Assembly: GCA_037138755.1 (NCBI GenBank)
Contig: JBAXHT010000001.1
Coordinates: 1,583,805 to 1,647,804, forward strand
Direction: 5' to 3'
Origin: Armatimonadota bacterium
GTDB taxonomy: Bacteria; Armatimonadota; Fimbriimonadia; Fimbriimonadales; Fimbriimonadaceae
Length of the DNA: 64,000 nucleotides
Numbering within the stretch: position 1 is the stretch's first letter; each line of letters opens with the position of its first letter. The position numbers and the translations under genes are program-made. The notes below the pieces were generated by a model, which saw nothing but the letters and a program-made list of their open reading frames with translations, searched no databases and was not told the DNA's origin. Positions 1-64,000 of the stretch are shown here, one piece after another.

Positions 1-129
1 GATCGGCTTTTCCTGAATCACTTGCCCCTTCGCATTGGCGTCATAAGGAGTTGCGGGCTGCTGCTCCGAAGAGCAACCAGTCAGAGCCAAAGCGGCAATA
101 CTGAGAACTGCAATAATTGAGGTATTCAT
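1..129 (-). CDS. Small lipoprotein, partial
   Basis: This frame starts at an ATG at 129 and runs off the window edge, so only the first 43 residues are seen. They form a lipoprotein signal: a hydrophobic stretch (SIIAVLSIAALAL) and a lipobox LTGC with Cys at residue 19, followed by a hydrophilic Ser/Gln/Pro-rich segment. The protein is probably attached to a membrane by lipid. It lies 55 bases downstream of the prepilin-like gene on the same strand, the same order as three other prepilin/lipoprotein pairs in this window. Function unknown. Confidence 0.75.
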   Translation of the reverse strand, partial: MNTSIIAVLSIAALALTGCSSEQQPATPYDANAKGQVIQEKPI

Positions 130-140
130 ATTAAGATGGG

Positions 141-166
141 TCTGACCCCTGCGAACCGGGGTCAGA
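141..166. promoter_or_regulatory. Intercistronic hairpin between prepilin and lipoprotein
   Basis: The 9-base arm TCTGACCCC at 141-149 pairs perfectly with 158-166 around an 8-base loop. There is no T-run on either side, so it is more likely an mRNA processing or stability element, or a partial attenuator, than a full terminator. Similar hairpins lie between two of the other prepilin/lipoprotein pairs. Confidence 0.55.
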
Positions 167-184
167 AGGTGACTTAAGAAGTGG

Positions 185-1057
185 TTAGTTCCACTCCTTG
201 AACTGTCGCATGCGGTTGTTGAAGTAAGGAACCCATCCGGTTCGGTTTGGATCGAACAGATTCCAGAGACCCCAAACGTTCTGCTGGTTCGACTGCAAGC
301 CGTTGGTGTGTTTTGCGTGGCTGTCGAAGAATGTGATGTTCATTCCCCGATTGATCGGTTGAACACACGCAAATTGCGCAGGAGCCGTGATGTCCGTGGT
401 TGTGAAGCCACCTTGGTTGCTGGTACAGCTCCAGGTTAAAGCCCAGATCTGCACGTCGGGATAAGGCATTCTAGTTGGAACGATCATCGCCGTACCGGCG
501 TGGTTCTGAAGAACTCCGAGGTTGCCGGAACGTCCGGTTCGGCCACCGCCGAATTCGGGCCACCATGGCCATCCGCCGGCACCCATTTCGTCAGTACCTG
601 CTTCAGGGTTGATGGCGTACGAACGAGGGTATCGAGTCGTTTCGTCGCCTGCTCCGGCCGGAACCAAGTTTGAAGTGGATGCAGTTGACCAATTGGCGTC
701 GTTTGCGGGTGATTGGAATATTCCGCCGCTGGTGCGGTTGGTGTTGACCACGCCGACCACGCCGGTTCCACCATTCTTCACGTATGGATAGATGATATCT
801 TTCCAGCTAATGAAGTTAACTGTGTTTGGCCAAACCGCGTTGTTATAGTCCCTCATAGGAGGAACGCAATCGTCATTATCCGAGTTGTAGATCATCATGC
901 TGGTACCCAGCTGCTTCATGTTCGACAAGTCGGCGGTCTTCTTTGCCGCTAGTTTGGCTTGGGCAAAAACGGGGAAGAGAATTGCCGCCAAAATTGCGAT
1001 TATCGCAATGACGACAAGGAGTTCGATGAGCGTAAACGCTCGATGATTCATTTTCAT
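185..1057 (-). CDS. Prepilin-type (type II pseudopilin-like, DUF1559-type) protein
   Basis: 290 aa. The N-terminus has a short basic leader and the class III/prepilin motif [16 protein letters not shown] followed by FPVFAQAK, the site where a prepilin peptidase would cut and N-methylate Phe. [12 protein letters not shown] segment near residue 55 and an FFDSHAK box near residue 250 match the other three prepilin-like proteins here. Such proteins assemble into pseudopili or are displayed at the cell surface; the exact role in this phylum is unclear. The ATG at 1057 overlaps the lacI-type stop by 4 bases (ATGA), implying translational coupling; an alternative ATG lies two codons in. A small lipoprotein gene follows. 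Confidence 0.88.
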
Positions 1058-2082
1058 GGGTTTAGTTCCTTCTTTGGAGCTGATGTTGAGTCTCGTACGA
1101 TGAGTTGCGTTGCATAAGGCTTGGATGGCTCGACCGGCCGGCTGTTGATATGGTCTAGCAGCATGGCGACGGCGTCCCGTCCCATTCGACCTGCCGGTTG
1201 CCGAATCGTGGTGAGCGGTGGGTTTGTAGCTTCGGCATGGACGAAGTCGTCGAATCCGATGACACTCAGGTCATCAGGAACGTGAAGGCGAAGATGGTAT
1301 GCGGCCCGCATGGCTCCGATCGCAATCTCGTCAGTCAAGCAAACGAGAGCGGTCGGTCGGTCTTTGCGGCTCAGAATTTCGGTTGCCGATTTTTGTGCCT
1401 TGACCGGACTGAGACCAGACCGCCCAATCCATTCTTCAGGCGGCATCAGTCCCCGAGATCGAAGCTCCGAAAGAAGCACATCGCAGCGGGTGACGATATC
1501 AGGAATATAGTCGTCGCCAACCATTGCGCCGATCTTGGTATGACCAAGATCGACCATGTGCTCAACCATTTGGCGGATACCCATAGCATTGTCCACCCTG
1601 AGCATGAAGGGATCGTCGGTGGCAGTACCGGAGAGCGTGACGAACGGAGTTCGCCTGCGGACACACGCCTCGCGAACCGGGTCGAGCAAAGGGTCTCCGC
1701 TGAAGATGAGACCATCAACTCGGCCGTCCGTGAGCAAATCGACAAACTCCGAATGAGGCATGCGCCCGTGTTGGGCGAACACCATAAAGTCGTAATGAAG
1801 CTCCTCACAACCGATCATGATGCCGTTCAAGATGTTTTGCGTATAAGGAATCAACAAGGCGAAATCGTTCGGTCGAGCAGGGACGAAGCCAACAATCCCG
1901 CTTCGCTTGGCACTCAGAGATTTCGCGATTCGATTGGGGCGGTAATCCATCTCTTTGGCTGCATCGAGTACTCGCTGTCGAACTTCGGGTGCAACAGGGC
2001 GTGGCCCGTTATTGAGCGCGTAGCTCACCGTGCTCACGGAGAGGTTTAAGTGCCTTGCAATATCCCGAATCTTTGTTGCCAT
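1054..2082 (-). CDS. LacI-family transcriptional regulator
   Basis: 342 aa, the usual length of the family. Residues 4-50 form the LacI helix-turn-helix ([19 protein letters not shown]) and hinge region ([17 protein letters not shown]); residues 60-335 form a periplasmic-binding-protein-like sensor domain ending with the typical [11 protein letters not shown] and TTIRQP motifs. It presumably responds to a sugar. A 35-base perfect inverted repeat lies directly upstream, overlapping its likely promoter, and a related palindrome is at the start of the GH63-like gene, so autoregulation and control of that enzyme are likely. Its stop codon overlaps the start of the prepilin-like gene, which puts a surface protein under the same control. 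Confidence 0.95.
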
Positions 2083-2085
2083 TTG

Positions 2086-2120
2086 GTTATCGAACCGGTT
2101 CGACGAACCGGTTCGATAAC
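2086..2120. promoter_or_regulatory. Double LacI-type operator, 35-base perfect inverted repeat
   Basis: Two copies of the 12-base palindrome CGAACCGGTTCG, at 2091-2102 and 2104-2115, are separated by one base, and the flanks GTTAT/ATAAC extend the symmetry to 17+1+17 bases. The central ACCGGT with a CG core is typical of LacI/GalR-family operators. The repeat starts 4 bases upstream of the lacI-type ATG and touches the predicted -10 box, so bound repressor would block transcription initiation of the regulator itself. Confidence 0.85.
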
Positions 2121-2126
2121 ACTATA
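2121..2126 (-). promoter_or_regulatory. Probable -10 box of the lacI-type gene
   Basis: Read on the minus strand this is TATAGT, immediately upstream of the double operator. The matching -35 region is weak (GATCTG at a 17-base spacing). Supported mainly by its position. Confidence 0.45.
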
Positions 2127-2172
2127 CACGAAAATTGCAAAACCAGATCAGCAAATCGACAAAAAATGAAAA

Positions 2173-3324
2173 TCAGGGGCTTCCGAGTGCAAACTCAATC
2201 ACAAAAGCCGCCGTCCAACCAAACTGTTCGGCACCGAGACCCTTCCCGGTACGACTGTCGTAATACTCGTATAGGTAAGTCTCTTCGGCGTCACACCACC
2301 CCAAAATCCGCTCCCGATAAGCCTCCGCCAAGTCTGCTCGATCATAGCGCCGGAACCCTTCGGTCGCGAACCAGGCAACATTGAGCCACATCGGACCCCT
2401 CCAATACTGGTCGCTCCGATACTCAGGATGCGAGTAGCTGACCGTGGGCATTCCCGGAAAGAACGCCTCCCCCGAAGCTGCGATTGCAAGCATCGCTTCT
2501 GCCCGGTCAAGCGGCGCAATTCCGCAAAACAACGGCATAAATGAAGCCGGGCTCAAGGCCTTGCTGAAGTCGCCGCCGCGCAGTCGATCGCCATAGCACT
2601 GCGCCGTGTCATCCCACAGCCTTGCATTTATCTCATTTCCAAGCGAACTCGCCCTTGCTCGCCAATGTTCAGCTCCTTCCAAGCCCAACTCATTAGCGAA
2701 GAAATCCATGCTCCGATACAGCATCACCATAAAGCAGTTCAAATCAATCGGATGGACCTTTGTGGCTCCGCCATCCCAACGGGGCGAGTTGTCCCATCCA
2801 GACTCCAGTCCAGCCTCGTGCTCAATGTCCGTTGGGGTGTCCTCTTTGGGTTCGCTTGAGTAGTGGAACAGGCCCTCTGCATCACCCCCACGCTGCTCGC
2901 GCCAGAATTCCTCGTACCGCGCAAGCTTCGGATAGGCCATCGCCAAGAACTCTCGATCCGGACTCCGGCGGTAAATCTGCTCCAGCGCCCAAGGCATGAC
3001 AGGCGGTTTTCCAATGTGGTCGATGACACGACCATCGGGCCACACTACGTCAACAAGCATTCCGTCCGGCCGCTGGTTCTCTAGGAAAAGCGCAATCTGG
3101 TCGTAGGCTAGCGCTGGGTCCCAACGCACAGTCGCCAGGGCATGAAAAGCATTATCCCAATTCCAAACTCCAGGATAGGTTCTCGGGGACGGACAAATCC
3201 CTCGCCGAGGAGACCAAGATGCTTCGGCGATAATGTTCGATTCTAGCGTCGCTACGGCGCGCTCAACCAAACGTCGGTCTCGGGGCGAAAGGGAGGAGAG
3301 ATCGAGCTCTGTCGTGATTTTCAT
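2173..3324 (-). CDS. GH63-like (MGH1-type) glycoside hydrolase
   Basis: 383 aa with the (alpha/alpha)6-barrel signatures of GH63/GH37-type inverting glucosidases: WNWDNAFHA near residue 55, ESGWDNSPRWD near 175, YWRGPMWLNVAW near 310 and the C-terminal GAEQFGWTAAFV. Relatives hydrolyse alpha-glucosides such as mannosylglycerate, glucosylglycerate or trehalose-like substrates; the substrate here is not determined. No signal peptide is seen, so it is probably cytoplasmic. An 18-base palindrome with the LacI core directly abuts the ATG, leaving no room for a normal ribosome binding site, so the mRNA may be leaderless or the start may lie further in. The operator ties it to the downstream LacI-type regulator. 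Confidence 0.82.
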   Translation of the reverse strand: MKITTELDLSSLSPRDRRLVERAVATLESNIIAEASWSPRRGICPSPRTYPGVWNWDNAFHALATVRWDPALAYDQIALFLENQRPDGMLVDVVWPDGRVIDHIGKPPVMPWALEQIYRRSPDREFLAMAYPKLARYEEFWREQRGGDAEGLFHYSSEPKEDTPTDIEHEAGLESGWDNSPRWDGGATKVHPIDLNCFMVMLYRSMDFFANELGLEGAEHWRARASSLGNEINARLWDDTAQCYGDRLRGGDFSKALSPASFMPLFCGIAPLDRAEAMLAIAASGEAFFPGMPTVSYSHPEYRSDQYWRGPMWLNVAWFATEGFRRYDRADLAEAYRERILGWCDAEETYLYEYYDSRTGKGLGAEQFGWTAAFVIEFALGSP

Positions 3325-3342
3325 TGTCGAACCGGTTCGACA
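3325..3342. promoter_or_regulatory. LacI-type operator at the GH63-like start codon
   Basis: The sequence TGTCGAACCGGTTCGACA is a perfect 18-base palindrome containing the same CGAACCGGTTCG core as the double operator before the lacI-type gene. It touches the ATG of the GH63-like gene, so repressor binding would cover the transcription start. Confidence 0.85.
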
Positions 3343-3359
3343 TACATTGTGACATGTTC

Positions 3360-3404
3360 AAACCCAATACGCGGCGAGAGAAACTCTCGCCGCGTATTGG
3401 GTTT
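3360..3404. terminator. Strong terminator after fusA
   Basis: A 21-base perfect stem (3360-3380 with 3384-3404) with a 3-base loop lies 17 bases after the fusA stop codon. The plus-strand side is followed by a longer T-run than the minus-strand side, so it may work in both directions. It ends the str operon and separates it from the sugar-regulated genes. Confidence 0.85.
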
Positions 3405-3421
3405 TTTCTTGGGGAGGAGCC

Positions 3422-5578
3422 TTAGCCGCGTCCGCCTTGGGCCTTCGAGATGATCTCGTTGGCTACGCTGTTCGGAACTTGCTCGTAGTGCGAAGGGGTG
3501 ACGTTCGGCTGAGCGCGGCCCTGGGTGAGGGAGCGCAGAGTTGTGACGTATCCGAACATTTCGGAAAGAGGCACAACGGCTTCAACGACAGTAACTCCGC
3601 CTGGAGCTGGGTTCATGCCTTCGATGCGTCCGCGTCGACCGTTGATGTCGCCGACGACGTCTCCCACGTTGGTGTCCGGGGTGGTGACTTCAACGTGCAT
3701 GATAGGCTCCTTGATGATCGGGTTAGCCTTCTTCATGCCTTCTTTGAAGGCGAGGATTCCGGCTTGCTTGAACGCGTTTTCGTTCGAGTCAACATCGTGG
3801 TAGCTACCATCGGTAACTCGGACCAGCACGTCGACGACCGGGTAACCAGCCTGAACGCCTGCGAGCATTGCTTCGCGGACACCTTTTTCGATTGCCGGGA
3901 TGTACTCCTTCGGAATCGAACCACCAACGACCTTGTTCTCAAAGATGAAGCCTTGGCCAATCTCAAGCGGCTCCATTTCGATGGTACAGACTCCGTACTG
4001 ACCGGAACCACCCGACTGTCGAACGAACCGACCTTCGGCTTTGGACTTGCCAAGAATGGTTTCTCGGTAAGCAACCTGCGGCTTGCCCTGGTTTGCCTGA
4101 ACTCCGAACTCTCGGTTCAATCGGTCAACGATGATTTCAAGGTGAAGCTCACCCATTCCGGAAATGATCGTTTGACCCGATTCAGCATCGGTTTGAACTC
4201 GGAAGGTTGGATCTTCCTGAGCAAGTCGGCCAAGCGAAGTGCCCAGCTTTTCCTGGTCTGCCTTCGACTTCGGCTCGATAGCGATTTGGATAACCGGCTC
4301 AGGGAACTTGATGGCTTCGAGAGCGACTGGATTGTTTGGATCGCAGATCGTATAACCGGTGATGATGTCGCCAAGACCGATGACGCCAACGATTTCGCCG
4401 GCGTAAACCTCATCGATGTCGTTTCGGTTGTTAGCATGCATCTCGAGGATTCGTCCAACGCGCTCGCTTCGGGTTCGGATTTCGTTGGTGGAAGGATCTC
4501 GGTAGACGATCGCGACCGGTGAACCCTTCTTAAGGGAGCCCGAGTAGACGCGAAGGAAGGTGAGACGACCGACGAACTTGTCGCTCATGATTTTGAACGC
4601 CAGCGCACTGAATGGCTCGGCATCGCTGATCTTCCGGGTCATCGCCTCTTCGGTGTCAGGGTTAACGCAGTCAACTTCCACGCGCTCAAGCGGCGAAGGA
4701 AGGAAGTCGCAAACCGCGTCAATCATCGCTTGGACACCCTTGTTCTTGAACGACGATCCGGAGATCATCGGGAACATCTTAAGAGCGATGGTGCCGCGTC
4801 GGATGGCGTCTCGGATTTCCTCGACAGAGATATCTTCGCCTTCGAGGAACTTCATTGCGATGTCGTCATCGAAGTCGCCGATGGACTCGAGCATCTTCTC
4901 GCGCCACTCGTTTGCCATTTCCTGCATGTCAGCCGGGATAGCTCCGACTTCGAAAACCTTTCCGTCGTCGTTCTTATAGAGCGTGGCCTCCATGGTGATG
5001 AGGTCAACGTAACCCTGGTAGTTCGACTCAGCACCGATCGGAATCTGGATTGGAGCGACGTTTGCGCCCAGTCTTTCCTTAATTCGGTTATAAACCGAGA
5101 AGAAGTCAGCACCAAGTCGGTCCATCTTGTTCACGTAGATAACGCGAGGAACCTTGTACTTTGTGGCCTGTCGCCAAACGGTTTCGGACTGTGGCTGAAC
5201 GCCGCCAACTGCGCAGAAAACTGCAACGCATCCGTCAAGGACGCGAAGGGATCGCTCAACTTCAACCGTAAAGTCAACGTGACCTGGGGTGTCGATGATG
5301 TTGATCTTGTATTCGTGGTCGCTGTTGCTCTTGCCGCCGTCTGCTTCGAAGCGGGTTCGCTTCCAAGCTGCCGTGGTTGCAGCCGAGGTAATGGTGATTC
5401 CTCGCTCCTGCTCTTGCTCCATCCAGTCCATGGTTGCTGCACCATCGTGGACCTCACCAATTTTGTGGGTTCGTCCGGTGTAGTAAAGGATTCGTTCGGT
5501 TGTTGTTGTCTTACCGGCGTCAATGTGCGCGGCAATGCCGATGTTCCGAACGAGGTCGAGTGGGTGGCTACGGGGCAT
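3422..5578 (-). CDS. fusA: Translation elongation factor G
   Basis: 718 aa ribosome translocase GTPase. The G domain shows the P-loop AHIDAGKTT (residues about 17-25), RGITITSAA in switch I, DTPGHVDF (G3) and NKMD (G4). The later domains are full length and end with the usual [13 protein letters not shown] segment of domain V. A short hydrophilic insertion (about 15 residues, [11 protein letters not shown]) lies between switch I and the G3 motif. It is the last gene of an rpsL-rpsG-fusA operon; no tuf gene follows, a strong terminator does. Confidence 0.98.
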
Positions 5579-5627
5579 GGTGTTTTCTCTTTTTCTAGTG
5601 AGTTTTCTAGTGTCTTTCGTGATGTGA

Positions 5628-5646
5628 CCCCGGCACTAGACCGGGG
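5628..5646. promoter_or_regulatory. Hairpin between rpsG and fusA
   Basis: CCCCGG at 5628-5633 pairs with 5641-5646 around a 7-base loop in the 90-base rpsG-fusA gap, which also holds three CTAG-containing repeats. It could adjust the relative expression of fusA; no T-run follows, so it is not a clear terminator. Confidence 0.35.
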
Positions 5647-5668
5647 CCCAAATAGATATACGTAAGGA

Positions 5669-6139
5669 TCAGAACCGATAGTGCGCGAAAGCTCGGTTGG
5701 ACTCTGCCATCTTGTGAGCATCTTCTCGCTTCTTGATCGCGGATCCGTTGTTGTTGTATGCATCGAGCAGCTCGTTGCTGAGCTTTTCGACCATCGACTT
5801 ACCGGATCGCTTACGTGCGGCGGCGATCAGCCAGCGGAAGGCCAGCATTCGTCGTCGCTCAGGGCGAACTTCCATCGGAACTTGGTAGGTCTGACCACCA
5901 ACGCGTCGTGGTCGAACTTCGACCGCGGGGGTGACGTTGTGGATCGCCTTCTCGAAAGCTTCGATCGCAGGAACGCCTGTCTTCTCTTCGACAATCTGCA
6001 TTGCCTGGTAGAAAATGTATTCCGACTTTCCGCGCTTTCCGCTGAGCATCATTCGGTTGATGAACCGTGCTGCGAGTTCCGATCCGTAGATTGGGTCTGG
6101 AGCAATAAATCGTTTTGGAGCTGCACCTTTTCGTGGCAT
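5669..6139 (-). CDS. rpsG: Small ribosomal subunit protein uS7
   Basis: 156 aa, the standard bacterial length. It shows the conserved uS7 sequence from MPRKG through RFINRMMLSGKRGKSE, VEVRPRRVGGQTYQVP and the RRRMLAFRWL and ESNRAFAHYRF segments. The protein nucleates the 30S head and in some bacteria represses the str operon translationally. Its ATG shares one base with the rpsL stop codon (TAATG), so translation is probably coupled. Confidence 0.98.
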   Translation of the reverse strand: MPRKGAAPKRFIAPDPIYGSELAARFINRMMLSGKRGKSEYIFYQAMQIVEEKTGVPAIEAFEKAIHNVTPAVEVRPRRVGGQTYQVPMEVRPERRRMLAFRWLIAAARKRSGKSMVEKLSNELLDAYNNNGSAIKKREDAHKMAESNRAFAHYRF

Positions 6140-6540
6140 TACTTCTTACCTCCAGCAGCCGGCGCGCCAGCCTTTGGCTTCTTCGATCCGTACTTGGATC
6201 GACCCTGGTTTCGCTTGGAAACACCAGCGGTCTGTTGCGTACCGCGAATGATGTGGTAGCGAACGCCCGGAAGGTCCTTAACACGACCACCGCGGACGAG
6301 AACGACCGAGTGCTCCTGAAGGTTGTGTCCCTCACCTGGGATGTATGCGGTAACTTCGATTCCGTTCGTAAGTCTCACACGAGCGGTCTTTCGAAGAGCC
6401 GAGTTTGGCTTCTTAGGGGTCATGGTTCGCACGATGGTGCAAACGCCTCTCTTAAATGGGTTTTCTTTCAACGCCGGGCTCTTTGATTTGACCTTCGGCG
6501 CCTTTCGTCCCTTTCTAACTAGTTGGTTGACTGTTGGCAT
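6139..6540 (-). CDS. rpsL: Small ribosomal subunit protein uS12
   Basis: 133 aa. The start at 6540 gives the canonical [13 protein letters not shown]; a longer open frame upstream runs through the leader terminator and is not used. The decoding-centre loops [11 protein letters not shown] and [13 protein letters not shown] are intact, with lysines at the positions where streptomycin-resistance mutations occur, so a wild-type, sensitive-like allele. The C-terminus is about 9 residues longer than the common 124-residue form and is Lys/Gly/Ala-rich. First gene of the str operon. Confidence 0.98.
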
Positions 6541-6580
6541 TTCTGATTTCCTGACGCCACTGCGCTCACTTTCGGCCAAC

Positions 6581-6605
6581 AAAAAACCCCTGCTTTGCAC
6601 AGGGG
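6581..6605 (-). terminator. Terminator/attenuator in the rpsL leader
   Basis: On the minus strand a CCCCTG/CAGGGG stem (6587-6592 with 6600-6605, 7-base loop) is followed by six T residues. It lies 41 bases before the rpsL start and downstream of the probable promoter, so transcripts must read through it: an arrangement expected for attenuation. Confidence 0.75.
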
Positions 6606-6714
6606 CAATCGAGTCGATGTTAAATAGTGTTTAACCAGTCTCGATTCCCAATCTGTTGCCCTCCTGAACGATGGCGGTCCACAAAAGCGCGAGGCGCAAT
6701 CATAGACAGCATAA

Positions 6715-6744
6715 ATTGTGACGCATCGAATGGTGCATTGTCAA
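6715..6744 (-). promoter_or_regulatory. rpsL: Probable promoter of the str operon
   Basis: On the minus strand a perfect -35 box TTGACA (6739-6744) is followed after 18 bases by CACAAT (6715-6720), 4 of 6 matches to the -10 consensus. The predicted transcript start would give a leader of about 170 bases before rpsL. Confidence 0.5.
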
Positions 6745-6926
6745 CCGGTAACGTTTGGAGTGCGCGGCGCCAGCCGCGCTTTTGATTGCAGATTAAAAGC
6801 TCTTCCAAGTAAATCGCCCCGCCCTACTGGCCGGAGTAAATCTCTCTCACCAACATTGGGACCGTCGAGGGACAAAGCTCGGGCAAAGTCGGGGCACTCC
6901 GAATGAATCTGTAATACTATGCAAGA

Positions 6927-8012
6927 ATGACAAGAGCCGAGCGACCCATAGCTGTATCGCTACTAGCAACGTTCCTATTTGGCTGCCGCCAGCTCCCACC
7001 CCCCGCCAACTCACCACCTCCACCTCCCGCCTCCGAACAGCTCAGCGAATCCCAACTCACAACCCTCACCAAGAACTGGAACTGCATCTACACCTTCAAA
7101 GATCGCGTTTACTTCGGGAAGCCCGCCGACCACGCAAAGGGAATATTCATCGAAGAAGCCGAACTCGCCGACACGTTCGCATTCTCCACCGACGGCACCA
7201 AACTCGCCTACTGGCGGCTCGATGCCTCCGGAAAAATGCCCAACGGTCCCGACGCCCACCGTCACTCACTCATCATCAAAGATCTCAAAACCAGCGACGC
7301 AACCACCGTCACAAAGGAACAGGGAACCGCCGACACTCCCGGCGAACAACTCTCATTTAGCTACGACGGAAAATACCTCGCGTACGCCTACGGCAATAAG
7401 CTCCAGATTGTCCCCCTCAGTGGGGCATGGAAGTACACCTACCAGGGACGTGCCGTGACCGGCTTCCCCGAAGCCGTCAACTTCGCCCCCGACGGAAAGC
7501 ACATCGCCTTCTCCCGAGACGGAGACGTGTTTCAAGGCCAAGATCTACGCATCGACAACCTACAAGAAGATCGCAAAGGTGCCGTCTTCCAACCCTTCGA
7601 CGCCAACAGAATTGCCCCCCTAGCCGAGTTCTTCGACTCCGAAGGTGGGAGTTCCTCCACCCCAACCTATGCAAAGCAAGTTTATTGGCTTCCCGGCTCC
7701 AATTCTCTCCTAGCCGTAGTGGCCCGCCAGGGCGGCTCCGGCTGGCGGTGCGTCGCACTACTCAAACGCCCGAAAGATGAAGACGCACCTTACCAAGGCA
7801 CTGGCCCTGTGAATTACGGCTGGGAGGCGAAGTGGGTGACACCTCGCGAGGAAATGACCTTTAATACCTCGATCTGCCCCGACCAAAAGCACTGGACAAG
7901 CCAGCACGCTGGCAGACTTCATTTCTATGACCTCGAAGGAAATGAAGTCGGCTCCCTCCCCGCCATTGACGTCATCACTGGCGATCAAATTATTGCTTGG
8001 GCTCCGAAGTAG
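6927..8012 (+). CDS. Lipoprotein with TolB/WD40-like repeats
   Basis: 361 aa. The N-terminus has an n-region with Arg residues, a hydrophobic core (SLLATFLFG) and Cys at about residue 20, followed by a Pro-rich linker (LPPPANSPPPPPAS), consistent with a surface-anchored lipoprotein. The body contains repeated beta-propeller-like blades with the pattern FSxDGxxLAY/FAPDGKHIAFSRDGD, as in TolB or WD40-type proteins. No enzymatic motif is seen. Its stop codon directly abuts the stop of the convergent downstream gene (TAG then CTA). Confidence 0.7.
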   Translation: MTRAERPIAVSLLATFLFGCRQLPPPANSPPPPPASEQLSESQLTTLTKNWNCIYTFKDRVYFGKPADHAKGIFIEEAELADTFAFSTDGTKLAYWRLDASGKMPNGPDAHRHSLIIKDLKTSDATTVTKEQGTADTPGEQLSFSYDGKYLAYAYGNKLQIVPLSGAWKYTYQGRAVTGFPEAVNFAPDGKHIAFSRDGDVFQGQDLRIDNLQEDRKGAVFQPFDANRIAPLAEFFDSEGGSSSTPTYAKQVYWLPGSNSLLAVVARQGGSGWRCVALLKRPKDEDAPYQGTGPVNYGWEAKWVTPREEMTFNTSICPDQKHWTSQHAGRLHFYDLEGNEVGSLPAIDVITGDQIIAWAPK

Positions 8013-8621
8013 CTACCCCCGACTCCGAGCCTCATAATCCGCCTTGTACATCGCAACCCCCGCCCGAGCCGCGTCGGAGTCAATCTTTTGCAAACGACCC
8101 CAGATGATCGCTCGGAAATTTGGGATTGGGAACAGAGTGCCGCCCAGGCGCGCAACGAACTCATCATCCAACATTATGCTCATCGCCAGAGCGGCGAGAG
8201 ACTCTCCCTCGTAGGGGTCTTCCGCCTCCGTCACTGCGGCCAAAAGAGCGTCTACCACCGAGCGATCCTCGTCGGTCAGGGCGCGGGGGTAGATCCAGCC
8301 GACGTCCTCGTAGTCAAAAACATCCCTCGATGGTGTGTTCGAAACGAGACCCTCGAAAAATTCGGCGACGCTCGGGGCGAGCATCTTGTCCATTCCGTCG
8401 TGCTTCCGTTGCATCACGTACCCCGTTGCCGGGCCATGGACGATGACCGCGATCTCGTCGCTCTGAAAATCGTTGTGCATAAAGAACGCCCAGGAATCGT
8501 AGACGGATGGTTCAAACGCGGCCCGATCGAGCCCTTTCGACTCCTCGAATTCGATCATCTGACCGGGGAAGCTGTCAAACTTGATGGCGTCGCCAATCGC
8601 GTAGATTTCGAGTAGCTCCAC
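8013..8621 (-). CDS. Possible SUKH (SMI1/KNR4-like) family protein
   Basis: 202 aa from the GTG at 8621, the only ordinary start codon in this frame. Recognisable features are an LPVELLEIYAIGDAI-type start followed by a middle part with VYDSWAFFMHNDF, FVGP-like VIVHGPATGYV and FEGLVSN, which resembles the SUKH fold pattern (LPeelleLY, then buried strands and a terminal FeeFLe helix). SUKH proteins include immunity proteins against polymorphic toxins and other roles; no toxin gene is seen nearby. The open frame continues upstream of the GTG with sequence that fits the missing N-terminal helix (see the next entry). Assignment is tentative. Confidence 0.5.
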   Translation of the reverse strand: MELLEIYAIGDAIKFDSFPGQMIEFEESKGLDRAAFEPSVYDSWAFFMHNDFQSDEIAVIVHGPATGYVMQRKHDGMDKMLAPSVAEFFEGLVSNTPSRDVFDYEDVGWIYPRALTDEDRSVVDALLAAVTEAEDPYEGESLAALAMSIMLDDEFVARLGGTLFPIPNFRAIIWGRLQKIDSDAARAGVAMYKADYEARSRG

Positions 8622-8741
8622 GGGTAGAGATATTTCGCCGAGTGCTCCGGAAAAGGTCTCCTCGATCCCCTCGGCGGGTGCCTCCGAGCTCTTAACCCCT
8701 AACTGATCAACGATGTCACTGATTCGACTCGCGTCAACAAT
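8622..8741 (-). other. Upstream in-frame extension lacking an ordinary start codon
   Basis: The frame of the SUKH-like gene stays open for 40 more codons to a TAA at 8742-8744. The encoded sequence includes SRISDIVDQLGVKSSEAP and ends in GEISLPVELLEIY, which reads like the normal N-terminal part of the domain. None of these codons is ATG, GTG or TTG. The first codon after the stop is ATT, with a GAGG sequence about 9 bases before it. Either an ATT start is used, or the gene has lost its start. Confidence 0.45.
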
Positions 8742-8799
8742 TTACAGGAACCTCGCTGGGAAGTAAAGAAGAGATTATCAGGTCGACCTCTCTGCCGGG

Positions 8800-9240
8800 T
8801 TACTTCGCCTTGTAAATCAGCAGGCTGTACTTCTTATCCAACTCTTCGAACGAATACTTCTTCCGCTGCGCCTTCCACCAGGCTCCAGACTCTAATTTGC
8901 CGAACTTTGCCGAGTTAATTCGTTCAATTTCCTGGCGACCACCCGCTTCGGGAATGTAGCTACTGACGACTTGGTAACTGATCATCAGTTTTTTGCCTTT
9001 GTGAAGGGCAAGGAAGTAGTCCGTGCCTCCGCCTCCGATGAAGAAAGAGCGCTCTTGCCCCTTCGAATCTTTGACCAGTGCATGGACGTAATCTCCGGTT
9101 TCGAAGCCGGTTACCGTTCCGCTGAGCCAACGTGTAGCCTTGATGATGTCCTTTTGGTTATCGGCCTTCTTTTGCTGAGCAACGACTGTCGCTCCGAGCG
9201 CCAAAACCAAAATTGTCGATACTGCGATTGATTTCTTCAT
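8800..9240 (-). CDS. Secreted protein of unknown function
   Basis: 146 aa from the ATG at 9240 (an alternative ATG at 9255 overlaps the preceding gene). Residues 1-21 are a signal peptide (MKKSIAVSTILVLALGATVVA, AQ cleavage), so it is exported. The mature part has a GTVTGFETGDYVHALVKD segment like a small beta-barrel, a Gly-rich loop (FFIGGGGTDYF) and a Lys-rich C-terminus. No family recognised. It follows the 199-residue hypothetical closely and is probably co-transcribed with it. Confidence 0.75.
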   Translation of the reverse strand: MKKSIAVSTILVLALGATVVAQQKKADNQKDIIKATRWLSGTVTGFETGDYVHALVKDSKGQERSFFIGGGGTDYFLALHKGKKLMISYQVVSSYIPEAGGRQEIERINSAKFGKLESGAWWKAQRKKYSFEELDKKYSLLIYKAK

Positions 9241-9244
9241 TTTC

Positions 9245-9844
9245 TTATCTACCATCCACTGGCCAGCTGAATCCGTCTTTTTCTGTCAGTGATTTAAACA
9301 CTGGCTTGCCAAGCACAAATGCGTTGCTGTTGGGCGCCACTTTGCTCTTGAGGTTGTAAGTTACCGAGTGGTAAGTCGCAGCCGACTCATCATCTTTTGG
9401 GACCTCGCCAATGATCGAGAACGATATAGCATCTCCCACAAACTTTGCCCCGGTGACCTGAAACACCATTCCGGACAACTTCTTCGACTTCGGTCGGCTG
9501 AGGTAATAGCCTTTCGAATCCGATTGAACTTGCTTCAACATGCTCATTTGCTTCCCGGCTCCGAGGTGGACTAAGCTCAGTGCCCTTGGCTCCCACTTGC
9601 CTTCATGCATGAAGACGGCAAGCGTTTCCGACTTGTTATAGGCCGCGACAACTCCGCCGTGGTTTTCCCCCTCGAATCCGCTAAAACCTTTGAGCCGGAC
9701 AACTGGCTTGCCCGTCTTTAGGTTCACCAAGTCATTGACATCGGCAGTGTTCACTTGCGAATGATGCACGCCAAACGTTTTCGAAGGAGAAACTGTGCCT
9801 GGGATCAGCTCGGAGACCAGTGCCATCATCATAATCATTCCCAT
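9245..9844 (-). CDS. Protein of unknown function, probably secreted
   Basis: 199 aa. The N-terminus is Met-rich and moderately hydrophobic (MGMIMMMALVSELIPG), possibly a short signal peptide. The body has a repeated alternation of beta-strand-like segments (KPVVRLKGFSGFEGENHGGVVAAYN, TLAVFMHEGKWEPRALSLVH as separate stretches) and a Lys-rich middle part. No family recognised. It precedes the secreted 146-residue protein on the same strand with about 4 bases between stop and start. Confidence 0.65.
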   Translation of the reverse strand: MGMIMMMALVSELIPGTVSPSKTFGVHHSQVNTADVNDLVNLKTGKPVVRLKGFSGFEGENHGGVVAAYNKSETLAVFMHEGKWEPRALSLVHLGAGKQMSMLKQVQSDSKGYYLSRPKSKKLSGMVFQVTGAKFVGDAISFSIIGEVPKDDESAATYHSVTYNLKSKVAPNSNAFVLGKPVFKSLTEKDGFSWPVDGR

Positions 9845-9917
9845 ATTCTATTCCGTAGACGCACGGTCCGCCGATTCAGCACGGCGATTCGCTAAAAAAA
9901 CCTGTATCACGCACACA

Positions 9918-11222
9918 TTAACCTAAGGCCTGTCCTAAATCCACTAGCAGGTCGTCAATATTTTCCAAACCGACGCTGAGTCGGATAAAGTCCGGAGTGA
10001 CGCCGGTGGAGAGTTGCTCATCCGGATTGAGCTGTTGGTGGGTTGTGGAGGCGGGGTGGATGACGAGGGATTTTGCGTCGCCAATGTTCGCCAGGAGCGA
10101 GAACACGTTGAGCTTGTCGATGAAGGCGAGAGCAGCGTCGTAGCCGCCCTTGACACCGAACCCGATGAGCGCTCCATAGAGGCCGCGTTGGTGGTACTTG
10201 GCTGCCTCAGCATGGTCCTTGTGGGTCGTCAATCCGGGGTAGTTGACCCAGCTGACTTGGGGGTGGTTGACGAGGAAATCAGCGACTTTCGCGGCGTTTT
10301 GGGAGTGACGTTCCAGCCTAAGTGGAAGGGTTTCGATGCCTTGGATGATTTGCCACGCATTGAACGGTGAGATCGCCGCCCCGGTATCGCGGAGCCCCTG
10401 AACGCGGGCTTTGATTCCGAATGCAACGTTTCCGAGCCCAGGAAACGCACCAAACACTTCCCAGAACTTGAGGCCGTGATAGGAGGGATCTGGCTCGGTG
10501 AAGTTTGCGAAGCGACCGTTGCCCCAATCAAAGTTTCCGCCGTCGACTACGACTCCGGCGATGGAAGTTCCGTGCCCGCCGAGGAACTTGGTGGCGGAGT
10601 GGACGACGATGTTTGCGCCGTGCATGAAGGGTTGGATGAGGAAGGGAGTTGGGGTGGTGTTGTCAACAACGACTGGAATTCCGTGCTTCTTCGCGATTAC
10701 TGAAACAGTCTCGAACGGGAAAGTGTCGAGCTTGGGGTTGCCGATGGTTTCGCCATAGATCGCTCGGGTTTTGTCGGTGATCGCAGCTTCTAGGGCCTCG
10801 GTATTGGCAAGGTCGACGAACTTAACGGTGATTCCCCACTTGGGAAGCGTGTAGTGGAATAGGTTGTAGGTTCCTCCGTAAAGGCTGCTGGAACTGATAA
10901 TCTCGTCTCCGGCTTCGGCGATGGTAGTGAGGGCAAGGGTGATTGCGGCTTGTCCGCTGGCGGTGGCAACGGCTGCGGTGCCACCTTCAAGAGTCGCAAC
11001 TCGCTGCTCCAGGACGTCAGTTGTTGGGTTCATCAACCGGGTGTAGATGTTTCCGAACTCCTGGAGTCCGAAAAGGCGAGCGGCGTGGGAAGTGTCGTCG
11101 AAGACGTACGAGGTGGTTTGGTAAATCGGTACGGCGCGAGATTTTGTGGTCGGATCGACTTTTTGACCGGCGTGGAGGGCGAGGGTTTCGAAGGCCGGAG
11201 ATGTGGAGGTTGAAGTTGACAT
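9918..11222 (-). CDS. metY: O-acetylhomoserine aminocarboxypropyltransferase (homocysteine synthase)
   Basis: 434 aa, the length of MetY-type enzymes. This PLP enzyme makes homocysteine from O-acetylhomoserine and sulfide in methionine synthesis. Motifs of the Cys/Met-metabolism fold are clear: YTRLMNPTTDVLEQR and the SGQAA segment near residue 90, DNTTPTPFLIQP, and the PLP lysine in SATKFLGGHG near residue 210. The C-terminus contains SLVIHPASTTHQQL, diagnostic for this family. The N-terminal MSTSTSTSP stretch is unusually Ser/Thr-rich. Confidence 0.95.
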   Translation of the reverse strand: MSTSTSTSPAFETLALHAGQKVDPTTKSRAVPIYQTTSYVFDDTSHAARLFGLQEFGNIYTRLMNPTTDVLEQRVATLEGGTAAVATASGQAAITLALTTIAEAGDEIISSSSLYGGTYNLFHYTLPKWGITVKFVDLANTEALEAAITDKTRAIYGETIGNPKLDTFPFETVSVIAKKHGIPVVVDNTTPTPFLIQPFMHGANIVVHSATKFLGGHGTSIAGVVVDGGNFDWGNGRFANFTEPDPSYHGLKFWEVFGAFPGLGNVAFGIKARVQGLRDTGAAISPFNAWQIIQGIETLPLRLERHSQNAAKVADFLVNHPQVSWVNYPGLTTHKDHAEAAKYHQRGLYGALIGFGVKGGYDAALAFIDKLNVFSLLANIGDAKSLVIHPASTTHQQLNPDEQLSTGVTPDFIRLSVGLENIDDLLVDLGQALG

Positions 11223-11284
11223 AGGTCAATTGTTGACGAACCCATGGACGGTTCGACTACCAAAGGCGTCGCCGCCTTCATTTC

Positions 11285-11311
11285 ATTAGGCGAATGCGTG
11301 ATTCGCCTAAT
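11285..11311. promoter_or_regulatory. Inverted repeat upstream of metY
   Basis: An 11-base perfect inverted repeat (ATTAGGCGAAT at 11285-11295 with 11301-11311, 5-base spacer) lies 63 bases upstream of metY and 39 bases after the stop of the PRC-barrel gene. No T-run follows on either strand, so an operator or an RNA hairpin is as likely as a terminator. Confidence 0.5.
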
Positions 11312-11350
11312 ATCCTGTCTCGATCTGGGGCAAGGAAGAAATGCCGGCGA

Positions 11351-12130
11351 CTAGCGAGCGATGACGACGGGTTCGATTGCATCCATCCAATACTCTTTCT
11401 TGCCGTAATACTTATGCAACAGGGTCTCGTAGTCTCGGTTGAGTAGCGTCTCGGCGGTGTACTCGGGGGCAGCGTGAATTTGCTCTTGGGTCAAGCTAAG
11501 CTTGACGATTTTGGTTGGGAAGCTGATGTGCTCGATCCAATGAGGTGAAACCAGCACCTGCTTGCCATGGAACACGGCTCCGGTGTCGACAACCAGATAT
11601 CGGATCGCCCAGGTTTCTGGGTCAAGCACGAAGTCGTTCACATGCCCAATATCCCCGTTCGTCGTCGAGACGTGATAGCCGGTTACTTCGGCGGAACTTC
11701 GAAGCTCGGGATCCCAGGCCCTGCTCGTTTCGTCGGTATAAGTCCAGGCCGCGGGATCGCGCATAATCGCCGGGTATCCGCCCCAAACGTAGGGTCCGTT
11801 CCAGTAGAGCGGCCAGCCGTAGTAGTCGTAATAGGTCTCTTCGAACTGGCGCGAGATGGGGAGGTGAGATTCGAGATTCGGGCCATCTTCGACCTGCTTC
11901 TTTGAGAGGCTTAGAACCAGGTGGCGACTGGCGGTATTGACCTCGATCATTGAGTATGGCGAGAGGAGCACCTTGTGGCCCATGAGCCAGTTTCCGGTGT
12001 CTACGACTGCGTAACGAATCGACCAGAATCGATCATCGAAGTAGAACTCCTTGATCTTCCCAAACTCTTCGCCGAAACTGGCGAGACTGAATCCAATAAG
12101 CCGATTGATGGTGGTTAGCATTAGGTTCAA
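11351..12130 (-). CDS. Tandem PRC-barrel domain protein
   Basis: 259 aa with two PRC-barrel domains: residues about 8-75 (GKIKEFYFDDRFWSIRYAVVDTGNWL) and about 145-215 (GDIGHVNDFVLDPETWAIRYLVVDTG). Both have the typical pattern of a beta-barrel that follows RNA or photosynthetic proteins; in stand-alone bacterial proteins of this type the role is often stress-related but not proven. A Tyr/Trp-rich linker (YYDYYGWPLYWNGPYVWGGYP) joins the two. Probably cytoplasmic. Confidence 0.85.
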   Translation of the reverse strand: MNLMLTTINRLIGFSLASFGEEFGKIKEFYFDDRFWSIRYAVVDTGNWLMGHKVLLSPYSMIEVNTASRHLVLSLSKKQVEDGPNLESHLPISRQFEETYYDYYGWPLYWNGPYVWGGYPAIMRDPAAWTYTDETSRAWDPELRSSAEVTGYHVSTTNGDIGHVNDFVLDPETWAIRYLVVDTGAVFHGKQVLVSPHWIEHISFPTKIVKLSLTQEQIHAAPEYTAETLLNRDYETLLHKYYGKKEYWMDAIEPVVIAR

Positions 12131-12238
12131 ATCGCCCCAATGGGCGATCTCTTACCATCGAGCTTGGCAACATATTTCCTCGCGCGGTAGTCCGCACTTT
12201 TCTGCCCCTGATTACGTGTCAGCGGTTAGTCAGACAAC

Positions 12239-13783
12239 TTAGAGCCCAAGCTTCGACCACATCGAATCGACTTTGGCCACGACGTCATCCGCCATCGTGA
12301 TGAGCTTGGGATACGGCCGGGAGAAGCCGTTCTCGCCGGGCCACTTGTGGGTGCAGTCGAAGCCGATTTTGCCGCCGAACCCCTCGGCGAGCGAGGCGTG
12401 ATCCAATTGGTCGATCGGACCCTTGTTCATGAGCGTATCTCGGGATGGATCGCAGTTCGCCCCGATACGGAAGAGGCACTCGCCGATGTCCTGGACGTCG
12501 CAGTCTTCGTCGAAGATGAAGACGAATTTGGTGAACGAGAGTCCGCCGAGGCCCCAGATCGCGTTCATCACCTTGTAGGCGTGGCCGGGATACTTTTTCT
12601 TGATCGAAACGAACGCCATGTTGTGGAACGTCGCCTCGACGGGCAGGTTCATATCGACGATCTCGGGGACCGTGAGGTTGATCATGGGCATAAAGATGCG
12701 CTCGACGGCTTTGCCCATCCAGCCGTCTTCCATCGGCGGCTGACCGACGATGGTCGCGGGGTAGATCGCCTTGTCGCGCATCGTGATCGCGGTGACGTGG
12801 AGGACGGGGAAGTCCTCGGCGAGCGAATAATAGCCAGTGTGGTCGCCGAAGGGCCCTTCGAGCTTCTTCTCAGAAGGGTCAATGTAGCCTTCGATGACGA
12901 ACTCAGCGTCGGCGGGGACCATGACGTCGACGGTTTTACACTTCACGGTTTCGACCCGCTGCTTGCGAAGGAATCCCGCGAAAAGCATCTCATCAATTCC
13001 GGGGGGTAGTGGGGAGATTGCGGAGAAGTTGTAAACGGGGTCTCCGCCCAGGACGACGGCGACTTCGAGGTTCTGCTTCTTCTCCGCAGCGTCTTCCATC
13101 TGGCGCGCACCGGTTTTGTGCATCTGCCAGTGCATTCCGCAGGTTCGTTCATCGTGAATCTGGACGCGGTACATTCCGACGTTCCGCTTGCCAGTGTTGG
13201 GGTCGTGGGTGAAGACGAGAGGCAGGGTGACGAACGGTCCACCGTCCTCAGGCCAGCAGGTCAGGACAGGAAGTTTGCGGAGGTCGATCTCATCCCCTTG
13301 CCAAACGATCTCTTGACAAGCGGCTTTGGTGACTTCCTTCGGCGGAATGTTCTTCATTTCGCCAAGTAGCCAAGGGAGCTTTTTGAGAGCCTCGATGGGA
13401 CCCTTTGGAAGTTCGGGTTTGAGGAGCTCGGCGATACGTCCCGAGTGCTCTTCGAAGTCATCGCAAGACAAGGCCCAGCTCATCCGCTGGCGGGTTGCCA
13501 TGGTATTGATCGCAACAGGGAAGTCGTACTTGCGCCGATCCGTCGGCCTGTTCTCGGGGTGAATCGAAGGGTTCCGCATCACCGCGCTTTGGGGGTTTGG
13601 GCTGGATGTTCGGTGGGTGGGACCGACCACGTTTTCGAACAGGAGCGCAGGTCCGCCCTTCTTTACCACCCGATCCGTAATCTCGGTGATTTCCAGATAC
13701 GGCGACACCTCTTCCGTGATTCGTTTGAGTTCCCCCTTCGATTCAAGGAACTCAAGGAAATGTCGGTAGTCGCGGTAGGCCAT
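12239..13783 (-). CDS. ubiD: UbiD-family decarboxylase
   Basis: 514 aa. UbiD enzymes use prenylated FMN to decarboxylate aromatic or unsaturated acids, as in ubiquinone or menaquinone synthesis. The family signature EGPFGDHTGYYS is present near residue 320, with VGMYRVQIHDERTCGMHWQ near 225 and the C-terminal GFDCTHKWPGENGFSRPYP. An extra Asn/Pro/Arg-rich segment of about 35 residues (about 55-90, around HRTSSPNPQSAVMRNPSIHP) interrupts the usual LLFENV...DFPV N-terminal region. The FMN-prenylating partner UbiX is not in the window. Confidence 0.95.
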   Translation of the reverse strand: MAYRDYRHFLEFLESKGELKRITEEVSPYLEITEITDRVVKKGGPALLFENVVGPTHRTSSPNPQSAVMRNPSIHPENRPTDRRKYDFPVAINTMATRQRMSWALSCDDFEEHSGRIAELLKPELPKGPIEALKKLPWLLGEMKNIPPKEVTKAACQEIVWQGDEIDLRKLPVLTCWPEDGGPFVTLPLVFTHDPNTGKRNVGMYRVQIHDERTCGMHWQMHKTGARQMEDAAEKKQNLEVAVVLGGDPVYNFSAISPLPPGIDEMLFAGFLRKQRVETVKCKTVDVMVPADAEFVIEGYIDPSEKKLEGPFGDHTGYYSLAEDFPVLHVTAITMRDKAIYPATIVGQPPMEDGWMGKAVERIFMPMINLTVPEIVDMNLPVEATFHNMAFVSIKKKYPGHAYKVMNAIWGLGGLSFTKFVFIFDEDCDVQDIGECLFRIGANCDPSRDTLMNKGPIDQLDHASLAEGFGGKIGFDCTHKWPGENGFSRPYPKLITMADDVVAKVDSMWSKLGL

Positions 13784-13868
13784 TGGCTGATAGAGTCTAC
13801 GCGATGGGAACTTTCAAAGTTTTGTGAAAGTGAATCCTGCCCCTCAGCCTTGTCGTACAATCAATAAA

Positions 13869-14819
13869 ATGGTCGCCGCTCTGACACTTCTCATCTGCAA
13901 GCCGGACATCGGTGATGAGATCATCGCGACTCAAGTCCGCTTGGGAAAACTTGGCTTACCGGCATCCAAGGCAGATCTCGCAAAGTTTGATCCAACTCCG
14001 GTCGCTATCGCCGCCGACAAGCAGTTTGCGGGCTTGGCAAACTCAGTTCGACCGCTTGCAACTGCCAGGTATCAGAAGCAGCCACTGCCCACAATAGATT
14101 GGAATCGGCTGTCGGCGAGTATTGACAAGCTGACCAGTCAACAAACGTCATTCTTTGCTGTCAAAGTCGGCGATCTATTGAGCTTTCCCAGATATTCCAG
14201 CGGCAAGGCGCTCACCAAAGAGCTAGCTGCTCAAGCAGAAGCTGATGCTTCATCCGGCAACAAGGTGCGTTGCCTCAAACTTCTCAAAACTGCGCACGCT
14301 CTTTCAACGCACATAAGTTGGAACCAGGATTTCGTAGGTGTGTTTAGCGGTCGCGCCGCTTTCGGAATCTATGTTGGCTCAATGAAGAGGGTTGCGATGA
14401 TTCGTCCGCTCTGGCTAAAGGGCCACCCCGAGCTCTTTCGACCGCTAGGTAACTCAAATTTCAGCCTTCTGTTCAAGCGCGAATACATATCGACGTTGAA
14501 AACTGTAGGTAATACGTTTCCGCTTGAAAAGCAGGCACTACCAAAAGACAAGCGTTCACTTGAGGGTTTGTTGGTCGGCCTTCAAAACTGGGAGCTCATG
14601 TACCCGAAAGTTAAAAGCGCAAACAGCTGGTCTGAAGCGGCAAAGGGATACTCGTCGGTATTCACAAAGATGAGAAACATCGAAGTAGGAACCAAAACTC
14701 AAGGTGCAAGCAGTGAAGATAAATTCACTATGACTCCTGATATGTTGATTGACGGGGCCCTTATCGACGCCAAACTTGCTCAGATGAACCAGGATCTGGC
14801 GAAAATTGGGAAGCGTTAA
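13869..14819 (+). CDS. Protein of unknown function
   Basis: 316 aa from the ATG at 13869; a GTG at 13824 is possible but weaker. The N-terminus MVAALTLLICKPDIGDE is only slightly hydrophobic. The rest is rich in Lys, Ser and Ala with several predicted amphipathic helices, such as KALTKELAAQAEADASSGNK, but no motif of a known enzyme is visible. Its stop codon overlaps that of the convergent sufD gene (TTAA). Confidence 0.6.
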   Translation: MVAALTLLICKPDIGDEIIATQVRLGKLGLPASKADLAKFDPTPVAIAADKQFAGLANSVRPLATARYQKQPLPTIDWNRLSASIDKLTSQQTSFFAVKVGDLLSFPRYSSGKALTKELAAQAEADASSGNKVRCLKLLKTAHALSTHISWNQDFVGVFSGRAAFGIYVGSMKRVAMIRPLWLKGHPELFRPLGNSNFSLLFKREYISTLKTVGNTFPLEKQALPKDKRSLEGLLVGLQNWELMYPKVKSANSWSEAAKGYSSVFTKMRNIEVGTKTQGASSEDKFTMTPDMLIDGALIDAKLAQMNQDLAKIGKR

Positions 14820-16144
14820 CTTCCCAACTTCTCAAACAACGCTGCTTCCAGCTTCTCCCGAACGTCGTCGATCGTAATCTTCTCGAGAACTTCGGCGGCA
14901 AATGCGTAAACCAGAAGCCCCTGAGCTTCCGCCAGAGGAATTCCTCGGGCGCGAAGATAGAACAGTGCGTCCTCTCGAAGCTGACCGATGGTGGCACCGT
15001 GCGTGCACTTGACGTCGTCGGCGAAGATTTCAAGCTGGGGCTTGGTGTTCATCGTCGCGGTTGGCGAGAGCAGGATCGCCTGGTTGGTTTGCTTTGCGTC
15101 GGTCTTCTGGGCGTCTTCGTAAACGAAGATTTTGCCGTTGAAGACGCCGACTCCCGAGTCCTTAAGGATCGACTTGTAGACCTCGAACGACTGGCAGTTT
15201 GGCAATGCGTGGTCGATTCGGGTGTGGTTATCGATGATCTGAGATCCAACTGCAACGTTTGCGCTGTTGAGCCAGGTTTCGCAGTGCTCACCACCGACGT
15301 AGGCGTTGATATCGCAGCGCGATACAGATGCGCCAAAGTTGATGTTGTTAGAGGTGTAGACCGAGGTGGCTGCTTGATCCACAAACACGTTTGCGATGTG
15401 GGTTGAAGCCAGACTCTCGTTCTGAACTCGGTTGTGCTCCAGCCGAGCAGATTTGGCAAGTCTCACTTCGGTGACCGGAATTGTCACTCCGTTCCCAACG
15501 AAGGTCACGTACGACTCAAGAACCTTCGCTTCGGCATTCTCGCCGAGGACGATGAGGTTGCGCGGGAACGATAGTGCCGAAACTTCGGTGGAAGACACAA
15601 CGTGGACGATGTGGATCGGTCGCTCAACCGAGACGTTTTTCTCAAGGAACACCAAGGTTCCGTCACCGAGATACGCCGTGTTCAGATCAACAAATCGGAG
15701 ATCGTTGGTCGAGCCTAGGCGCCCGTCAAAATGGGCAATTGAGCCGAGATGAGACTTGATCTCTTCCTCAAAGCCACTAGCCTCCGAGAAAGCACCAATG
15801 TACGCGCCATTCGGCAGGGAGTCGGTGGAGGACAAATCCGGAGCGAACTGACCGTTCACGAAAACGACGGTAATTGCGTCCACATCACCGAGTAACAGCG
15901 AAGCGATATTCTCTCGATCCAAGTTCGCGCCGAAACCGAATCGGTACTTCGTTTCCGTCAGGGCATGAAATGGGGTGTATTTGAACTCTTCATCCCGCGT
16001 GGTCGGAATCCCCGACTCGCGGTAGCGACGAATCGCTGCCGCTCGAAGATCTTCGAAGCCAGGAAGGCCGTCAACGGTGAGGACCGGAAGCAGCTCGTCG
16101 TATGCCGCGACCAAAGGGTCTGAAGATGAGAGAGTCGCCGTCAT
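14816..16144 (-). CDS. sufD: Fe-S cluster assembly protein SufD
   Basis: 442 aa. The N-terminal part carries EEFKYTPFHALT, and the C-terminal beta-helix of SufB/SufD proteins shows LVDHNTRIDH-like IDNHTRIDHALPNCQS and KQTNQAILLSPTATMNTKPQLEI, followed by DDVKCTHGATIGQL with a conserved Cys-Thr-His. SufD joins SufB and the ATPase SufC in the scaffold that builds Fe-S clusters. It overlaps sufC by 4 bases (ATGA). No sufB, sufS or sufU lies next to it. Confidence 0.95.
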   Translation of the reverse strand: MTATLSSSDPLVAAYDELLPVLTVDGLPGFEDLRAAAIRRYRESGIPTTRDEEFKYTPFHALTETKYRFGFGANLDRENIASLLLGDVDAITVVFVNGQFAPDLSSTDSLPNGAYIGAFSEASGFEEEIKSHLGSIAHFDGRLGSTNDLRFVDLNTAYLGDGTLVFLEKNVSVERPIHIVHVVSSTEVSALSFPRNLIVLGENAEAKVLESYVTFVGNGVTIPVTEVRLAKSARLEHNRVQNESLASTHIANVFVDQAATSVYTSNNINFGASVSRCDINAYVGGEHCETWLNSANVAVGSQIIDNHTRIDHALPNCQSFEVYKSILKDSGVGVFNGKIFVYEDAQKTDAKQTNQAILLSPTATMNTKPQLEIFADDVKCTHGATIGQLREDALFYLRARGIPLAEAQGLLVYAFAAEVLEKITIDDVREKLEAALFEKLGS

Positions 16145-16899
16145 GCCCGTGCCGCCAGTTCCTCTTTAATGAAGTCGTAGCCCTTCTCTTCAAGCTCCAG
16201 AGCAAGTTCTTTGCCGCCAGACTTGACGATTCGACCGTCCATGAGAACGTGGACGAAGTCGGGGACGATGTAGTCCAGAAGCCGCTGGTAGTGAGTGATC
16301 ACCAGAATTCCGCGATCTCCGCCGCGAAGAGCGTTCACACCGTTCGCCACAATCTTCAAAGCGTCGATATCGAGACCGGAATCAGTTTCGTCCAGAACGC
16401 AGAACTTAGGGTCAAGCATTGCCATCTGGAAGATTTCGTTTCGCTTCTTCTCACCACCGCTGAACCCTTCGTTGACTGAGCGAGAGAGCATTGCCGGGTC
16501 AAGCTCCATGAGAGCCGCCTTCTGTTTGACCAGCGCCATGAACTCTTTCGGAGGAATATCTTCCTGTCCGTGATATTTTCGAATCGCATTGATCGCCGAG
16601 CGCAGGAAATAAGTGTTGGTCACACCGGGAATCTCTACTGGATACTGGAAGGCAAGGAATAAACCTTCGGCGGCTCGCTCGTCCGGCTCCAGTTCCAGCA
16701 AATCCTGCTCAAACAGCTCGACAGATCCACCGGTGACTTCGTAGTCAGACCGACCTGCAAGAACCGATGCAAGGGTTGACTTCCCCGACCCGTTTGGACC
16801 CATGATCGCATGGACCTCGCCGGGATTGATGGTCAGGTTGATTCCCTTCAGGATTTCTTTATCTTCAACGCGCGCAGAGAGGTCTTTGATGGTCAACAT
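16141..16899 (-). CDS. sufC: Fe-S assembly ATPase SufC
   Basis: 252 aa ABC-type ATPase of the Suf complex. It has the Walker A GPNGSGKSTL near residue 35, the signature FSGGEKKRNEI near 145 and Walker B with CVLDETDSGLD near 170, the SufC version of these motifs. It is soluble and works with the SufB-SufD scaffold. The start at 16899 is preceded by a normal intergenic gap; sufD follows with an ATGA overlap. SufB must be encoded elsewhere. Confidence 0.97.
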   Translation of the reverse strand: MLTIKDLSARVEDKEILKGINLTINPGEVHAIMGPNGSGKSTLASVLAGRSDYEVTGGSVELFEQDLLELEPDERAAEGLFLAFQYPVEIPGVTNTYFLRSAINAIRKYHGQEDIPPKEFMALVKQKAALMELDPAMLSRSVNEGFSGGEKKRNEIFQMAMLDPKFCVLDETDSGLDIDALKIVANGVNALRGGDRGILVITHYQRLLDYIVPDFVHVLMDGRIVKSGGKELALELEEKGYDFIKEELAARA

Positions 16900-16994
16900 G
16901 GGGTGCAGTGGTTCCTACGTATCATTGAGAAGGAAAGTTGACTAAAAAGTCAAGGTTGACAATTTCTGAACCTAGAGTGAAGTTAGTGCGTCAT

Positions 16995-18791
16995 ATGAGA
17001 TACTTCAGGTTCGCTATGTCGCTACGCTGTTCTCTCATCGGATTTGTGCTGCTGTTGCTCACTTTGGTTGGTTGCGGCGGAGGCGGAGGCGGGATGGCGA
17101 GCGGCCTCAATTACCGCACGAACTGGGGATTAAACGGCGCACCTGGGCAGTTGAGCGGTCAGTCCCAAAGAATTACTGTTCGCGATATGAATGGGGTTGA
17201 TGTCACGAGTGCGGTGCTCCGGAACCCGACGCAAGACATCGAGGATGTCAACTTTGCCATCTCAAACGGCAACTATCAAGTGATCATCCAGCTGTTTTCC
17301 GGTTCGAACGCGGATGGAACCCTGATTGGTGAGATACGACGACGGATTTCGCTGAGCGGATCACTAACTCTCAGCTCTGCCGTGGGAACCGCGATCAGCT
17401 CGATTGAGGTTTCTCCGACGACGACTAGCGTTCAAGTTGGACGAGGCGAGGTGTTCGTGGCGAACGGTCGAAACTCAGCGGGAACCGCAACATTCATCGT
17501 TCCGAACTCGCTCACTTGGACGGCATTGGGTGGGATCGGTACGGTTACATCGGACGGAGCGTTTTCGGCGACAGCGACCGGTTCGGGAAGTGTTCGCGCG
17601 ACATACACGCCACTGGCACTAAACGGCTCCGCACTGGTCTCGACAACGCCAAGCGGCGCAGTTCAGAAAAAGTGGACGATCTTGGTCTTCCTGAACGCCG
17701 CGAACGACCTTCAATCGTTCTCTCAGCTCAACGTGAACCAGATGGAGCAGGTTGCTCAGAACCCGGATGTACGAATTGTTGTTCAGTGGAAGAACTATCC
17801 GAGCGGGTTCTCGGGCGGGCTGTTTGACGGTACCCGTCGGTACCTGGTGAAGCCGGATACCACGAGCTCGATTGCTTCGGAAATGATTCAGGACATGGGC
17901 ACGACCGTCGACATGGGTTCGACGCAGACGCTGAACCAGTTCATTCAATGGGGCAAGGCGAACTATCCGGCTGACCGCTACGGTCTTGTCGTTTGGAATC
18001 ACGGCAACGGGTGGCTTCGATCACCAGCGAAAGCGGAGTCACGGGCGGTGAGCTACGACGACGAGAAGGGAACTTCGATTCAGATTTGGGACCTTAACCA
18101 GGCACTCGGTTCCGAGCAGTTCGACTTCATTGCGTGGGACTGCAGCTTGATGCAGATGTTTGAGGTCGCCTACGAGATTCGTGGGAATACGAAGTACGTT
18201 GTTGGCTCGGAAGAGTCGCCTCCGGGTGAGGGGTATCCCTATCAGTTGGTTTTCAACAAATTCAGAGACAATCCGAACGATACGACCTTTAACCTCTGTA
18301 AGGGGTTCGTCGACGGGCCGCTTGCGGTGACAGCATATCAATCGCGCAAGATCACACAGTCGGTTCTGGACACTTCGCAGTTCGCTCCCCTTGCAACGGC
18401 AGTTTCGACATTTGGAAGCGAATTAAATGCGAATCGGGTTGCTTTGACTTCGCTGATCCAATCGACTCGTTCGACAGCTCAGTCGTTTAGCCCTACTTCA
18501 ACGAGGCACTATCGGGACCTTCTCGATGTGGCCAAGCGAATAGAGCTCGGGACGACTCTTCCGGGCGTTCTTTCTTCGATCACGGCTTTGAAGTCGGCGG
18601 CGGCGAATGCGATTGTGTATGAAGGTCATAACTCGAACTCGGCGAACGCGACGGGTCTGGCGATTGACTTCTCACCCGCCTCGACTTTCAATGCTGCTGA
18701 CTCACTTGGGAACGTGCGCGCTACGGATTACGCGAAGCTGAAGCTAGCTCAGGATACGCAGTGGAATGAGTATTTGACGGTTGCTCCGTAG
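16995..18791 (+). CDS. Clostripain-family (C11) cysteine peptidase, lipoprotein
   Basis: 598 aa from the ATG at 16995; a TTG at 16938 would add a non-signal-like tail. A signal peptide (SLIGFVLLLLTLVGCGGG) with lipobox places it on the cell surface. Residues about 135-215 resemble an Ig-like repeat (SSIEVSPTTTSVQVGRGEV). The catalytic domain follows from about 230 with the C11 signatures KKWTILVFLNAANDLQSF, the catalytic His in VVWNHGNGW (about 335) and the catalytic Cys in AWDCSLMQM (about 380). C11 peptidases usually cut after Arg or Lys and self-process. Role here unknown. Confidence 0.88.
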   Translation: MRYFRFAMSLRCSLIGFVLLLLTLVGCGGGGGGMASGLNYRTNWGLNGAPGQLSGQSQRITVRDMNGVDVTSAVLRNPTQDIEDVNFAISNGNYQVIIQLFSGSNADGTLIGEIRRRISLSGSLTLSSAVGTAISSIEVSPTTTSVQVGRGEVFVANGRNSAGTATFIVPNSLTWTALGGIGTVTSDGAFSATATGSGSVRATYTPLALNGSALVSTTPSGAVQKKWTILVFLNAANDLQSFSQLNVNQMEQVAQNPDVRIVVQWKNYPSGFSGGLFDGTRRYLVKPDTTSSIASEMIQDMGTTVDMGSTQTLNQFIQWGKANYPADRYGLVVWNHGNGWLRSPAKAESRAVSYDDEKGTSIQIWDLNQALGSEQFDFIAWDCSLMQMFEVAYEIRGNTKYVVGSEESPPGEGYPYQLVFNKFRDNPNDTTFNLCKGFVDGPLAVTAYQSRKITQSVLDTSQFAPLATAVSTFGSELNANRVALTSLIQSTRSTAQSFSPTSTRHYRDLLDVAKRIELGTTLPGVLSSITALKSAAANAIVYEGHNSNSANATGLAIDFSPASTFNAADSLGNVRATDYAKLKLAQDTQWNEYLTVAP

Positions 18792-18812
18792 GAAGGCGCG
18801 GGCTAAAGTTAG

Positions 18813-18841
18813 AAAAAAGGGCCCGCAACGAAGGCGGGCCC
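18813..18841 (-). terminator. Rho-independent terminator, minus strand
   Basis: An 8-base stem GGGCCCGC at 18819-18826 pairs with 18834-18841 around a 7-base loop, followed on the minus strand by six T residues. It sits 167 bases past the stop of the Eis-type acetyltransferase gene, so it ends that operon, or an unnoticed small gene between them. Confidence 0.75.
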
Positions 18842-19007
18842 GATGGGCTTGGAGGGTTATTCGTCCGGACTCTCGTAGGGATGTCGGTCCGGATCTTGTT
18901 GTGTTCGTCAGCGGAGGCAAACCCACCGACAAGCATTGATTTCCGCACATTCCATGCCCGAACTTCAGCTTTGTTGCTGGGGTGGTCCAAAGCTGGCAAA
19001 TAGGCGG

Positions 19008-20153
19008 TTAGAACGCGTCGAGGCAACAGACCGGTCCCGGTCGGAGCAAATCAGCCGCTGCCGTCAGATCAGCCCGCGACCGAACTATGACAAGGTCATT
19101 CATCGCCAAGACGAGCAGCCCTGGTTCCCCCATGAATGCCTGTGAAAATTGGCGGATGTCTAACCTGAAACCCGCCTCCGTAGAAGGTGATACGCGAACA
19201 CCTTCGGGAGAGAAATCGACACGCCAAGGGCCTTGGTTCTCGGGCAATAACTCATCAACAACTTCGAAAGTAAATGAACCGATACGATCCGTCTTTAAGC
19301 TCGAGAGCGCCTTGGGAGCGTTGAGAACTCGCCACATGAGGTGCCCAGAGTTGGCGTTCAATTCGGCCCCACGATCCCAGTGCCGAGCGCGATAAGGCGA
19401 ATCCGATGGCTCGATCCAACTCAGATGAGTCTTATTGATTCCGATGCCGCTGAGTACGCTTAGCAAGGATTCGTAACCTCTCTTGGTGGTCCAAACAAAC
19501 TCATCCACCTTCTGCTCCACCCAGAAGTTCCAGTCATGGGTGACGATGGCGTAAGCTTCGATTGGATCGCCAACTGTGTAAATCGCTTTGTTAGAATCCG
19601 ACTGAATGATGCGGTCCCACTGGTTATCGGGACGAAGATTCATGCCTGAGCGTCGGCGGGCAAACACCTCATAGCAAGCCTTGACCTGGTCGCGATCCGC
19701 CGCCCCGAGCTTTGCTGTTGGTAAGGTCAGATCGAACCTTGGGAAGCGTCCCATGTCGACTTTGATTCCGTACTTGTATCCCGCTACCTCGTAGCCGAAC
19801 TTACGATAAAACTTCTCGCTGAACGCATAGAGCGAAGCTAACTCGTAACCCGCCTCTCGGTAATGGCGAATTCCGTGCTCCATCATCGCTTTTCCAACAC
19901 CGTGCTGTCGCTCGTGGGGCAGAACTGCCACGCCAGCGATTCCGGCGCATTTGAGTTCGGCATCGCCTCGAGTAACGACCATTGGCAGGGAAGCAAAGGC
20001 TCCAACGATGCGATCGTCTAGCCGGGCCGCGAAGGCTTCGTCGTGGCGAGGTTTATCTGGCTCGATCTTGACCGGTTCATTGTCCCGATACGTGGGACTC
20101 CAGACTTTGAAGAGTTCTTCAAGGTCAGTGCACCGTTCAACACGCAGACTCAT
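19008..20153 (-). CDS. Eis-type GNAT N-acetyltransferase
   Basis: 381 aa, the length of the Eis family. Residues 1-150 form the first GNAT fold, with the acetyl-CoA loop GVAVLPHERQHGVGKAMM near residue 75 and LYAFSEKFYRKFGYE near 115. A second degenerate acetyltransferase-like part follows, and residues from about 285 resemble the C-terminal sterol-carrier-like domain (GSFTFEVVDELLPENQG). Eis proteins acetylate amines such as aminoglycosides or peptides; the target here is unknown. It follows the DUF4173 gene with a 9-base gap, so the two are probably co-transcribed. Confidence 0.85.
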   Translation of the reverse strand: MSLRVERCTDLEELFKVWSPTYRDNEPVKIEPDKPRHDEAFAARLDDRIVGAFASLPMVVTRGDAELKCAGIAGVAVLPHERQHGVGKAMMEHGIRHYREAGYELASLYAFSEKFYRKFGYEVAGYKYGIKVDMGRFPRFDLTLPTAKLGAADRDQVKACYEVFARRRSGMNLRPDNQWDRIIQSDSNKAIYTVGDPIEAYAIVTHDWNFWVEQKVDEFVWTTKRGYESLLSVLSGIGINKTHLSWIEPSDSPYRARHWDRGAELNANSGHLMWRVLNAPKALSSLKTDRIGSFTFEVVDELLPENQGPWRVDFSPEGVRVSPSTEAGFRLDIRQFSQAFMGEPGLLVLAMNDLVIVRSRADLTAAADLLRPGPVCCLDAF

Positions 20154-20162
20154 TCGGACAGT

Positions 20163-21623
20163 TTACTTGCGAAGCTCCTGTACGCTTAGGCCCCGCCAGT
20201 TCTTCGATTCCTTACTCTGCCTCGCTGCCCACTGTTCGACGAGCTCCTTTGAAGCGAGACGTCGAACATCCGAGTCTGCGTCGAAGCCTAGGTTGAGCAC
20301 GGTCGCGGTGTCCGGCTGCTGACGGGTGAGGTTGACGACAGCGATGAGGCTGTCGGGTCGTACTAGGTTCGTGACCAGCACCATACCCATCAAAGAAATG
20401 TAGGTGACATGCGGCACTGCCGAGAGTTTCCATTTTGATCCGAGCCAGGCGTAGCCCCCGATGACTGCCATCAGAAGCCCCATTGCGGCGGAGACGTAGA
20501 AGCGTAGCGTAGTGAGGCCATAAGCGGATACGTACAGACTCATTCGGTAGGCGGCAGATACGAGCATGAGGCCGAGGAGGCCCGACATTGCGAGCACCAC
20601 CCAGCGCACCGGCCTTCGTTCGGTCGTAGACGCCGTGTGAAGCGAATCTTGCCAGAACATGAGCATTGGCAGGGTCATCACGGCGACTGTAACGAGTTCG
20701 AAGAAGCCCCGTCGAGCGTAGTCGGCGTACGACAGGTTCTCGGTTTTGAGAACAACGTCGTTGCCGCCGAACAGATACCTGGCTTGGAAGAGTACGAAGA
20801 GCGTAAACAGTGATCCGATGCAACCGAAGAAGACAACGAACGCGCTAACGGAGTCTCGGTTGGCAACCTTGAGCCCGGTCGGAGCCGGAGGTCCCTGAAT
20901 TTCCATGCGCTTCGACGATTGAATGTCATACACCGAGGGCCAAGGGCTGGAGAACGAGTTGCCGACCGCTAGAGCGAGGTCCCGGGAGATCATCATGAGC
21001 ATTCCGCATGCGACGAATGAGACGGAACCGAGAATGAGTATCCGTTGGCCGATCGTCTCGGAGGAAGTTAGCCACTCCAGCGAGATAGATCGTGCGAAAA
21101 CAGGATCGGCAGAGCCGAGGATCGAGCCAAAAACAAGGAGCGCGGGAATCGCCAGTGCTGCGCCTGTGATGGCTCCTGCAGACACTTTGTACGGCTTGTT
21201 ATCGCCGGATTTCCAATCGGTCATAGATGGAAGCAGGAAGGGAAGGAAGGGAGCAATCAAAGACGTGACCGGCCCGAGGAGAAGCGACTGGGCGGTTGAA
21301 AGAGCTTGATTTTTCATCCCTCGGAGCCCCAACCAGCCTACGACTGCAACAAGAAGGATGAGGTTAAGAGCATCGGACCCAGCGGACGAAGTGAATGCAA
21401 ATCCGTAGGCAGCGATCCATAGCGGTGCGTGGAGCATCCATTTGTTGAACCCAAGTTTGAGCTTGCCTAAGTGGCTCAGGGTGACAACTCCCACAGACAC
21501 GGCGACGCACAGAATGGCAAGGTTGAGTCCAATCGAGTCGGCGAGGAGAAGGTCTTGGGCCAGACCCCCGAGGATCGCGGCTAAGGAGACGATTCCGATG
21601 ACGTGAGACTTGGCGACCTTCAT
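20163..21623 (-). CDS. DUF4173-type integral membrane protein
   Basis: 486 aa with about 11-12 hydrophobic segments. The sequence YADYARRGFFELVTVAV (about residue 290) is the hallmark of the DUF4153/DUF4173 family, whose function is not established. The last 60 residues (ATVLNLGFDADSDVRRLASKE) form a hydrophilic tail, probably cytoplasmic. It is first in a two-gene unit with the Eis-type acetyltransferase. Confidence 0.8.
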   Translation of the reverse strand: MKVAKSHVIGIVSLAAILGGLAQDLLLADSIGLNLAILCVAVSVGVVTLSHLGKLKLGFNKWMLHAPLWIAAYGFAFTSSAGSDALNLILLVAVVGWLGLRGMKNQALSTAQSLLLGPVTSLIAPFLPFLLPSMTDWKSGDNKPYKVSAGAITGAALAIPALLVFGSILGSADPVFARSISLEWLTSSETIGQRILILGSVSFVACGMLMMISRDLALAVGNSFSSPWPSVYDIQSSKRMEIQGPPAPTGLKVANRDSVSAFVVFFGCIGSLFTLFVLFQARYLFGGNDVVLKTENLSYADYARRGFFELVTVAVMTLPMLMFWQDSLHTASTTERRPVRWVVLAMSGLLGLMLVSAAYRMSLYVSAYGLTTLRFYVSAAMGLLMAVIGGYAWLGSKWKLSAVPHVTYISLMGMVLVTNLVRPDSLIAVVNLTRQQPDTATVLNLGFDADSDVRRLASKELVEQWAARQSKESKNWRGLSVQELRK

Positions 21624-21680
21624 TGATCAGGGTGAACAATTGGGAGTTGTCGGTGGTTCCCGAGGAGAGCTCTAGAATCA

Positions 21681-21731
21681 ATCAGTCATTTCACAAAATA
21701 TCAGTCATTCATGCATATATTTCGATATAAT
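21681..21731 (+). promoter_or_regulatory. Promoter region of the second prepilin gene
   Basis: A perfect TATAAT lies at 21726-21731. Upstream, the 10-base direct repeat ATCAGTCATT occurs at 21681-21690 and 21699-21708, with 18 bases between the starts, in a very AT-rich stretch. The repeats could be activator sites; the -35 region itself matches poorly. Confidence 0.5.
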
Positions 21732-21909
21732 GATATTTGAGGACCGGTCCGATTCTCGATAGAGATTTCTCAACGGAGAGTAAGGAAGGAGCCCAAATGG
21801 ACCTCAATATGACATTCTCACGAAAGGGATTTACCCTTATCGAATTGCTCGTCGTGATTGCGATTATCGCAATCCTCGCAGCGATCCTCTTCCCCGTTTT
21901 TGCCCAGGC
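21731..21909 (+). repeat. Leader/signal cassette, copy 1
   Basis: This 179-base block is nearly identical (two differences seen) to 22976-23154, offset 1245 bases. It runs from the end of the -10 box through the 5' leader and ribosome binding site (AAGGAAGGAGCCC) to the codons for the end of the prepilin hydrophobic segment. The coding parts after it are clearly different between the two genes. Confidence 0.95.
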
Positions 21910-22717
21910 TAAAGAAGCTGCGAAAAAGACGCAGACCCTCAGCAACCTCAAGAACATCGGCACTGCCTTCAAGCTGTACATGTCGGATTCGGATGACCAG
22001 TACCCTCCGTTCACCGGACGCGGAGATGTGGCAAGCACCGCTGTGACTCCAAACTGGTCAAGTCTTGAGTTCATGTATCCAGGCTTGGTCAATCCATATA
22101 TCAAAAACGGTTTGAACTTGCAAACTTCCACCATCGGAGATATTTGGGCGGATCCTCTCACAAAGCCTCGTCTTTCCAACAACTCTGCGATCCGCAACAC
22201 GTTCGCTTACAACGTTTACGGATTGGGTGGATTTACTCGAAGTTGCCTATCACCCATCGCTGCAGATATCACATCCTGCGCAGCAACATTAGCTAACACT
22301 TCGTTCGGCATCTTTGCGAACTCAAGATACGGTGTTCCCGCAACCGACACGGAACTTGAAAACTCTGCGGAAACCATTGTGCTTGTGACTGGTGAGCAGC
22401 TGGCTCGACCTCCACAATACGGCGTAGTTCAGAACGGTCTCAACGGAAACGGTGTTGGAGTCTTCGGTAACTCGGGTATCGGCGGCGATCGACTGCTGAA
22501 CTCTGGTCTAACTTCTGCTTCACCAAATCAAAGTGCTCGCGAAGCCCTCTACGTTGGCGAAAACGCATTTGTGGTTTACAGCGACAGCCATGCTAAGATT
22601 CGCAAGAACACTACCCTTTGGAGTAACCGTTATTCGAGCGCGAACGGAAGATGGCGCGGCGGAGTCCCAGACGGACCTCGCATGAACAACGGTTGGTCAA
22701 GAGAGTTCGTTCAGTAA
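21797..22717 (+). CDS. Prepilin-type protein, first of a tandem pair
   Basis: 306 aa from the ATG at 21797, chosen because the strong AAGGAAGGAG binding site precedes it and the same start is used in the second copy. The signal [19 protein letters not shown] leads into the hydrophobic helix and FPVFAQAK. Further features are [11 protein letters not shown] near residue 65 and [12 protein letters not shown] near 260, both shared with the other prepilin-like proteins. It would be processed by a prepilin peptidase and is probably surface-exposed. Its stop codon shares one base with the start of a small lipoprotein gene. Confidence 0.9.
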
Positions 22718-22869
22718 TGCGAACGGGACTCCTTCTGCTCCTAGTTGGCATGATTTGCGGAGCTTGCTCGAGCGACTCCTCAGCTTCTAAGGTCACGCCG
22801 GAAGATGCCAAGAAGGCGCAAGCGGAAACTGCAAAAGAACAAGAAGATATCATGAATAAGGGGATGTAG
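22717..22869 (+). CDS. Small lipoprotein paired with the prepilin gene
   Basis: 50 aa. A hydrophobic signal (LLLLLVGMICGAC) ends in Cys with Ser following, a plausible though not ideal lipobox; the mature part is short, charged and Ala/Lys/Glu-rich (EDAKKAQAETAKEQED). The ATG overlaps the prepilin stop by one base (TAATG), so it is translated by reinitiation at the same ribosome. A good terminator follows. Function unknown. Confidence 0.8.
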   Translation: MRTGLLLLLVGMICGACSSDSSASKVTPEDAKKAQAETAKEQEDIMNKGM

Positions 22870-22895
22870 TTCCCGGCTTTCATGAGGGCCTCCGG

Positions 22896-22934
22896 AAATC
22901 GCCTAGCACAGGATGCTAGGCGATTTTCTTTTCG
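22896..22934 (+). terminator. Terminator after the prepilin/lipoprotein pair
   Basis: A 13-base perfect stem (22896-22908 with 22914-22926) with a 5-base loop is followed by a T-rich tail. It closes the two-gene unit before the next copy of the leader cassette begins. Confidence 0.85.
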
Positions 22935-22970
22935 TTGCAGAGCTTTCTCGAATGTCATGTAAAGTTGTGT

Positions 22971-22976
22971 TATAGT
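22971..22976 (+). promoter_or_regulatory. -10 box of the third prepilin gene
   Basis: TATAGT sits at the same offset from the repeated leader as TATAAT in copy 1, so the repeat begins at the promoter end. The upstream region differs from copy 1, so the two genes may be regulated differently. Confidence 0.55.
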
Positions 22977-23154
22977 GATATCTGAGGACCGGTCCGATTC
23001 TCGATAGAGATTTCTCAACGGAGAGTAAGGAAGGAGCCCAAATGGACCTCAATATGACATTCTCACGAAAGGGATTTACCCTTATCGAATTGCTCGTCGT
23101 GATTGCGATTATCGCAATCCTCGCAGCAATCCTCTTCCCCGTTTTTGCCCAGGC
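22976..23154 (+). repeat. Leader/signal cassette, copy 2
   Basis: Near-identical to 21731-21909, with a C for T at 22982 and an A for G in the alanine codon late in the block as the differences seen. The identity ends abruptly one base later in the FAQAK region. Confidence 0.95.
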
Positions 23155-23923
23155 AAAAGATGCAGCAAAGAAGACCGCGTCGCTTTCAAACGTAAAGCAA
23201 ATGGCTACTGCCTCTGCGATGTACACGTCAGATTACGACGGTGGATACCCAACTTGGTCAGACTACTTTGCACTATACACTCAGATAGGGGCTCCGTACT
23301 ACTACAGCGCCGCTGGAGTCCAAGCCGTGATGGGCGGACCGGATGGACCGCAATTCTACTGGGACGCAAAGCTGCACCCATACGTGAAAAGCGACAATCC
23401 ACTAACTGTGAGTTACGGTGGACTTTGGCACTCGCCAGGAGCTTCGACTGCGAACAATCTGCGAAGCTATGGAATGTCACAGTGCTTCACGTACGCGTGT
23501 GACCCCACTGTATCAACGGAATATGTTTGGAGGAATGAGAGCGAGCTCGAAGTGCCAGCTCAGTTACCGTTTGCTGGCGAATCTGGACGAAGCGGTATGC
23601 TTTCCGCTCCGCGACTGTTCCACGGCTACTATGACTTTTGGAAGGTTACTGGATCAGGATTTCCATTCAACCGAGAGGATCCAACTCGGTTTGCCAGAAC
23701 CTCAGCGGGTGGTGGAGTCGCACCTTATGCATATGCAGACGGTCATGCCAAGGCAACCCCTAGAGCTCAGGTTTACTACTGGCCAGCTTCTCGTGGGCTG
23801 GCGACAGCCGCAGATCGGGCTCAAGGCAGATGCTTCAACGCAAGGTTCTGGTCGGCGACTGCCTCTGAGCGGTCGAATTCAGCCGCGAACGCTACGGCGA
23901 ACGGATTCCCTTGTTCCCTTTGA
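23042..23923 (+). CDS. Prepilin-type protein, second of the tandem pair
   Basis: 293 aa. The first 38 residues are the same as in the neighbouring prepilin protein, because the encoding DNA is duplicated; the remainder is different. [11 protein letters not shown] and [12 protein letters not shown] mark the conserved N- and C-terminal family boxes. The middle is rich in Tyr, Gly and Ser and unlike the sister protein, which suggests different surface partners. A lipoprotein gene follows after 53 bases with a hairpin in between. Confidence 0.9.
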
Positions 23924-23935
23924 CATTAAATGTGA

Positions 23936-23961
23936 CCGAGCATCGCCAACGTGGTGCTCGG
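23936..23961 (+). promoter_or_regulatory. Intercistronic hairpin, prepilin to lipoprotein
   Basis: CCGAGCA at 23936-23942 pairs with 23955-23961. There is no T-run. It lies just upstream of the lipoprotein start. Confidence 0.45.
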
Positions 23962-23976
23962 AAGTTCTATCCCGTT

Positions 23977-24132
23977 ATGAAACCGAACACCTGGATTTTC
24001 GTCATCTTAGCACTAATGCTGGTTGCTGGCTGCTCGTCCGGAGCCGAGTCTCAGAGCACACCGTCCTCGGCTAACTCTCAATCGCTGCCCTCGGCTGATG
24101 CAAACCAGTTTGTCGGCCAAGACGCGAAGTGA
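23977..24132 (+). CDS. Small lipoprotein paired with the prepilin gene
   Basis: 51 aa from the ATG at 23977. Residues 1-18 form a signal with lipobox VAGC, and the mature part is a short Ser/Gln-rich peptide (SGAESQSTPSSANSQSLPS). It follows the prepilin gene and precedes pgk by 31 bases. Function unknown; the same arrangement recurs elsewhere in the window. Confidence 0.8.
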   Translation: MKPNTWIFVILALMLVAGCSSGAESQSTPSSANSQSLPSADANQFVGQDAK

Positions 24133-24163
24133 TCTGATATCGTAGCCGAGTAAACTCGCCTAA

Positions 24164-25330
24164 ATGAGTTCACTCGGCGACCTTTCGATCTCAAACAAAC
24201 GCGTTCTCGTCCGATGCGACTTTAATGTCCCGCTGGAAAACGGGGAGATTACCGATGATCGGCGGATTACGGAGGCGTTGCCGACGATCAACTACCTCCT
24301 GGAAAATGGTGCCGCAGTCATCCTGTGTAGTCATTTGGGCAGACCTAAGGGCGTTACTCCAGAGTTCTCACTCAAGCCCGTCGCCGAGAGGCTTTCTGAG
24401 CTTTTGAATCAGGATGTGCCATTGTTGCCCGACTGCGTTGGAGATGAAGTCGAAGCTGTCTGCAAGGCACTCAAACCTGGCCAAGTTGTCCTTCTCGAAA
24501 ATGTTCGTTTTCACCCCGAGGAAGAGAAGAACGATCCGGAGTTTGCGCGTCAACTCGCGGACCTTGCTGATGTCTACGTCAACGACGCCTTCGGCACTGC
24601 CCACCGGGCCCACGCCAGCACGGCTGGAGTCGCGGACTATCTCCCCAGCGCCGCAGGATTCCTGATTGGAAAGGAGATCGAATTCTTAGGGAAGGCAGTC
24701 AACAATCCAGACCGACCGTTCGTCGCGATCATGGGTGGGAGCAAAGTAAAAGACAAGATTGCCCTGATCGATAATCTTCTCCCTAAAGTTGACAAGCTCA
24801 TCATCGGCGGCGGAATGGCTTATACCTTCCTGAAGGCTCAAGGCAAAGAGATCGGCAAATCGCTACTGGACGAAACCAGCATCGAATACGCCGGTCAGCT
24901 CTTACGTGACAACCCAGGCAAGCTTTTGATTCCAACCGACTACATTGTCGCGCCAGAATTCTTCCCCACGTCTCCAGCGACGACTGTCTCCGCAGACGGA
25001 ATTCCGGCTGACCAAATGGGACTGGACATCGGCCCTGAATCAAGACTCACATTCTCGAAAGTCATCGAGAGCGCGGGAACCGTTCTCTGGAACGGTCCAG
25101 TCGGTGTTTTCGAAATGGACGCATTCGCTGAGGGAACAATGGCGGTCGCTCAAGCCATGGCGAACTGCAAGGGCCTCACAATTGTCGGTGGCGGAGACTC
25201 CGCAGCAGCGGTCGAGAAGTTCGGCTTTGCCGACGACATGAGTCACGTATCCACCGGAGGCGGAGCCTCGCTCGAATTCCTGGAAGGGAAGGAGCTTCCG
25301 GGCATCGCGGCACTAGGAAAGGTAAATTAG
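24164..25330 (+). CDS. pgk: Phosphoglycerate kinase
   Basis: 388 aa glycolytic enzyme that transfers phosphate between 1,3-bisphosphoglycerate and ADP. The N-terminal [30 protein letters not shown], and the C-terminal [14 protein letters not shown] nucleotide-binding segment and [15 protein letters not shown] are clear. Length and start are standard. No neighbouring glycolytic gene (gap or tpi) is present, so it stands alone after the lipoprotein gene. Confidence 0.98.
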
Positions 25331-25445
25331 CCCACCCCGTAGTCTCGACGTCCCTTTCGGTTTTTGGAATTTCGCGGAGCTACGGATTGGGTTACGGAAC
25401 CCGGCGAGGACGCCAGAGTTACGGAACGGATGTAGGCTAAACTCA

Positions 25446-25461
25446 TGACATCATGATGTCA
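25446..25461. promoter_or_regulatory. Palindrome overlapping a start codon
   Basis: TGACATCATGATGTCA is a perfect 16-base palindrome that covers the ATG of the dienelactone-hydrolase-like gene at 25453. It could be a regulator site that also blocks the ribosome binding region, or chance. Confidence 0.35.
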
Positions 25462-26166
25462 ACGTTTCTCGCTACCCACCTACTTGCTCAAGGAAAAGCC
25501 TTTGACTACAAGATTGGAGATCAAACGTTCGAGGGTTACGCAGTCACCCGTTCTAAGTCCAAGCCGACAGTCGTTGTAGTTCAGGATTGGAACGGCGTCA
25601 ATGATCACGAAATTGAAGTCGTCGAAAGACTCGGCAAGCTCGGCTACTCCGCCGTTGCAATCGATGTTTATGGCAAGGGAGTCCGCCCGTCCTCCGTCCA
25701 AACCTGTTCTGCAGAAAGCGGCAAGTACTATGCAGACCCAGGTCTGTTCTTGAGTCGCCTGGAAGGCGGAATCAAGGCGGCAAACATCAAGGGCAAGTTC
25801 GTCGCAATTGGCTACTGTTTCGGAGGAACTGGGGTTCTCGAGCTTGCTCGACACAACGTCAAGAACCTTGCCGGAGTCGTTAGTTTCCATGGCGGCGTCA
25901 AGCCCCTTTCTGCTTCGCCGGCTAAGATTAATGCTCGCGTGATGGTGCTCCACGGTGCCATCGATCCATTCATTGAAGCCGCTGACGTCGAGGCCGTGAA
26001 GGCGGAAATGAAGAAAGCGAAATCCTTCAAGTTCGTTGCTTACCCTGGTGCCGTTCATGCGTTCACGGTCAAATCGATGGGATTCGAGGTTGATGGCGCC
26101 AAGTACAACCGAGCCGCTGACGCGGCTTCATGGAAAGAGCTAACCGGAGCCCTCAAAACTTGGTAG
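25453..26166 (+). CDS. Dienelactone hydrolase family protein
   Basis: 237 aa alpha/beta-hydrolase. The catalytic triad candidates are Cys in GYCFGG (about residue 122), Asp in HGAIDPF (about 175) and His in GAVHAF (about 205). Dienelactone hydrolases open lactone rings; many relatives are of unknown substrate. The first 13 residues (MMSTFLATHLLAQ) look like a short signal or a start chosen too early; the protein could be exported. Confidence 0.85.
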   Translation: MMSTFLATHLLAQGKAFDYKIGDQTFEGYAVTRSKSKPTVVVVQDWNGVNDHEIEVVERLGKLGYSAVAIDVYGKGVRPSSVQTCSAESGKYYADPGLFLSRLEGGIKAANIKGKFVAIGYCFGGTGVLELARHNVKNLAGVVSFHGGVKPLSASPAKINARVMVLHGAIDPFIEAADVEAVKAEMKKAKSFKFVAYPGAVHAFTVKSMGFEVDGAKYNRAADAASWKELTGALKTW

Positions 26167-26214
26167 TCGCGAATCGAACCGCCGGATGTCGCCGTCTTGA
26201 AGTTACAGACGAAG

Positions 26215-26490
26215 ATGTCCGAATCCACCCGAGAAGCCCCCACAGTTTTTGATCATATCGCTGTCCTGCTCGACCAGATGGCAGGAGTGGCATGGCAAAA
26301 GCTGGGTCTTCAACCAGATATGGTCACCGGACAGATCGAGCCGAACCTCGAACAAGCCCGCGTCGCCATCGATGTTGTCGCGTTCCTCGCAGGCAAGTTG
26401 GAGTCACAACTCGACGAAGACGACAAACGCCAGGTCCAGTCGCTGGTTCGCGATCTCAAAATCAACTTTGTTCAAAAAGGAGGCGCATAG
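26215..26490 (+). CDS. DUF1844 family protein
   Basis: 91 aa from the ATG at 26215; a TTG at 26197 is possible. The sequence FDHIAVLLDQMAGVAWQKLG and NLEQARVAIDVVAFLAGKLE match the DUF1844 pattern, a short helical protein whose role is unknown. It is first of a three-gene unit and its stop shares one base with the next start (TAGTG). Confidence 0.8.
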   Translation: MSESTREAPTVFDHIAVLLDQMAGVAWQKLGLQPDMVTGQIEPNLEQARVAIDVVAFLAGKLESQLDEDDKRQVQSLVRDLKINFVQKGGA

Positions 26491-26876
26491 TGGCGTTCAC
26501 TTGGCCAGGAAGGATTGCGCATCACGAGCTGCCGGTCGTGCCCAAACCGGCGATCCGGCTTGAACAGCTCGAAGTCTTCGGAGAAGTTTTCTCGAGCTTT
26601 TCTCAGGCGCTCAACGACCTCACAACCTACGGACCCATTGGCACGAATCAAGCACGGGTCAACGAACTGCGAGAGGCGGCGAAGTTTGCGTACATGCCGG
26701 TCAAGGAGTTCGTAACGCCTTATTTTAAGCGTCAACCCAATCCGTTGGATCACCTTCTCTTCGGTCTTACCGAAGTGTGGAGTCAACCAATTTTGGGGCA
26801 AAAGATCGAAAACGCAACCGAAGCCCTTAGCATCTACAGCCAGCATCTGCGATACTTGATCTCGAAAAGCGAATGA
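26490..26876 (+). CDS. Protein of unknown function in the DUF1844 operon
   Basis: 128 aa from a GTG at 26490 preceded by AAAAAGGAGG. The protein begins AFTWPGRIAHHELPVVPKP, is mostly helical (RVNELREAAKFAYMPVKEF) and ends in a charged tail. No family recognised. It overlaps the GNAT gene by 4 bases (ATGA). Confidence 0.75.
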   Translation: MAFTWPGRIAHHELPVVPKPAIRLEQLEVFGEVFSSFSQALNDLTTYGPIGTNQARVNELREAAKFAYMPVKEFVTPYFKRQPNPLDHLLFGLTEVWSQPILGQKIENATEALSIYSQHLRYLISKSE

Positions 26877-27811
26877 TCATCGACTGGCGCGAAGCCGACC
26901 ACAACAAGATTCTCGACCTCTGGAACCAGTTCCACCCCGAGAGATACCGAATTGATGCGGACAGCCTGCGCATCAACACGGTCGACGCCGACACGTTTGA
27001 CTGGGGCGCATCGCTGGTTGATGTCGATTTTGATGGCGACATTCGGGCGTTCATCAGCATCAAAAAAGCACCTGCAAAGCACCATAAAGTTGGCGATCCG
27101 GACGCGGTTCACCTCAGTGCAATCGCCTTCACCGACGCGACTCACGCTATCGACTTGATGAGTGACGCGAAAAAGACGCTTCGTCAGCGGGGTGTAACAT
27201 CGATTCTGTTCGGCATGGATTCTCGCCACTTCTGGCCTGGAGTTCCCACCGATTTTCCGGCTCTCAACAACTTCCTCACGATTGAAGGGTTCGACCTCAG
27301 CGGCGAGTACTTCGATATCGAGCGAGACATTTCGAACTACCAACCGCCGCGACCAATGCCGACGGAGAATGTAGAGTTTAGGGTTCTGACTCCAGATGAC
27401 CGACGGAGCCTTGAGCGGTTTTTCGACCGAGAATTCCCGGGCCGCTGGCGTTACGACATCCTTTGGAAGATCGAGCGCGAAGATGGTTATAACGGCCTGA
27501 TAGGGCTCTTCCACAAAGGTGAAGTCCATGGCTTCGCGGTGATTCAGGATTCCAACACGAAGTTCCCAATTGGCGGAGCGGTTTGGCGCCACGACCTTGG
27601 CGACCACTGGGGTGCGCTGGGACCTATAGGCGTCTCCCAGCAAGTTCGCGGCGAGGGCTGGGGCGGGGCATTGCTGTCGGCAGGGCTACTCGAACTGAAA
27701 GCCAGGGGAACCATTCAGTGCATCATCGACTGGACAACGCTCGGCGAATTTTACGGCAAGCATGGATTCGAGAAGACCCGCATTTACCGCTCGGCGAAAC
27801 TGACGATCTAG
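26873..27811 (+). CDS. Tandem GNAT acetyltransferase
   Basis: 312 aa with two acetyltransferase-like halves. The second half (about residues 165-310) has the acetyl-CoA loop GPIGVSQQVRGEGWGGALL and FYGKHGFEKTRIYRS, typical of GNAT proteins; the first half is degenerate (VHLSAIAFTDATHAIDLM). The substrate is unknown. Last gene of the DUF1844 operon. Confidence 0.82.
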   Translation: MIIDWREADHNKILDLWNQFHPERYRIDADSLRINTVDADTFDWGASLVDVDFDGDIRAFISIKKAPAKHHKVGDPDAVHLSAIAFTDATHAIDLMSDAKKTLRQRGVTSILFGMDSRHFWPGVPTDFPALNNFLTIEGFDLSGEYFDIERDISNYQPPRPMPTENVEFRVLTPDDRRSLERFFDREFPGRWRYDILWKIEREDGYNGLIGLFHKGEVHGFAVIQDSNTKFPIGGAVWRHDLGDHWGALGPIGVSQQVRGEGWGGALLSAGLLELKARGTIQCIIDWTTLGEFYGKHGFEKTRIYRSAKLTI

Positions 27812-27827
27812 GCTTCATACTATAGGG

Positions 27828-29150
27828 GTGCCCCCCAAGTTTCCAGGTTCCATTTCTGCGTCAATGCTCCTCGAAATGGGCAAGTACGTCATTGCCGAGC
27901 CGTATCCGTTTGCGGTCGATATTGAGAAGTGCCACGGGATGACCCTGGTGACAGTTGATGGACAAGAACTGTTCGACTGGGCGGGTTACTACGGCAGCAA
28001 ACTCATTGCGCATAACCACCCTGGCTTGTATGAGCCTGAGTATCTGAAGAGACTCCAGGTCGCTGCGAATAACAAGATTGCAAACCCGGACTTCTTGACC
28101 AAAGAGTGCCTAGACTACTACCGCCTCATCTACCAAAACGCCCCCGAGGTCATGAAGAACAAGGATCTGGAGGTCTACGTGGTCAACTCCGGCGCAGAGG
28201 CCGTGGAGAACATGATGAAGTACATGGTTGCGAAGTACAACCAGAAATGCCTCGTCGCGGGAAAGATGCCGGGTAACCGCCGGTTCATCTACTTCGACCG
28301 GGCGTTTCACGGCCGAACAGTGTTCGCCCTGGGCGTCACCGAGACAGTTGACCCCGTGGCGACAAAAGATTTTGTCGGCCTCGGCATGGGCGGAAACATC
28401 AAGCTGCCTTTCCCAAGTTTCAACTCAGATTGGACCGAAGGCGAGAACATGGCGAACGCCTCGAAGGTGCTTTCGCAGTTAGAGAGCATCCTCCAGTCGA
28501 TGTCCGAAGACATTGTTGGTCTGATCATGGAGCCGATTCAAGGTGCGGGAGGCAACCGGGTGGCTCTTCCTTCTTTCTTCCGAGGTCTGAGCGAACTTTG
28601 CAACAAGTACGAGATTTACCTTGCATTCGACGAAGTCCAAACCGGACTTGGGCCGACCGGCAAGATGTGGGCGATCGACCACTTTGATTTGCCGCATCGA
28701 CCGATTGCCGTGGCGAGCGGTAAAAAGTGGGGGAATGGCTTGCTCTACATGGCGGAGAGTTTGGAGGACATCGGGATTTTGGACTCGACTTGGGGAGGCA
28801 ATACTGCCGATATGGTTCGGGTTTGCCGCGAGGTGGAAATTGTGAAGCAAGAGGGACTGATTGAGCGCGCCGCAGTTAACGGAGCCCTGCTTTCGGATGG
28901 CCTCAAGAAGGTGATCGCCAGATATGCCTTCGCCGAGAACGTTCGCGGAATGGGTCTCTACCAAGGCTTCTCGCTGGATACCGATGAGCGAAAAGCCAAA
29001 CTCGTTCGGGCAGCCCGGGAGCAGTTCGACTTGCTGTTGCTGGGGGCAGGGAACCGCTCTATTCGGACTCGTCCGAACCTGTCGGTTACGGCAGAAGACA
29101 TCGAGAAGTTTCTTGGGCTGCTGGACCAAAGCTTGTCTCTGGTGGCATGA
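27828..29150 (+). CDS. Class III aminotransferase, probably L-lysine 6-aminotransferase
   Basis: 440 aa from a GTG. Class III PLP aminotransferase motifs are present: VNSGAEAVENMMKYM with the phosphate-binding loop, FDEVQTGLGPTGKMWA, and the PLP lysine in VASGKKWGNG near residue 298. The N-terminal segment and length resemble lysine 6-aminotransferase (lysine to alpha-aminoadipate semialdehyde) more than ornithine or GABA aminotransferases, but I cannot prove substrate. The next gene is convergent. Confidence 0.82.
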   Translation: MPPKFPGSISASMLLEMGKYVIAEPYPFAVDIEKCHGMTLVTVDGQELFDWAGYYGSKLIAHNHPGLYEPEYLKRLQVAANNKIANPDFLTKECLDYYRLIYQNAPEVMKNKDLEVYVVNSGAEAVENMMKYMVAKYNQKCLVAGKMPGNRRFIYFDRAFHGRTVFALGVTETVDPVATKDFVGLGMGGNIKLPFPSFNSDWTEGENMANASKVLSQLESILQSMSEDIVGLIMEPIQGAGGNRVALPSFFRGLSELCNKYEIYLAFDEVQTGLGPTGKMWAIDHFDLPHRPIAVASGKKWGNGLLYMAESLEDIGILDSTWGGNTADMVRVCREVEIVKQEGLIERAAVNGALLSDGLKKVIARYAFAENVRGMGLYQGFSLDTDERKAKLVRAAREQFDLLLLGAGNRSIRTRPNLSVTAEDIEKFLGLLDQSLSLVA

Positions 29151-29160
29151 GTCTCGGTAG

Positions 29161-29192
29161 CCAGGTCTCCCTCGCGGGCGAGGGAGGCCTGG
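29161..29192. terminator. Hairpin between convergent genes
   Basis: A 15-base stem with one G-T mismatch (29161-29175 with 29178-29192) lies between the aminotransferase and the winged-helix protein. Tails are T-poor on both sides, so termination may be modest. Confidence 0.55.
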
Positions 29193-29199
29193 TCAGTCG

Positions 29200-30396
29200 T
29201 CACCCGGCGGCAGCCATTTCCCGTAATCGAGCGATACTTGGCTGTCTCGATTTTGGTGAGTCCAGGCTGAACGAACGGGCGTCGCCTAGTTCGGTGCTTA
29301 TGAAGCTTTCGACCCGTCGGACTTCTTCCAGTAGCTCAGAAGATGAACCCACGAAGCTCACCCAGACGATCTCTTTGCTATCGAAATCGTATTCCCAGAG
29401 TCCGACGATACGTCCGCGATCCACGATTGCGTTGGTCGAGAGATCGTTTAGCGAACCGAGCGTTGCCAGCTTTCGTTGCGAAAGCACGTCAAGCCCAACT
29501 TGCTCGTCAAAGATGTGGAGAGACAAGTCCCTGCGAAGCAGAAAGAGAGAATCCAATCCGGATACGAGTCGGAAAGTCGGATCGGCGGGCATCCTGAAAT
29601 CCCGGAACGCTTCCGCAGCCGACGGAAGGCTAAGTAGTGGCGTGCCTTCAACCGCGATCAACCCAAGTCCCTCGATTGCCGAGAGTGCCCCTTTGACACC
29701 AAGCCCACTGAACCACTGGAAATGAGCAATGGAAGCGAAACCGCACCAACTCCAAAACAGTCGAGCGAGGTGGCGGAAAGCAAGTGCTTGCGGATAAGCC
29801 TCGTCGACGACCGGAGCATTTTCATAGAGACAATACTTGTAAGTCTGACCGTCCAGCCTTCCGTCCGAGGGGATTCGACGGATCTTTGCCCCTGCCTGAA
29901 GCGCGAGCAGACCGAGAGAAACATTTGTCGTTTGGCCGATCTTTTTGCCCGCTTCGCCATAGTGTTTGTACAAAGAACCAAGAGGCTCTTTGAGGGCAGC
30001 CGCATCAAGAGGACCGCCTGCAAGGGCGAGGAGAATCCCTTCTTTGAGTGCGTCAACTTCTTCGTCCGTGACTCCGAGCTTTGAGCGGGCGGTGCGAAGT
30101 GCCGACTCGGCGTTATAGCCTTGCCCGCACTTGATCCCTACCTGAAAGTGCTCGGCAGGTAGCAGATACGTACATCCTCGTGCGGAGGCAAACTCGTGGA
30201 TCGAAAGGGAAGCGACATCCGCATCGACCGATTCTCGCGACGCCTGATTTCGGGCGAAGAGCGAGAGGTATGGGTTCGCGCCACCGACCGTGCGAGCCCA
30301 ACCGTTCTCAGCCAAAACCGCTGCGGATGAGTCAGAAGTAAATGAGCTTAGCCCTTGACACTCGCCGAGGTATGCAAGCAAGCGGACATCGATCAA
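29200..30396 (-). CDS. Winged-helix DNA-binding domain protein (AlkZ/YcaQ-like)
   Basis: 398 aa. The overall pattern (RLLAYLGECQGL at the start, then YLLPAEHFQVG, GQTTNVSLGLLALQAG and later FWSWCGFASIAHFQWF and IVGLWEYDFDSKEIVWV) matches the winged-helix protein family that includes the DNA glycosylases AlkZ and YcaQ. I cannot see a certain catalytic motif. It starts with TTG at 30396, overlapping the YCII-like stop by 4 bases (TTGA). Confidence 0.7.
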   Translation of the reverse strand: MIDVRLLAYLGECQGLSSFTSDSSAAVLAENGWARTVGGANPYLSLFARNQASRESVDADVASLSIHEFASARGCTYLLPAEHFQVGIKCGQGYNAESALRTARSKLGVTDEEVDALKEGILLALAGGPLDAAALKEPLGSLYKHYGEAGKKIGQTTNVSLGLLALQAGAKIRRIPSDGRLDGQTYKYCLYENAPVVDEAYPQALAFRHLARLFWSWCGFASIAHFQWFSGLGVKGALSAIEGLGLIAVEGTPLLSLPSAAEAFRDFRMPADPTFRLVSGLDSLFLLRRDLSLHIFDEQVGLDVLSQRKLATLGSLNDLSTNAIVDRGRIVGLWEYDFDSKEIVWVSFVGSSSELLEEVRRVESFISTELGDARSFSLDSPKSRQPSIARLREMAAAG

Positions 30397-30716
30397 TGTC
30401 CGATCTCCCTGAGTTGGAGGCGGCCCCCGAATTCTAGCGAAGGACAGAGCTGAGCGACGCCTACGGCGTCATCCCAATCCTCCGCTTGAAAAATGAAGTA
30501 ACCCGACGGGGCGACCGCATCGCCAGTATAGTCAACCACTTCGACCGAATCTCCGCTCAGAAATCGCCCGACCGGCTTGACCGGGTCGGCTTGAACAACG
30601 CGTTCTTCGATCATCATCGCAAAATTGCGAATTTTGGTGATCCAGCCTTGCTTCTCTTCATCGGAGAAGGTCTGCCAGACATCGTCGTCTTGCATTAACA
30701 AAATGTATATCGCCAT
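30393..30716 (-). CDS. YCII-like (DGPF-domain) protein
   Basis: 107 aa from the ATG at 30716; upstream in-frame sequence is not part of it. MAIYILLMQDDDVWQTF, VVQADPVKPVG and GYFIFQAEDWDDAVGVAQLCP match the small YCII/DGPF fold, an alpha/beta barrel dimer of unknown activity often fused to or next to sigma factors. Here it sits before the winged-helix gene with an overlap of 4 bases. Confidence 0.8.
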   Translation of the reverse strand: MAIYILLMQDDDVWQTFSDEEKQGWITKIRNFAMMIEERVVQADPVKPVGRFLSGDSVEVVDYTGDAVAPSGYFIFQAEDWDDAVGVAQLCPSLEFGGRLQLREIGH

Positions 30717-30727
30717 CTGAGTCCAGA

Positions 30728-31099
30728 TTATAGATCGGGCGGGCGTCCGGTCAAAATCGCGCCTGTTCGGTGGCGCCATTTTTCGAACTGGTAGCCAACC
30801 ACGCCGAGAGCGAGCATAGCCAGGGCTCCCATCTTCGCCAAAGCCGTGATGGGAGTTAGAGCCTCGACTGACCGGAAAGGCCCCTTTGATTTCTCGATGA
30901 ACTTCGATCCCTTCGGCCCAGTTCCTTTGACGAACTCCGTGGTGACAGGAAGGAGAAGGTGTACGGGGGAACCAATGAGCCGCTCTCCTTCGACGATTTG
31001 GCACAAAACTCCCTGAGCTTCAATGGTTTGTTGGAAGGCATAGGCGGAGACAAAAAGCAGTCCTCCCAGGATCGAAATCAACAACCCAATCCATTTCAT
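30728..31099 (-). CDS. Small membrane protein of unknown function
   Basis: 123 aa with a transmembrane helix at residues 5-21 (GLLISILGGLLFVSAYA) and another at about 87-105 (MGALAMLALGVVGYQ). The segment between them carries a Gly/Lys/Thr-rich extracytoplasmic loop. No family recognised. It is the first gene of the minus-strand group with the YCII-like and winged-helix genes, 11 bases away. Confidence 0.65.
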   Translation of the reverse strand: MKWIGLLISILGGLLFVSAYAFQQTIEAQGVLCQIVEGERLIGSPVHLLLPVTTEFVKGTGPKGSKFIEKSKGPFRSVEALTPITALAKMGALAMLALGVVGYQFEKWRHRTGAILTGRPPDL

Positions 31100-31132
31100 A
31101 CGAGAAAAATTGAAAGAAATAGCATAAATAGC

Positions 31133-31162
31133 TGGTCAATAGTGTTAAAAACTTGTTAGAAT
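31133..31162 (+). promoter_or_regulatory. Possible promoter of the ammonium transporter gene
   Basis: TGGTCA (31133-31138, 4 of 6 matches) and TAGAAT (31157-31162, 5 of 6) are separated by 18 bases in an AT-rich region 60 bases before the start codon. Confidence 0.4.
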
Positions 31163-31222
31163 GTCTCAATCGCAATGTTGCGAAGCCGAGCAATGACGCC
31201 GTGATCAAAAGAGAAAACTGCT

Positions 31223-32602
31223 ATGTCAAAATCGTCTATGCGCCTTGCGGGCATCTTTAGCCTACCGCTACTTGCCGGTTCGGCTTTTGCCCAAACGTCA
31301 GCACCGCCAGCCATCAACGCCGCCGACAGCGCGTGGATGATCATGGCGACGGCTCTCGTCCTTCTCATGACTCCTGCCCTTGCTCTGTTCTATGGAGGCA
31401 TGGTGCAGAAAAAGAACGTCCTCAACACGATGCTTCTCAGCTTCATGATGATGGGCGTCATTTCGCTCATCTGGGTGCTCGTCGGGTACTCATTTGCATT
31501 CGGAAAATCATCCAACGGCTTGATTGGAGGCACGGAGTACATCCTTGGCCGAAACATCTCTCTGAAGACCCCTTACGGGACTCAGACGATTCCCGCCGCA
31601 CTCTTCATGCTTTTTCAGATGAAGTTTGCGATCATCACCCCGGCCCTTATCTCGGGTGCCATCGCCGAACGAGTGCGGTTCAAGGCGTACACGCTCTTTA
31701 TGATCTTCTGGTCAGTTCTGGTTTACACGCCAATCGCCTGCTGGGTTTGGAACGCCGATGGCTGGCTCTTCAAAGCTGGTGCCCTCGACTTCGCTGGTGG
31801 AACTGTTGTCCACCTTGCCAGCGGTATCTCTGCTCTGGCACTCTCTTTTTTCCTTGGCAAGCGCAAGTCTGTCGAAGCCAAGGCAAACAATATTCCGTTC
31901 GTTCTCCTCGGAGCTGGCCTTCTTTGGTTCGGCTGGTTCGGCTTCAATGCCGGGTCGTCGCTGGCGATGAACGATATTGCCGTCAGTGCTTTCCTCACCA
32001 CACACCTCGCGGCCGCCGCTGGAATGGTGACTTGGATGGTTGTCGAAATGGTCCGTTCGCCTAAGGGCAAGGTCACCGCAATTGGTGCCGCCAGCGGACT
32101 GGTTGCGGGCCTTGTTGCCATCACCCCGGCGGCTGGATACGTCTCGATGCCTTCGTCGATTCTTATCGGTGTGGCGGCAGGACTCGTGTGTGCATTCGCA
32201 ATTGAACTGAAGCATAAGCTAGGCTACGATGACGCTCTAGACGTTGTTGGTGTCCATGGTGTTGGTGGAACGCTGGGGGCTCTGCTCACCGGTGCTCTGG
32301 CTGACCCGGCGATTAACAGTGCTGTGGAAGGATCGCTAAAAGATGGCCGAGGTCATCTGATGGTAGTCCAACTCCAAGCAATTGGCGCAACCCTGGCTTA
32401 TGCAGGCATTGGAACTTATGTGTTGGCCATGATCATCAATAAGGTCACTCGCCTCCGAAGCTCGGAGAGTGCGGAAGTGAAGGGTCTCGACCATTCCTAC
32501 CATGGTGAGCAGGGTTACATGATCCCTGGTGCGGTTCCAACGCCGGCCACCGCTGAGAAGATGATCGAAGAAGCGGTCATCAGCGAGCCTGCGCTGAAAT
32601 AG
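31223..32602 (+). CDS. amt: Ammonium transporter
   Basis: 459 aa Amt/MEP/Rh-family channel. After a cleavable signal peptide (residues 1-23, ending SAFAQ), 11 transmembrane helices follow. The two pore histidines are in GTVVHLASG and GVHGVGGTLG, and the WMIMATALVLLMTPALALFYGG helix near the start is typical. It imports ammonium at low supply. No glnK follows; the tail (about 30 residues) is variable. Confidence 0.96.
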   Translation: MSKSSMRLAGIFSLPLLAGSAFAQTSAPPAINAADSAWMIMATALVLLMTPALALFYGGMVQKKNVLNTMLLSFMMMGVISLIWVLVGYSFAFGKSSNGLIGGTEYILGRNISLKTPYGTQTIPAALFMLFQMKFAIITPALISGAIAERVRFKAYTLFMIFWSVLVYTPIACWVWNADGWLFKAGALDFAGGTVVHLASGISALALSFFLGKRKSVEAKANNIPFVLLGAGLLWFGWFGFNAGSSLAMNDIAVSAFLTTHLAAAAGMVTWMVVEMVRSPKGKVTAIGAASGLVAGLVAITPAAGYVSMPSSILIGVAAGLVCAFAIELKHKLGYDDALDVVGVHGVGGTLGALLTGALADPAINSAVEGSLKDGRGHLMVVQLQAIGATLAYAGIGTYVLAMIINKVTRLRSSESAEVKGLDHSYHGEQGYMIPGAVPTPATAEKMIEEAVISEPALK

Positions 32603-32610
32603 AATCCATA

Positions 32611-32638
32611 AACTGTCCCGGCGCGAGTCGGGACAGTT
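32611..32638 (+). terminator. Hairpin after the ammonium transporter gene
   Basis: A 10-base perfect stem (AACTGTCCCG at 32611-32620 with 32629-32638) with an 8-base loop lies just after the stop. The tail is T-poor, so weak or Rho-assisted termination is likely. Confidence 0.6.
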
Positions 32639-32665
32639 GACTCTCTCCCCCACCTTTGATAGACT

Positions 32666-34609
32666 GTGCGCGTGATCGCCATCAGTCTCATGCTTTTAAG
32701 CTTGCCCCAATCTTCACTTCGGCTTCCAACGCTTTTTACCGACCACATGGTCGTCCAGCGTGGGAAGCCGATAAACGTTTGGGGTTGGGACGTTCCCGGA
32801 CAGAAGGTGACCATCAAGCTCGGCGGGAAGTCAGCGACCGCGACCACTGACGCGAACGGGAAGTTTATGGCTTCGCTGCCGAAGCTGAACGCAGGCGGTC
32901 CATTTACTCTGGAGGTTTCTGGCTCCGGTTCTAAGTCGATCAGCGACGTGCTGGTTGGCGAGGTCTGGATTTGCTCGGGGCAGTCGAATATGGAGTGGCC
33001 GATGTCGCTGGCAAACGACCGTGAGCAAGCCAAAAAGGAAACCGATGCAAACGTTCGGATGTTTACAGTCCCTAAACTGATCGCTCAAGCTCCCGTCGCC
33101 GACGTCGTAGGGAGTTGGGTTCAGGCGAAACCAGAGACGATCGACCAGTTTAGTGCGGTTGGTTATGCCTTTGCTCGCAAGTTGTATCGCGACCTCAATG
33201 TGCCGATTGGAATGATTCACACCTCTTGGGGCGGGACTCCGGCCGAAGCGTGGACAAATTCGAAGTATTTTTCCAGCAGCGACCTCTTGAAACCGATTCT
33301 GGACAGGATGAAGGCAAGCGATGGTTCGGAAGAACGGGCAGTTGAGAACTATCGAACCAAAGTGGCCACATATCAGACCAAAGCATTGCCGATCTTCTTC
33401 GATACGAGTGATACGGCATGGACTCAAGCTGGCTTTGACGATTCAAGTTGGGAATCCACTCCGATGCCGTTTGTGTATCCCACAGATTTTGACGGTGAAT
33501 ACCGTCACCGACGGGTCGTGAATCTCACCGCTCAGCAGGCGGCTAGCATTAAGACCATTGAGCTGGGGCCTATCGACGATTTTGATCAGACTTACGTCAA
33601 TGGCAAAATGGTTGGGCAGACGGACATGATGACGCCGCAGTTTTGGGCGACTCCGCGCAAGTACAGGATTCCAACTGGGACTTTGAAAGCAGGCGAAAAC
33701 AACATTGCAGTTCGATCATATGACTGGCAGGGTGCTGGAGGCTTCTTTGGATCCGAGTCCTCGTTGAAACTCGGAGATGTCAGTATTGGCGGAACCTGGA
33801 AGACGATGCAAGGCAAGCCTCACGTCAACATTGACGCAAAGACCACGGGTGCTCAACCCCAGATGCCCGAGGGAAAGAACAGCCCGAACTACCCGAGCAC
33901 GCTCTATAACGGAATGCTTGCCCCTCTCACTCCCTATTCGGCGAAGGGCTTCATTTGGTATCAAGGCGAATCCAACGCGGGTCGCGCCGTGCAGTACACC
34001 GCGCTTCTGAGCGCTATGATCCAAAACTGGCGCGACGACTTCGGGCAGCCGAAGATGTCGTTCTACATTGCCCAACTTGCAAACTACATGGCTCAAAGCC
34101 CGACTCAGTTTGACTCGGCGTGGGCAGAGCTTCGGGATGCTCAGGATATTGTTGGGCAGATGGAAGGAAACGGAACCGCCACAATCCTAGATATCGGTGA
34201 GGCGAACGATATCCATCCGCGTAATAAGCGAGACGTCGGAGAACGACTAGCTCGGATCGCTCTTCGTCGAGACTACGGGAAGCGAATCGAATGGCAAGGG
34301 CCCCGCTTCAAGTCGATCTCCACATCAGGCGACGAGATCACGGTGAATTTCGATCACGCCGTCGGACTCCGAACCACGGACGGTCTGGAGCCGCGTTGCT
34401 TCGCCATCGCGGGAAGCGATAAGAAGTGGAAATGGGCCACTGGTCGGATCGAAGGGAATAAGGTTATCTTGAAGCGCACGGGAGGAGAAGCGATGGTTAG
34501 ATACGCCTGGCAAGATAACCCTCCGGTGAACCTGGTGAATTCAGATGGACTGCCGGCGATGCCGTTCCGGACCGACTCACTGCCTTTGACGACCAGGAAC
34601 AATCGCTAG
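32666..34609 (+). CDS. Sialate O-acetylesterase-like esterase 1
   Basis: 647 aa from a GTG. A signal peptide (MRVIAISLMLLSLPQSS) exports it. The SGNH/GDSL-type domain has the catalytic Ser in CSGQSNMEWP near residue 105, WYQGESNAG, and the His in IHPRNKRDVG near 515; the N-terminal LFTDHMVVQRGKPINVWG and a central beta-sandwich insertion are usual. These enzymes remove O-acetyl groups from sialic acids or from plant polysaccharides. It is convergent with a second, similar gene. Confidence 0.9.
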   Translation: MRVIAISLMLLSLPQSSLRLPTLFTDHMVVQRGKPINVWGWDVPGQKVTIKLGGKSATATTDANGKFMASLPKLNAGGPFTLEVSGSGSKSISDVLVGEVWICSGQSNMEWPMSLANDREQAKKETDANVRMFTVPKLIAQAPVADVVGSWVQAKPETIDQFSAVGYAFARKLYRDLNVPIGMIHTSWGGTPAEAWTNSKYFSSSDLLKPILDRMKASDGSEERAVENYRTKVATYQTKALPIFFDTSDTAWTQAGFDDSSWESTPMPFVYPTDFDGEYRHRRVVNLTAQQAASIKTIELGPIDDFDQTYVNGKMVGQTDMMTPQFWATPRKYRIPTGTLKAGENNIAVRSYDWQGAGGFFGSESSLKLGDVSIGGTWKTMQGKPHVNIDAKTTGAQPQMPEGKNSPNYPSTLYNGMLAPLTPYSAKGFIWYQGESNAGRAVQYTALLSAMIQNWRDDFGQPKMSFYIAQLANYMAQSPTQFDSAWAELRDAQDIVGQMEGNGTATILDIGEANDIHPRNKRDVGERLARIALRRDYGKRIEWQGPRFKSISTSGDEITVNFDHAVGLRTTDGLEPRCFAIAGSDKKWKWATGRIEGNKVILKRTGGEAMVRYAWQDNPPVNLVNSDGLPAMPFRTDSLPLTTRNNR

Positions 34610-34651
34610 TCCACTTTGGAATGCCCTGATTACACCGGGGCGCCCCATTTT

Positions 34652-36496
34652 CTAAAAGAGAACCCTGAATGGCGCGACGGGCAACCCAGCGGAGTTCACG
34701 AGATTTCCGCTCGGATTATCTGCCCAGAGATAGCGGACTCCCTTGACGTCTCCGCTTACGAGTAGCTGATTGCGCAGAATCTCCCCATTTGCTTTCACCC
34801 AAGAGCCATCCAGATTCAGCACTTCGAGGCCGGAAATCGCCTCGCCATCGCGGGTCTTGAGGGAACCATAAACATCTTGAAAAACGATTCGGACGTGACC
34901 AGCTTCTCGCTTAGAAGAAATCACGGTCGGACAGAACGACGGCGTGCCTTTCTTGTAAACGCGCGAAAGCGCAAACCCTGCTAGCCGACGACCGACTTCT
35001 CGCTTTCGCAGCGGATGGATCGTCTCCGCGTCACCAAGATCGATGGAAGGAGCCATACCCGTCATCTTTAGATTCAGAATTGATTCTTGGGCTTCACGAA
35101 GCTGCGCCCATTCGGCTTTAGATGGTTCAGCGGTCTTTCCAAATCCCGGCAGTTGAACGTAAAAGAACGGAAGCAAAGGGTCTTTCCAGCGGTTGCGCCA
35201 GTCGTTCACCATAGTCGGAAACAAATTCTTATAAAGATCGGCTGATCCAACGTTTGCCTCGCCCTGGTACCACAGAATCCCTTTGATTCCGTATGGAATC
35301 AGGGGTGCAATCATCCCGTGAAACGCTCCGCTAGGTGCGTTGCGATCCCCAGGCCCCATTGGTCTGACCGGCCTTCGTTCACCTTCCGCGACTGGAGGCT
35401 CGATGACGAGTTCGTTACGAGTTTTCCAAGTTGTATTCAGGTCCAGGGAAGCTCCACCGTCGACCGAAGTGAGCTTGATGTCCGGTCCTAGTAATCCGCC
35501 TTCGCCGGAGCGATTCCAGACTCTTATTGCTACGACGTTGTCTCCATCGCGGAGGACCCCGGGGCCAATAAAGTAGGCTCGCGACTTGAATCTTCCTAAG
35601 GTGCCACCGACCTTCAGACCGTTTACATAAGCCGAATCGTCTGTTCCCACGAAGCCGAGTTCTAGGCGAATCCCTTTACCCTTCCACTCGGGCGGTAACA
35701 AGAAGTGATGGCGGTACCAAACCGCCCCATCGACTTCTCTCCCCTCGGTTTGCTCCCAAGGTGCAGGGAGGGCGACCTCGGGCCAGGCTGAATCATCAAA
35801 CTCAGCTCGGCTCCAGCCCTTCCCGAAGCCGTCGTTACCGGGATCCTTCTTTTCGTTGGCAGCGTCCCATTGATTCACTTTCTCCTGCCATTCGGCGAGG
35901 CGATCCTTGTGGCCACCTAACGAAGAAATGTATTCGTCCACGATGGGCTTCAACTTCGGGTTGGATTCGAGCGAAGATTGGCTCATCCAGGCCTCAATTT
36001 TGGTTCCGCCCCAGCTTGCTTGAATGATTCCGATGGGGATTTTGGTCGCCTTTTGGATGTCGAGTGCGAACGAAGTTGCGACGGCACTCCATTTGTTCAC
36101 CGCGTCCTTGCCACCAACCGTCCAGTTCCCGCGGATCTCCTTTTCAGGTGCGCTGGAGGATGTTTGGACAACCTTAAAGCACCGTATCTGCGGAGTGATA
36201 TCGCGTCGAATTTCCGCCGCCTCGCGGCAACGGGAGACTGGCCATTCCATGTTCGATTGCCCCGAAGCTAGCCAGACGTCGCCAACCATAACGTCGTTGA
36301 CGACCACTTGCTGACCACCAGATCGCATTTTGAGCACGAACGGACCGCCTGCCACTGCGGGAGGCATCTTGAGCTTCCATGTGCCTTCGGGTCGAACAAG
36401 CGTTTGGGCGCGAAAGACCCCGAACTCGACCTCGACGGTCGAACCCGGTACACCAAGCCCAAAGATTGGAACCGAGATGTTGCGGGGCAACACCAT
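34652..36496 (-). CDS. Sialate O-acetylesterase-like esterase 2
   Basis: 614 aa from the ATG at 36496, the first ordinary start codon. It shares with its neighbour the catalytic CSGQSNMEWP-like ASGQSNMEWP motif, WYQGEANVG and IHPLRKREVG, and a beta-sandwich insertion with WYRHHFLLP. The first residues are MVLPRNISVPIFGL, which is the middle of the usual N-terminal block; the usual FTDH and a signal peptide lie in frame upstream without an ordinary start (next entry). Function as for the neighbour. Operon with the acetylxylan esterase gene upstream. Confidence 0.88.
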   Translation of the reverse strand: MVLPRNISVPIFGLGVPGSTVEVEFGVFRAQTLVRPEGTWKLKMPPAVAGGPFVLKMRSGGQQVVVNDVMVGDVWLASGQSNMEWPVSRCREAAEIRRDITPQIRCFKVVQTSSSAPEKEIRGNWTVGGKDAVNKWSAVATSFALDIQKATKIPIGIIQASWGGTKIEAWMSQSSLESNPKLKPIVDEYISSLGGHKDRLAEWQEKVNQWDAANEKKDPGNDGFGKGWSRAEFDDSAWPEVALPAPWEQTEGREVDGAVWYRHHFLLPPEWKGKGIRLELGFVGTDDSAYVNGLKVGGTLGRFKSRAYFIGPGVLRDGDNVVAIRVWNRSGEGGLLGPDIKLTSVDGGASLDLNTTWKTRNELVIEPPVAEGERRPVRPMGPGDRNAPSGAFHGMIAPLIPYGIKGILWYQGEANVGSADLYKNLFPTMVNDWRNRWKDPLLPFFYVQLPGFGKTAEPSKAEWAQLREAQESILNLKMTGMAPSIDLGDAETIHPLRKREVGRRLAGFALSRVYKKGTPSFCPTVISSKREAGHVRIVFQDVYGSLKTRDGEAISGLEVLNLDGSWVKANGEILRNQLLVSGDVKGVRYLWADNPSGNLVNSAGLPVAPFRVLF

Positions 36497-36565
36497 GTGG
36501 TCCGTAAAAAGGGCGGCGGGGCGCAGGAAGACCTGGGTCCCAACAAGTAAATTTGCGAGTATCAG
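36497..36565 (-). other. In-frame N-terminal extension with no ordinary start
   Basis: Twenty-three codons in frame upstream of the ATG encode a signal-like LILANLLVGTQVFLRP and LFTDH, exactly the missing N-terminal part of the esterase. The first usable codon is CTG at 36565 (no ATG, GTG or TTG is in frame after the TAA). A TATAAT (36574-36579) ends only 8 bases upstream of the CTG, so a transcript from it would be leaderless or nearly so. Confidence 0.5.
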
Positions 36566-36587
36566 AGCCCTTTATTATAGGTCGCTT

Positions 36588-37541
36588 TTAGAGATCGCTG
36601 AAGAACTCCCAGATCAAATCATCGACCCCCGGCAGTCCCTCGTGACCGAAGTCGGGGTACATCACGTGGCTCTTTTTGCAGGTCATTTTGTTGTATGCCG
36701 CGAAGTAGGTGCTCGGAGGAGTGATGGTGTCCATCAGACCGCCAAACAGTTTGACCTCGCCTTTGATTCGATGCACAAGGTGTTGCAGGTCGATGTAGCC
36801 GAGCTTTTCAAAAATCTCCGCTTCACGCTCGTGCCGTGGGTCGCGCTGACGGAAGTAGTATTTCAGCTCGTCGTAGGCATCCTTCGCGAGGTCCATCTCC
36901 CAAACTCGCTGGTAGTCGCAAAGGAATGGATAGACCGGGGCGGCTTTCTTGATCGGCGCGAGCGCGGCACACGCAAGGGTGAGTGCTCCGCCTTGTGAGC
37001 CTCCCATCGCACCGAGCCGGGTTCCATCGATCTCGTCAAACGACGAGACGACTTTTGCAAGAAGCGCAGTGTCAAGGTACACATTTCGGAAATACATCTC
37101 TTCGGGAGGACCATCGAGACCGCGAACAATGTGGCCCTTGAGAGTCATTCCTTGATAGTTTCCGTGATCAAGAGATTCACCACCTTGACCACGACAGTCC
37201 ATCGCCGCCACCGCGAATCCGCGTGCGACCCAGTTGAGTTTGTGCATCCAATCTCCGGAGTGCATTGAGTAGCCGTGGAACTGTAGTATGCAGGGCACTT
37301 TCTTGGAGCCCTTCGGTCGGATGTACTTAGCGTACACCTCGCCGCCACGGGTTCCCTTGAAGCGAAGTTCAAAGCACTCCGCGAAATCCACGCTCATATT
37401 CTTCGGGGTCAGTATCGGCGCGATTGCAACTGCCTCCATCTCTGCAAGCGATTCATTCCAAAACTGTTCGTGGTCGGCGGGCTTGGGGTTTATTCCGGAA
37501 TAGCTCAGCAGTTTGGCGAGAGGCATATCTACTAACGGCAT
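36588..37541 (-). CDS. Acetylxylan esterase / cephalosporin-C deacetylase-like
   Basis: 317 aa from the ATG at 37541; a longer open frame upstream is not needed. This is a CE7-type alpha/beta hydrolase: HGYSMHSGDWMHK, RGQGGESLD, the Ser in GGSQGGAL near residue 182, Asp in MDTITPPST and His in GHEGLPG. Enzymes of this type remove acetyl groups from xylan or from acetylated sugars inside the cell. It ends 22 bases before the non-canonical start of the sialate esterase gene, suggesting one deacetylation operon. Confidence 0.9.
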   Translation of the reverse strand: MPLVDMPLAKLLSYSGINPKPADHEQFWNESLAEMEAVAIAPILTPKNMSVDFAECFELRFKGTRGGEVYAKYIRPKGSKKVPCILQFHGYSMHSGDWMHKLNWVARGFAVAAMDCRGQGGESLDHGNYQGMTLKGHIVRGLDGPPEEMYFRNVYLDTALLAKVVSSFDEIDGTRLGAMGGSQGGALTLACAALAPIKKAAPVYPFLCDYQRVWEMDLAKDAYDELKYYFRQRDPRHEREAEIFEKLGYIDLQHLVHRIKGEVKLFGGLMDTITPPSTYFAAYNKMTCKKSHVMYPDFGHEGLPGVDDLIWEFFSDL

Positions 37542-37562
37542 GCATGATAGAATATCCTCCTG

Positions 37563-37841
37563 ATGGTTGGTCGTTGGATTCTTGTGGTGCTGTTCTGCGG
37601 ATTTATTGGAGCCGTGAGCAGTTGGATGGTGAATACGCTTTTCGGCCTCTTCGCACCAACGTCCGCGTCGCATCAACAGGACTTAGGTGGGCTCGCCCTC
37701 TCGATGACCGGTGATTTGGGAGTTAGAGCGGTCAACTACTCTGCCATTCAAAACGGAATTCTGCTTGGAGTTCTTGCAGGCTGTGTGATCGTCATCGCCG
37801 ACGCTATGGTGAAATCCCGACTTGGCGTGCAACAGAAGTAA
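37563..37841 (+). CDS. Small membrane protein of unknown function
   Basis: 92 aa with two transmembrane helices, WILVVLFCGFIGAVSSWMV (residues 5-23) and ILLGVLAGCVIVIADAMV (residues 65-82). A short polar loop of Gln/Gly/Asn residues lies between them. It starts 21 bases from the divergent acetylxylan esterase. No known family. Confidence 0.6.
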   Translation: MVGRWILVVLFCGFIGAVSSWMVNTLFGLFAPTSASHQQDLGGLALSMTGDLGVRAVNYSAIQNGILLGVLAGCVIVIADAMVKSRLGVQQK

Positions 37842-37889
37842 ACTTGAGTTCCGAGCTGACAGCAGAAAGCTGACAGCCGATGGCTCCCC

Positions 37890-38468
37890 ATGAAACCCCT
37901 CGGAAAACTCACCGTCGTCTGCGGCTCGATGTACGCTGGCAAAAGCGAGGAGCTGATTCGGCTTGCGCGGCGATCACTTTACGCCAAGAAAAAGGTTCAG
38001 GTTTTCAAGCCTTCGATTGATGACCGTTACCACCAGACCATGGTCGTGAGCCACATGGGCGTCCAGCATGAGGCGGAGACGGCGGTGAATGTGGCGGAGC
38101 TTAGTGCGAAAGTCAAGAAAGAAACCCAGGTTCTGCTGATCGAAGAAGTCCAGTTCTTTGAGCCGACGATTGTTGAGTTCCTGGTGCAGCAGGCCGACAA
38201 AGGCGTTGATGTTATCGTCGCCGGACTCGACCAGGACTTCCGCCGTCAGCCCTTCGGACCGATGCCGGCCCTGCTTGCGGCTGCCGACGAAGTCATCAAG
38301 CTTCGCGCGATCTGCATGAAATGCGGAAACCCGGCGTCGCACACGTATCGTATGGTCGACGGAAAGCCCGCCCACTGGGACGACCCGATCGTTCTGATCG
38401 GTGCGACAGAAAGCTACGAGGCACGGTGCCGGAACTGCTTTGAGATTCGGAAAGGGAAGAAGAAGTAG
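37890..38468 (+). CDS. tdk: Thymidine kinase (type II)
   Basis: 192 aa, the usual size. The Walker A GSMYAGKSEELIR, the VVSHMGVQHE and LIEEVQFFEP segments, and AGLDQDFRRQPFG identify the class II enzyme that phosphorylates thymidine for DNA synthesis. The zinc-binding lasso cysteines are present in CMKCGNPA and CRNC. Its stop directly abuts the stop of the convergent gene (TAG then TTA). Confidence 0.97.
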   Translation: MKPLGKLTVVCGSMYAGKSEELIRLARRSLYAKKKVQVFKPSIDDRYHQTMVVSHMGVQHEAETAVNVAELSAKVKKETQVLLIEEVQFFEPTIVEFLVQQADKGVDVIVAGLDQDFRRQPFGPMPALLAAADEVIKLRAICMKCGNPASHTYRMVDGKPAHWDDPIVLIGATESYEARCRNCFEIRKGKKK

Positions 38469-39101
38469 TTAGCGGATTCGGGACATCACTAGTTTCCGTC
38501 CTGCGAGCTGGTCATCCTTCATCTCAAACCGCTCCAGCGATGAATCCTTGATCCGAAACCAGAACTTTGCGACAAAGCTCTGCTGGCTATTTGGGACGTG
38601 ACCTTGAGCGGAAACACTGTAGACGCTAATGCCATTGATGGAAGTAGCCTCTTCGTACGTCCAGGTCAAGGAAGTCCGTGGTGAGACAATCCTTGTTGGT
38701 TTATTTGGTTCCAGTTGGACTTGTAGGTTGTCAAAAGGCGATACGATGCCCGCCATCGCATTACGTTCGTAAACGTTGCCGCTTTTGGACGAGAGATACG
38801 GCATCATTTGGGGCAAATAGGTAGCCAAAAAGGGGTGGGGGATAAACACTTCTGGGAAGGGAGTTGCCACGAATCCGCCTCCAGTAAGTACCCGCTCGCG
38901 TCCGACATCAAGTAGCTCTCCTCTAGGTCTAGCTGTGACAGGGACTACGATACATACCGCAGCATGAAGCTGCGTGTTTTTAAGAACTCTTGATTGCGAT
39001 GCGGGCGCCGAAATCGAAACGCAATACTTCAACTCCATCGGCTCCTTCGGAGCGAAGTGGATGTAGGCATCTGGCTTCTGGATTGGCGCGATCCCGAGCA
39101 T
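38469..39101 (-). CDS. Secreted-protein family member 4 of a tandem array
   Basis: 210 aa. No clear signal peptide is visible at the ATG. The C-terminal third contains WFRIKDSSLERFEMKDDQLAG, which aligns with the ends of the next three upstream genes (pattern W-x-R-x-x-D-x-x-L-x-x-x-E/K). It starts immediately after the stop of its neighbour with no gap. It is the most diverged member. Function unknown. Confidence 0.65.
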   Translation of the reverse strand: MLGIAPIQKPDAYIHFAPKEPMELKYCVSISAPASQSRVLKNTQLHAAVCIVVPVTARPRGELLDVGRERVLTGGGFVATPFPEVFIPHPFLATYLPQMMPYLSSKSGNVYERNAMAGIVSPFDNLQVQLEPNKPTRIVSPRTSLTWTYEEATSINGISVYSVSAQGHVPNSQQSFVAKFWFRIKDSSLERFEMKDDQLAGRKLVMSRIR

Positions 39102-39782
39102 CTACTCCTTCCGAGTGACGGTGATCTTCACTTTGCCAGCCGGAGCGCCTTCGCCGGGGACCATGTTGTCGGTTTTGAGTTCGAGCTTCTGCAAGGAAGC
39201 GTCCGAGGCCCGGACCCAGGAGGTTGCAGTCATGTCGCCCGAGAATCCTTCTTTCGTGAACTTGCCCTCGCAGGTGGACTTCAAGGTGTCAACATCCTCA
39301 ACTTTCTCAGGCCCGACGAACTCGAACTTGGTCTTGCCAATCTTGGATTCGTGCTCCCATTTGTGGCCGGCCTTCACTGGCTCGAGTGGGTCGGCGCCGT
39401 CTAGGAGATCCATGAGGGTGGAGATTGGGTCTTCCTCTTCATCGGTTTTCTCCTCCTTGATCTCCTCGCCGTCTTTGTCGTATTTGTGGGTCTTGGCGTC
39501 TTCGGCGTCAATCGCCTGCTCTTCGCCATTGAACTTGATCGTTCCCCCCAGTAGTGTGTCCGTTTCTTCGTAGGAGCCGTCGGCGTTGACCTTTGTGATC
39601 TTAAACTTGTTCTTCGACTTCATTTCCATCGTGAAGCCCTCGGATTCGAAGTTCACTAGGATCTCGTAGACCCGCTCGGCTCCCTCAATGTGCTTTTCAC
39701 GCAGGCTGTATTTCGTATCCTGCAACGGCGCAAAGCCGAGTGCGGCTACAGAGAGGAAAAGAACAGCTTTGGAAGCGAACAT
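39102..39782 (-). CDS. Secreted-protein family member 3 of a tandem array
   Basis: 226 aa with a signal peptide (residues 1-20, LFLSVAALGFAPLQ). The mature part has an acidic middle (DKDGEEIKEEKTDEEEDP) and ends with VRASDASLQKLELKTDNMVPG and GKVKITVTRKE. The beta-rich pattern (KSKNKFKITKVNADGSYEE) resembles its neighbours. Exported protein of unknown function. Confidence 0.75.
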   Translation of the reverse strand: MFASKAVLFLSVAALGFAPLQDTKYSLREKHIEGAERVYEILVNFESEGFTMEMKSKNKFKITKVNADGSYEETDTLLGGTIKFNGEEQAIDAEDAKTHKYDKDGEEIKEEKTDEEEDPISTLMDLLDGADPLEPVKAGHKWEHESKIGKTKFEFVGPEKVEDVDTLKSTCEGKFTKEGFSGDMTATSWVRASDASLQKLELKTDNMVPGEGAPAGKVKITVTRKE

Positions 39783-39826
39783 AACATATAGTGTCGTCTC
39801 GGACGCGGCAAAAGTTTCCTAGAATC

Positions 39827-40486
39827 TCACTTTTCTTTAGCCGAATAGGTGAATGTGTAGTCGATCATCGGCAGGCCATCGCTAACAAGGTCGTCGGCTG
39901 TGGTGCTTTCGCTCTGCAAGCGACCGTTGTCGCACCGGTACCACTGCGTCACCTTAAAGGTGCCTCGTAACGGGTCAAGAAATGTTCCGGTTCGCTCGAG
40001 GCCGATGCAGTCGTACTTGTCAATCTTCTTGATCGGCAAGCCCTTGAACAAGATATCCATGATCTTTGTCCGGCGACGCCACGTTTCTCCAGGGGCCACC
40101 GCCTTGCGGTCGATTGCTACGTGGAGAAGTTCGTCGACGTAGCCGAGCGGGTCGTCTTCAAAGGTCGCCTTGATCTCTTCGTATTGAAACTGTTGTCCAT
40201 TACCGTTGAGGTAGAAGTTCCAAGTCTCGCCTTTTGGATCCTCGGGTTCGCTCTTCTCGCCGTCGGTGGATTCGTTGATGGTTCCGCCGATCACCTCGAC
40301 CTCGACATGTTGGACGCCGTAGTTGTCGATTCCCAGTACGGTTTGCTTGCACTTCAGGTCGTGCTTGATGTACTGTCGTTGAGTCTTCAAGATTTCGACC
40401 GAGTCAAATCGCCACTCTTCGCCTTCCTTCATCGGGCACCCGATGGCGTAGGAGGATTGGGCAAGGATCAATCCGGCGAGAATCAC
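39827..40486 (-). CDS. Secreted-protein family member 2 of a tandem array
   Basis: 219 aa. Residues 1-15 (MILAGLILAQSSYAI) look like a short signal. Contains EGEEWRFDSVEILKTQRQY and ends YRCDNGRLQSESTTADDLV and FTYSAKEK, the same C-terminal layout as the others. Unknown function. Confidence 0.7.
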   Translation of the reverse strand: MILAGLILAQSSYAIGCPMKEGEEWRFDSVEILKTQRQYIKHDLKCKQTVLGIDNYGVQHVEVEVIGGTINESTDGEKSEPEDPKGETWNFYLNGNGQQFQYEEIKATFEDDPLGYVDELLHVAIDRKAVAPGETWRRRTKIMDILFKGLPIKKIDKYDCIGLERTGTFLDPLRGTFKVTQWYRCDNGRLQSESTTADDLVSDGLPMIDYTFTYSAKEK

Positions 40487-40500
40487 ACCTTCAAGATAAC

Positions 40501-40528
40501 AAAAAGAGCGGCAAAAGCCGCTCTTTTT
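40501..40528. terminator. Bidirectional terminator in the tandem array
   Basis: A 12-base perfect stem (40501-40512 with 40517-40528) and 4-base loop, with A- and T-runs at both edges, lies after the first gene of the array. It separates transcription of that gene from the other three. Confidence 0.88.
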
Positions 40529-40546
40529 GCTGAATTATCCGAAGAT

Positions 40547-41248
40547 TTACTTTTCTCGCGTAATGACAAAGGTTCCGGTGATGGGGCCCGGTGCGCCTGC
40601 CATGGGAACGTTCGACCACTTCTGCTCGGCCTTCACCATCTGTGAGTCTGACTTAGCAAGCCAAACCTTTCCTTCGATCGAAGCTGGCTCTGCGCCGGAA
40701 GCTTCGACGACTTTCGACTTGATGATCAGCGTGTCGACGCCGTCAACTGATTCTTCCCCAAGAACTTCGAAGTCCTTCTTCAAAGCCACAGTTCCCTTGT
40801 CGGTATCTGCCTTAACCTCTTCCGTCCACTTGGAACCAACCTTGACTGCGGTCTTCGGGAATGTCCATGCATTGAGAGCTGCAACTCGGTAAGCCTCAGG
40901 TCCGATATCGTCTCCGCGAATTTCCTTGACGGTTCCGTCGGCGTTGTGAACGACCGTGTTGCCTGGGGTCTCGGGGATCTCCATTTCTTGCCCGCCGAGG
41001 CTAGCTGTGCCGCCAAGCTGCTTATCCTCAAGCGTATAGGAACCATCTTCTGCAACTTCCTTGACGGTCGTTTGAGTCAAAAGGTTGGCGACAACGTCGG
41101 TACCCATGATCTGAAGATTGCCCTTGATACGGAGCTTAACGACGTCGCCTTTCTTTGGCGTATATTTGAGGATGACGCCATCCTGGGTGGCGAGGGCGAC
41201 AGATGCGAGGAGCATCATTGCAATACCGGCAGATTTCAGTGCTTTCAT
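40547..41248 (-). CDS. Secreted-protein family member 1 of a tandem array
   Basis: 233 aa with a clear signal peptide (GIAMMLLASVALATQ). Layout: GDVVKLRIKGNLQIMG, then KEVAEDGSYTLEDKQLGG, AWTFPKTAVKVGSKWTEE, and the C-terminal WLAKSDSQMVKAEQKW and TFVITREK. The protein is exported and beta-rich. A bidirectional terminator follows, so it is probably transcribed by itself. Function unknown. Confidence 0.75.
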   Translation of the reverse strand: MKALKSAGIAMMLLASVALATQDGVILKYTPKKGDVVKLRIKGNLQIMGTDVVANLLTQTTVKEVAEDGSYTLEDKQLGGTASLGGQEMEIPETPGNTVVHNADGTVKEIRGDDIGPEAYRVAALNAWTFPKTAVKVGSKWTEEVKADTDKGTVALKKDFEVLGEESVDGVDTLIIKSKVVEASGAEPASIEGKVWLAKSDSQMVKAEQKWSNVPMAGAPGPITGTFVITREK

Positions 41249-41362
41249 GATTACGGCTCTAGTTTAGCGTGTTTGCGCTTGTTTCAGATATGTATACGCA
41301 CAACACTTAACCCGGTTGCGCCCATACTTTAAGGCTAGGTCAAAAGACCAGATGTTCTCTCC

Positions 41363-42067
41363 ATGCAACCTAAGCTCGTCACCTTCGACTGCGCCAACAC
41401 CCTGATCTGGACGGATTGGCAGCCGCACACGTTCGCGGTGCGCTGCGCCGAAATAGCCGGGCTCGAGCTCCCTGATGGAGCTTCTGAGAAGTATATGGAG
41501 ATCTTCTTGCCGAAACTTCCGGAATTCTGGCTGATGAACCAGAAGCGGTCGTTTCTTCCGTGGCGAGAATTTTGGGTTCAGCAGGTCGCGGATTGGCTCG
41601 CGGCTCTGGGGATCGAAGGGCAGAACCCTTTGGAACTCCACTTGATCGGTGAAAAGGAGATTTTTCGGCCACCTTCGAAGACCTTTAAGCTGTTCGATGA
41701 CGCCTTGCCTGCGGTGCGGGCTCTCCAAGAAATGGGGATCAAGGTTGCGGTGCTGAGTAACTGGGACCACTCTTTGCATCAATGCCTTGAAGGGCATGGG
41801 CTGGGGTACGAGTTTGACGCGGTCTTCGCCTCACTGGAACATGGAGTAGAAAAACCCGATCCCCGATTCTTTCAGATCGCTCTCGATCATTTCGGAGTCA
41901 CTCCGAGTGAATGCTTCCACGTCGGTGATGACCCGATCGACGATTTCGAAGGCGCGACCCAAGCCGGGATTCCCGTCGCACTTCTCGACCGAACCCGTTT
42001 ACGTTCCGAAAAGCCATATATATCCGACCTGCACCAACTGATCGAGGCATTTGAATGGTACGTCTAA
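41363..42067 (+). CDS. HAD-superfamily hydrolase
   Basis: 234 aa. HAD motifs: TFDCANTLIW (motif I, with Ala instead of the second Asp), LSNWDHS (motif II), EKPDPRFF (Lys of motif III) and HVGDDPIDDFEGA (motif IV). The missing second Asp is common in some HAD phosphatases that are not classical phosphomonoesterases. Substrate unknown. The stop overlaps the queA start by 13 bases. Confidence 0.85.
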   Translation: MQPKLVTFDCANTLIWTDWQPHTFAVRCAEIAGLELPDGASEKYMEIFLPKLPEFWLMNQKRSFLPWREFWVQQVADWLAALGIEGQNPLELHLIGEKEIFRPPSKTFKLFDDALPAVRALQEMGIKVAVLSNWDHSLHQCLEGHGLGYEFDAVFASLEHGVEKPDPRFFQIALDHFGVTPSECFHVGDDPIDDFEGATQAGIPVALLDRTRLRSEKPYISDLHQLIEAFEWYV

Positions 42068-43068
42068 GCGATTTCGACTATCACCTTCCGGAAGAACTGA
42101 TCGCCCAGACTCCGCTGAGCGATCGTGCCGCCTCGCGCCTTCTTCACCTTGACAAAGCTTCCGGAGACGTCGCCCACCTCCAATTCCGAAACTGTCCCGG
42201 CCTCCTCAATGAAGGTGATGTGCTCGTTCTCAATAACACCCGAGTCAACGCGTGGCGGTTCATCGGCGAGAAATCCACCGGGGCAAAAATCGAGATTCTC
42301 GCCCTTAAGGAGCTTGAGCAAGGAGTCTTCGAATGCCTGGTCAAACCCGCCAAGCGGCTTAAACTGGGTGACCCAATCAGCATCAGCCCTCGCCTCGTTG
42401 CTGAACTTGTGGGTCAAACTGACGAGACAACTCGTCTGATCCGATTCTCCTCAGCGGAAAACATTTATCTGGCAATGGACGAAGCCGGAACAGTTCCCCT
42501 ACCGCCATACATCACCGAATCGTTGGACGACAAAGAGCGGTACCAAACCGTCATCGCCCAGCACCCCGGCTCCGCCGCTGCCCCAACTGCTGGTCTCCAC
42601 TTCACCCCCGAGATCCTCGATCAGATTAAAGCCAAGGGCGTCGACATCGTCGAGGTCACTCTGCATGTCGGAATCGACACCTTCCGGCCCATCCAAACAG
42701 ACGACGTCACCAATCACCAAATGCATGGCGAGATTTGCGAAGTCTCCCCGCAGGCCGCTCAGCGAATCAACGAACGAAAGGGAAGACTCATCGCCGTCGG
42801 TACGACCTCCGTCCGAACTCTCGAATCGTTTGCCACCCATGCCGGAGAGATCGAACCCGGGCGTCAAGAGTCCCGAATCTTTATCACCCCAGGGTACAAG
42901 TTCCGCGCCATCGACGGAATGTTCACCAACTTCCACCTCCCTAAAACAACCATGTTGCTGATGATCTCCGCCCTGGCGGGACGGGAGAACATTCTGATTG
43001 CCTACGACGAAGCGGTCCGGAACCGCTACCGTTTCCTCAGTTTTGGGGACTCAATGCTGATCATCTAG
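42055..43068 (+). CDS. queA: tRNA preQ1(34) S-adenosylmethionine ribosyltransferase-isomerase
   Basis: 337 aa. QueA transfers ribose from S-adenosylmethionine to preQ1 in tRNA during queuosine synthesis. Conserved parts: DFDYHLPEELIAQTPLSDR, VLVLNNTRVN, GSAAAPTAGLHFT, the ITLHVGIDTFRPI-like VTLHVGIDTFRP, and TNFHLPKTTMLLMISALAG. The gene begins inside the end of the HAD gene. Confidence 0.97.
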   Translation: MVRLSDFDYHLPEELIAQTPLSDRAASRLLHLDKASGDVAHLQFRNCPGLLNEGDVLVLNNTRVNAWRFIGEKSTGAKIEILALKELEQGVFECLVKPAKRLKLGDPISISPRLVAELVGQTDETTRLIRFSSAENIYLAMDEAGTVPLPPYITESLDDKERYQTVIAQHPGSAAAPTAGLHFTPEILDQIKAKGVDIVEVTLHVGIDTFRPIQTDDVTNHQMHGEICEVSPQAAQRINERKGRLIAVGTTSVRTLESFATHAGEIEPGRQESRIFITPGYKFRAIDGMFTNFHLPKTTMLLMISALAGRENILIAYDEAVRNRYRFLSFGDSMLII

Positions 43069-43143
43069 GTTCAACGCCCGAGCATAACGACCCAGGAATA
43101 AGAATTTTGTTCAAAATATATTCCAAATGAAGAATAACCATAC

Positions 43144-43149
43144 TATAAT
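43144..43149 (+). promoter_or_regulatory. -10 box of the fourth prepilin gene
   Basis: A perfect TATAAT lies about 90 bases before the start codon, with TTCCAA (43121-43126) 17 bases upstream as a partial -35. The region is strongly AT-rich. The leader is unrelated to the duplicated cassette of the other pair. Confidence 0.5.
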
Positions 43150-43240
43150 GGAACTAAGCCCGATTGGTTTAGTCTAATCCCTGATCCATCAAGGTCCCAA
43201 GCAATCATCGAACGATTGATATTTTCACTGAGGAAAATTC

Positions 43241-44044
43241 ATGCAAAACACAAAACGAGCATTCACCCTAATTGAGCTCCTCGTCGTCATCGCGATTATC
43301 GCGATCCTCGCCGCCATCCTGTTCCCGGTCTTCGCGCAAGCCAAGCTTGCGGCGAAAAAGGCTTCTGACCTTTCAAACTTGAAGCAGCAAGCAACGTCTG
43401 CGATCTTGTACCAAGGAGACAGCGATGATGTCAGCGTTGCCCAGTTCCGAGACGCTGGGGGCTGGCTCTACTGGTTCGCAGGTTCCGGAAAGGACCTAGG
43501 ATTCATGGATCCGACCGAAGGCAACAACTGGAGCCGAGAAACCATGCCGTACATGAAGAACCTCGACATCTTCAAGAACCCGGCTGCACCCAACGATCCC
43601 AACGGCACTTACGGGTACCGAAACAAGGCTGGCGCTGGAAACGGTAGCTACGCGGCAAACGGCATCGTGCTTGGTATTAGCCAAACCTCCTATTCGGACC
43701 CCGCCAATACGATCTACTTGGTCGACAAGGCAACCACGACCCGAGAGTCGATCGTGCAGCCAACTCCCTTGTACCCACTAGCCGGTCCGCTCATCGCAAA
43801 CGGAATCGACATCAACTGGGTCGGAATCAGTTTCGGATCCAAGGCAAACTACGCATGGTGTGATGGTCACGCAAAGACTTTCGACAGAAAGGCAATCCAG
43901 TTCCGACACTACGGAATCGCTGGCACTGTCCACCAGTTCGGTCCTGGAAACCTAGACGTACCGAATACCCAGACAATGCAAGACCCGCGAACGAACCCTA
44001 ATCAATGGTGGACGTACGGGAACGCAGACCCAAGCGGCATCTAA
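43241..44044 (+). CDS. Prepilin-type protein
   Basis: 267 aa. [19 protein letters not shown] opens the signal, with FPVFAQAK after the hydrophobic helix, and YQGDSDDVS and YAWCDGHAKTFDRKA as the family boxes. Residues around the middle are rich in Gly, Asn and Tyr. It is probably processed by a prepilin peptidase and surface-displayed. A hairpin then a small lipoprotein gene follow. Confidence 0.9.
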   Translation: MQNTKRAFTLIELLVVIAIIAILAAILFPVFAQAKLAAKKASDLSNLKQQATSAILYQGDSDDVSVAQFRDAGGWLYWFAGSGKDLGFMDPTEGNNWSRETMPYMKNLDIFKNPAAPNDPNGTYGYRNKAGAGNGSYAANGIVLGISQTSYSDPANTIYLVDKATTTRESIVQPTPLYPLAGPLIANGIDINWVGISFGSKANYAWCDGHAKTFDRKAIQFRHYGIAGTVHQFGPGNLDVPNTQTMQDPRTNPNQWWTYGNADPSGI

Positions 44045-44054
44045 CCACACCTTT

Positions 44055-44081
44055 GAGTGGGAACCTGCAAGGTTCCCACTC
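44055..44081 (+). promoter_or_regulatory. Intercistronic hairpin, prepilin to lipoprotein
   Basis: GAGTGGGAACCT at 44055-44066 pairs perfectly with 44070-44081 around a 3-base loop. There is no T-run after it. It lies 10 bases after the prepilin stop and 23 before the lipoprotein start. Confidence 0.65.
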
Positions 44082-44104
44082 GGAGCTTATCGCGATAATA
44101 ATCA

Positions 44105-44329
44105 ATGAAAACAACTCCAATTCAAATCTTTGTGTTCGGTCTTCTAGCATTGCTACTTCTTCCCGGTTGTTCCGGTGGAGGAGACAAAAATGAAATGGCT
44201 CCATTGAGCGACAAAGAACTCCTTGAGCGTGGTAACGCGGGTCACAACCCAGGCGCACCTGGCTCAGCGGGCCCCCCTCCTGGTACCCCTGGCGCCTCGG
44301 GCGGTCCACAAAGACCAACAGGTCGTTAG
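44105..44329 (+). CDS. Small lipoprotein paired with the prepilin gene
   Basis: 74 aa. The signal IQIFVFGLLALLLLPGCSGG ends in a lipobox LPGC; the mature part is Gly/Pro-rich (GAPGSAGPPPGTPGASGG), probably unfolded. It follows the fourth prepilin gene. Function unknown. A good terminator follows. Confidence 0.82.
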   Translation: MKTTPIQIFVFGLLALLLLPGCSGGGDKNEMAPLSDKELLERGNAGHNPGAPGSAGPPPGTPGASGGPQRPTGR

Positions 44330-44340
44330 TCACCGATGTG

Positions 44341-44375
44341 AACGCACCTGACCTGTTTTCGGTCAGGTGCGTTTT
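44341..44375 (+). terminator. Terminator after the prepilin/lipoprotein pair
   Basis: A 13-base perfect stem (44341-44353 with 44361-44373) with a 7-base loop is followed by T residues, separating the pair from the arabinan locus. Confidence 0.85.
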
Positions 44376-44432
44376 CACATGTGATAAGGTACAGGCTAAG
44401 AGTCCGCGCCACGTCCTGCACTCATCTTCGCC

Positions 44433-46700
44433 ATGATCTTCGCAACGCTTTCCCTCATGCTCATGAAGCCAAATGTGCAAGAAGTTCAGCCTTTTCCATT
44501 GAGCGCTGTGCGCGTCTTTGGAATGCAGGCGGATCGGCAGCAAGTTGACCTCAAGTACTTGAAGTCCCTTGACCCGATTCGGCTCCTGCACGGGTTTTAC
44601 GTTAACTCGGGGATCACCCCGCCCAAACCTCGCTATGGCGGATGGGAGGCGATGGGGATTGAGGGGCACTCGCTTGGGCACTATCTTTCTGCTTGTGCGC
44701 TCATGTACGGCGCCACTGGCGATCCTGTGATGCTCGAGCGGACAAAGACGATCGTAAAGGAACTTGCGGAATGCCAGACAGCCGCCAAGAGCGGCTTCCT
44801 CGGCGGGATGCCCGATGCTGCTCGCATCTTTGCCGAACTCAAAAAGAGGGACATCCGTAGCCAAGGATTTGACCTCAATGGCAATTGGGTGCCCTGGTAC
44901 AACATCCATAAGACGCTCGCTGGCCTACTTGACACCTATCACCAAACCGGCAATAAGCAGGCACTGGAAGTCCTAAACAAAAACGCTGAATGGACTCAGG
45001 AACTCACAAAAGAGTTTTCCGACGAAGACTGGCAAAAGATGCTCGCTTGCGAGCATGGCGGCATGAACGAGTCGTTTGCCGATCTCTATTCAATCACTAA
45101 AAATCCGCTCCATCTGGAATTGGCCAAGAAGTTTCACCACAAGGAGATTCTGGGTCCCCTCGAAAAAGGCGAGCGAAAGTTGGCAGGTAGGCACGGGAAT
45201 ACCCAAATCCCTAAAATCCTCGGGACCGCTCGACTCTACGAAGCCACCGGAGACATGCGATTCGAGGCGATCTCAAAGAACTTCTGGAACGAGGTCATCG
45301 AAGATCACACCTACGCCATGGGTGGCCACGGCCTTGGCGAGCACTTCGGTCCTGCCGGAAAACTGAGCGAGCGGCTCGGGACGACCAACGCGGAAACTTG
45401 CAACACCTACAATATGCTCAAGCTGACCGACCACCTGTTTCAGTGGTCGCCTTCCACCCGTCTGGGCGATTATTATGAGCAAGCGCAGCTCAACCATATC
45501 CTCACCAGCGAGGACCTCGAAACGGGCGGAGTCACCTACTTTGTGCCTTTGAAGGCCGGTGCCAAGAAGACCTACACTGATCCAACTGAAGACTTCACTT
45601 GCTGCCGAGGGACCGGAATGGAGAACCACGCCAAGTACGGTGAGGGAATCTATTACCACCGCGGTAACGAACTTTGGGTCAATCAGTACACGCCTTCGCA
45701 TCTCACCTGGAAAGAGCAAGGCGCGACCATAACGCTGATCACCGAGTACCCCAACTCAGACACAATAACGGTTCAGATTGATGCGACGAAGGCGACTAAG
45801 CTGAAACTAAACTTCCGCGCTCCAGCCTGGGCGTCGAAGGGGATGTCACTGAGTTTTGGTGGCGATAAGATCACGGCGAAAGCTGGAGAATGGCTTGTGT
45901 ACGACCACGAGTTCAAGGGGGTTCAATCGCTCGAACTCAAAATCCCGATGGCGCTCCGAACCGTACCGATGCCCGATAACCCCAACCGCGTCGCCCTGAT
46001 GTATGGCCCAACTCTTCTGGTCGCCGAATGGGGTTCAACCGAGGAGAAGCCGGGCGAACGATCCCCCGTTTTCATCAAAGACGACCGTCCAGTCGAGCAA
46101 TGGCTGAAGAAAACTGGTCCTCGGACGTGGCACTCGGTCGGGAATCTGCTACCGACCGACCTCGCGTTCCGCCCATTCTTTGACATTCAGCACGAGCGGT
46201 ACAGTGCCTATCTTGATGTGTTCACTCACCAAGACTGGGAGAACCGGGAGGCCGAGTTCCGCAAGAAAGAGGCCGAAGAAGCTGCGCTCAACGCCCGAAC
46301 GCTCGACTGGTTCCAACCCGGCGAGATGCAAGCGGAAAGGGATCACAACGTTCAAAGCGAGCTCAGCGGCCCCGCTGAGTGGCAGGGTCGAAAGTGCCGC
46401 CACGCCTGGAACGGCGGCTGGTTCTCGTTCGACCTGAAGGTCGATCCGAGTAAGACTCAAGACGTCGTCTTCACCTATTGGGGTGGAGACCGCCGCACGT
46501 TCGACGTTCTGTTGGACGGCGCAGTTTGGGAGACCCACAGTGGAAACGGTCAACCGGCCGAGAAGTTCTTCGATAGGACTTTGAAGTTGACTCCAGAAAT
46601 GCTGAAAGGGAAGTCCAAAGTGACGATCAAGCTCCAAGCCGAAAAGCCCAACGGTTGGGCCGGTGGGCTGTTTGGGGTTAGGGTTTTGAAGGGAGTCTGA
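44433..46700 (+). CDS. GH127-type beta-L-arabinofuranosidase
   Basis: 755 aa. The DUF1680/GH127 core has GHSLGHYLSACALMY near residue 80, WVPWYNIHKTLAGLLDTY near 155, and the metal/catalytic residues in ETCNTYNMLKL (about 320) and FTCCRGTGMENHAKYG (about 390). These retaining enzymes release L-arabinofuranose using a Zn-bound Cys. C-terminal beta-sandwich domains follow (about 560-755). No clear signal peptide: MIFATLSLMLMKP is short and the protein may be exported or cytoplasmic. Confidence 0.92.
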   Translation: MIFATLSLMLMKPNVQEVQPFPLSAVRVFGMQADRQQVDLKYLKSLDPIRLLHGFYVNSGITPPKPRYGGWEAMGIEGHSLGHYLSACALMYGATGDPVMLERTKTIVKELAECQTAAKSGFLGGMPDAARIFAELKKRDIRSQGFDLNGNWVPWYNIHKTLAGLLDTYHQTGNKQALEVLNKNAEWTQELTKEFSDEDWQKMLACEHGGMNESFADLYSITKNPLHLELAKKFHHKEILGPLEKGERKLAGRHGNTQIPKILGTARLYEATGDMRFEAISKNFWNEVIEDHTYAMGGHGLGEHFGPAGKLSERLGTTNAETCNTYNMLKLTDHLFQWSPSTRLGDYYEQAQLNHILTSEDLETGGVTYFVPLKAGAKKTYTDPTEDFTCCRGTGMENHAKYGEGIYYHRGNELWVNQYTPSHLTWKEQGATITLITEYPNSDTITVQIDATKATKLKLNFRAPAWASKGMSLSFGGDKITAKAGEWLVYDHEFKGVQSLELKIPMALRTVPMPDNPNRVALMYGPTLLVAEWGSTEEKPGERSPVFIKDDRPVEQWLKKTGPRTWHSVGNLLPTDLAFRPFFDIQHERYSAYLDVFTHQDWENREAEFRKKEAEEAALNARTLDWFQPGEMQAERDHNVQSELSGPAEWQGRKCRHAWNGGWFSFDLKVDPSKTQDVVFTYWGGDRRTFDVLLDGAVWETHSGNGQPAEKFFDRTLKLTPEMLKGKSKVTIKLQAEKPNGWAGGLFGVRVLKGV

Positions 46701-46704
46701 TAAG

Positions 46705-46730
46705 TCCCCTCTCCATTCATGGAGAGGGGA
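46705..46730. terminator. Hairpin between convergent GH127 and GH51 genes
   Basis: A 12-base perfect stem (46705-46716 with 46719-46730) almost fills the 45-base gap between the two convergent genes. It can serve both strands. Confidence 0.75.
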
Positions 46731-46745
46731 TTTACGGCGTGAGGA

Positions 46746-48239
46746 TTAACTCAACTTGAACGTCCCGGCATGCATCGACATTGGCGGTAGCTTCACTGTC
46801 GCAACCCCGCCGCCAACCGACGCCTCAAAATCCCGAGCGACAATCGTGTTGGGTGAGTCAAAGGTGTTCGCCGCCTTGGGATCCGTTCCCGTCAACAGCT
46901 CGCCGTTCAAAGAGGCAACAATCGCGCGATCTCCGACCCTAACCGTCACTTCGTGCGAAGACGAAAGGTCGCGGTTCACCAGGAACACGCTCAGTTCATC
47001 CCCGTTCAGGATCGCGCTGGAGTCGATGTAGGTCGCGTCTCCATAATCTGCAGAAGCATACGAAGGACCATCCAACCGCACGTGAAGCGCAATCCCTTCG
47101 CGTCGCTTCGCCATCATCTCGATCGGATAGAAAATGGTCTGGTAGACCATCTCATCCCCCCGAGTCAGAAGCGGAGCGATCACGTTAACGATCTGCGCGA
47201 TGTTCGCGATCTTCACCGAATCCGCGTGGCGGATAAAGCTATTGAGGAAGCCCGCCGCGACGAGCGCATCCTCCAGGTTGTACTCCTCTTCCAGCAAGTG
47301 GGGGGCGAACTTGCCAGCACCGTCGCTGTGAACTCCGTCCCTGGCTCGGTACCAGACGTTCCATTCGTCAAAGCTCAGCTTGACTGGCTTTTTGAGCTTT
47401 TTCGTATGGGCCACCGACTGACAGATCGAGTCCATCGCCTCGATCTGCTCGTCAATCGAGTTTGTCACCGCCAGAAAGTTCGGAGTATCGTTCTTGGAGT
47501 TCCCCACATACCGGTGAAGCGAAATGTACTCGACATCGTTTTTACAATGTTCCAACACCTTTCGGTCCCACTCGAGGTAGGTGGGCAAATCTGGGGCGCA
47601 CGAACCACAAACGACTAGTTCAATCGACGAATCGACCATCTTCATCATGCGCGCCGTCTGCTGGGCCTGGATCGCGTAGGTTTCTGCGGGAACGTGGCCA
47701 ATCTGCCACGGGCCGTCCATCTCGTTCCCCAAGCACCAAAGCTTGACGTCAAACGGGTTGGCGTACCCGTGCTCCTCGCGTCTCGCCGCGTACTTGGATG
47801 GTCCCTGAATGTTGCAGTATTCCAGCCAGTTTCGCGCCTCCTCGGGAGTCCCAGTTCCGAGGTTGACTGCCATCATCGGCGTCCAGTCCATCCGCTTCGA
47901 AAGCTCCAAGAACTCGTTCGGTCCGAACTGGTTCGACTCTAATGACTGCCAGGCCAAATCCCGGGTGATCGGGCGATTTTCTCGAGGGCCCACCGCGTCT
48001 TCCCAGTGGTACCCGCTGACGAAGTTTCCGCCGGGATACCGCATCGCCGTGAACCGCAACCGTTTGAGTGCTTCAAGAACGTCGGTTCGGCAACCGTGCT
48101 CATCAGCGTGCGCAGAAGTCGGCTCGTAAACGCCCTCATAAACGGCGCGCCCAAGGTGTTCTAAGAAGCCACCAAACACGCGAGGATCGACCTCGGCAAT
48201 TTGGAAGGATGTATGCAAATGAAGTGTGCTTGTTTTCAT
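46746..48239 (-). CDS. GH51-type alpha-L-arabinofuranosidase
   Basis: 497 aa from the ATG at 48239 (the frame extends upstream into the permease gene). The acid/base Glu is in WCLGNEMDGPW (about residue 173) and the nucleophile Glu in LSFDEWNVWY (about 290), as in GH51 enzymes. ERGFLEHLGRAVYEG-like FGGFLEHLGRAVYEGVY at the start is typical. It removes arabinofuranose from oligosaccharides after import, no signal peptide. Last gene of the minus-strand transporter operon, 10 bases after the second permease. Confidence 0.95.
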   Translation of the reverse strand: MKTSTLHLHTSFQIAEVDPRVFGGFLEHLGRAVYEGVYEPTSAHADEHGCRTDVLEALKRLRFTAMRYPGGNFVSGYHWEDAVGPRENRPITRDLAWQSLESNQFGPNEFLELSKRMDWTPMMAVNLGTGTPEEARNWLEYCNIQGPSKYAARREEHGYANPFDVKLWCLGNEMDGPWQIGHVPAETYAIQAQQTARMMKMVDSSIELVVCGSCAPDLPTYLEWDRKVLEHCKNDVEYISLHRYVGNSKNDTPNFLAVTNSIDEQIEAMDSICQSVAHTKKLKKPVKLSFDEWNVWYRARDGVHSDGAGKFAPHLLEEEYNLEDALVAAGFLNSFIRHADSVKIANIAQIVNVIAPLLTRGDEMVYQTIFYPIEMMAKRREGIALHVRLDGPSYASADYGDATYIDSSAILNGDELSVFLVNRDLSSSHEVTVRVGDRAIVASLNGELLTGTDPKAANTFDSPNTIVARDFEASVGGGVATVKLPPMSMHAGTFKLS

Positions 48240-48249
48240 TGAATCGTAA

Positions 48250-49062
48250 TCAGTCCTTGAGGCCGGACGAGGCCATGCTTTCGACAATCTGCTTTTGAAA
48301 AACGAGGAAGACGATGAGGAGCGGTATCGAGGCTAAGACGCTGGTCGCGAGTGTGCGGCCATACTCCGTGTAATAGGATGCCTGGTACATCGCGATGCCC
48401 ACGGGAAGCGTATAGTTTCGCACCGAATCCATGTACACAAGCGGCGAGACGTAGTCGTTCCAGGAGCCAATGAAGGTCAGCACTCCGAGAGTCGCCAGAG
48501 CCGGAGCGCACAGCGGCAAAGTCACGTTTGCAAAAACTTGCGCTGGTGAGCAGCCGTCGATTAGGGCAGCCTCTTCCACCGCCGAAGGGACCGACCGCAT
48601 GAACTGCGACAACATAAACACCCCAAATCCGCCAGCCGTTGCCGGAACGATGAGGGCCGCTGGAGTATCTAGCCAGTGAAGCTTGCTCAAGATGAAGTAA
48701 ACCGGTACCAGGAACAGTTGTCCTGGGACCATCATCGAGAAGACAACGGCACCAAGAAATGCGCTTCCGCCCTTCACTTTGAGGCGAGTAATCGCAAATG
48801 CCGCCATCGAAGATAGGGTTAGAACAAGCAGAGTGACCGAGGACGAAACAAAAACGCTGTTCAGCAACCATCGTCCAAAAGGGGCTTCCTCTGACCATTC
48901 GAGGACGTTGCGATAGTTCTCCGACGTCCATACCTTGGGGATCACCGACGCCGGATTGAGCACTTCACCCTCTGCCTTAAACGAGGTCAGGAACATCATC
49001 ACTATTGGAAAGGTGAACGCGAATGCGACTAACAACATCACGACCCAAAGCAGCTTCTTCAT
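48250..49062 (-). CDS. Sugar ABC transporter permease (MalG/AraQ-type)
   Basis: 270 aa from the ATG at 49062. Six transmembrane helices and the EAA loop VEEAALIDGCSPAQVFANVTLPL. The start overlaps the previous permease by 4 bases (ATGA). It pairs with the other permease to import arabinose or arabino-oligosaccharides, inferred from context. The ATP-binding subunit is not in the locus and is probably a shared one encoded elsewhere. Confidence 0.93.
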   Translation of the reverse strand: MKKLLWVVMLLVAFAFTFPIVMMFLTSFKAEGEVLNPASVIPKVWTSENYRNVLEWSEEAPFGRWLLNSVFVSSSVTLLVLTLSSMAAFAITRLKVKGGSAFLGAVVFSMMVPGQLFLVPVYFILSKLHWLDTPAALIVPATAGGFGVFMLSQFMRSVPSAVEEAALIDGCSPAQVFANVTLPLCAPALATLGVLTFIGSWNDYVSPLVYMDSVRNYTLPVGIAMYQASYYTEYGRTLATSVLASIPLLIVFLVFQKQIVESMASSGLKD

Positions 49063-49937
49063 TGCGAAGCGTTCCTCCGCATTGCAACAAACTGGATCAC
49101 TCCGAAGACCATAATCACCGCCGTGAGCATCCAACTAATCGCGGCTGCGTACCCAAGGCGATATTGCTGGAAGGCAATTTCGTAGATGTATTGCACCGTT
49201 CCCCGAGTCGAAAGTTCGGGTCCGCCTTGGGTCAGCAGTGAAGCCTGTGGGAACATCTGGAACGCCCCAATGGTGTTCGTCAGAACCGTAAACAGTAGCA
49301 CCGGTTTGATCAGCGGCATGGTGATCTTCGAAAACGTCTGCCAGCCTCCCGCGCCATCGAGGGCCGCGGCTTCGTGGTACATCGTCGGAATCTGCTGAAG
49401 TGAGGCCAACAAAATGACCGTTGTTCCCCCGCTCAGCCACCAAAGGGACATCAAAACGATGCTTGGCATTGCCAGCGATTTCTCGCTTAGCCAGGGAACC
49501 GCTGTCCCACCTAGTTGCTTGATCACCCAGTTGAAAAAACCGAACTCCAGGTTGTAGAAGAACTGCCAAAGGATTGCGGTGACAGCGATGGTGAAGATCC
49601 CCGGTAGGAAGATCATTCCCCTAAACAGGTTTCGACCGCGCTTCAATGCGTTCAATCCCATCGCCATCGCCAAGGCAAGAACGAGGAGAGAAGGGACGAA
49701 CAGGAGCACATATCGCGCGGTCGCCACCATTGCCTGTTTGACGTAATCGTCTTTCCAGGCATCGATAAAATTCTGAGTTCCCACGAACCGGATCTGCTCG
49801 GTGGAGGTGAGGTCGAACTGCATGACGGAGAGCACCAACGCAACCAAGATCGGTAGGACTAAAAACATCGAAAACGATAAGGCGTAGGGAGCCAAAAACA
49901 GGTATCCCGTCATTTGCTGCCGCTTTTTCCAGGTCAA
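49059..49937 (-). CDS. Sugar ABC transporter permease (MalF/AraP-type)
   Basis: 292 aa from a TTG that overlaps the binding-protein stop by 4 bases (TTGA). Six transmembrane helices with the EAA loop MYHEAAALDGAGGWQTFSKI near residue 195. First transmembrane helix: GYLFLAPYALSFSMFLVLPI. Partner of the following permease. Confidence 0.93.
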   Translation of the reverse strand: MTWKKRQQMTGYLFLAPYALSFSMFLVLPILVALVLSVMQFDLTSTEQIRFVGTQNFIDAWKDDYVKQAMVATARYVLLFVPSLLVLALAMAMGLNALKRGRNLFRGMIFLPGIFTIAVTAILWQFFYNLEFGFFNWVIKQLGGTAVPWLSEKSLAMPSIVLMSLWWLSGGTTVILLASLQQIPTMYHEAAALDGAGGWQTFSKITMPLIKPVLLFTVLTNTIGAFQMFPQASLLTQGGPELSTRGTVQYIYEIAFQQYRLGYAAAISWMLTAVIMVFGVIQFVAMRRNASQ

Positions 49938-51190
49938 GGAGTCACCGCCTTGCGGTGTTGCTCGGCGTCTCGATCCATTGCTTTTTGGGTGTTCTCGTCG
50001 GCGATCTTGAGGGCGTCTTTTGCCGTTGCCCGACCCCGAATTACTTTTTCAACCGCGAGGTTGATCTCCACTCCCATCTCGAACAAAACCGGGATGCGAG
50101 GGAAGTACATCATTGTCGGAATCTGCTCGGCGAAAGCCGCCTGAACGTGCAATTCTTTGAACTCGGGCAGCTCGCGCACCGAACGCCGGGCAGGCACCTG
50201 ACCAGCGGCGGCCCATCGTAGCGAGTTGGCTGAGAGATACTTGACGAAACGCTCTGAAGCCTCGCGTTGCTTTGGCGACATTTTTGGGCGGAAACATAGG
50301 GTGTGCGAATCTGCGAGGGTGCCAGCGTGTTTTCCGATTACCGGAATGGGCGCTCCCATGTAGTTCATGCCTTCGAGCCGCAGAAGGTCGCCGAGCATAT
50401 AGATGCCATCCCAGACCATCCCGACCTTTTTCTGGCGGAAACCCACCCAGCCGAGCTGATTGTCGGGTGGAGGAATCAGGTTGAAATCCTTTTTGAGAGA
50501 ACCCAAAAACTCAAGGGCCTCGATGTTCTGGGGGCAATCTAAGTCTGCCTTCCCGTCCGATCCCAGATAGTGACCGTCGAACTGAGGAATGAGAGAAAGG
50601 AAGTTGTTGTTCCACGCCGTGAGGGCGTATCCGAAGGTGTCCTTCGATAGCATGGCTTTTGCGGCTCGCAAGAACTCCTCGCGGTCTTTCGGCGGCGCGC
50701 TAAGTCCGGCACCGCGCAGCATATCTTTGTTCAGAAACATCCCCTGCGGGTGAATGTCCAGCGGGACGCAGAAGCGTTTCCCTTCAAACTTTGTTTGCTC
50801 GACGACGTAGGGGTCAAAGTCGTCCGCAGGAATCGCGGATTCAAAGAGCGAATCCATCGGAGCCAAAACCCCCGCCCGGTGCATTCGCGTCAGCGCCGAA
50901 GCATGGATGACGAACACGTCCGGCCCTCGGCCGTCGAGGCCTGAGACCATCACTTTGTTGTAATACAACGCCCAGGGAATCCGTTGCATCGTGACCTCGA
51001 CATCGGGGTTCGCGCGGTTGAAGTCACGAATCATCTCTAGCATCACCCGGCCATCAGGACCGGTAAAGCCGTTCCAAAACGTGATCGGGGTTTTTGTTAC
51101 CGCAAGTGATCCGCAAGAAAAGTCACCGCGCACAACCGAGAGCCCGAGGCAGAGCCCCAGAAGCAACCCGATTCCTGTGCGAGCGGTCAT
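49934..51190 (-). CDS. Sugar ABC transporter substrate-binding protein
   Basis: 418 aa. Signal sequence TGIGLLLGLCLGLSVVRG; a Cys at residue 26 could be the lipid site, but the preceding residues fit a lipobox poorly, so it may be a free secreted protein. The extracellular solute-binding fold (family 1) starts at PITFWNGFTGPDGRVMLEM. It captures the sugar for the two permeases that follow. Three bases separate it from the GH43 gene upstream. Confidence 0.9.
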   Translation of the reverse strand: MTARTGIGLLLGLCLGLSVVRGDFSCGSLAVTKTPITFWNGFTGPDGRVMLEMIRDFNRANPDVEVTMQRIPWALYYNKVMVSGLDGRGPDVFVIHASALTRMHRAGVLAPMDSLFESAIPADDFDPYVVEQTKFEGKRFCVPLDIHPQGMFLNKDMLRGAGLSAPPKDREEFLRAAKAMLSKDTFGYALTAWNNNFLSLIPQFDGHYLGSDGKADLDCPQNIEALEFLGSLKKDFNLIPPPDNQLGWVGFRQKKVGMVWDGIYMLGDLLRLEGMNYMGAPIPVIGKHAGTLADSHTLCFRPKMSPKQREASERFVKYLSANSLRWAAAGQVPARRSVRELPEFKELHVQAAFAEQIPTMMYFPRIPVLFEMGVEINLAVEKVIRGRATAKDALKIADENTQKAMDRDAEQHRKAVTP

Positions 51191-51193
51191 CGT

Positions 51194-52498
51194 CTAGTCT
51201 CCGATCCGATAGCCTCGCACGACGAGTCCCGCTTGCGTTCGACCCACGTAATAGTTACCTTGATAGTGCAAGGTCACCACGTCTTCCCAGAAATCCTTCG
51301 GATCTTCGCGTTTGGGCCATTGCAGGGTGAGTTTGTCCTTTGTCAGCTTCCACTTGCCCTTCCGATCTCCGCTTTGGAATTCACCCTTTGGCAGGAAGTG
51401 GATTTCGTCGATGTTCCCGAAGTCGGCCTGATGTGCCCATTTTCCGCCAAAGCTCATTTGCTCTTTTAGTGGCGTTGCGGCGAGATGTTCGAGTGGCAGT
51501 CCAGGTACTGGCCAGCCGTCCTCACCCCAAAACATCTCCCTCACTTGAACCCGAGGAAGCCCCCACTTCCCGTCGGTCCAATACTTTCTCCCGTCGTAAA
51601 AGTGGTAGCTGGTCAGCCAACGTCCTTTTGAATCCTGCAAGACCTCGTTATGCCCGGGCGAGAACATCGGTGGCGAGGTTTTGAGGAGGCTGACGTGGCC
51701 ACCTTCTGTCATCGCCTTACCGTCGGCATCGACGTAGGGACCGTTCGGCTCTCTGGAGCGACCCACCATCATCTGGTAAGTACTTCGTACGCCCTGCGCG
51801 GCGAGACCGTAGGAAACGAACAAGTAGTACCATCCGTCCTTGTACATCGCGCAGGAGCCTTCCAGCGCATTCTCGCGCGAAGTTGTGTTTCGGGCGACTT
51901 GAAAGGGTGGTTTAGCCGTGACATCGAGCATCTTTCCAGTTGTCGGATCGAGTTCGACGCAGTAGATTCCCGCGAAATAGCTTCCGAAGAACATCCAGTG
52001 TCTCTTCGTTTGGTCGATCAGTATTTCGGCATCAATGCAGTTGTAAAAATTTCGATCCTTACGACTATCGATCACTTCTCCCCGATCAACCCAGCCCTCC
52101 GTCGGCTTTTCTGGATCGAAGTGATCGTTTTCAAGGAATCCGATGACCGAATCATTTCCGCCGAAGAACCGGCTCGCACAGTAGTAAACGCGAACCTTAT
52201 TTCCGTAGACGACGATGTCCGGTGCCCAAACTGAGCGATGCTCAGGAACGCGCTTCTTCAGCCAATCTGGGTTCTCTTTCAAGAGCGGGCCAAACGTTTT
52301 CCAGGTCTTGAAATCGCGGGTTGTCTTGACGACTCCCATCCCTTGTCCGCTGGTCGAAACTGAAACATAGGTTCCGTTAAACTCGAGAACGGCGGGGTCG
52401 TGAGTATGCTCCGACCCCTCCGCGAACGAGCCATCGCCCGGAAAAGCCGACCAATCTGAGGTCATCATCATCGCCACCACTGCAAAAGTTCCGAGCAT
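51194..52498 (-). CDS. GH43-type arabinosidase
   Basis: 434 aa from the ATG at 52498, which begins a signal-like MLGTFAVVAMMMTSDWSAFPG; the frame extends further upstream but into less plausible sequence. A five-bladed propeller of GH43: base Asp in EHTHDPAVLEF, pKa-modulating Asp in SVWAPDIVVYG, and acid Glu in ALEGSCAMYKDGWYY. Likely arabinan endo-1,5-alpha-L-arabinosidase or arabinofuranosidase. C-terminal region (from about 330) is a beta-rich extra domain. First gene of the transporter operon. Confidence 0.9.
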   Translation of the reverse strand: MLGTFAVVAMMMTSDWSAFPGDGSFAEGSEHTHDPAVLEFNGTYVSVSTSGQGMGVVKTTRDFKTWKTFGPLLKENPDWLKKRVPEHRSVWAPDIVVYGNKVRVYYCASRFFGGNDSVIGFLENDHFDPEKPTEGWVDRGEVIDSRKDRNFYNCIDAEILIDQTKRHWMFFGSYFAGIYCVELDPTTGKMLDVTAKPPFQVARNTTSRENALEGSCAMYKDGWYYLFVSYGLAAQGVRSTYQMMVGRSREPNGPYVDADGKAMTEGGHVSLLKTSPPMFSPGHNEVLQDSKGRWLTSYHFYDGRKYWTDGKWGLPRVQVREMFWGEDGWPVPGLPLEHLAATPLKEQMSFGGKWAHQADFGNIDEIHFLPKGEFQSGDRKGKWKLTKDKLTLQWPKREDPKDFWEDVVTLHYQGNYYVGRTQAGLVVRGYRIGD

Positions 52499-52562
52499 TG
52501 TTGCACCGCAAACACCGCTGAGCAATTTAATATAGCTCAACTGGAATAAGTATAGCGATAGA

Positions 52563-53528
52563 TTACGTGAATGGGAAGACTTTTCTTGCTGGGGCGATGT
52601 CGCCACCCTTCGAAGAGTGGTGAATCTTAAACACGATATCCGTTTCAAAGGAACCAAATCCCTTACCAAAAAGCGAAAAGCCGCCCTGGTTCGCGGCATC
52701 ATGCTTCACTCCGAGGCGGACCTTGGTCGCTTGCCACGGCTGCACATTGATCGAAGCCATGGAGATATCGCTCAGCTTTTCGCCATCAACAAACGCTCCG
52801 GTTGGACCGACGCTGAATACTTTGTAGTAGCCGTGCTGGTTCATGTAGTCCTGCCACCACGGCGGGTTGAGGCGACCTTTTTCGCCGCCCGGATCGCCAG
52901 GAGAGATCCAGGTGCCGATCTCAACATCATTAATCCAGATCGTAATGTCGCTGGGGTAATCGTTCGCGTAGCCTGGGGCTTCGGAACTTAGCTCAAGGGC
53001 GAGCTCGATCGAATCGATCACGGTTGTGAATGGCAAGGAGTTGGGAAAGACGTACTCGACGAATCCGCCGCCCGACCAGAGGATTTCTGCCTTTGCGCGA
53101 TCTGGAAAGCTGAAGGCGAGAGGATCGTCGATGACGCCGATCATACGGTCGCGAGTTGCCAAGCCGCATGTTGGCGTGACCTCAAACTGCGAATACATAC
53201 CCACGGGAACCTCGACTTCAACAACATAATCCTTGTCTTTAGGTTTTCCACCGAGATCGACAACGATGCGGTCGTGGATTCGTCGGCAGCGCTTTTGCAT
53301 TCCCTGGACCCCGGAAGTGTAGTCGCTGATCACCAGACCGGCCTCTTCTAAGGTTTGAACGTGTTTTGTGATGCTCGGCTGGGCGAGTCCGAGAGCTGCA
53401 GAAAGCTCGTTGATGTTCATCTCTCCTTCGCTGAGGAGTTCGAGAATGCGGATTCGGGATTCAGACGAGAGGGCACGAAATATCGCTGCACTTTCGTTTG
53501 TGTTGAGGTCTCGCAGGTTCAACGACAT
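52563..53528 (-). CDS. ArsR-like winged-helix regulator with a large C-terminal domain
   Basis: 321 aa from the ATG at 53528 (a TTG at 53552 is possible). Residues about 10-75 form a winged helix: FRALSSESRIRILELLSEGEMNINELSAALGLAQPSITKHVQ as a continuous ArsR-like domain split here for readability. The remaining 240 residues are beta-rich (VGMYSQFEVTPTCGLA, DITIWINDVEIGTWISPGD) and look like a ligand-binding jelly-roll. It lies between the GH43/transporter operon and the divergent isomerase gene, so it is probably the arabinose sensor. Direction of control (repressor or activator) is not evident. Confidence 0.82.
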   Translation of the reverse strand: MSLNLRDLNTNESAAIFRALSSESRIRILELLSEGEMNINELSAALGLAQPSITKHVQTLEEAGLVISDYTSGVQGMQKRCRRIHDRIVVDLGGKPKDKDYVVEVEVPVGMYSQFEVTPTCGLATRDRMIGVIDDPLAFSFPDRAKAEILWSGGGFVEYVFPNSLPFTTVIDSIELALELSSEAPGYANDYPSDITIWINDVEIGTWISPGDPGGEKGRLNPPWWQDYMNQHGYYKVFSVGPTGAFVDGEKLSDISMASINVQPWQATKVRLGVKHDAANQGGFSLFGKGFGSFETDIVFKIHHSSKGGDIAPARKVFPFT

Positions 53529-53559
53529 AACGTATCCAGAATCATACACCAAGTAAGCC

Positions 53560-53571
53560 GGAATACATTCC
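53560..53571. promoter_or_regulatory. Inverted repeat in the divergent arabinose promoter
   Basis: GGAAT at 53560-53564 and ATTCC at 53567-53571 form a perfect 5-base inverted repeat with a 2-base spacer, 32 bases from the regulator start. A candidate site for the ArsR-like regulator. Confidence 0.4.
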
Positions 53572-53589
53572 GATGGCCGATGGGACAGG

Positions 53590-53611
53590 AATATTCTTCA
53601 TATAGAATATT
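53590..53611. promoter_or_regulatory. Inverted repeat upstream of the isomerase gene
   Basis: AATATTCT at 53590-53597 pairs with AGAATATT at 53604-53611 (perfect 8-base arms, 6-base spacer). It lies 69 bases before the isomerase start codon in the only long gap of the divergent promoter. ArsR-type regulators often bind such A/T-rich palindromes. Confidence 0.5.
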
Positions 53612-53679
53612 TATAGCGTTGCTTGTAGATTTATCGGAGCATCAGTCAAATCAAATCGTGCAAAATAGACGCATTCACC

Positions 53680-55086
53680 ATGAAGAGAGTCACGCTAGGC
53701 GTCATTATCGGCAACCGAGGGTTCTTCCCGACTCACCTCTGCGAGAGCGGTCGAAAGACGATTCTTGAGGTTCTGGAGCAAGAGGGTATCGATGTTGTTG
53801 TACTGCCCGACACCGCTTCTCCGGCGGGTTCGGTTGAGTCTTTGGCGGAAGCTCATGCTTGCGCTGATCTGTTCCGAGCGAACCGGGATAAGATCGACGG
53901 CGTCTTGGTGACCCTCCCCAACTTCGGCGACGAACGGGCTATTGCGAACGCCCTCCGTTTCGCCGACTTGAATGTTCCCGTGTTGATTCACGCTTTTGCA
54001 GATGACGCGAAGCGGATGACAATTGCCGATCGCCGCGATAGTTTCTGCGGAAAGATGTCAGTTTGCAACAACCTTCGGCAGTACGGCATCAAGTACAGCC
54101 TTACGGACCTGCACACCGTTGATCCAACGTCGGCTTCCTTCCGAAGCGACATTCAGAAGTTTGCCGCTACTTGCCGAGTGACAAAGGGCTTGCGCCGCGC
54201 CCGAATCGGTGCAATCGGTGCTCGGCCGGGTGCATTTAACACGGTGCGATATAGCGAGAAGCTGTTCGAGCAAGCGGGGATCACCGTCGAAACCCTTGAT
54301 CTCTCGGAAGTGCTCGGCTGGGCCAATAAGCTCACGTCTTCCGACGCCACGGTGAAGGACAAACTCGAAAAGATTCGGGCTTACACCAACACCGACGGAA
54401 TTCCTGCTGAGAGCTTGGACAAAATGGCTCGCCTCGGCGCGGCTATCGACACTTGGTCAACCGACAATCGCATTGACGCAACCGCGATCCAATGCTGGAC
54501 GTCGCTCGAAGAATTTTACGGCGTCGTCCCATGCACCATCATGTCAATGATGTCGGATTCACTGAAGTCCAGCGCATGCGAAACCGACGTTGCCGGTACG
54601 GTTTCGATGTACGCACTGCAACTCGCCTCGCATCGCCCTTCGGCACTACTCGACTGGAACAATAACTATGGCGGCGACCCCGATAAGTGCGTCGTGTTCC
54701 ACTGTTCCAACCTTCCGAACTCAGTGTTTGCCGAGCAGAAGATGGATTACCAGGAGATCATTGCGGGAACTGTTGGCAAAGACAACACTTACGGCACCAT
54801 CGTTGGCCGAATGAAAACCGGTCCGTTTACCTTCTGTCGGGTCTCCACGGACGACTTTTCCGGGGACATTGTCGCTTATCTTGGCGAAGGAAACTTGACC
54901 AACGACAACCTGATCACCTTCGGTGGATTTGGGGTTGCGGAGATTCCGAACATGCAGAATCTCCTCAAGTTCATCTGCGAAAATGGCTTCGAGCACCACG
55001 TTGCCTTCAACCTTTCGGAGGTCGCAGGAGCCGTTGAAGAAGCGATGAGCAACTACCTCGGCTGGGCGACTTACCGACACCGCTAA
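53680..55086 (+). CDS. Fucose/arabinose-isomerase-family enzyme, probable L-arabinose isomerase
   Basis: 468 aa. It belongs to the L-fucose/L-arabinose isomerase family by its ends (GVIIGNRGFFPTHLCESGR, and WTSLEEFYGVVPCTIMS and ACETDVAGTVSMYALQLAS with metal-ligand Glu and Asp). It is not a standard AraA by sequence pattern. Because it is followed by araB and araD in one unit and preceded by arabinan-degrading genes, its most likely substrate is L-arabinose (to L-ribulose). L-fucose cannot be ruled out from the sequence. A strong intercistronic hairpin follows. Confidence 0.85.
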   Translation: MKRVTLGVIIGNRGFFPTHLCESGRKTILEVLEQEGIDVVVLPDTASPAGSVESLAEAHACADLFRANRDKIDGVLVTLPNFGDERAIANALRFADLNVPVLIHAFADDAKRMTIADRRDSFCGKMSVCNNLRQYGIKYSLTDLHTVDPTSASFRSDIQKFAATCRVTKGLRRARIGAIGARPGAFNTVRYSEKLFEQAGITVETLDLSEVLGWANKLTSSDATVKDKLEKIRAYTNTDGIPAESLDKMARLGAAIDTWSTDNRIDATAIQCWTSLEEFYGVVPCTIMSMMSDSLKSSACETDVAGTVSMYALQLASHRPSALLDWNNNYGGDPDKCVVFHCSNLPNSVFAEQKMDYQEIIAGTVGKDNTYGTIVGRMKTGPFTFCRVSTDDFSGDIVAYLGEGNLTNDNLITFGGFGVAEIPNMQNLLKFICENGFEHHVAFNLSEVAGAVEEAMSNYLGWATYRHR

Positions 55087-55092
55087 CCACTT

Positions 55093-55134
55093 CCGGCGTC
55101 TCGCCGGGCCCGACATTTCCCGGCGAGAAGCCGG
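55093..55134 (+). promoter_or_regulatory. Intercistronic hairpin between isomerase and araB
   Basis: A 16-base GC-rich arm (CCGGCGTCTCGCCGGG at 55093-55108) pairs with 55119-55134 with one mismatch. It has no T-run. Probably a stability element that raises or lowers the level of upstream relative to downstream message. Confidence 0.6.
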
Positions 55135-55145
55135 GAATAGCATTT

Positions 55146-56783
55146 ATGAGCACCCAATACACCATCGGAGTCGATTACGGAACCAACTCGGTCCGAGCCC
55201 TGATCGTTGACATCAGCAACGGCGACGAGGTCGGCACTGGCGTCTGGGAGTATGAAACCGGGGAAGCTGGTGTTCATCTTGATCCCAATGACGTGCATCT
55301 GGCTCGTCAGAATCCGGCCGATTACCAAAAGGGGTTCTACGAGTCTGTGCGGCTGGCACTGGAGAATGCCGACCAAATTGATAAGAGCCAGATTATCGGG
55401 ATTGGCGTCGATACCACTGGCTCGACGCCGTTACCAGTCGACGCCGAAGGTGTAGCTCTTGCGCTCAAGCCTGAGTTCAAAGGCAATCTCCACGCTATGG
55501 CGTGGCTATGGAAAGACCACACCGGCTACGCCGAAGCTGCCGAGATCACCGAAAAAGCCGTCGACTATCCCTATCTGAAGAAGTGCGGTGGAACCTACTC
55601 CTCGGAGTGGTTCTGGTCAAAAATTCTTCGCTGTAAGCGGGTTGCTCCCGAAGTTTTCGCGGCGGCTGACTCCTGGGTCGAGCTCCAGGATTACGTCCCC
55701 GCATGGCTAGTAGGGAAGTCCAAACCCGCCGAGATTCCCCGAGGAATCTGTGCCGCCGGGCACAAGGCCATGTACCACGAGGACTGGGGCGGCCTCCCCT
55801 CGGAGGAGTTTCTTTGCACGCTTGATCCCGCTTTGGTAGAGTTGCGGAAACGGCTGTTCGGCCGAACCTGTACTGCGGACCAACCAGCCGGAACTCTGCA
55901 ACCAGAACACGCCGAAAGGCTCGGTCTTCCTCAAGGAGTTACCGTTGCGGTTGGAGCATTTGATGCTCACCTCGGGGCCGTTGGCTCCGGGGTTCGACCC
56001 GGAACACTTGTTAAGATCATGGGCACTAGCACCTGCGATGTCATGATCGGCGATGCGTTCACACCTGATATCCAGGGCGTATGCGGAGTTGTTCCCGGTT
56101 CCGTTGTTCCCGGATACATGGGAATTGAGGCGGGTCAAAGTGCGGTTGGCGACCTTTTCAATTGGCTGGTCAACCAGTTCGGCAGCGACCACGCAACCCT
56201 CAACCAAGAGGCGCTGAGGCTCAAGCCGGGAGAAAGCGGTCTCGTCGCGCTAGACTGGAACAACGGCAACCGGACCATCCTCGTCGATCCACTATTGACC
56301 GGGTTGATCGTCGGACAAACACTTCACACCACACGTGCTGAGGTCTACCGAGCGTTGATTGAAGCGACCGCTTATGGCTCCAAGAAAATCATCGACCAGA
56401 TCGAGAAAGAAGGTGTCGCCATCAATGAAGTGATTGTGTGCGGAGGCATCGGTGAGAAGAGTCCTCTTACGATGCAAATCTACGCCGACATTTTGAACCG
56501 TCCGATCAAAACTAGCCGAAGTGCGCAGACATGCGCGCTCGGCTCGGCGATCATGGCAAGCGTTGCCGCTGGTGCCCATGAGAATGTTTTGTCGGCTATC
56601 CAGAGAATGACGGGAACCAAGGAGAAGGTCTATTTACCGTCTGTCGAGTCTGCGGCAACCTATCACAAGCTATACGAAATTTACTCTCTCCTTCACGACT
56701 CATTCGGCATATCGGGCACCAAAAATGACCTGAGTCAAGTCATGAAGCAACTGATCCAGATCCAAAAGGACGCCCTGAAATGA
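55146..56783 (+). CDS. araB: Ribulokinase
   Basis: 545 aa FGGY-family kinase that phosphorylates L-ribulose to L-ribulose 5-phosphate. The N-terminal ATPase motif VDYGTNSVRALIVDIS, GIGVDTTGSTPLPVD, and the C-terminal VCGGIGEKSPLTMQIYADI (ADENOSINE motif) are present, plus GFDAHLGAVGSG-like GAFDAHLGAVGSG. Good match for AraB length and motifs. Its last codons overlap araD (ATGA). Confidence 0.96.
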   Translation: MSTQYTIGVDYGTNSVRALIVDISNGDEVGTGVWEYETGEAGVHLDPNDVHLARQNPADYQKGFYESVRLALENADQIDKSQIIGIGVDTTGSTPLPVDAEGVALALKPEFKGNLHAMAWLWKDHTGYAEAAEITEKAVDYPYLKKCGGTYSSEWFWSKILRCKRVAPEVFAAADSWVELQDYVPAWLVGKSKPAEIPRGICAAGHKAMYHEDWGGLPSEEFLCTLDPALVELRKRLFGRTCTADQPAGTLQPEHAERLGLPQGVTVAVGAFDAHLGAVGSGVRPGTLVKIMGTSTCDVMIGDAFTPDIQGVCGVVPGSVVPGYMGIEAGQSAVGDLFNWLVNQFGSDHATLNQEALRLKPGESGLVALDWNNGNRTILVDPLLTGLIVGQTLHTTRAEVYRALIEATAYGSKKIIDQIEKEGVAINEVIVCGGIGEKSPLTMQIYADILNRPIKTSRSAQTCALGSAIMASVAAGAHENVLSAIQRMTGTKEKVYLPSVESAATYHKLYEIYSLLHDSFGISGTKNDLSQVMKQLIQIQKDALK

Positions 56784-57418
56784 CCCTTCGAGAGCGAGTT
56801 TGTAACGCAAATAGAATGCTGCCGAAGGCGGGATTGGTGACAATGCACAGCGGCAATGTCAGTGGGCTAGACCGATCAGCGGGAAGGTTGTACATCAAGC
56901 CAAGCGGGATGGACTACGACGCGATGATCCCTGCCGATATGGTCGAAGTTGATCTTGTATCCGGAGAAGCGATCCAGGGCCAGCGCAAGCCGAGCGTCGA
57001 CCTTTCCCACCACATCTACCTCTTCAAAAACGACCCGTCGATCAACGCGGTGGTACATACCCATAGTAACTATGCAACGGCGTTCGCCGCCGCTCATCGC
57101 TCGATTCCGTGTGTACTGACTGCCATCAGCGACGAGTTCGGTGGCGAGATTCCCTGTGCCCCTTACATTGACAACGAGGGAGACCATATCGGAGAAGCAA
57201 TTCTCAAACACCGAAGCCGTGGGCCAGCCATCCTGCTTGGAAACCACGGCGTCTTCGCGTGGGGCGAAACTGTAGAAAAGGCACTCAAAGCCGCAATCAT
57301 GATCGAGGACGTCGCCAAAACCGTACACCTGAGTCTGCAGTTGGGCGCGCCGATTCCGATTGCCGAAGCGGAGGTTGAGAAGTGGTGGAACCGATATCAC
57401 ACTACCTACGGGCAGTAG
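56780..57418 (+). CDS. araD: L-ribulose-5-phosphate 4-epimerase
   Basis: 212 aa class II aldolase-fold enzyme, close to the usual length of about 230. The sugar-phosphate site GNVSGLDRSAGRLYIKPSG, Zn ligands HTHSNYATAF (about residues 93-95) and the later GNHGVFAWG with His are present. It converts L-ribulose 5-phosphate to D-xylulose 5-phosphate. Its stop codon directly abuts that of the convergent response-regulator gene (TAG then CTA). Confidence 0.95.
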   Translation: MTLRERVCNANRMLPKAGLVTMHSGNVSGLDRSAGRLYIKPSGMDYDAMIPADMVEVDLVSGEAIQGQRKPSVDLSHHIYLFKNDPSINAVVHTHSNYATAFAAAHRSIPCVLTAISDEFGGEIPCAPYIDNEGDHIGEAILKHRSRGPAILLGNHGVFAWGETVEKALKAAIMIEDVAKTVHLSLQLGAPIPIAEAEVEKWWNRYHTTYGQ

Positions 57419-58105
57419 CTAGCCCGAGGTCAGCCGGTAGCCAACTCCGCGAACGGTCTCGATCATGCGTAGCCCCGCTGCTTTTTCGAGCTTCGACCTT
57501 AGGCGGTAGACAAATACCTCCAGGCTGTTCGAGTTGAAGTCATCATCGTAGCCCCAGACTTGTTCAAACAAGGTCTCGCGCTCCAAGACGCGGCCCGAAT
57601 TTGTTGCAAGCAAGTAGAGCAACTTGAACTCCAGGGAGGTGAGATGAACGGCGTGATCGTTTACTGAAACGGTTCGGCTCCCGAGGTCCATTCGCAAAGG
57701 CCCAACGGTGAGAACCTCATCCATTTTTGGTACGGCAGAATACTCCTCATGGCGGCGCAAGTTTGCCCGCACCCGAGCAATGAGCTCGCCAGCTTCGAAT
57801 GGTTTCGTCAAGTAGTCGTCTGCACCGACTTCGAGGCCGATGACTTTGTCGGTCAGATCGGATCGGCTCGACAAAATCACAATCGGAAACCGCCACTTTT
57901 GTCGTATCCGCTTGCAAAGGGAGATTCCATCCTCATCTGGCAACCCCAAATCCAAGATCAGTAGGTCCGGAGCCGCTTCTGCAATTGCCAAGAAGCCTTC
58001 GCTTGCCGTCGAACTGAGTCGAACAGTGAACCCGCGCATTTCCAAAACTTGTCGGATGCTTCGTTGTAAAAACCGGTCGTCTTCGATTACAAGAATCTGG
58101 TTCAT
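57419..58105 (-). CDS. OmpR-family response regulator
   Basis: 228 aa. Receiver domain: acidic pair ED at residues 8-9, phospho-Asp D52 in LLILDLGLPDEDG, Thr/Ser and Lys in LTKPFEAGE near 100. A winged-helix DNA-binding domain follows (LTSLEFKLLYLLATNSGRVLERETLFEQVWG). It starts inside the end of the kinase gene (ATGA), so the two form one operon. Confidence 0.95.
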   Translation of the reverse strand: MNQILVIEDDRFLQRSIRQVLEMRGFTVRLSSTASEGFLAIAEAAPDLLILDLGLPDEDGISLCKRIRQKWRFPIVILSSRSDLTDKVIGLEVGADDYLTKPFEAGELIARVRANLRRHEEYSAVPKMDEVLTVGPLRMDLGSRTVSVNDHAVHLTSLEFKLLYLLATNSGRVLERETLFEQVWGYDDDFNSNSLEVFVYRLRSKLEKAAGLRMIETVRGVGYRLTSG

Positions 58106-59811
58106 ATCGCCCTCGGGAGCCTCACCGCAAAAACTGTTCCGCCCGCCCCAGAATCAACCACAATACTCCCCCCATGATCCTGAACAATGCACTGACAGCT
58201 GTAAAGGCCTAGACCGAAGCCATCAGGCTTGGTTGTGGAGAAAGGCTTGAATAGGCCCATTTTTAGCTCATCAGGGATCCCGCTACCTGTATCGCGCACG
58301 CGAATCTCGACTGCCGCTCCGTTTTCACCGTACTCAATCCAAACCTTTCCACCTTCTGGCGTCGCTTGAAGCGCGTTCATCAACAGGTTGACAAACAAGT
58401 GTTCAAGGCGACCCTCGTCTGCCTGTAAGACGACCGGCTCGCTTGGTTCTCCAACGATGAGTTCGACGTTTGAGATCGAAAACTGTGGCTCGATCAACTC
58501 AACCACCTTTGAGATTGTGTTCACGAGGTCGGTGTGCTCGCGAGCGACTTGGCTCGGTCGAGCGTAGCTCATCAACCGGTGAGCCAAGACTTGGAAGCGT
58601 GAAAGCGAGCCTTGAACCGACTCTGCCAATTCAGGTTCGAGCTCCGAAACCATATCGATCTGGAGGCTAGCGGAGGCAACAATGTTGCGGATGTCGTGAG
58701 CTACCGATGCGGCCAATGTTCCGGTGATCGCCAACCGCTCACTGTCGACCAACCTTTGTTGAGCGAGCATAAGCTCTGCGCTCTTGGCACTAAGCCTTGC
58801 CTCGAGCTGCAAGATTTGTTCTTGCCTCTCGACTTCGGCTCCGATGCGCCGGGCGAGGACTCCGAGGAAATCCAGGTCGTCGGGGTAAATCGTCTGATCC
58901 GAATGCGTGTCCAGGACACAGAAGGTTCCCATGATCTCGCCCGTCGATCGAAACAATGGGACCCCAGCATAACGTGTAAACCCGAGGCGCCCCGGAAGTA
59001 GTTCTGCAAGCCCTTCCCGCTCGGCGACGTTTTGGAAAGCCACCGGCTCGGCAGCAGCGATGCAAAACTGACAAAAAGAATCCTGTAAGGTGTTTCCAGT
59101 TAGTTCCGGCGCTCCCTCGGGGATGCCTGCAGCGGTGTGAAATCGAAGATATCCGCTATCCAGAATCGATACTAGCGCGAGTGCTCCATACATTTGAGAA
59201 ACCTCATTTGCAATCGTCTGACAGATTTCTTGGGGGTCGGAGGCAAATAGGGAGGCAACTTTTCGTATAACTCTCAACTGGCCTCTGCGCCTATGCAAGT
59301 CAGTGACGTCCAGGAAGGTCCAAAGGCGACCACTCACCGTGCCGTTCGCGTCGCGAACCGGGGCCGTTGTGCGGCGCAGGACTTGAACGGGGGACCTAAG
59401 TGTCAAGAGGTCTTCGGCTTCGTACTCCGAGTCTGCATAGACCGCCTCCAGATTCTCTTCCCAAGCTTCGTAGTCCGTAATTCGAACAGAGACTCGTTGC
59501 CTGACCTCGCTCGGATCGTGATGCACAACCATTTCAGGATCCAAGCCGAACAGCTTTCCGAACTGAAGATTGCAAACCATCGCCCGGTGGTCAAGATCGG
59601 TGAGCAAAATGCCGTAATCCACAGCACCAAGCACGGCGATTAGGGATTGCTCGAGCTCATCTGCAGTTTCGTATCGGGTCGAAATCTGTTGGTTTTCTTG
59701 CATCATGCTGTGAAACCGTGCCCAGTCTGGGAGTTCCTGACAGGATACGACATCGGAGGAGGTGACAACCTGGTCGGTAGGGATGCCCATGGCAAAGATC
59801 GTAGAACTCAT
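58102..59811 (-). CDS. Sensor histidine kinase with PAS and GAF domains
   Basis: 569 aa, no transmembrane helix seen, so cytoplasmic. A PAS domain lies near residues 60-170 (DYGILLTDLDHRAMVCNLQFGKLFG), a GAF domain near 180-335 (PLFRSTGEIMGTFCVLDT), then a coiled segment and the kinase core. The phospho-His is in SVAHDIRNIVASA (about 372), the N box in NLLMNALQAT, and DTGSGIPDE, FKPFSTTKPDGFGLGLY. The H-box is of the NtrB type. The signal is unknown; GAF/PAS suggests an intracellular or redox/light cue. Confidence 0.92.
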   Translation of the reverse strand: MSSTIFAMGIPTDQVVTSSDVVSCQELPDWARFHSMMQENQQISTRYETADELEQSLIAVLGAVDYGILLTDLDHRAMVCNLQFGKLFGLDPEMVVHHDPSEVRQRVSVRITDYEAWEENLEAVYADSEYEAEDLLTLRSPVQVLRRTTAPVRDANGTVSGRLWTFLDVTDLHRRRGQLRVIRKVASLFASDPQEICQTIANEVSQMYGALALVSILDSGYLRFHTAAGIPEGAPELTGNTLQDSFCQFCIAAAEPVAFQNVAEREGLAELLPGRLGFTRYAGVPLFRSTGEIMGTFCVLDTHSDQTIYPDDLDFLGVLARRIGAEVERQEQILQLEARLSAKSAELMLAQQRLVDSERLAITGTLAASVAHDIRNIVASASLQIDMVSELEPELAESVQGSLSRFQVLAHRLMSYARPSQVAREHTDLVNTISKVVELIEPQFSISNVELIVGEPSEPVVLQADEGRLEHLFVNLLMNALQATPEGGKVWIEYGENGAAVEIRVRDTGSGIPDELKMGLFKPFSTTKPDGFGLGLYSCQCIVQDHGGSIVVDSGAGGTVFAVRLPRAI

Positions 59812-59939
59812 TAACTCAACTGAACCAACAAACCACTGTAAGCTTCAATCCTGAACAAAGCCTGAATACCGACTGAGTGGGGCATAAATGTTTCTCTGAG
59901 CACTTTCCGAAATGGAATCGTGAACCGAAAATATGAGAG

Positions 59940-61286
59940 ATGACGGATCGACCATCGAAGGCGCATATTCTTGGTGCGTTGAGCCAAGCCCTGGACTTAG
60001 TCGAAGGTCAGCCCGAAGGTCACGCGCTTCGGACCGCAAAACTCGCGCTTCGGATTGCAAGTGAGTTGAAACTCTGCGAAACCGACAAGGAGGACCTCTA
60101 CTTCGCGGCGGTGCTCAAGGATTCCGGCTGCTCCAACAACGCCGTCCGCATCCAAAAGATGTTTGGCGGCGATGAGTTTCTTGCTAAGCAAAAAGTAAAG
60201 TTGGTCGACTGGACTTCCAATATCGAGTCCATCAAGTTTGCGATTGCGCAGACGGAAGCCGGGAATACCGTCGGAGCAAAGCTGCGTCGACTGGCTCAAA
60301 ATCTGGGACATCCGACCAAAGTGATGGATGAAGTGACAGAGGCAAGATGCACCCGCGGCGCAATGATTGCGAAAATGCTGGGGCTAAACTCCGAAGTCGC
60401 CGCCGCGATCCAGGCTCTGGATGAACACTGGGACGGCCACGGGTCGCCCTATAAGCTCGAAGGGAAGAGCATCCCGTTGCTCGCACGCATCCTTTGCTTT
60501 TGCCAAACCTTCGAAGTTTTCTTTCAGAGTTTCGGACTCAACGCCGCGTATGAGATGGCGGCGGAACGGAACCAAAAGTGGTTCGACCCCGAAGTGGTTC
60601 GCGCCTGCCGTGCAATTTCGACCGACCTAAGATTCTGGAGTTCTTTTGATGATCTGGGCGAGCTTCAGAGTCAAGTTGCCGAATACCAAGAAGCGGCGAT
60701 TGACGCCGATATCGACGGGATCGCCGAAGCGTTTGCTCTCATCATCGACGCCAAATCCAGCTTTACCGCCGAGCATAGCACTCGAGTAGCTCGCTACGCC
60801 GTCCAACTCGGACGCCACATGGATCTTTCGCCCGAGACGGTCAAGCTGCTGCATCGCGCTGGGCTACTCCACGACATCGGGAAGCTGGGAATTTCAACCG
60901 CGATTCTCGAGAAGCCAGGAAAACTTGAACCGGAAGAGTTCGATCAGATCAAGCTTCACCCTAAGTACAGCGACCTGATCTTACGCCGGATTCCTACGTT
61001 TGAGGCGATTGCCGACTTAGCTTCCACTCACCACGAACGGATCGATGGAAAGGGATATTGGCGCGGACTCGGTGCCGAACAGCTCAGCCTAGCCTCGCGG
61101 ATCATGACGGTCAGCGATGTCTTCGACGCCCTCAGCGCAAACCGTCCCTACCGGGAAGCCCTTCCCCTCGAGACGATCTTCCGAATCATGGATCGCGATG
61201 CAGGGACCGCTTTTGATCCGGATTGCATCGCTTCTTTGAAAGAAATCTATGCCGGGTATGAAACGTCGTTGCCGATCGCCGCTTAA
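59940..61286 (+). CDS. Tandem HD / HD-GYP domain protein
   Basis: 448 aa. The C-terminal half (about 265-435) has the HD-GYP signatures LLHDIGKLGI, LHPKYSDLIL, STHHERIDGKGYW and SRIMTVSDVFDALSANRPYR; the Pro of GYP is replaced (GYW). The N-terminal half (about 25-190) is a degenerate HD domain (KDSGCSNNA in place of HD, DEHWDGHGSP for the GYP loop). HD-GYP proteins hydrolyse cyclic-di-GMP; the changed motifs make this uncertain. It is divergent from the two-component system. Confidence 0.88.
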   Translation: MTDRPSKAHILGALSQALDLVEGQPEGHALRTAKLALRIASELKLCETDKEDLYFAAVLKDSGCSNNAVRIQKMFGGDEFLAKQKVKLVDWTSNIESIKFAIAQTEAGNTVGAKLRRLAQNLGHPTKVMDEVTEARCTRGAMIAKMLGLNSEVAAAIQALDEHWDGHGSPYKLEGKSIPLLARILCFCQTFEVFFQSFGLNAAYEMAAERNQKWFDPEVVRACRAISTDLRFWSSFDDLGELQSQVAEYQEAAIDADIDGIAEAFALIIDAKSSFTAEHSTRVARYAVQLGRHMDLSPETVKLLHRAGLLHDIGKLGISTAILEKPGKLEPEEFDQIKLHPKYSDLILRRIPTFEAIADLASTHHERIDGKGYWRGLGAEQLSLASRIMTVSDVFDALSANRPYREALPLETIFRIMDRDAGTAFDPDCIASLKEIYAGYETSLPIAA

Positions 61287-61333
61287 TGGGGCAAGGGAAC
61301 CTCTCGGAAGGAGATTCTCGTATCGTTTTGGAA

Positions 61334-62104
61334 ATGAAGTACTTGCTAGCGTTTGCCCCCCTGCTCATCAGCGCGATCTCTCAGGCCGAGACCGTTTCAG
61401 GGACGCTGGTTGAAATCTCTAAGACAGATGTGACAGTAAATATCGGTGGCAAAAGCCGCATTTTCAGGTTCACGAATGCAACCCAAATCCTGGACACCCA
61501 GGGCAACCCGGCAAGCCTCAAGAACCTAACAAGAATCGGCTTCTATGGGTCCAAGAATCTGAAAGCACTGACTACCGTAGTCGATTACGATGGGACAACC
61601 GTCAAGCGCGTACGGCTGCCCCTGCAAATTGTCAAGACCATCCGAAAAGCTGATGTTTCCGCGCTCAACCCAAAGAGCCTCGTCGGGCGCGACCTCTCGA
61701 AAGAAGCACTTTCGATGACCGATGGGACGAAGTTTTCGATCGCGGCGAATCGTGGAAAGGTGATTCTCCTCGACTTCTGGGCCACCTGGTGCGGACCGTG
61801 CCTCGCCGCGAGTCCGTCGATTGCCAGCCTCGCGAAGGAGTTCCGAGAAGTTCGTGTCATTGGCGCGAACTGCTCGTTTGCCAAGGGAGACACCCGGGCC
61901 AAAGCCCAATCGGTCGGTGGAAAACACGGGTACCCAATCGCCTACAATGCCGATGCGTTAGCGAAGAGTCTTGGTGCGACTTCGATTCCGTTGTTCGTAG
62001 TCATTGGAAAAGATGGAAAGATATGCGGAGCCATCACGGGGTTTAGTGGAGATTCCACTAAGGAGCAAATTAGGCGGCTCATTCGACAATCGTTAGTGAA
62101 ATGA
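61334..62104 (+). CDS. TlpA-like thioredoxin-fold protein
   Basis: 256 aa from the ATG at 61334 with a signal peptide (YLLAFAPLLISAISQA). Residues about 20-100 are a separate beta-rich part (SGTLVEISKTDVTVNIGGK); residues 115-255 are a thioredoxin domain with the active site FWATWCGPCLAASP. Exported thiol-disulfide protein, possibly for protein maturation. It follows the HD-GYP gene by 47 bases. Confidence 0.88.
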   Translation: MKYLLAFAPLLISAISQAETVSGTLVEISKTDVTVNIGGKSRIFRFTNATQILDTQGNPASLKNLTRIGFYGSKNLKALTTVVDYDGTTVKRVRLPLQIVKTIRKADVSALNPKSLVGRDLSKEALSMTDGTKFSIAANRGKVILLDFWATWCGPCLAASPSIASLAKEFREVRVIGANCSFAKGDTRAKAQSVGGKHGYPIAYNADALAKSLGATSIPLFVVIGKDGKICGAITGFSGDSTKEQIRRLIRQSLVK

Positions 62105-62143
62105 ATGTCCAGGGCAAGTTCCAGCGGGTAACGTTTTCCCCAG

Positions 62144-63613
62144 ATGATCGAGGCGACCGGACTGACGAAGGCTTTTGGCACCAATGTCGCTCTCGACGCG
62201 TTTGATATCACTATCCAAGCCGGTGAGATCATCGGTGTCATTGGGGAAAACGGGGCCGGAAAGAGCACTTTCATGAAGCTCCTCAGTGGAGTTCACCGGC
62301 CCTCCGGAGGCTCAATATCGATCCACAACGAGATCCAAACGTTTGCCACCCCAAGGGAAGCGATCGCCAAAGGGATCGCGATGGTTCACCAAGAACTCAA
62401 CCTCATCCCCACACTGAGTGTCGCCGATAACATTTTTTTGGGCCGAGAAAAAGGAAGTGTTACGGTCAACCGAAAGGACACGGACTCAGAAGCCGCCGAG
62501 CTCCTGAAGCTAGTCGGTGCAAGTTTCGGCCCCGAAACCCTCTGCGGCGATCTCTCTGTCGCCCAACAGCAACTCGTCGAAATCGCAAAAGCGATCAGCC
62601 AGAAGCCTAAGCTCATCATCTTTGACGAACCCACGGCCGTTCTCGGTGAACAAGAATCACTCGAGCTTTTTGCCCTAATTCGTGGACTCAAAGACCAAGG
62701 CGTCGCCGTACTCTACGTCTCACACCGGCTTCCCGAAATCCTTTCGCTCACCGACCGGCTCGTGGTGCTCAGGGATGGAGTCAAAGTCGGGGAGTACCAG
62801 ACCCAAGGCCAGACGGAGAGTTCACTAGCCGACTTGATGGTCGGGCGTCCGCTGGCGGACATCTTCCCTTCGGGGACCCCAGACGTTTCGCCTGAGATCG
62901 CTCTCGAAATTCAAAACCTCTCCTCCTTACCGCTTGTCAAAGACATCTCCCTCACCCTGCATCGAGGCGAAATCTTAGGCATTGCTGGTCTCATTGGCTC
63001 CGGGCGAACCGAGTTTGCCGAGGCATTAGTCGGCCTTCGACCGGGTGCTGTGGAGCACATTGGTCCAATTAGGCCGATCAAGAGTTACCAAGAAGCGATC
63101 TCCCAAGGCATTGTCTACATCTCTGAAGATCGAAAAGGCAAGAGCCTGGTCACCACGATGTCCATCCGTGACAACATTTGTCTGGCTGCTCTCCGTGTCC
63201 TGAAAGGCAAATTGATTCAGCAAGAAACCACGAAGACTTGGATCGAAAAGCTCGGCATCAAAGTCGCGGACATGGAACTCCCGATGACCAGCCTGAGCGG
63301 CGGAAACCAGCAGAAGTGCGCCATCGCGAAGTGGCTAGCGGTGAACCCAAAGATTCTCATCCTCGACGAACCCACACGAGGGGTTGATGTCGGAGCAAAG
63401 GCGGAAATCTACTCGCTGATCGCCAAGCTCGCCCAGGAAGGAATGTCTTGCATCGTGATTTCATCCGAAATGCCTGAAATCATTGGCCTCTGTCACCGCG
63501 CGCTCGTTTTCCGAGACGGGCGAGTTGAAGGCGAACTTCAACAAAACGAACTCACCGAAGCCAACATTATGCGACTAGCCGCCGGAATAAAGGAAGGAGT
63601 AAAGGCCGCTTGA
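62144..63613 (+). CDS. Sugar ABC transporter ATP-binding protein (RbsA/MglA-type)
   Basis: 489 aa with two ABC domains. Domain 1: Walker A GENGAGKSTF, signature LSVAQQQLVEIAKA and Walker B IIFDEPTAVLGE. Domain 2: altered Walker A GLIGSGRTEF, signature LSGGNQQKCAIAKW and Walker B ILILDEPTRGVDVG. This is the usual arrangement in ribose/galactose/xylose importers. The stop overlaps the permease start by 4 bases (TTGA). Confidence 0.97.
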   Translation: MIEATGLTKAFGTNVALDAFDITIQAGEIIGVIGENGAGKSTFMKLLSGVHRPSGGSISIHNEIQTFATPREAIAKGIAMVHQELNLIPTLSVADNIFLGREKGSVTVNRKDTDSEAAELLKLVGASFGPETLCGDLSVAQQQLVEIAKAISQKPKLIIFDEPTAVLGEQESLELFALIRGLKDQGVAVLYVSHRLPEILSLTDRLVVLRDGVKVGEYQTQGQTESSLADLMVGRPLADIFPSGTPDVSPEIALEIQNLSSLPLVKDISLTLHRGEILGIAGLIGSGRTEFAEALVGLRPGAVEHIGPIRPIKSYQEAISQGIVYISEDRKGKSLVTTMSIRDNICLAALRVLKGKLIQQETTKTWIEKLGIKVADMELPMTSLSGGNQQKCAIAKWLAVNPKILILDEPTRGVDVGAKAEIYSLIAKLAQEGMSCIVISSEMPEIIGLCHRALVFRDGRVEGELQQNELTEANIMRLAAGIKEGVKAA

Positions 63614-64000
63614 AATTTCTCAAAAACAACCAAGCCCTCGTCGCGCTGGCGGCAATGTATATCATCTATGTGCTCATTGATGTGATCTTCTGGAAGAAAG
63701 GCGTTGCCACCGATCCCCAGAACCTGCGAAACATCCTAAGCCAAAACTCGTACACGGGCATCATCGCTGTCGGCATGACGCTGGTCATCATCGGCGGCGG
63801 AATCGACCTCTCGGTCGGTTCTTTGATGGGCCTCCTCGGGGTCTTGAGTATTCTCGCGCTGAACAAGCCCGCCGATGATCCAGCGAAGACGATAGCCGCG
63901 ATTGTCGTCGGCATCGGGGCCGGCGCCCTCATCGGATTCGCCAACGGAGTCATCATCACGTGGGGCAAAATCGCTCCATTTGTCGCGACTCTTGCCGGTC
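63610..64000 (+). CDS. Sugar ABC transporter permease (RbsC-type), partial
   Basis: Starts with TTG at 63610, overlapping the ATP-binding gene stop (TTGA), and runs to the window end; 130 residues are seen. Hydrophobic helices and the MTLVIIGGGIDLSVGSLMGL segment are diagnostic of the ribose-type permease. The binding protein should lie downstream or elsewhere. Confidence 0.93.
   Translation, partial: MKFLKNNQALVALAAMYIIYVLIDVIFWKKGVATDPQNLRNILSQNSYTGIIAVGMTLVIIGGGIDLSVGSLMGLLGVLSILALNKPADDPAKTIAAIVVGIGAGALIGFANGVIITWGKIAPFVATLAG

Follow-up and report, generated by a model that had tools for sequence, protein, structure and literature searches.

The DNA analysed here, a stretch of 64,000 nucleotides from an Armatimonadota bacterium (the window), encodes a protein of 321 amino acids (52563-53528, minus strand, stop codon 52563-52565) in which an ArsR-type winged helix is followed by a jelly roll resembling carbohydrate-binding modules (CBMs) of families 6, 35 and 36. 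Computation gives its domain layout, its predicted fold, the sequence of a candidate operator and its gene neighbourhood; on this basis, and with a probability of about 0.65, the protein is a one-component arabinose/arabinan regulator of the type of ArbA (a protein reportedly described by Rodionov and co-workers), acting as a repressor at a dyad in its divergent promoter and binding arabinose or an arabino-oligosaccharide through the jelly roll. Local regulation of the arabinose genes through the dyad at 53591-53610 is very likely, and repression as well as sugar binding by the jelly roll are likely.

Members of the ArsR family are known from textbooks as sensors of metals and stress. In the window protein the winged helix covers residues ~8-90 and the jelly roll residues ~100-306. 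Residues 23-67 score 46.2 bits with Pfam HTH_5 (PF01022; cut-off 22), the ArsR helix-turn-helix profile NF033788 is also reached (57.4 bits, cut-off 55), and the list of 22 Pfam families at E <=1 includes neither an AraC nor a GntR DNA-binding domain. The original prediction of an ArsR-like helix joined to a beta-rich C-terminal domain, different from AraC and GntR regulators and accompanied by two inverted repeats, is confirmed, except for the TTG at 53552 taken as the start codon, which adds 8 residues too many: judged from the homologues, which begin at the ATG at 53528, this is the start, and with the corrected start the divergent intergenic region between the regulator and the arabinose-isomerase-like gene measures 151 bp (53529-53679). 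ArsR/SmtB metal sensors carry a Cys-containing metal-site motif in their DNA-binding helices; this motif was not found in the window protein, considered within a family of 55 members, residues 1-80 being devoid of Cys and Cys81 and Cys121 being the only conserved cysteines. Like CzrA (Z 13.0, rmsd 1.8, 78 residues), SmtB and CadC the protein has a winged helix, whereas these sensors have ~100 residues, no jelly roll and metal-site motifs that were not observed in the family of the window protein. COG4189 is presumably the name for this type of protein, and the literature searched gave it in one unrelated paper.

Since the winged helix dominated the fold search with the whole regulator (AlphaFold2 model with a mean pLDDT of 86.9, 55-row alignment), the C-terminal domain was modelled alone, and residues 96-321 produced a beta-rich AlphaFold2 model with a pLDDT of 91.4 and a pTM of 0.86. 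The sugar-binding type of jelly roll that had been proposed from the sequence is supported by this model, whose closest structural matches (Z 8-10) are CBM6 2cdp (Z 9.8, rmsd 2.8, 123 residues), CBM35 2w1w (Z 9.6, rmsd 3.2, 124 residues) and CBM36 1w0n (Z 9.1, rmsd 2.8, 117 residues). In the VIA-align comparison the first 14 of 50 rows were carbohydrate-binding modules or enzymes bearing them, with rows <=1 Z unit apart counting as tied and identities of 6-18%. Insecticidal crystal toxins (12/50 rows) and BcsB (3/50 rows) are also present, which indicates that the jelly-roll fold is a common one; BcsB was ranked first by Foldseek on the C-terminal domain. At the sequence level the C-terminal ~225 residues have no Pfam, NCBIfam or PDB match: the NCBIfam matches listed for the regulator are all within, or start in, the winged helix, the C-terminal parts of the 55 members scanned alone gave no NCBIfam match and a single marginal one in Pfam (DUF5716_C, E=0.0074, in one member), at E 0.01 none of the members had a Pfam match to any CBM family, and a PDB sequence search with the domain profile returned one chance match and none that was meaningful. 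Assignment to the jelly-roll fold class is well supported by the predicted model, and membership of a CBM family is not supported. Unlike CBM6, CBM35 and CBM36, which are appendages of enzymes, the window domain has no sequence-family match, is located within a DNA-binding protein and contains an insertion of ~45 residues in which Trp, Asp, Asn and Gly are frequent; this is the best-conserved stretch of the family, as a ligand-binding pocket might be.

The regulator is followed, in the same direction (minus strand), by a GH43 gene (51194-52498; PF04616), the solute-binding protein (49934-51190) and two permeases (49059-49937 and 48250-49134) of an ABC transporter, recognized by profile search, and a GH51-type alpha-L-arabinofuranosidase gene (46746-48287; PF06964; 578.5 bits with NF051901, under the cut-off of 625) whose start may be internal. 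Divergently, on the plus strand, lie an arabinose-isomerase-like gene related to Fucose_iso_C, named here araI (53680-55086), araB for ribulokinase (55146-56783; NF003154 above cut-off) and araD for L-ribulose-5-phosphate 4-epimerase (56780-57418; NF005123 above cut-off). The proposed link with arabinose is supported by the neighbours in other genomes: among 28 non-duplicate clade loci, with homologues taken at >=45% identity within the flanks, the regulator is found beside GH51, GH127, araI, araB or araD homologues in 22 and with all three ABC parts in 18. One locus (L054) has the transporter and GH43 only, and five (L012, L052, L063, L065, L073) have neither arabinose homologues nor a transporter, the last three being short contigs. 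In G017 the GH43-transporter-GH51 operon is absent beside the regulator; a GH51 remnant of 29 codons (L009:9060-9146) adjoins the regulator, which is intact, as is araI-araB-araD.

A contig scan for relatives detected 27 loci in Armatimonadota, Bacillota, Spirochaetota, Chloroflexota and unplaced bacteria. The regulator protein is present in 30 of the 85 genomes of the window's family, and the C-terminal domain model was matched in 47/291 genomes of the window's phylum and 24/398 genomes of a second phylum (that of G292), with multiple copies in some cases (five in one Paenibacillus genome, seven in G318). Nearly all domain matches lie in an open frame big enough for a fusion of helix and jelly roll; in G510 one exception was examined, a protein of 710 residues (L159:5110-7242, minus strand) which has a lipoprotein-like start with the jelly-roll domain near it, no helix-turn-helix and no Pfam match. 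Outside Armatimonadota several relatives adjoin ABC transporter, GH43 and GH2 genes, and three (L020, L021, L033) have mostly unrelated neighbours, save that in L021 a GH51 fragment lies at the locus edge and diverges from the regulator. A second regulator clade (L075-L079, L082, L083, L013-L019, L032) adjoins other transporters.

A shared fold shows no function, and the jelly roll could only dimerise or act as a scaffold, or a different ligand could be sensed, such as a metal or a thiol through Cys81, invariant in 55/55 members, and Cys121, kept in >=90% of them. The occurrence of sugar genes as neighbours in several phyla, the composition of the conserved insertion and the presence of the same domain without a helix-turn-helix in the envelope-type protein of G510 all argue against this explanation, which is regarded as rather unlikely.

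Both inverted repeats pointed out earlier in the divergent promoter (53560-53571 and 53590-53611) are present. The second one, AATATTCT-N6-AGAATATT, is a perfect 8+8 dyad that encloses the main candidate operator, ATATTC-N8-GAATAT (53591-53610), whose 12 core bases occur in exact form only here in the whole genome (3.27 Mb). A blind search for any dyad covered the 28 clade loci (64 upstream regions) and retrieved the same motif in nine of them, with a maximum of 2 across ten shuffles, and the 744 kb of loci contained six exact dyads, all of them 53-115 bp 5' of the regulator start, and none in 3 Markov shuffles. The single exact genome copy and the blind recovery from related promoters place the second repeat beyond chance, and together with its position before regulators they suggest that it is very probably the operator.

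The first repeat, GGAAT-AC-ATTCC (GGAAT-N2-ATTCC, 53560-53571), is perfect in the window, loses its palindromy in two other orthologous promoters and, as a 5+5 palindrome, is of a size that chance could give. Its half TACATTC (53564-53570) is unchanged among the three closest orthologous promoters, at a constant distance from the main site; the repeat is a weaker candidate site and may be a half-site or a piece of the regulator's promoter. The original interpretation is supported as regards the sugar-binding-type fold and the arabinose link, and strongly so for the second repeat as a binding site; it is so far not supported in taking the first repeat for a complete site. Directly 5' of araI, AAATCGTGCAAAATAG (53653-53668) is also invariant in three orthologous promoters. 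Two boxes derived from three close orthologues, GGAATATTCC and GAATRYATTC, were rejected as the main signal, their window counts being near chance; the sole exact genome copy of GGAATATTCC (715-724) is within coding sequence. A 26-bp spaced double site occurs only once in the genome, and its spacing is constant in the three orthologous promoters. The 18 clade members whose regulator is not preceded by the dyad, either exact or with 1 mismatch, showed no common motif, and 10 promoters of other phyla gave nothing clearly above shuffles. A different dyad, ATCAT/ATTAT with N12, occurs in 8 of the 17 promoters of the distant clade 2 (shuffle maximum 3).

Imperfect copies of the dyad may point to further targets. 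A copy with 1 mismatch (43118-43137), a second candidate operator that recurs in G023, is located 5' of a prepilin-like gene (43241-44044) and a GH127 gene (44433-46700), and a weak copy with 2 mismatches (43219-43238), ahead of the same two genes, is identical in G023. Prepilin-like genes adjoin arabinose genes both here, between the candidate operator and GH127, and at L014:2962-3849. Elsewhere in the genome a 1-mismatch copy (C1:606947) lies just 5' of a solute-binding protein gene followed by an ATPase gene with AraG as best NCBIfam match, under cut-off, and another (C1:1647957), within a permease gene, looks like chance. Since the dyad is found at 69 places of the window genome when <=2 mismatches are allowed, weak copies alone mean little.

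Homologues over both domains, divergent from GH51, are encoded in three genomes (G448, G475 and G619; L154-L156) of 2.5-2.9 Mb with 35-36% GC (in the stretch taken), and in G448 and G619 the homologue and GH51 are separated by a palindrome that conforms to what we take to be the AraR consensus. The GC content, the size, the abfA divergence and the AraR-type palindrome indicate that these are presumably Caldicellulosiruptor genomes. The window protein is 40 and 41% identical, over both domains, to the homologues of G475 (L155) and G448 (L154), and on account of this identity and of the divergent GH51 it is placed with ArbA under the presumed species assignment. An ArsR-family regulator type for arabinosides is already in print as ArbA, the first ArsR-family regulator of carbohydrate use, which in Caldicellulosiruptor is divergent from abfA and has three predicted sites (PMC8579813). 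As far as the available portion of that paper describes it, ArbA resembles the window regulator in its family, in adjoining an alpha-L-arabinofuranosidase gene (GH51 in the window regulator's run of genes) and in having predicted palindromic sites in the shared intergenic region; it differs in having abfA as partner and sharing control with AraR, whereas the window regulator stands between an arabinan-uptake operon and araI-araB-araD (PMC8579813). The arabinan cluster of Geobacillus 56T3 lists, in the portion of the paper available, an ArsR gene with a solute-binding protein, two permeases and GH43, the same gene company as that of the window regulator, and the likeness is one of annotation only (PMC4428132). 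AraR (GntR) and AraC also control arabinose genes, with DNA-binding and sensor domains that differ from those of the window regulator. In the literature searched we found neither the fold of the sensor nor its occurrence across several phyla nor the operator in Armatimonadota, and the statement on the fold is limited to that search.

From these data we infer dimerisation, a sugar as the ligand, and repression rather than activation. The ArsR winged helices of a dimer would contact ATATTC-N8-GAATAT in the promoter region that two operons share, and thereby repress the regulator's own operon (GH43, ABC transporter, GH51) as well as the divergent one (araI-araB-araD), while the second copy of the dyad would control the prepilin-like gene and GH127; binding of L-arabinose or a short arabino-oligosaccharide to the jelly roll in the cytoplasm would weaken the grip on DNA. 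The sugar-bound protein could instead stimulate transcription from the dyad, which stands mid-way between the two genes (73 bp from the regulator start and 79 bp from the araI start) and overlaps no promoter element identified, a scan of the intergenic region for sigma-70-type promoters having found none. Such an activator is considered unlikely, ArsR proteins being mostly repressors. The ArsR-family sites of Caldicellulosiruptor, situated in 5' UTRs or overlapping promoter elements, were likewise read as repression by the authors in the portion of the paper available (PMC8579813).

The distribution of exact dyads in the 85 family genomes bears on which protein uses them. Among the 22 found, six directly precede the regulator gene, two precede araA, one a sugar-binding protein gene and three ArsR-SulP genes, and ten have no arabinose link, most of which look like chance. 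Exact sites occur in 13/30 regulator-bearing genomes vs 7/55 other family genomes. The dyad might belong to another regulator, the gene studied acting elsewhere; a candidate is a short ArsR protein whose gene adjoins a SulP transporter and has an exact dyad ~20 bp 5' in three genomes (L117, L120, L123; G007, G057, G063), where a shared operator code or cross-talk is possible. Against this, the nine sites in arabinose contexts are all in regulator-bearing genomes, none of the seven exact sites of regulator-free genomes is in such a context, and six of the 22 sites lie directly 5' of the regulator gene; the explanation appears improbable. That the repeats are chance palindromes without a role, as the size of the first repeat alone and the ten unlinked dyads might suggest, is hardly credible for a second repeat that is unique in the genome, was recovered blind and is placed 5' of regulators.

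A comparison across the genus shows that the dyad accompanies either araA or araI. Of the 20 genomes, 13 have classical araA and 8 have araI (>=78% identity, a count that leaves out a 40% paralogue in G018); each genome has at least one of them and only G015 has both. As araI and araA replace each other across the genus, araI probably encodes an unrelated L-arabinose isomerase; its protein has no match among PDB sequences. The dyad lies between the regulator and araI in G000 and G017 and, with 2 mismatches, in G023; it lies between the regulator and araA in exact form in G009 and G016 and with 1 mismatch in G025, and an exact dyad is found 5' of the L-arabinose isomerase gene araA in G020 and G022. 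In G011, G012 and G024 a 1-mismatch dyad is ahead of a run of GH51-like, araI and araB genes, and since in G011 and G012 more than 1 kb separates the site from the GH51-like gene, a further gene is assumed between them. Altogether, araI operons have the dyad at 0-2 mismatches in 6/7 genomes of the genus with araI as well as the regulator; no dyad was found before araI in G015, which has both, nor in G014, which has araI and no regulator.

For the use of arabinose by Armatimonadota this work supplies an operator and a list of targets that are ready to be taken up, and it identifies an uncurated domain family in the two phyla searched (47 of 291 and 24 of 398 genomes). The odds are about even that ArsR-type repressors gained a cytoplasmic inducer module similar to CBM6/35/36, giving rise to an undescribed class of sugar sensors in Armatimonadota, Bacillota, Spirochaetota and Chloroflexota, in which case the module, also carried by an envelope-type protein, may serve both gene control and sugar capture. 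If true, an ArsR branch reading plant sugars via a domain similar to carbohydrate-binding modules would widen what the fold senses.
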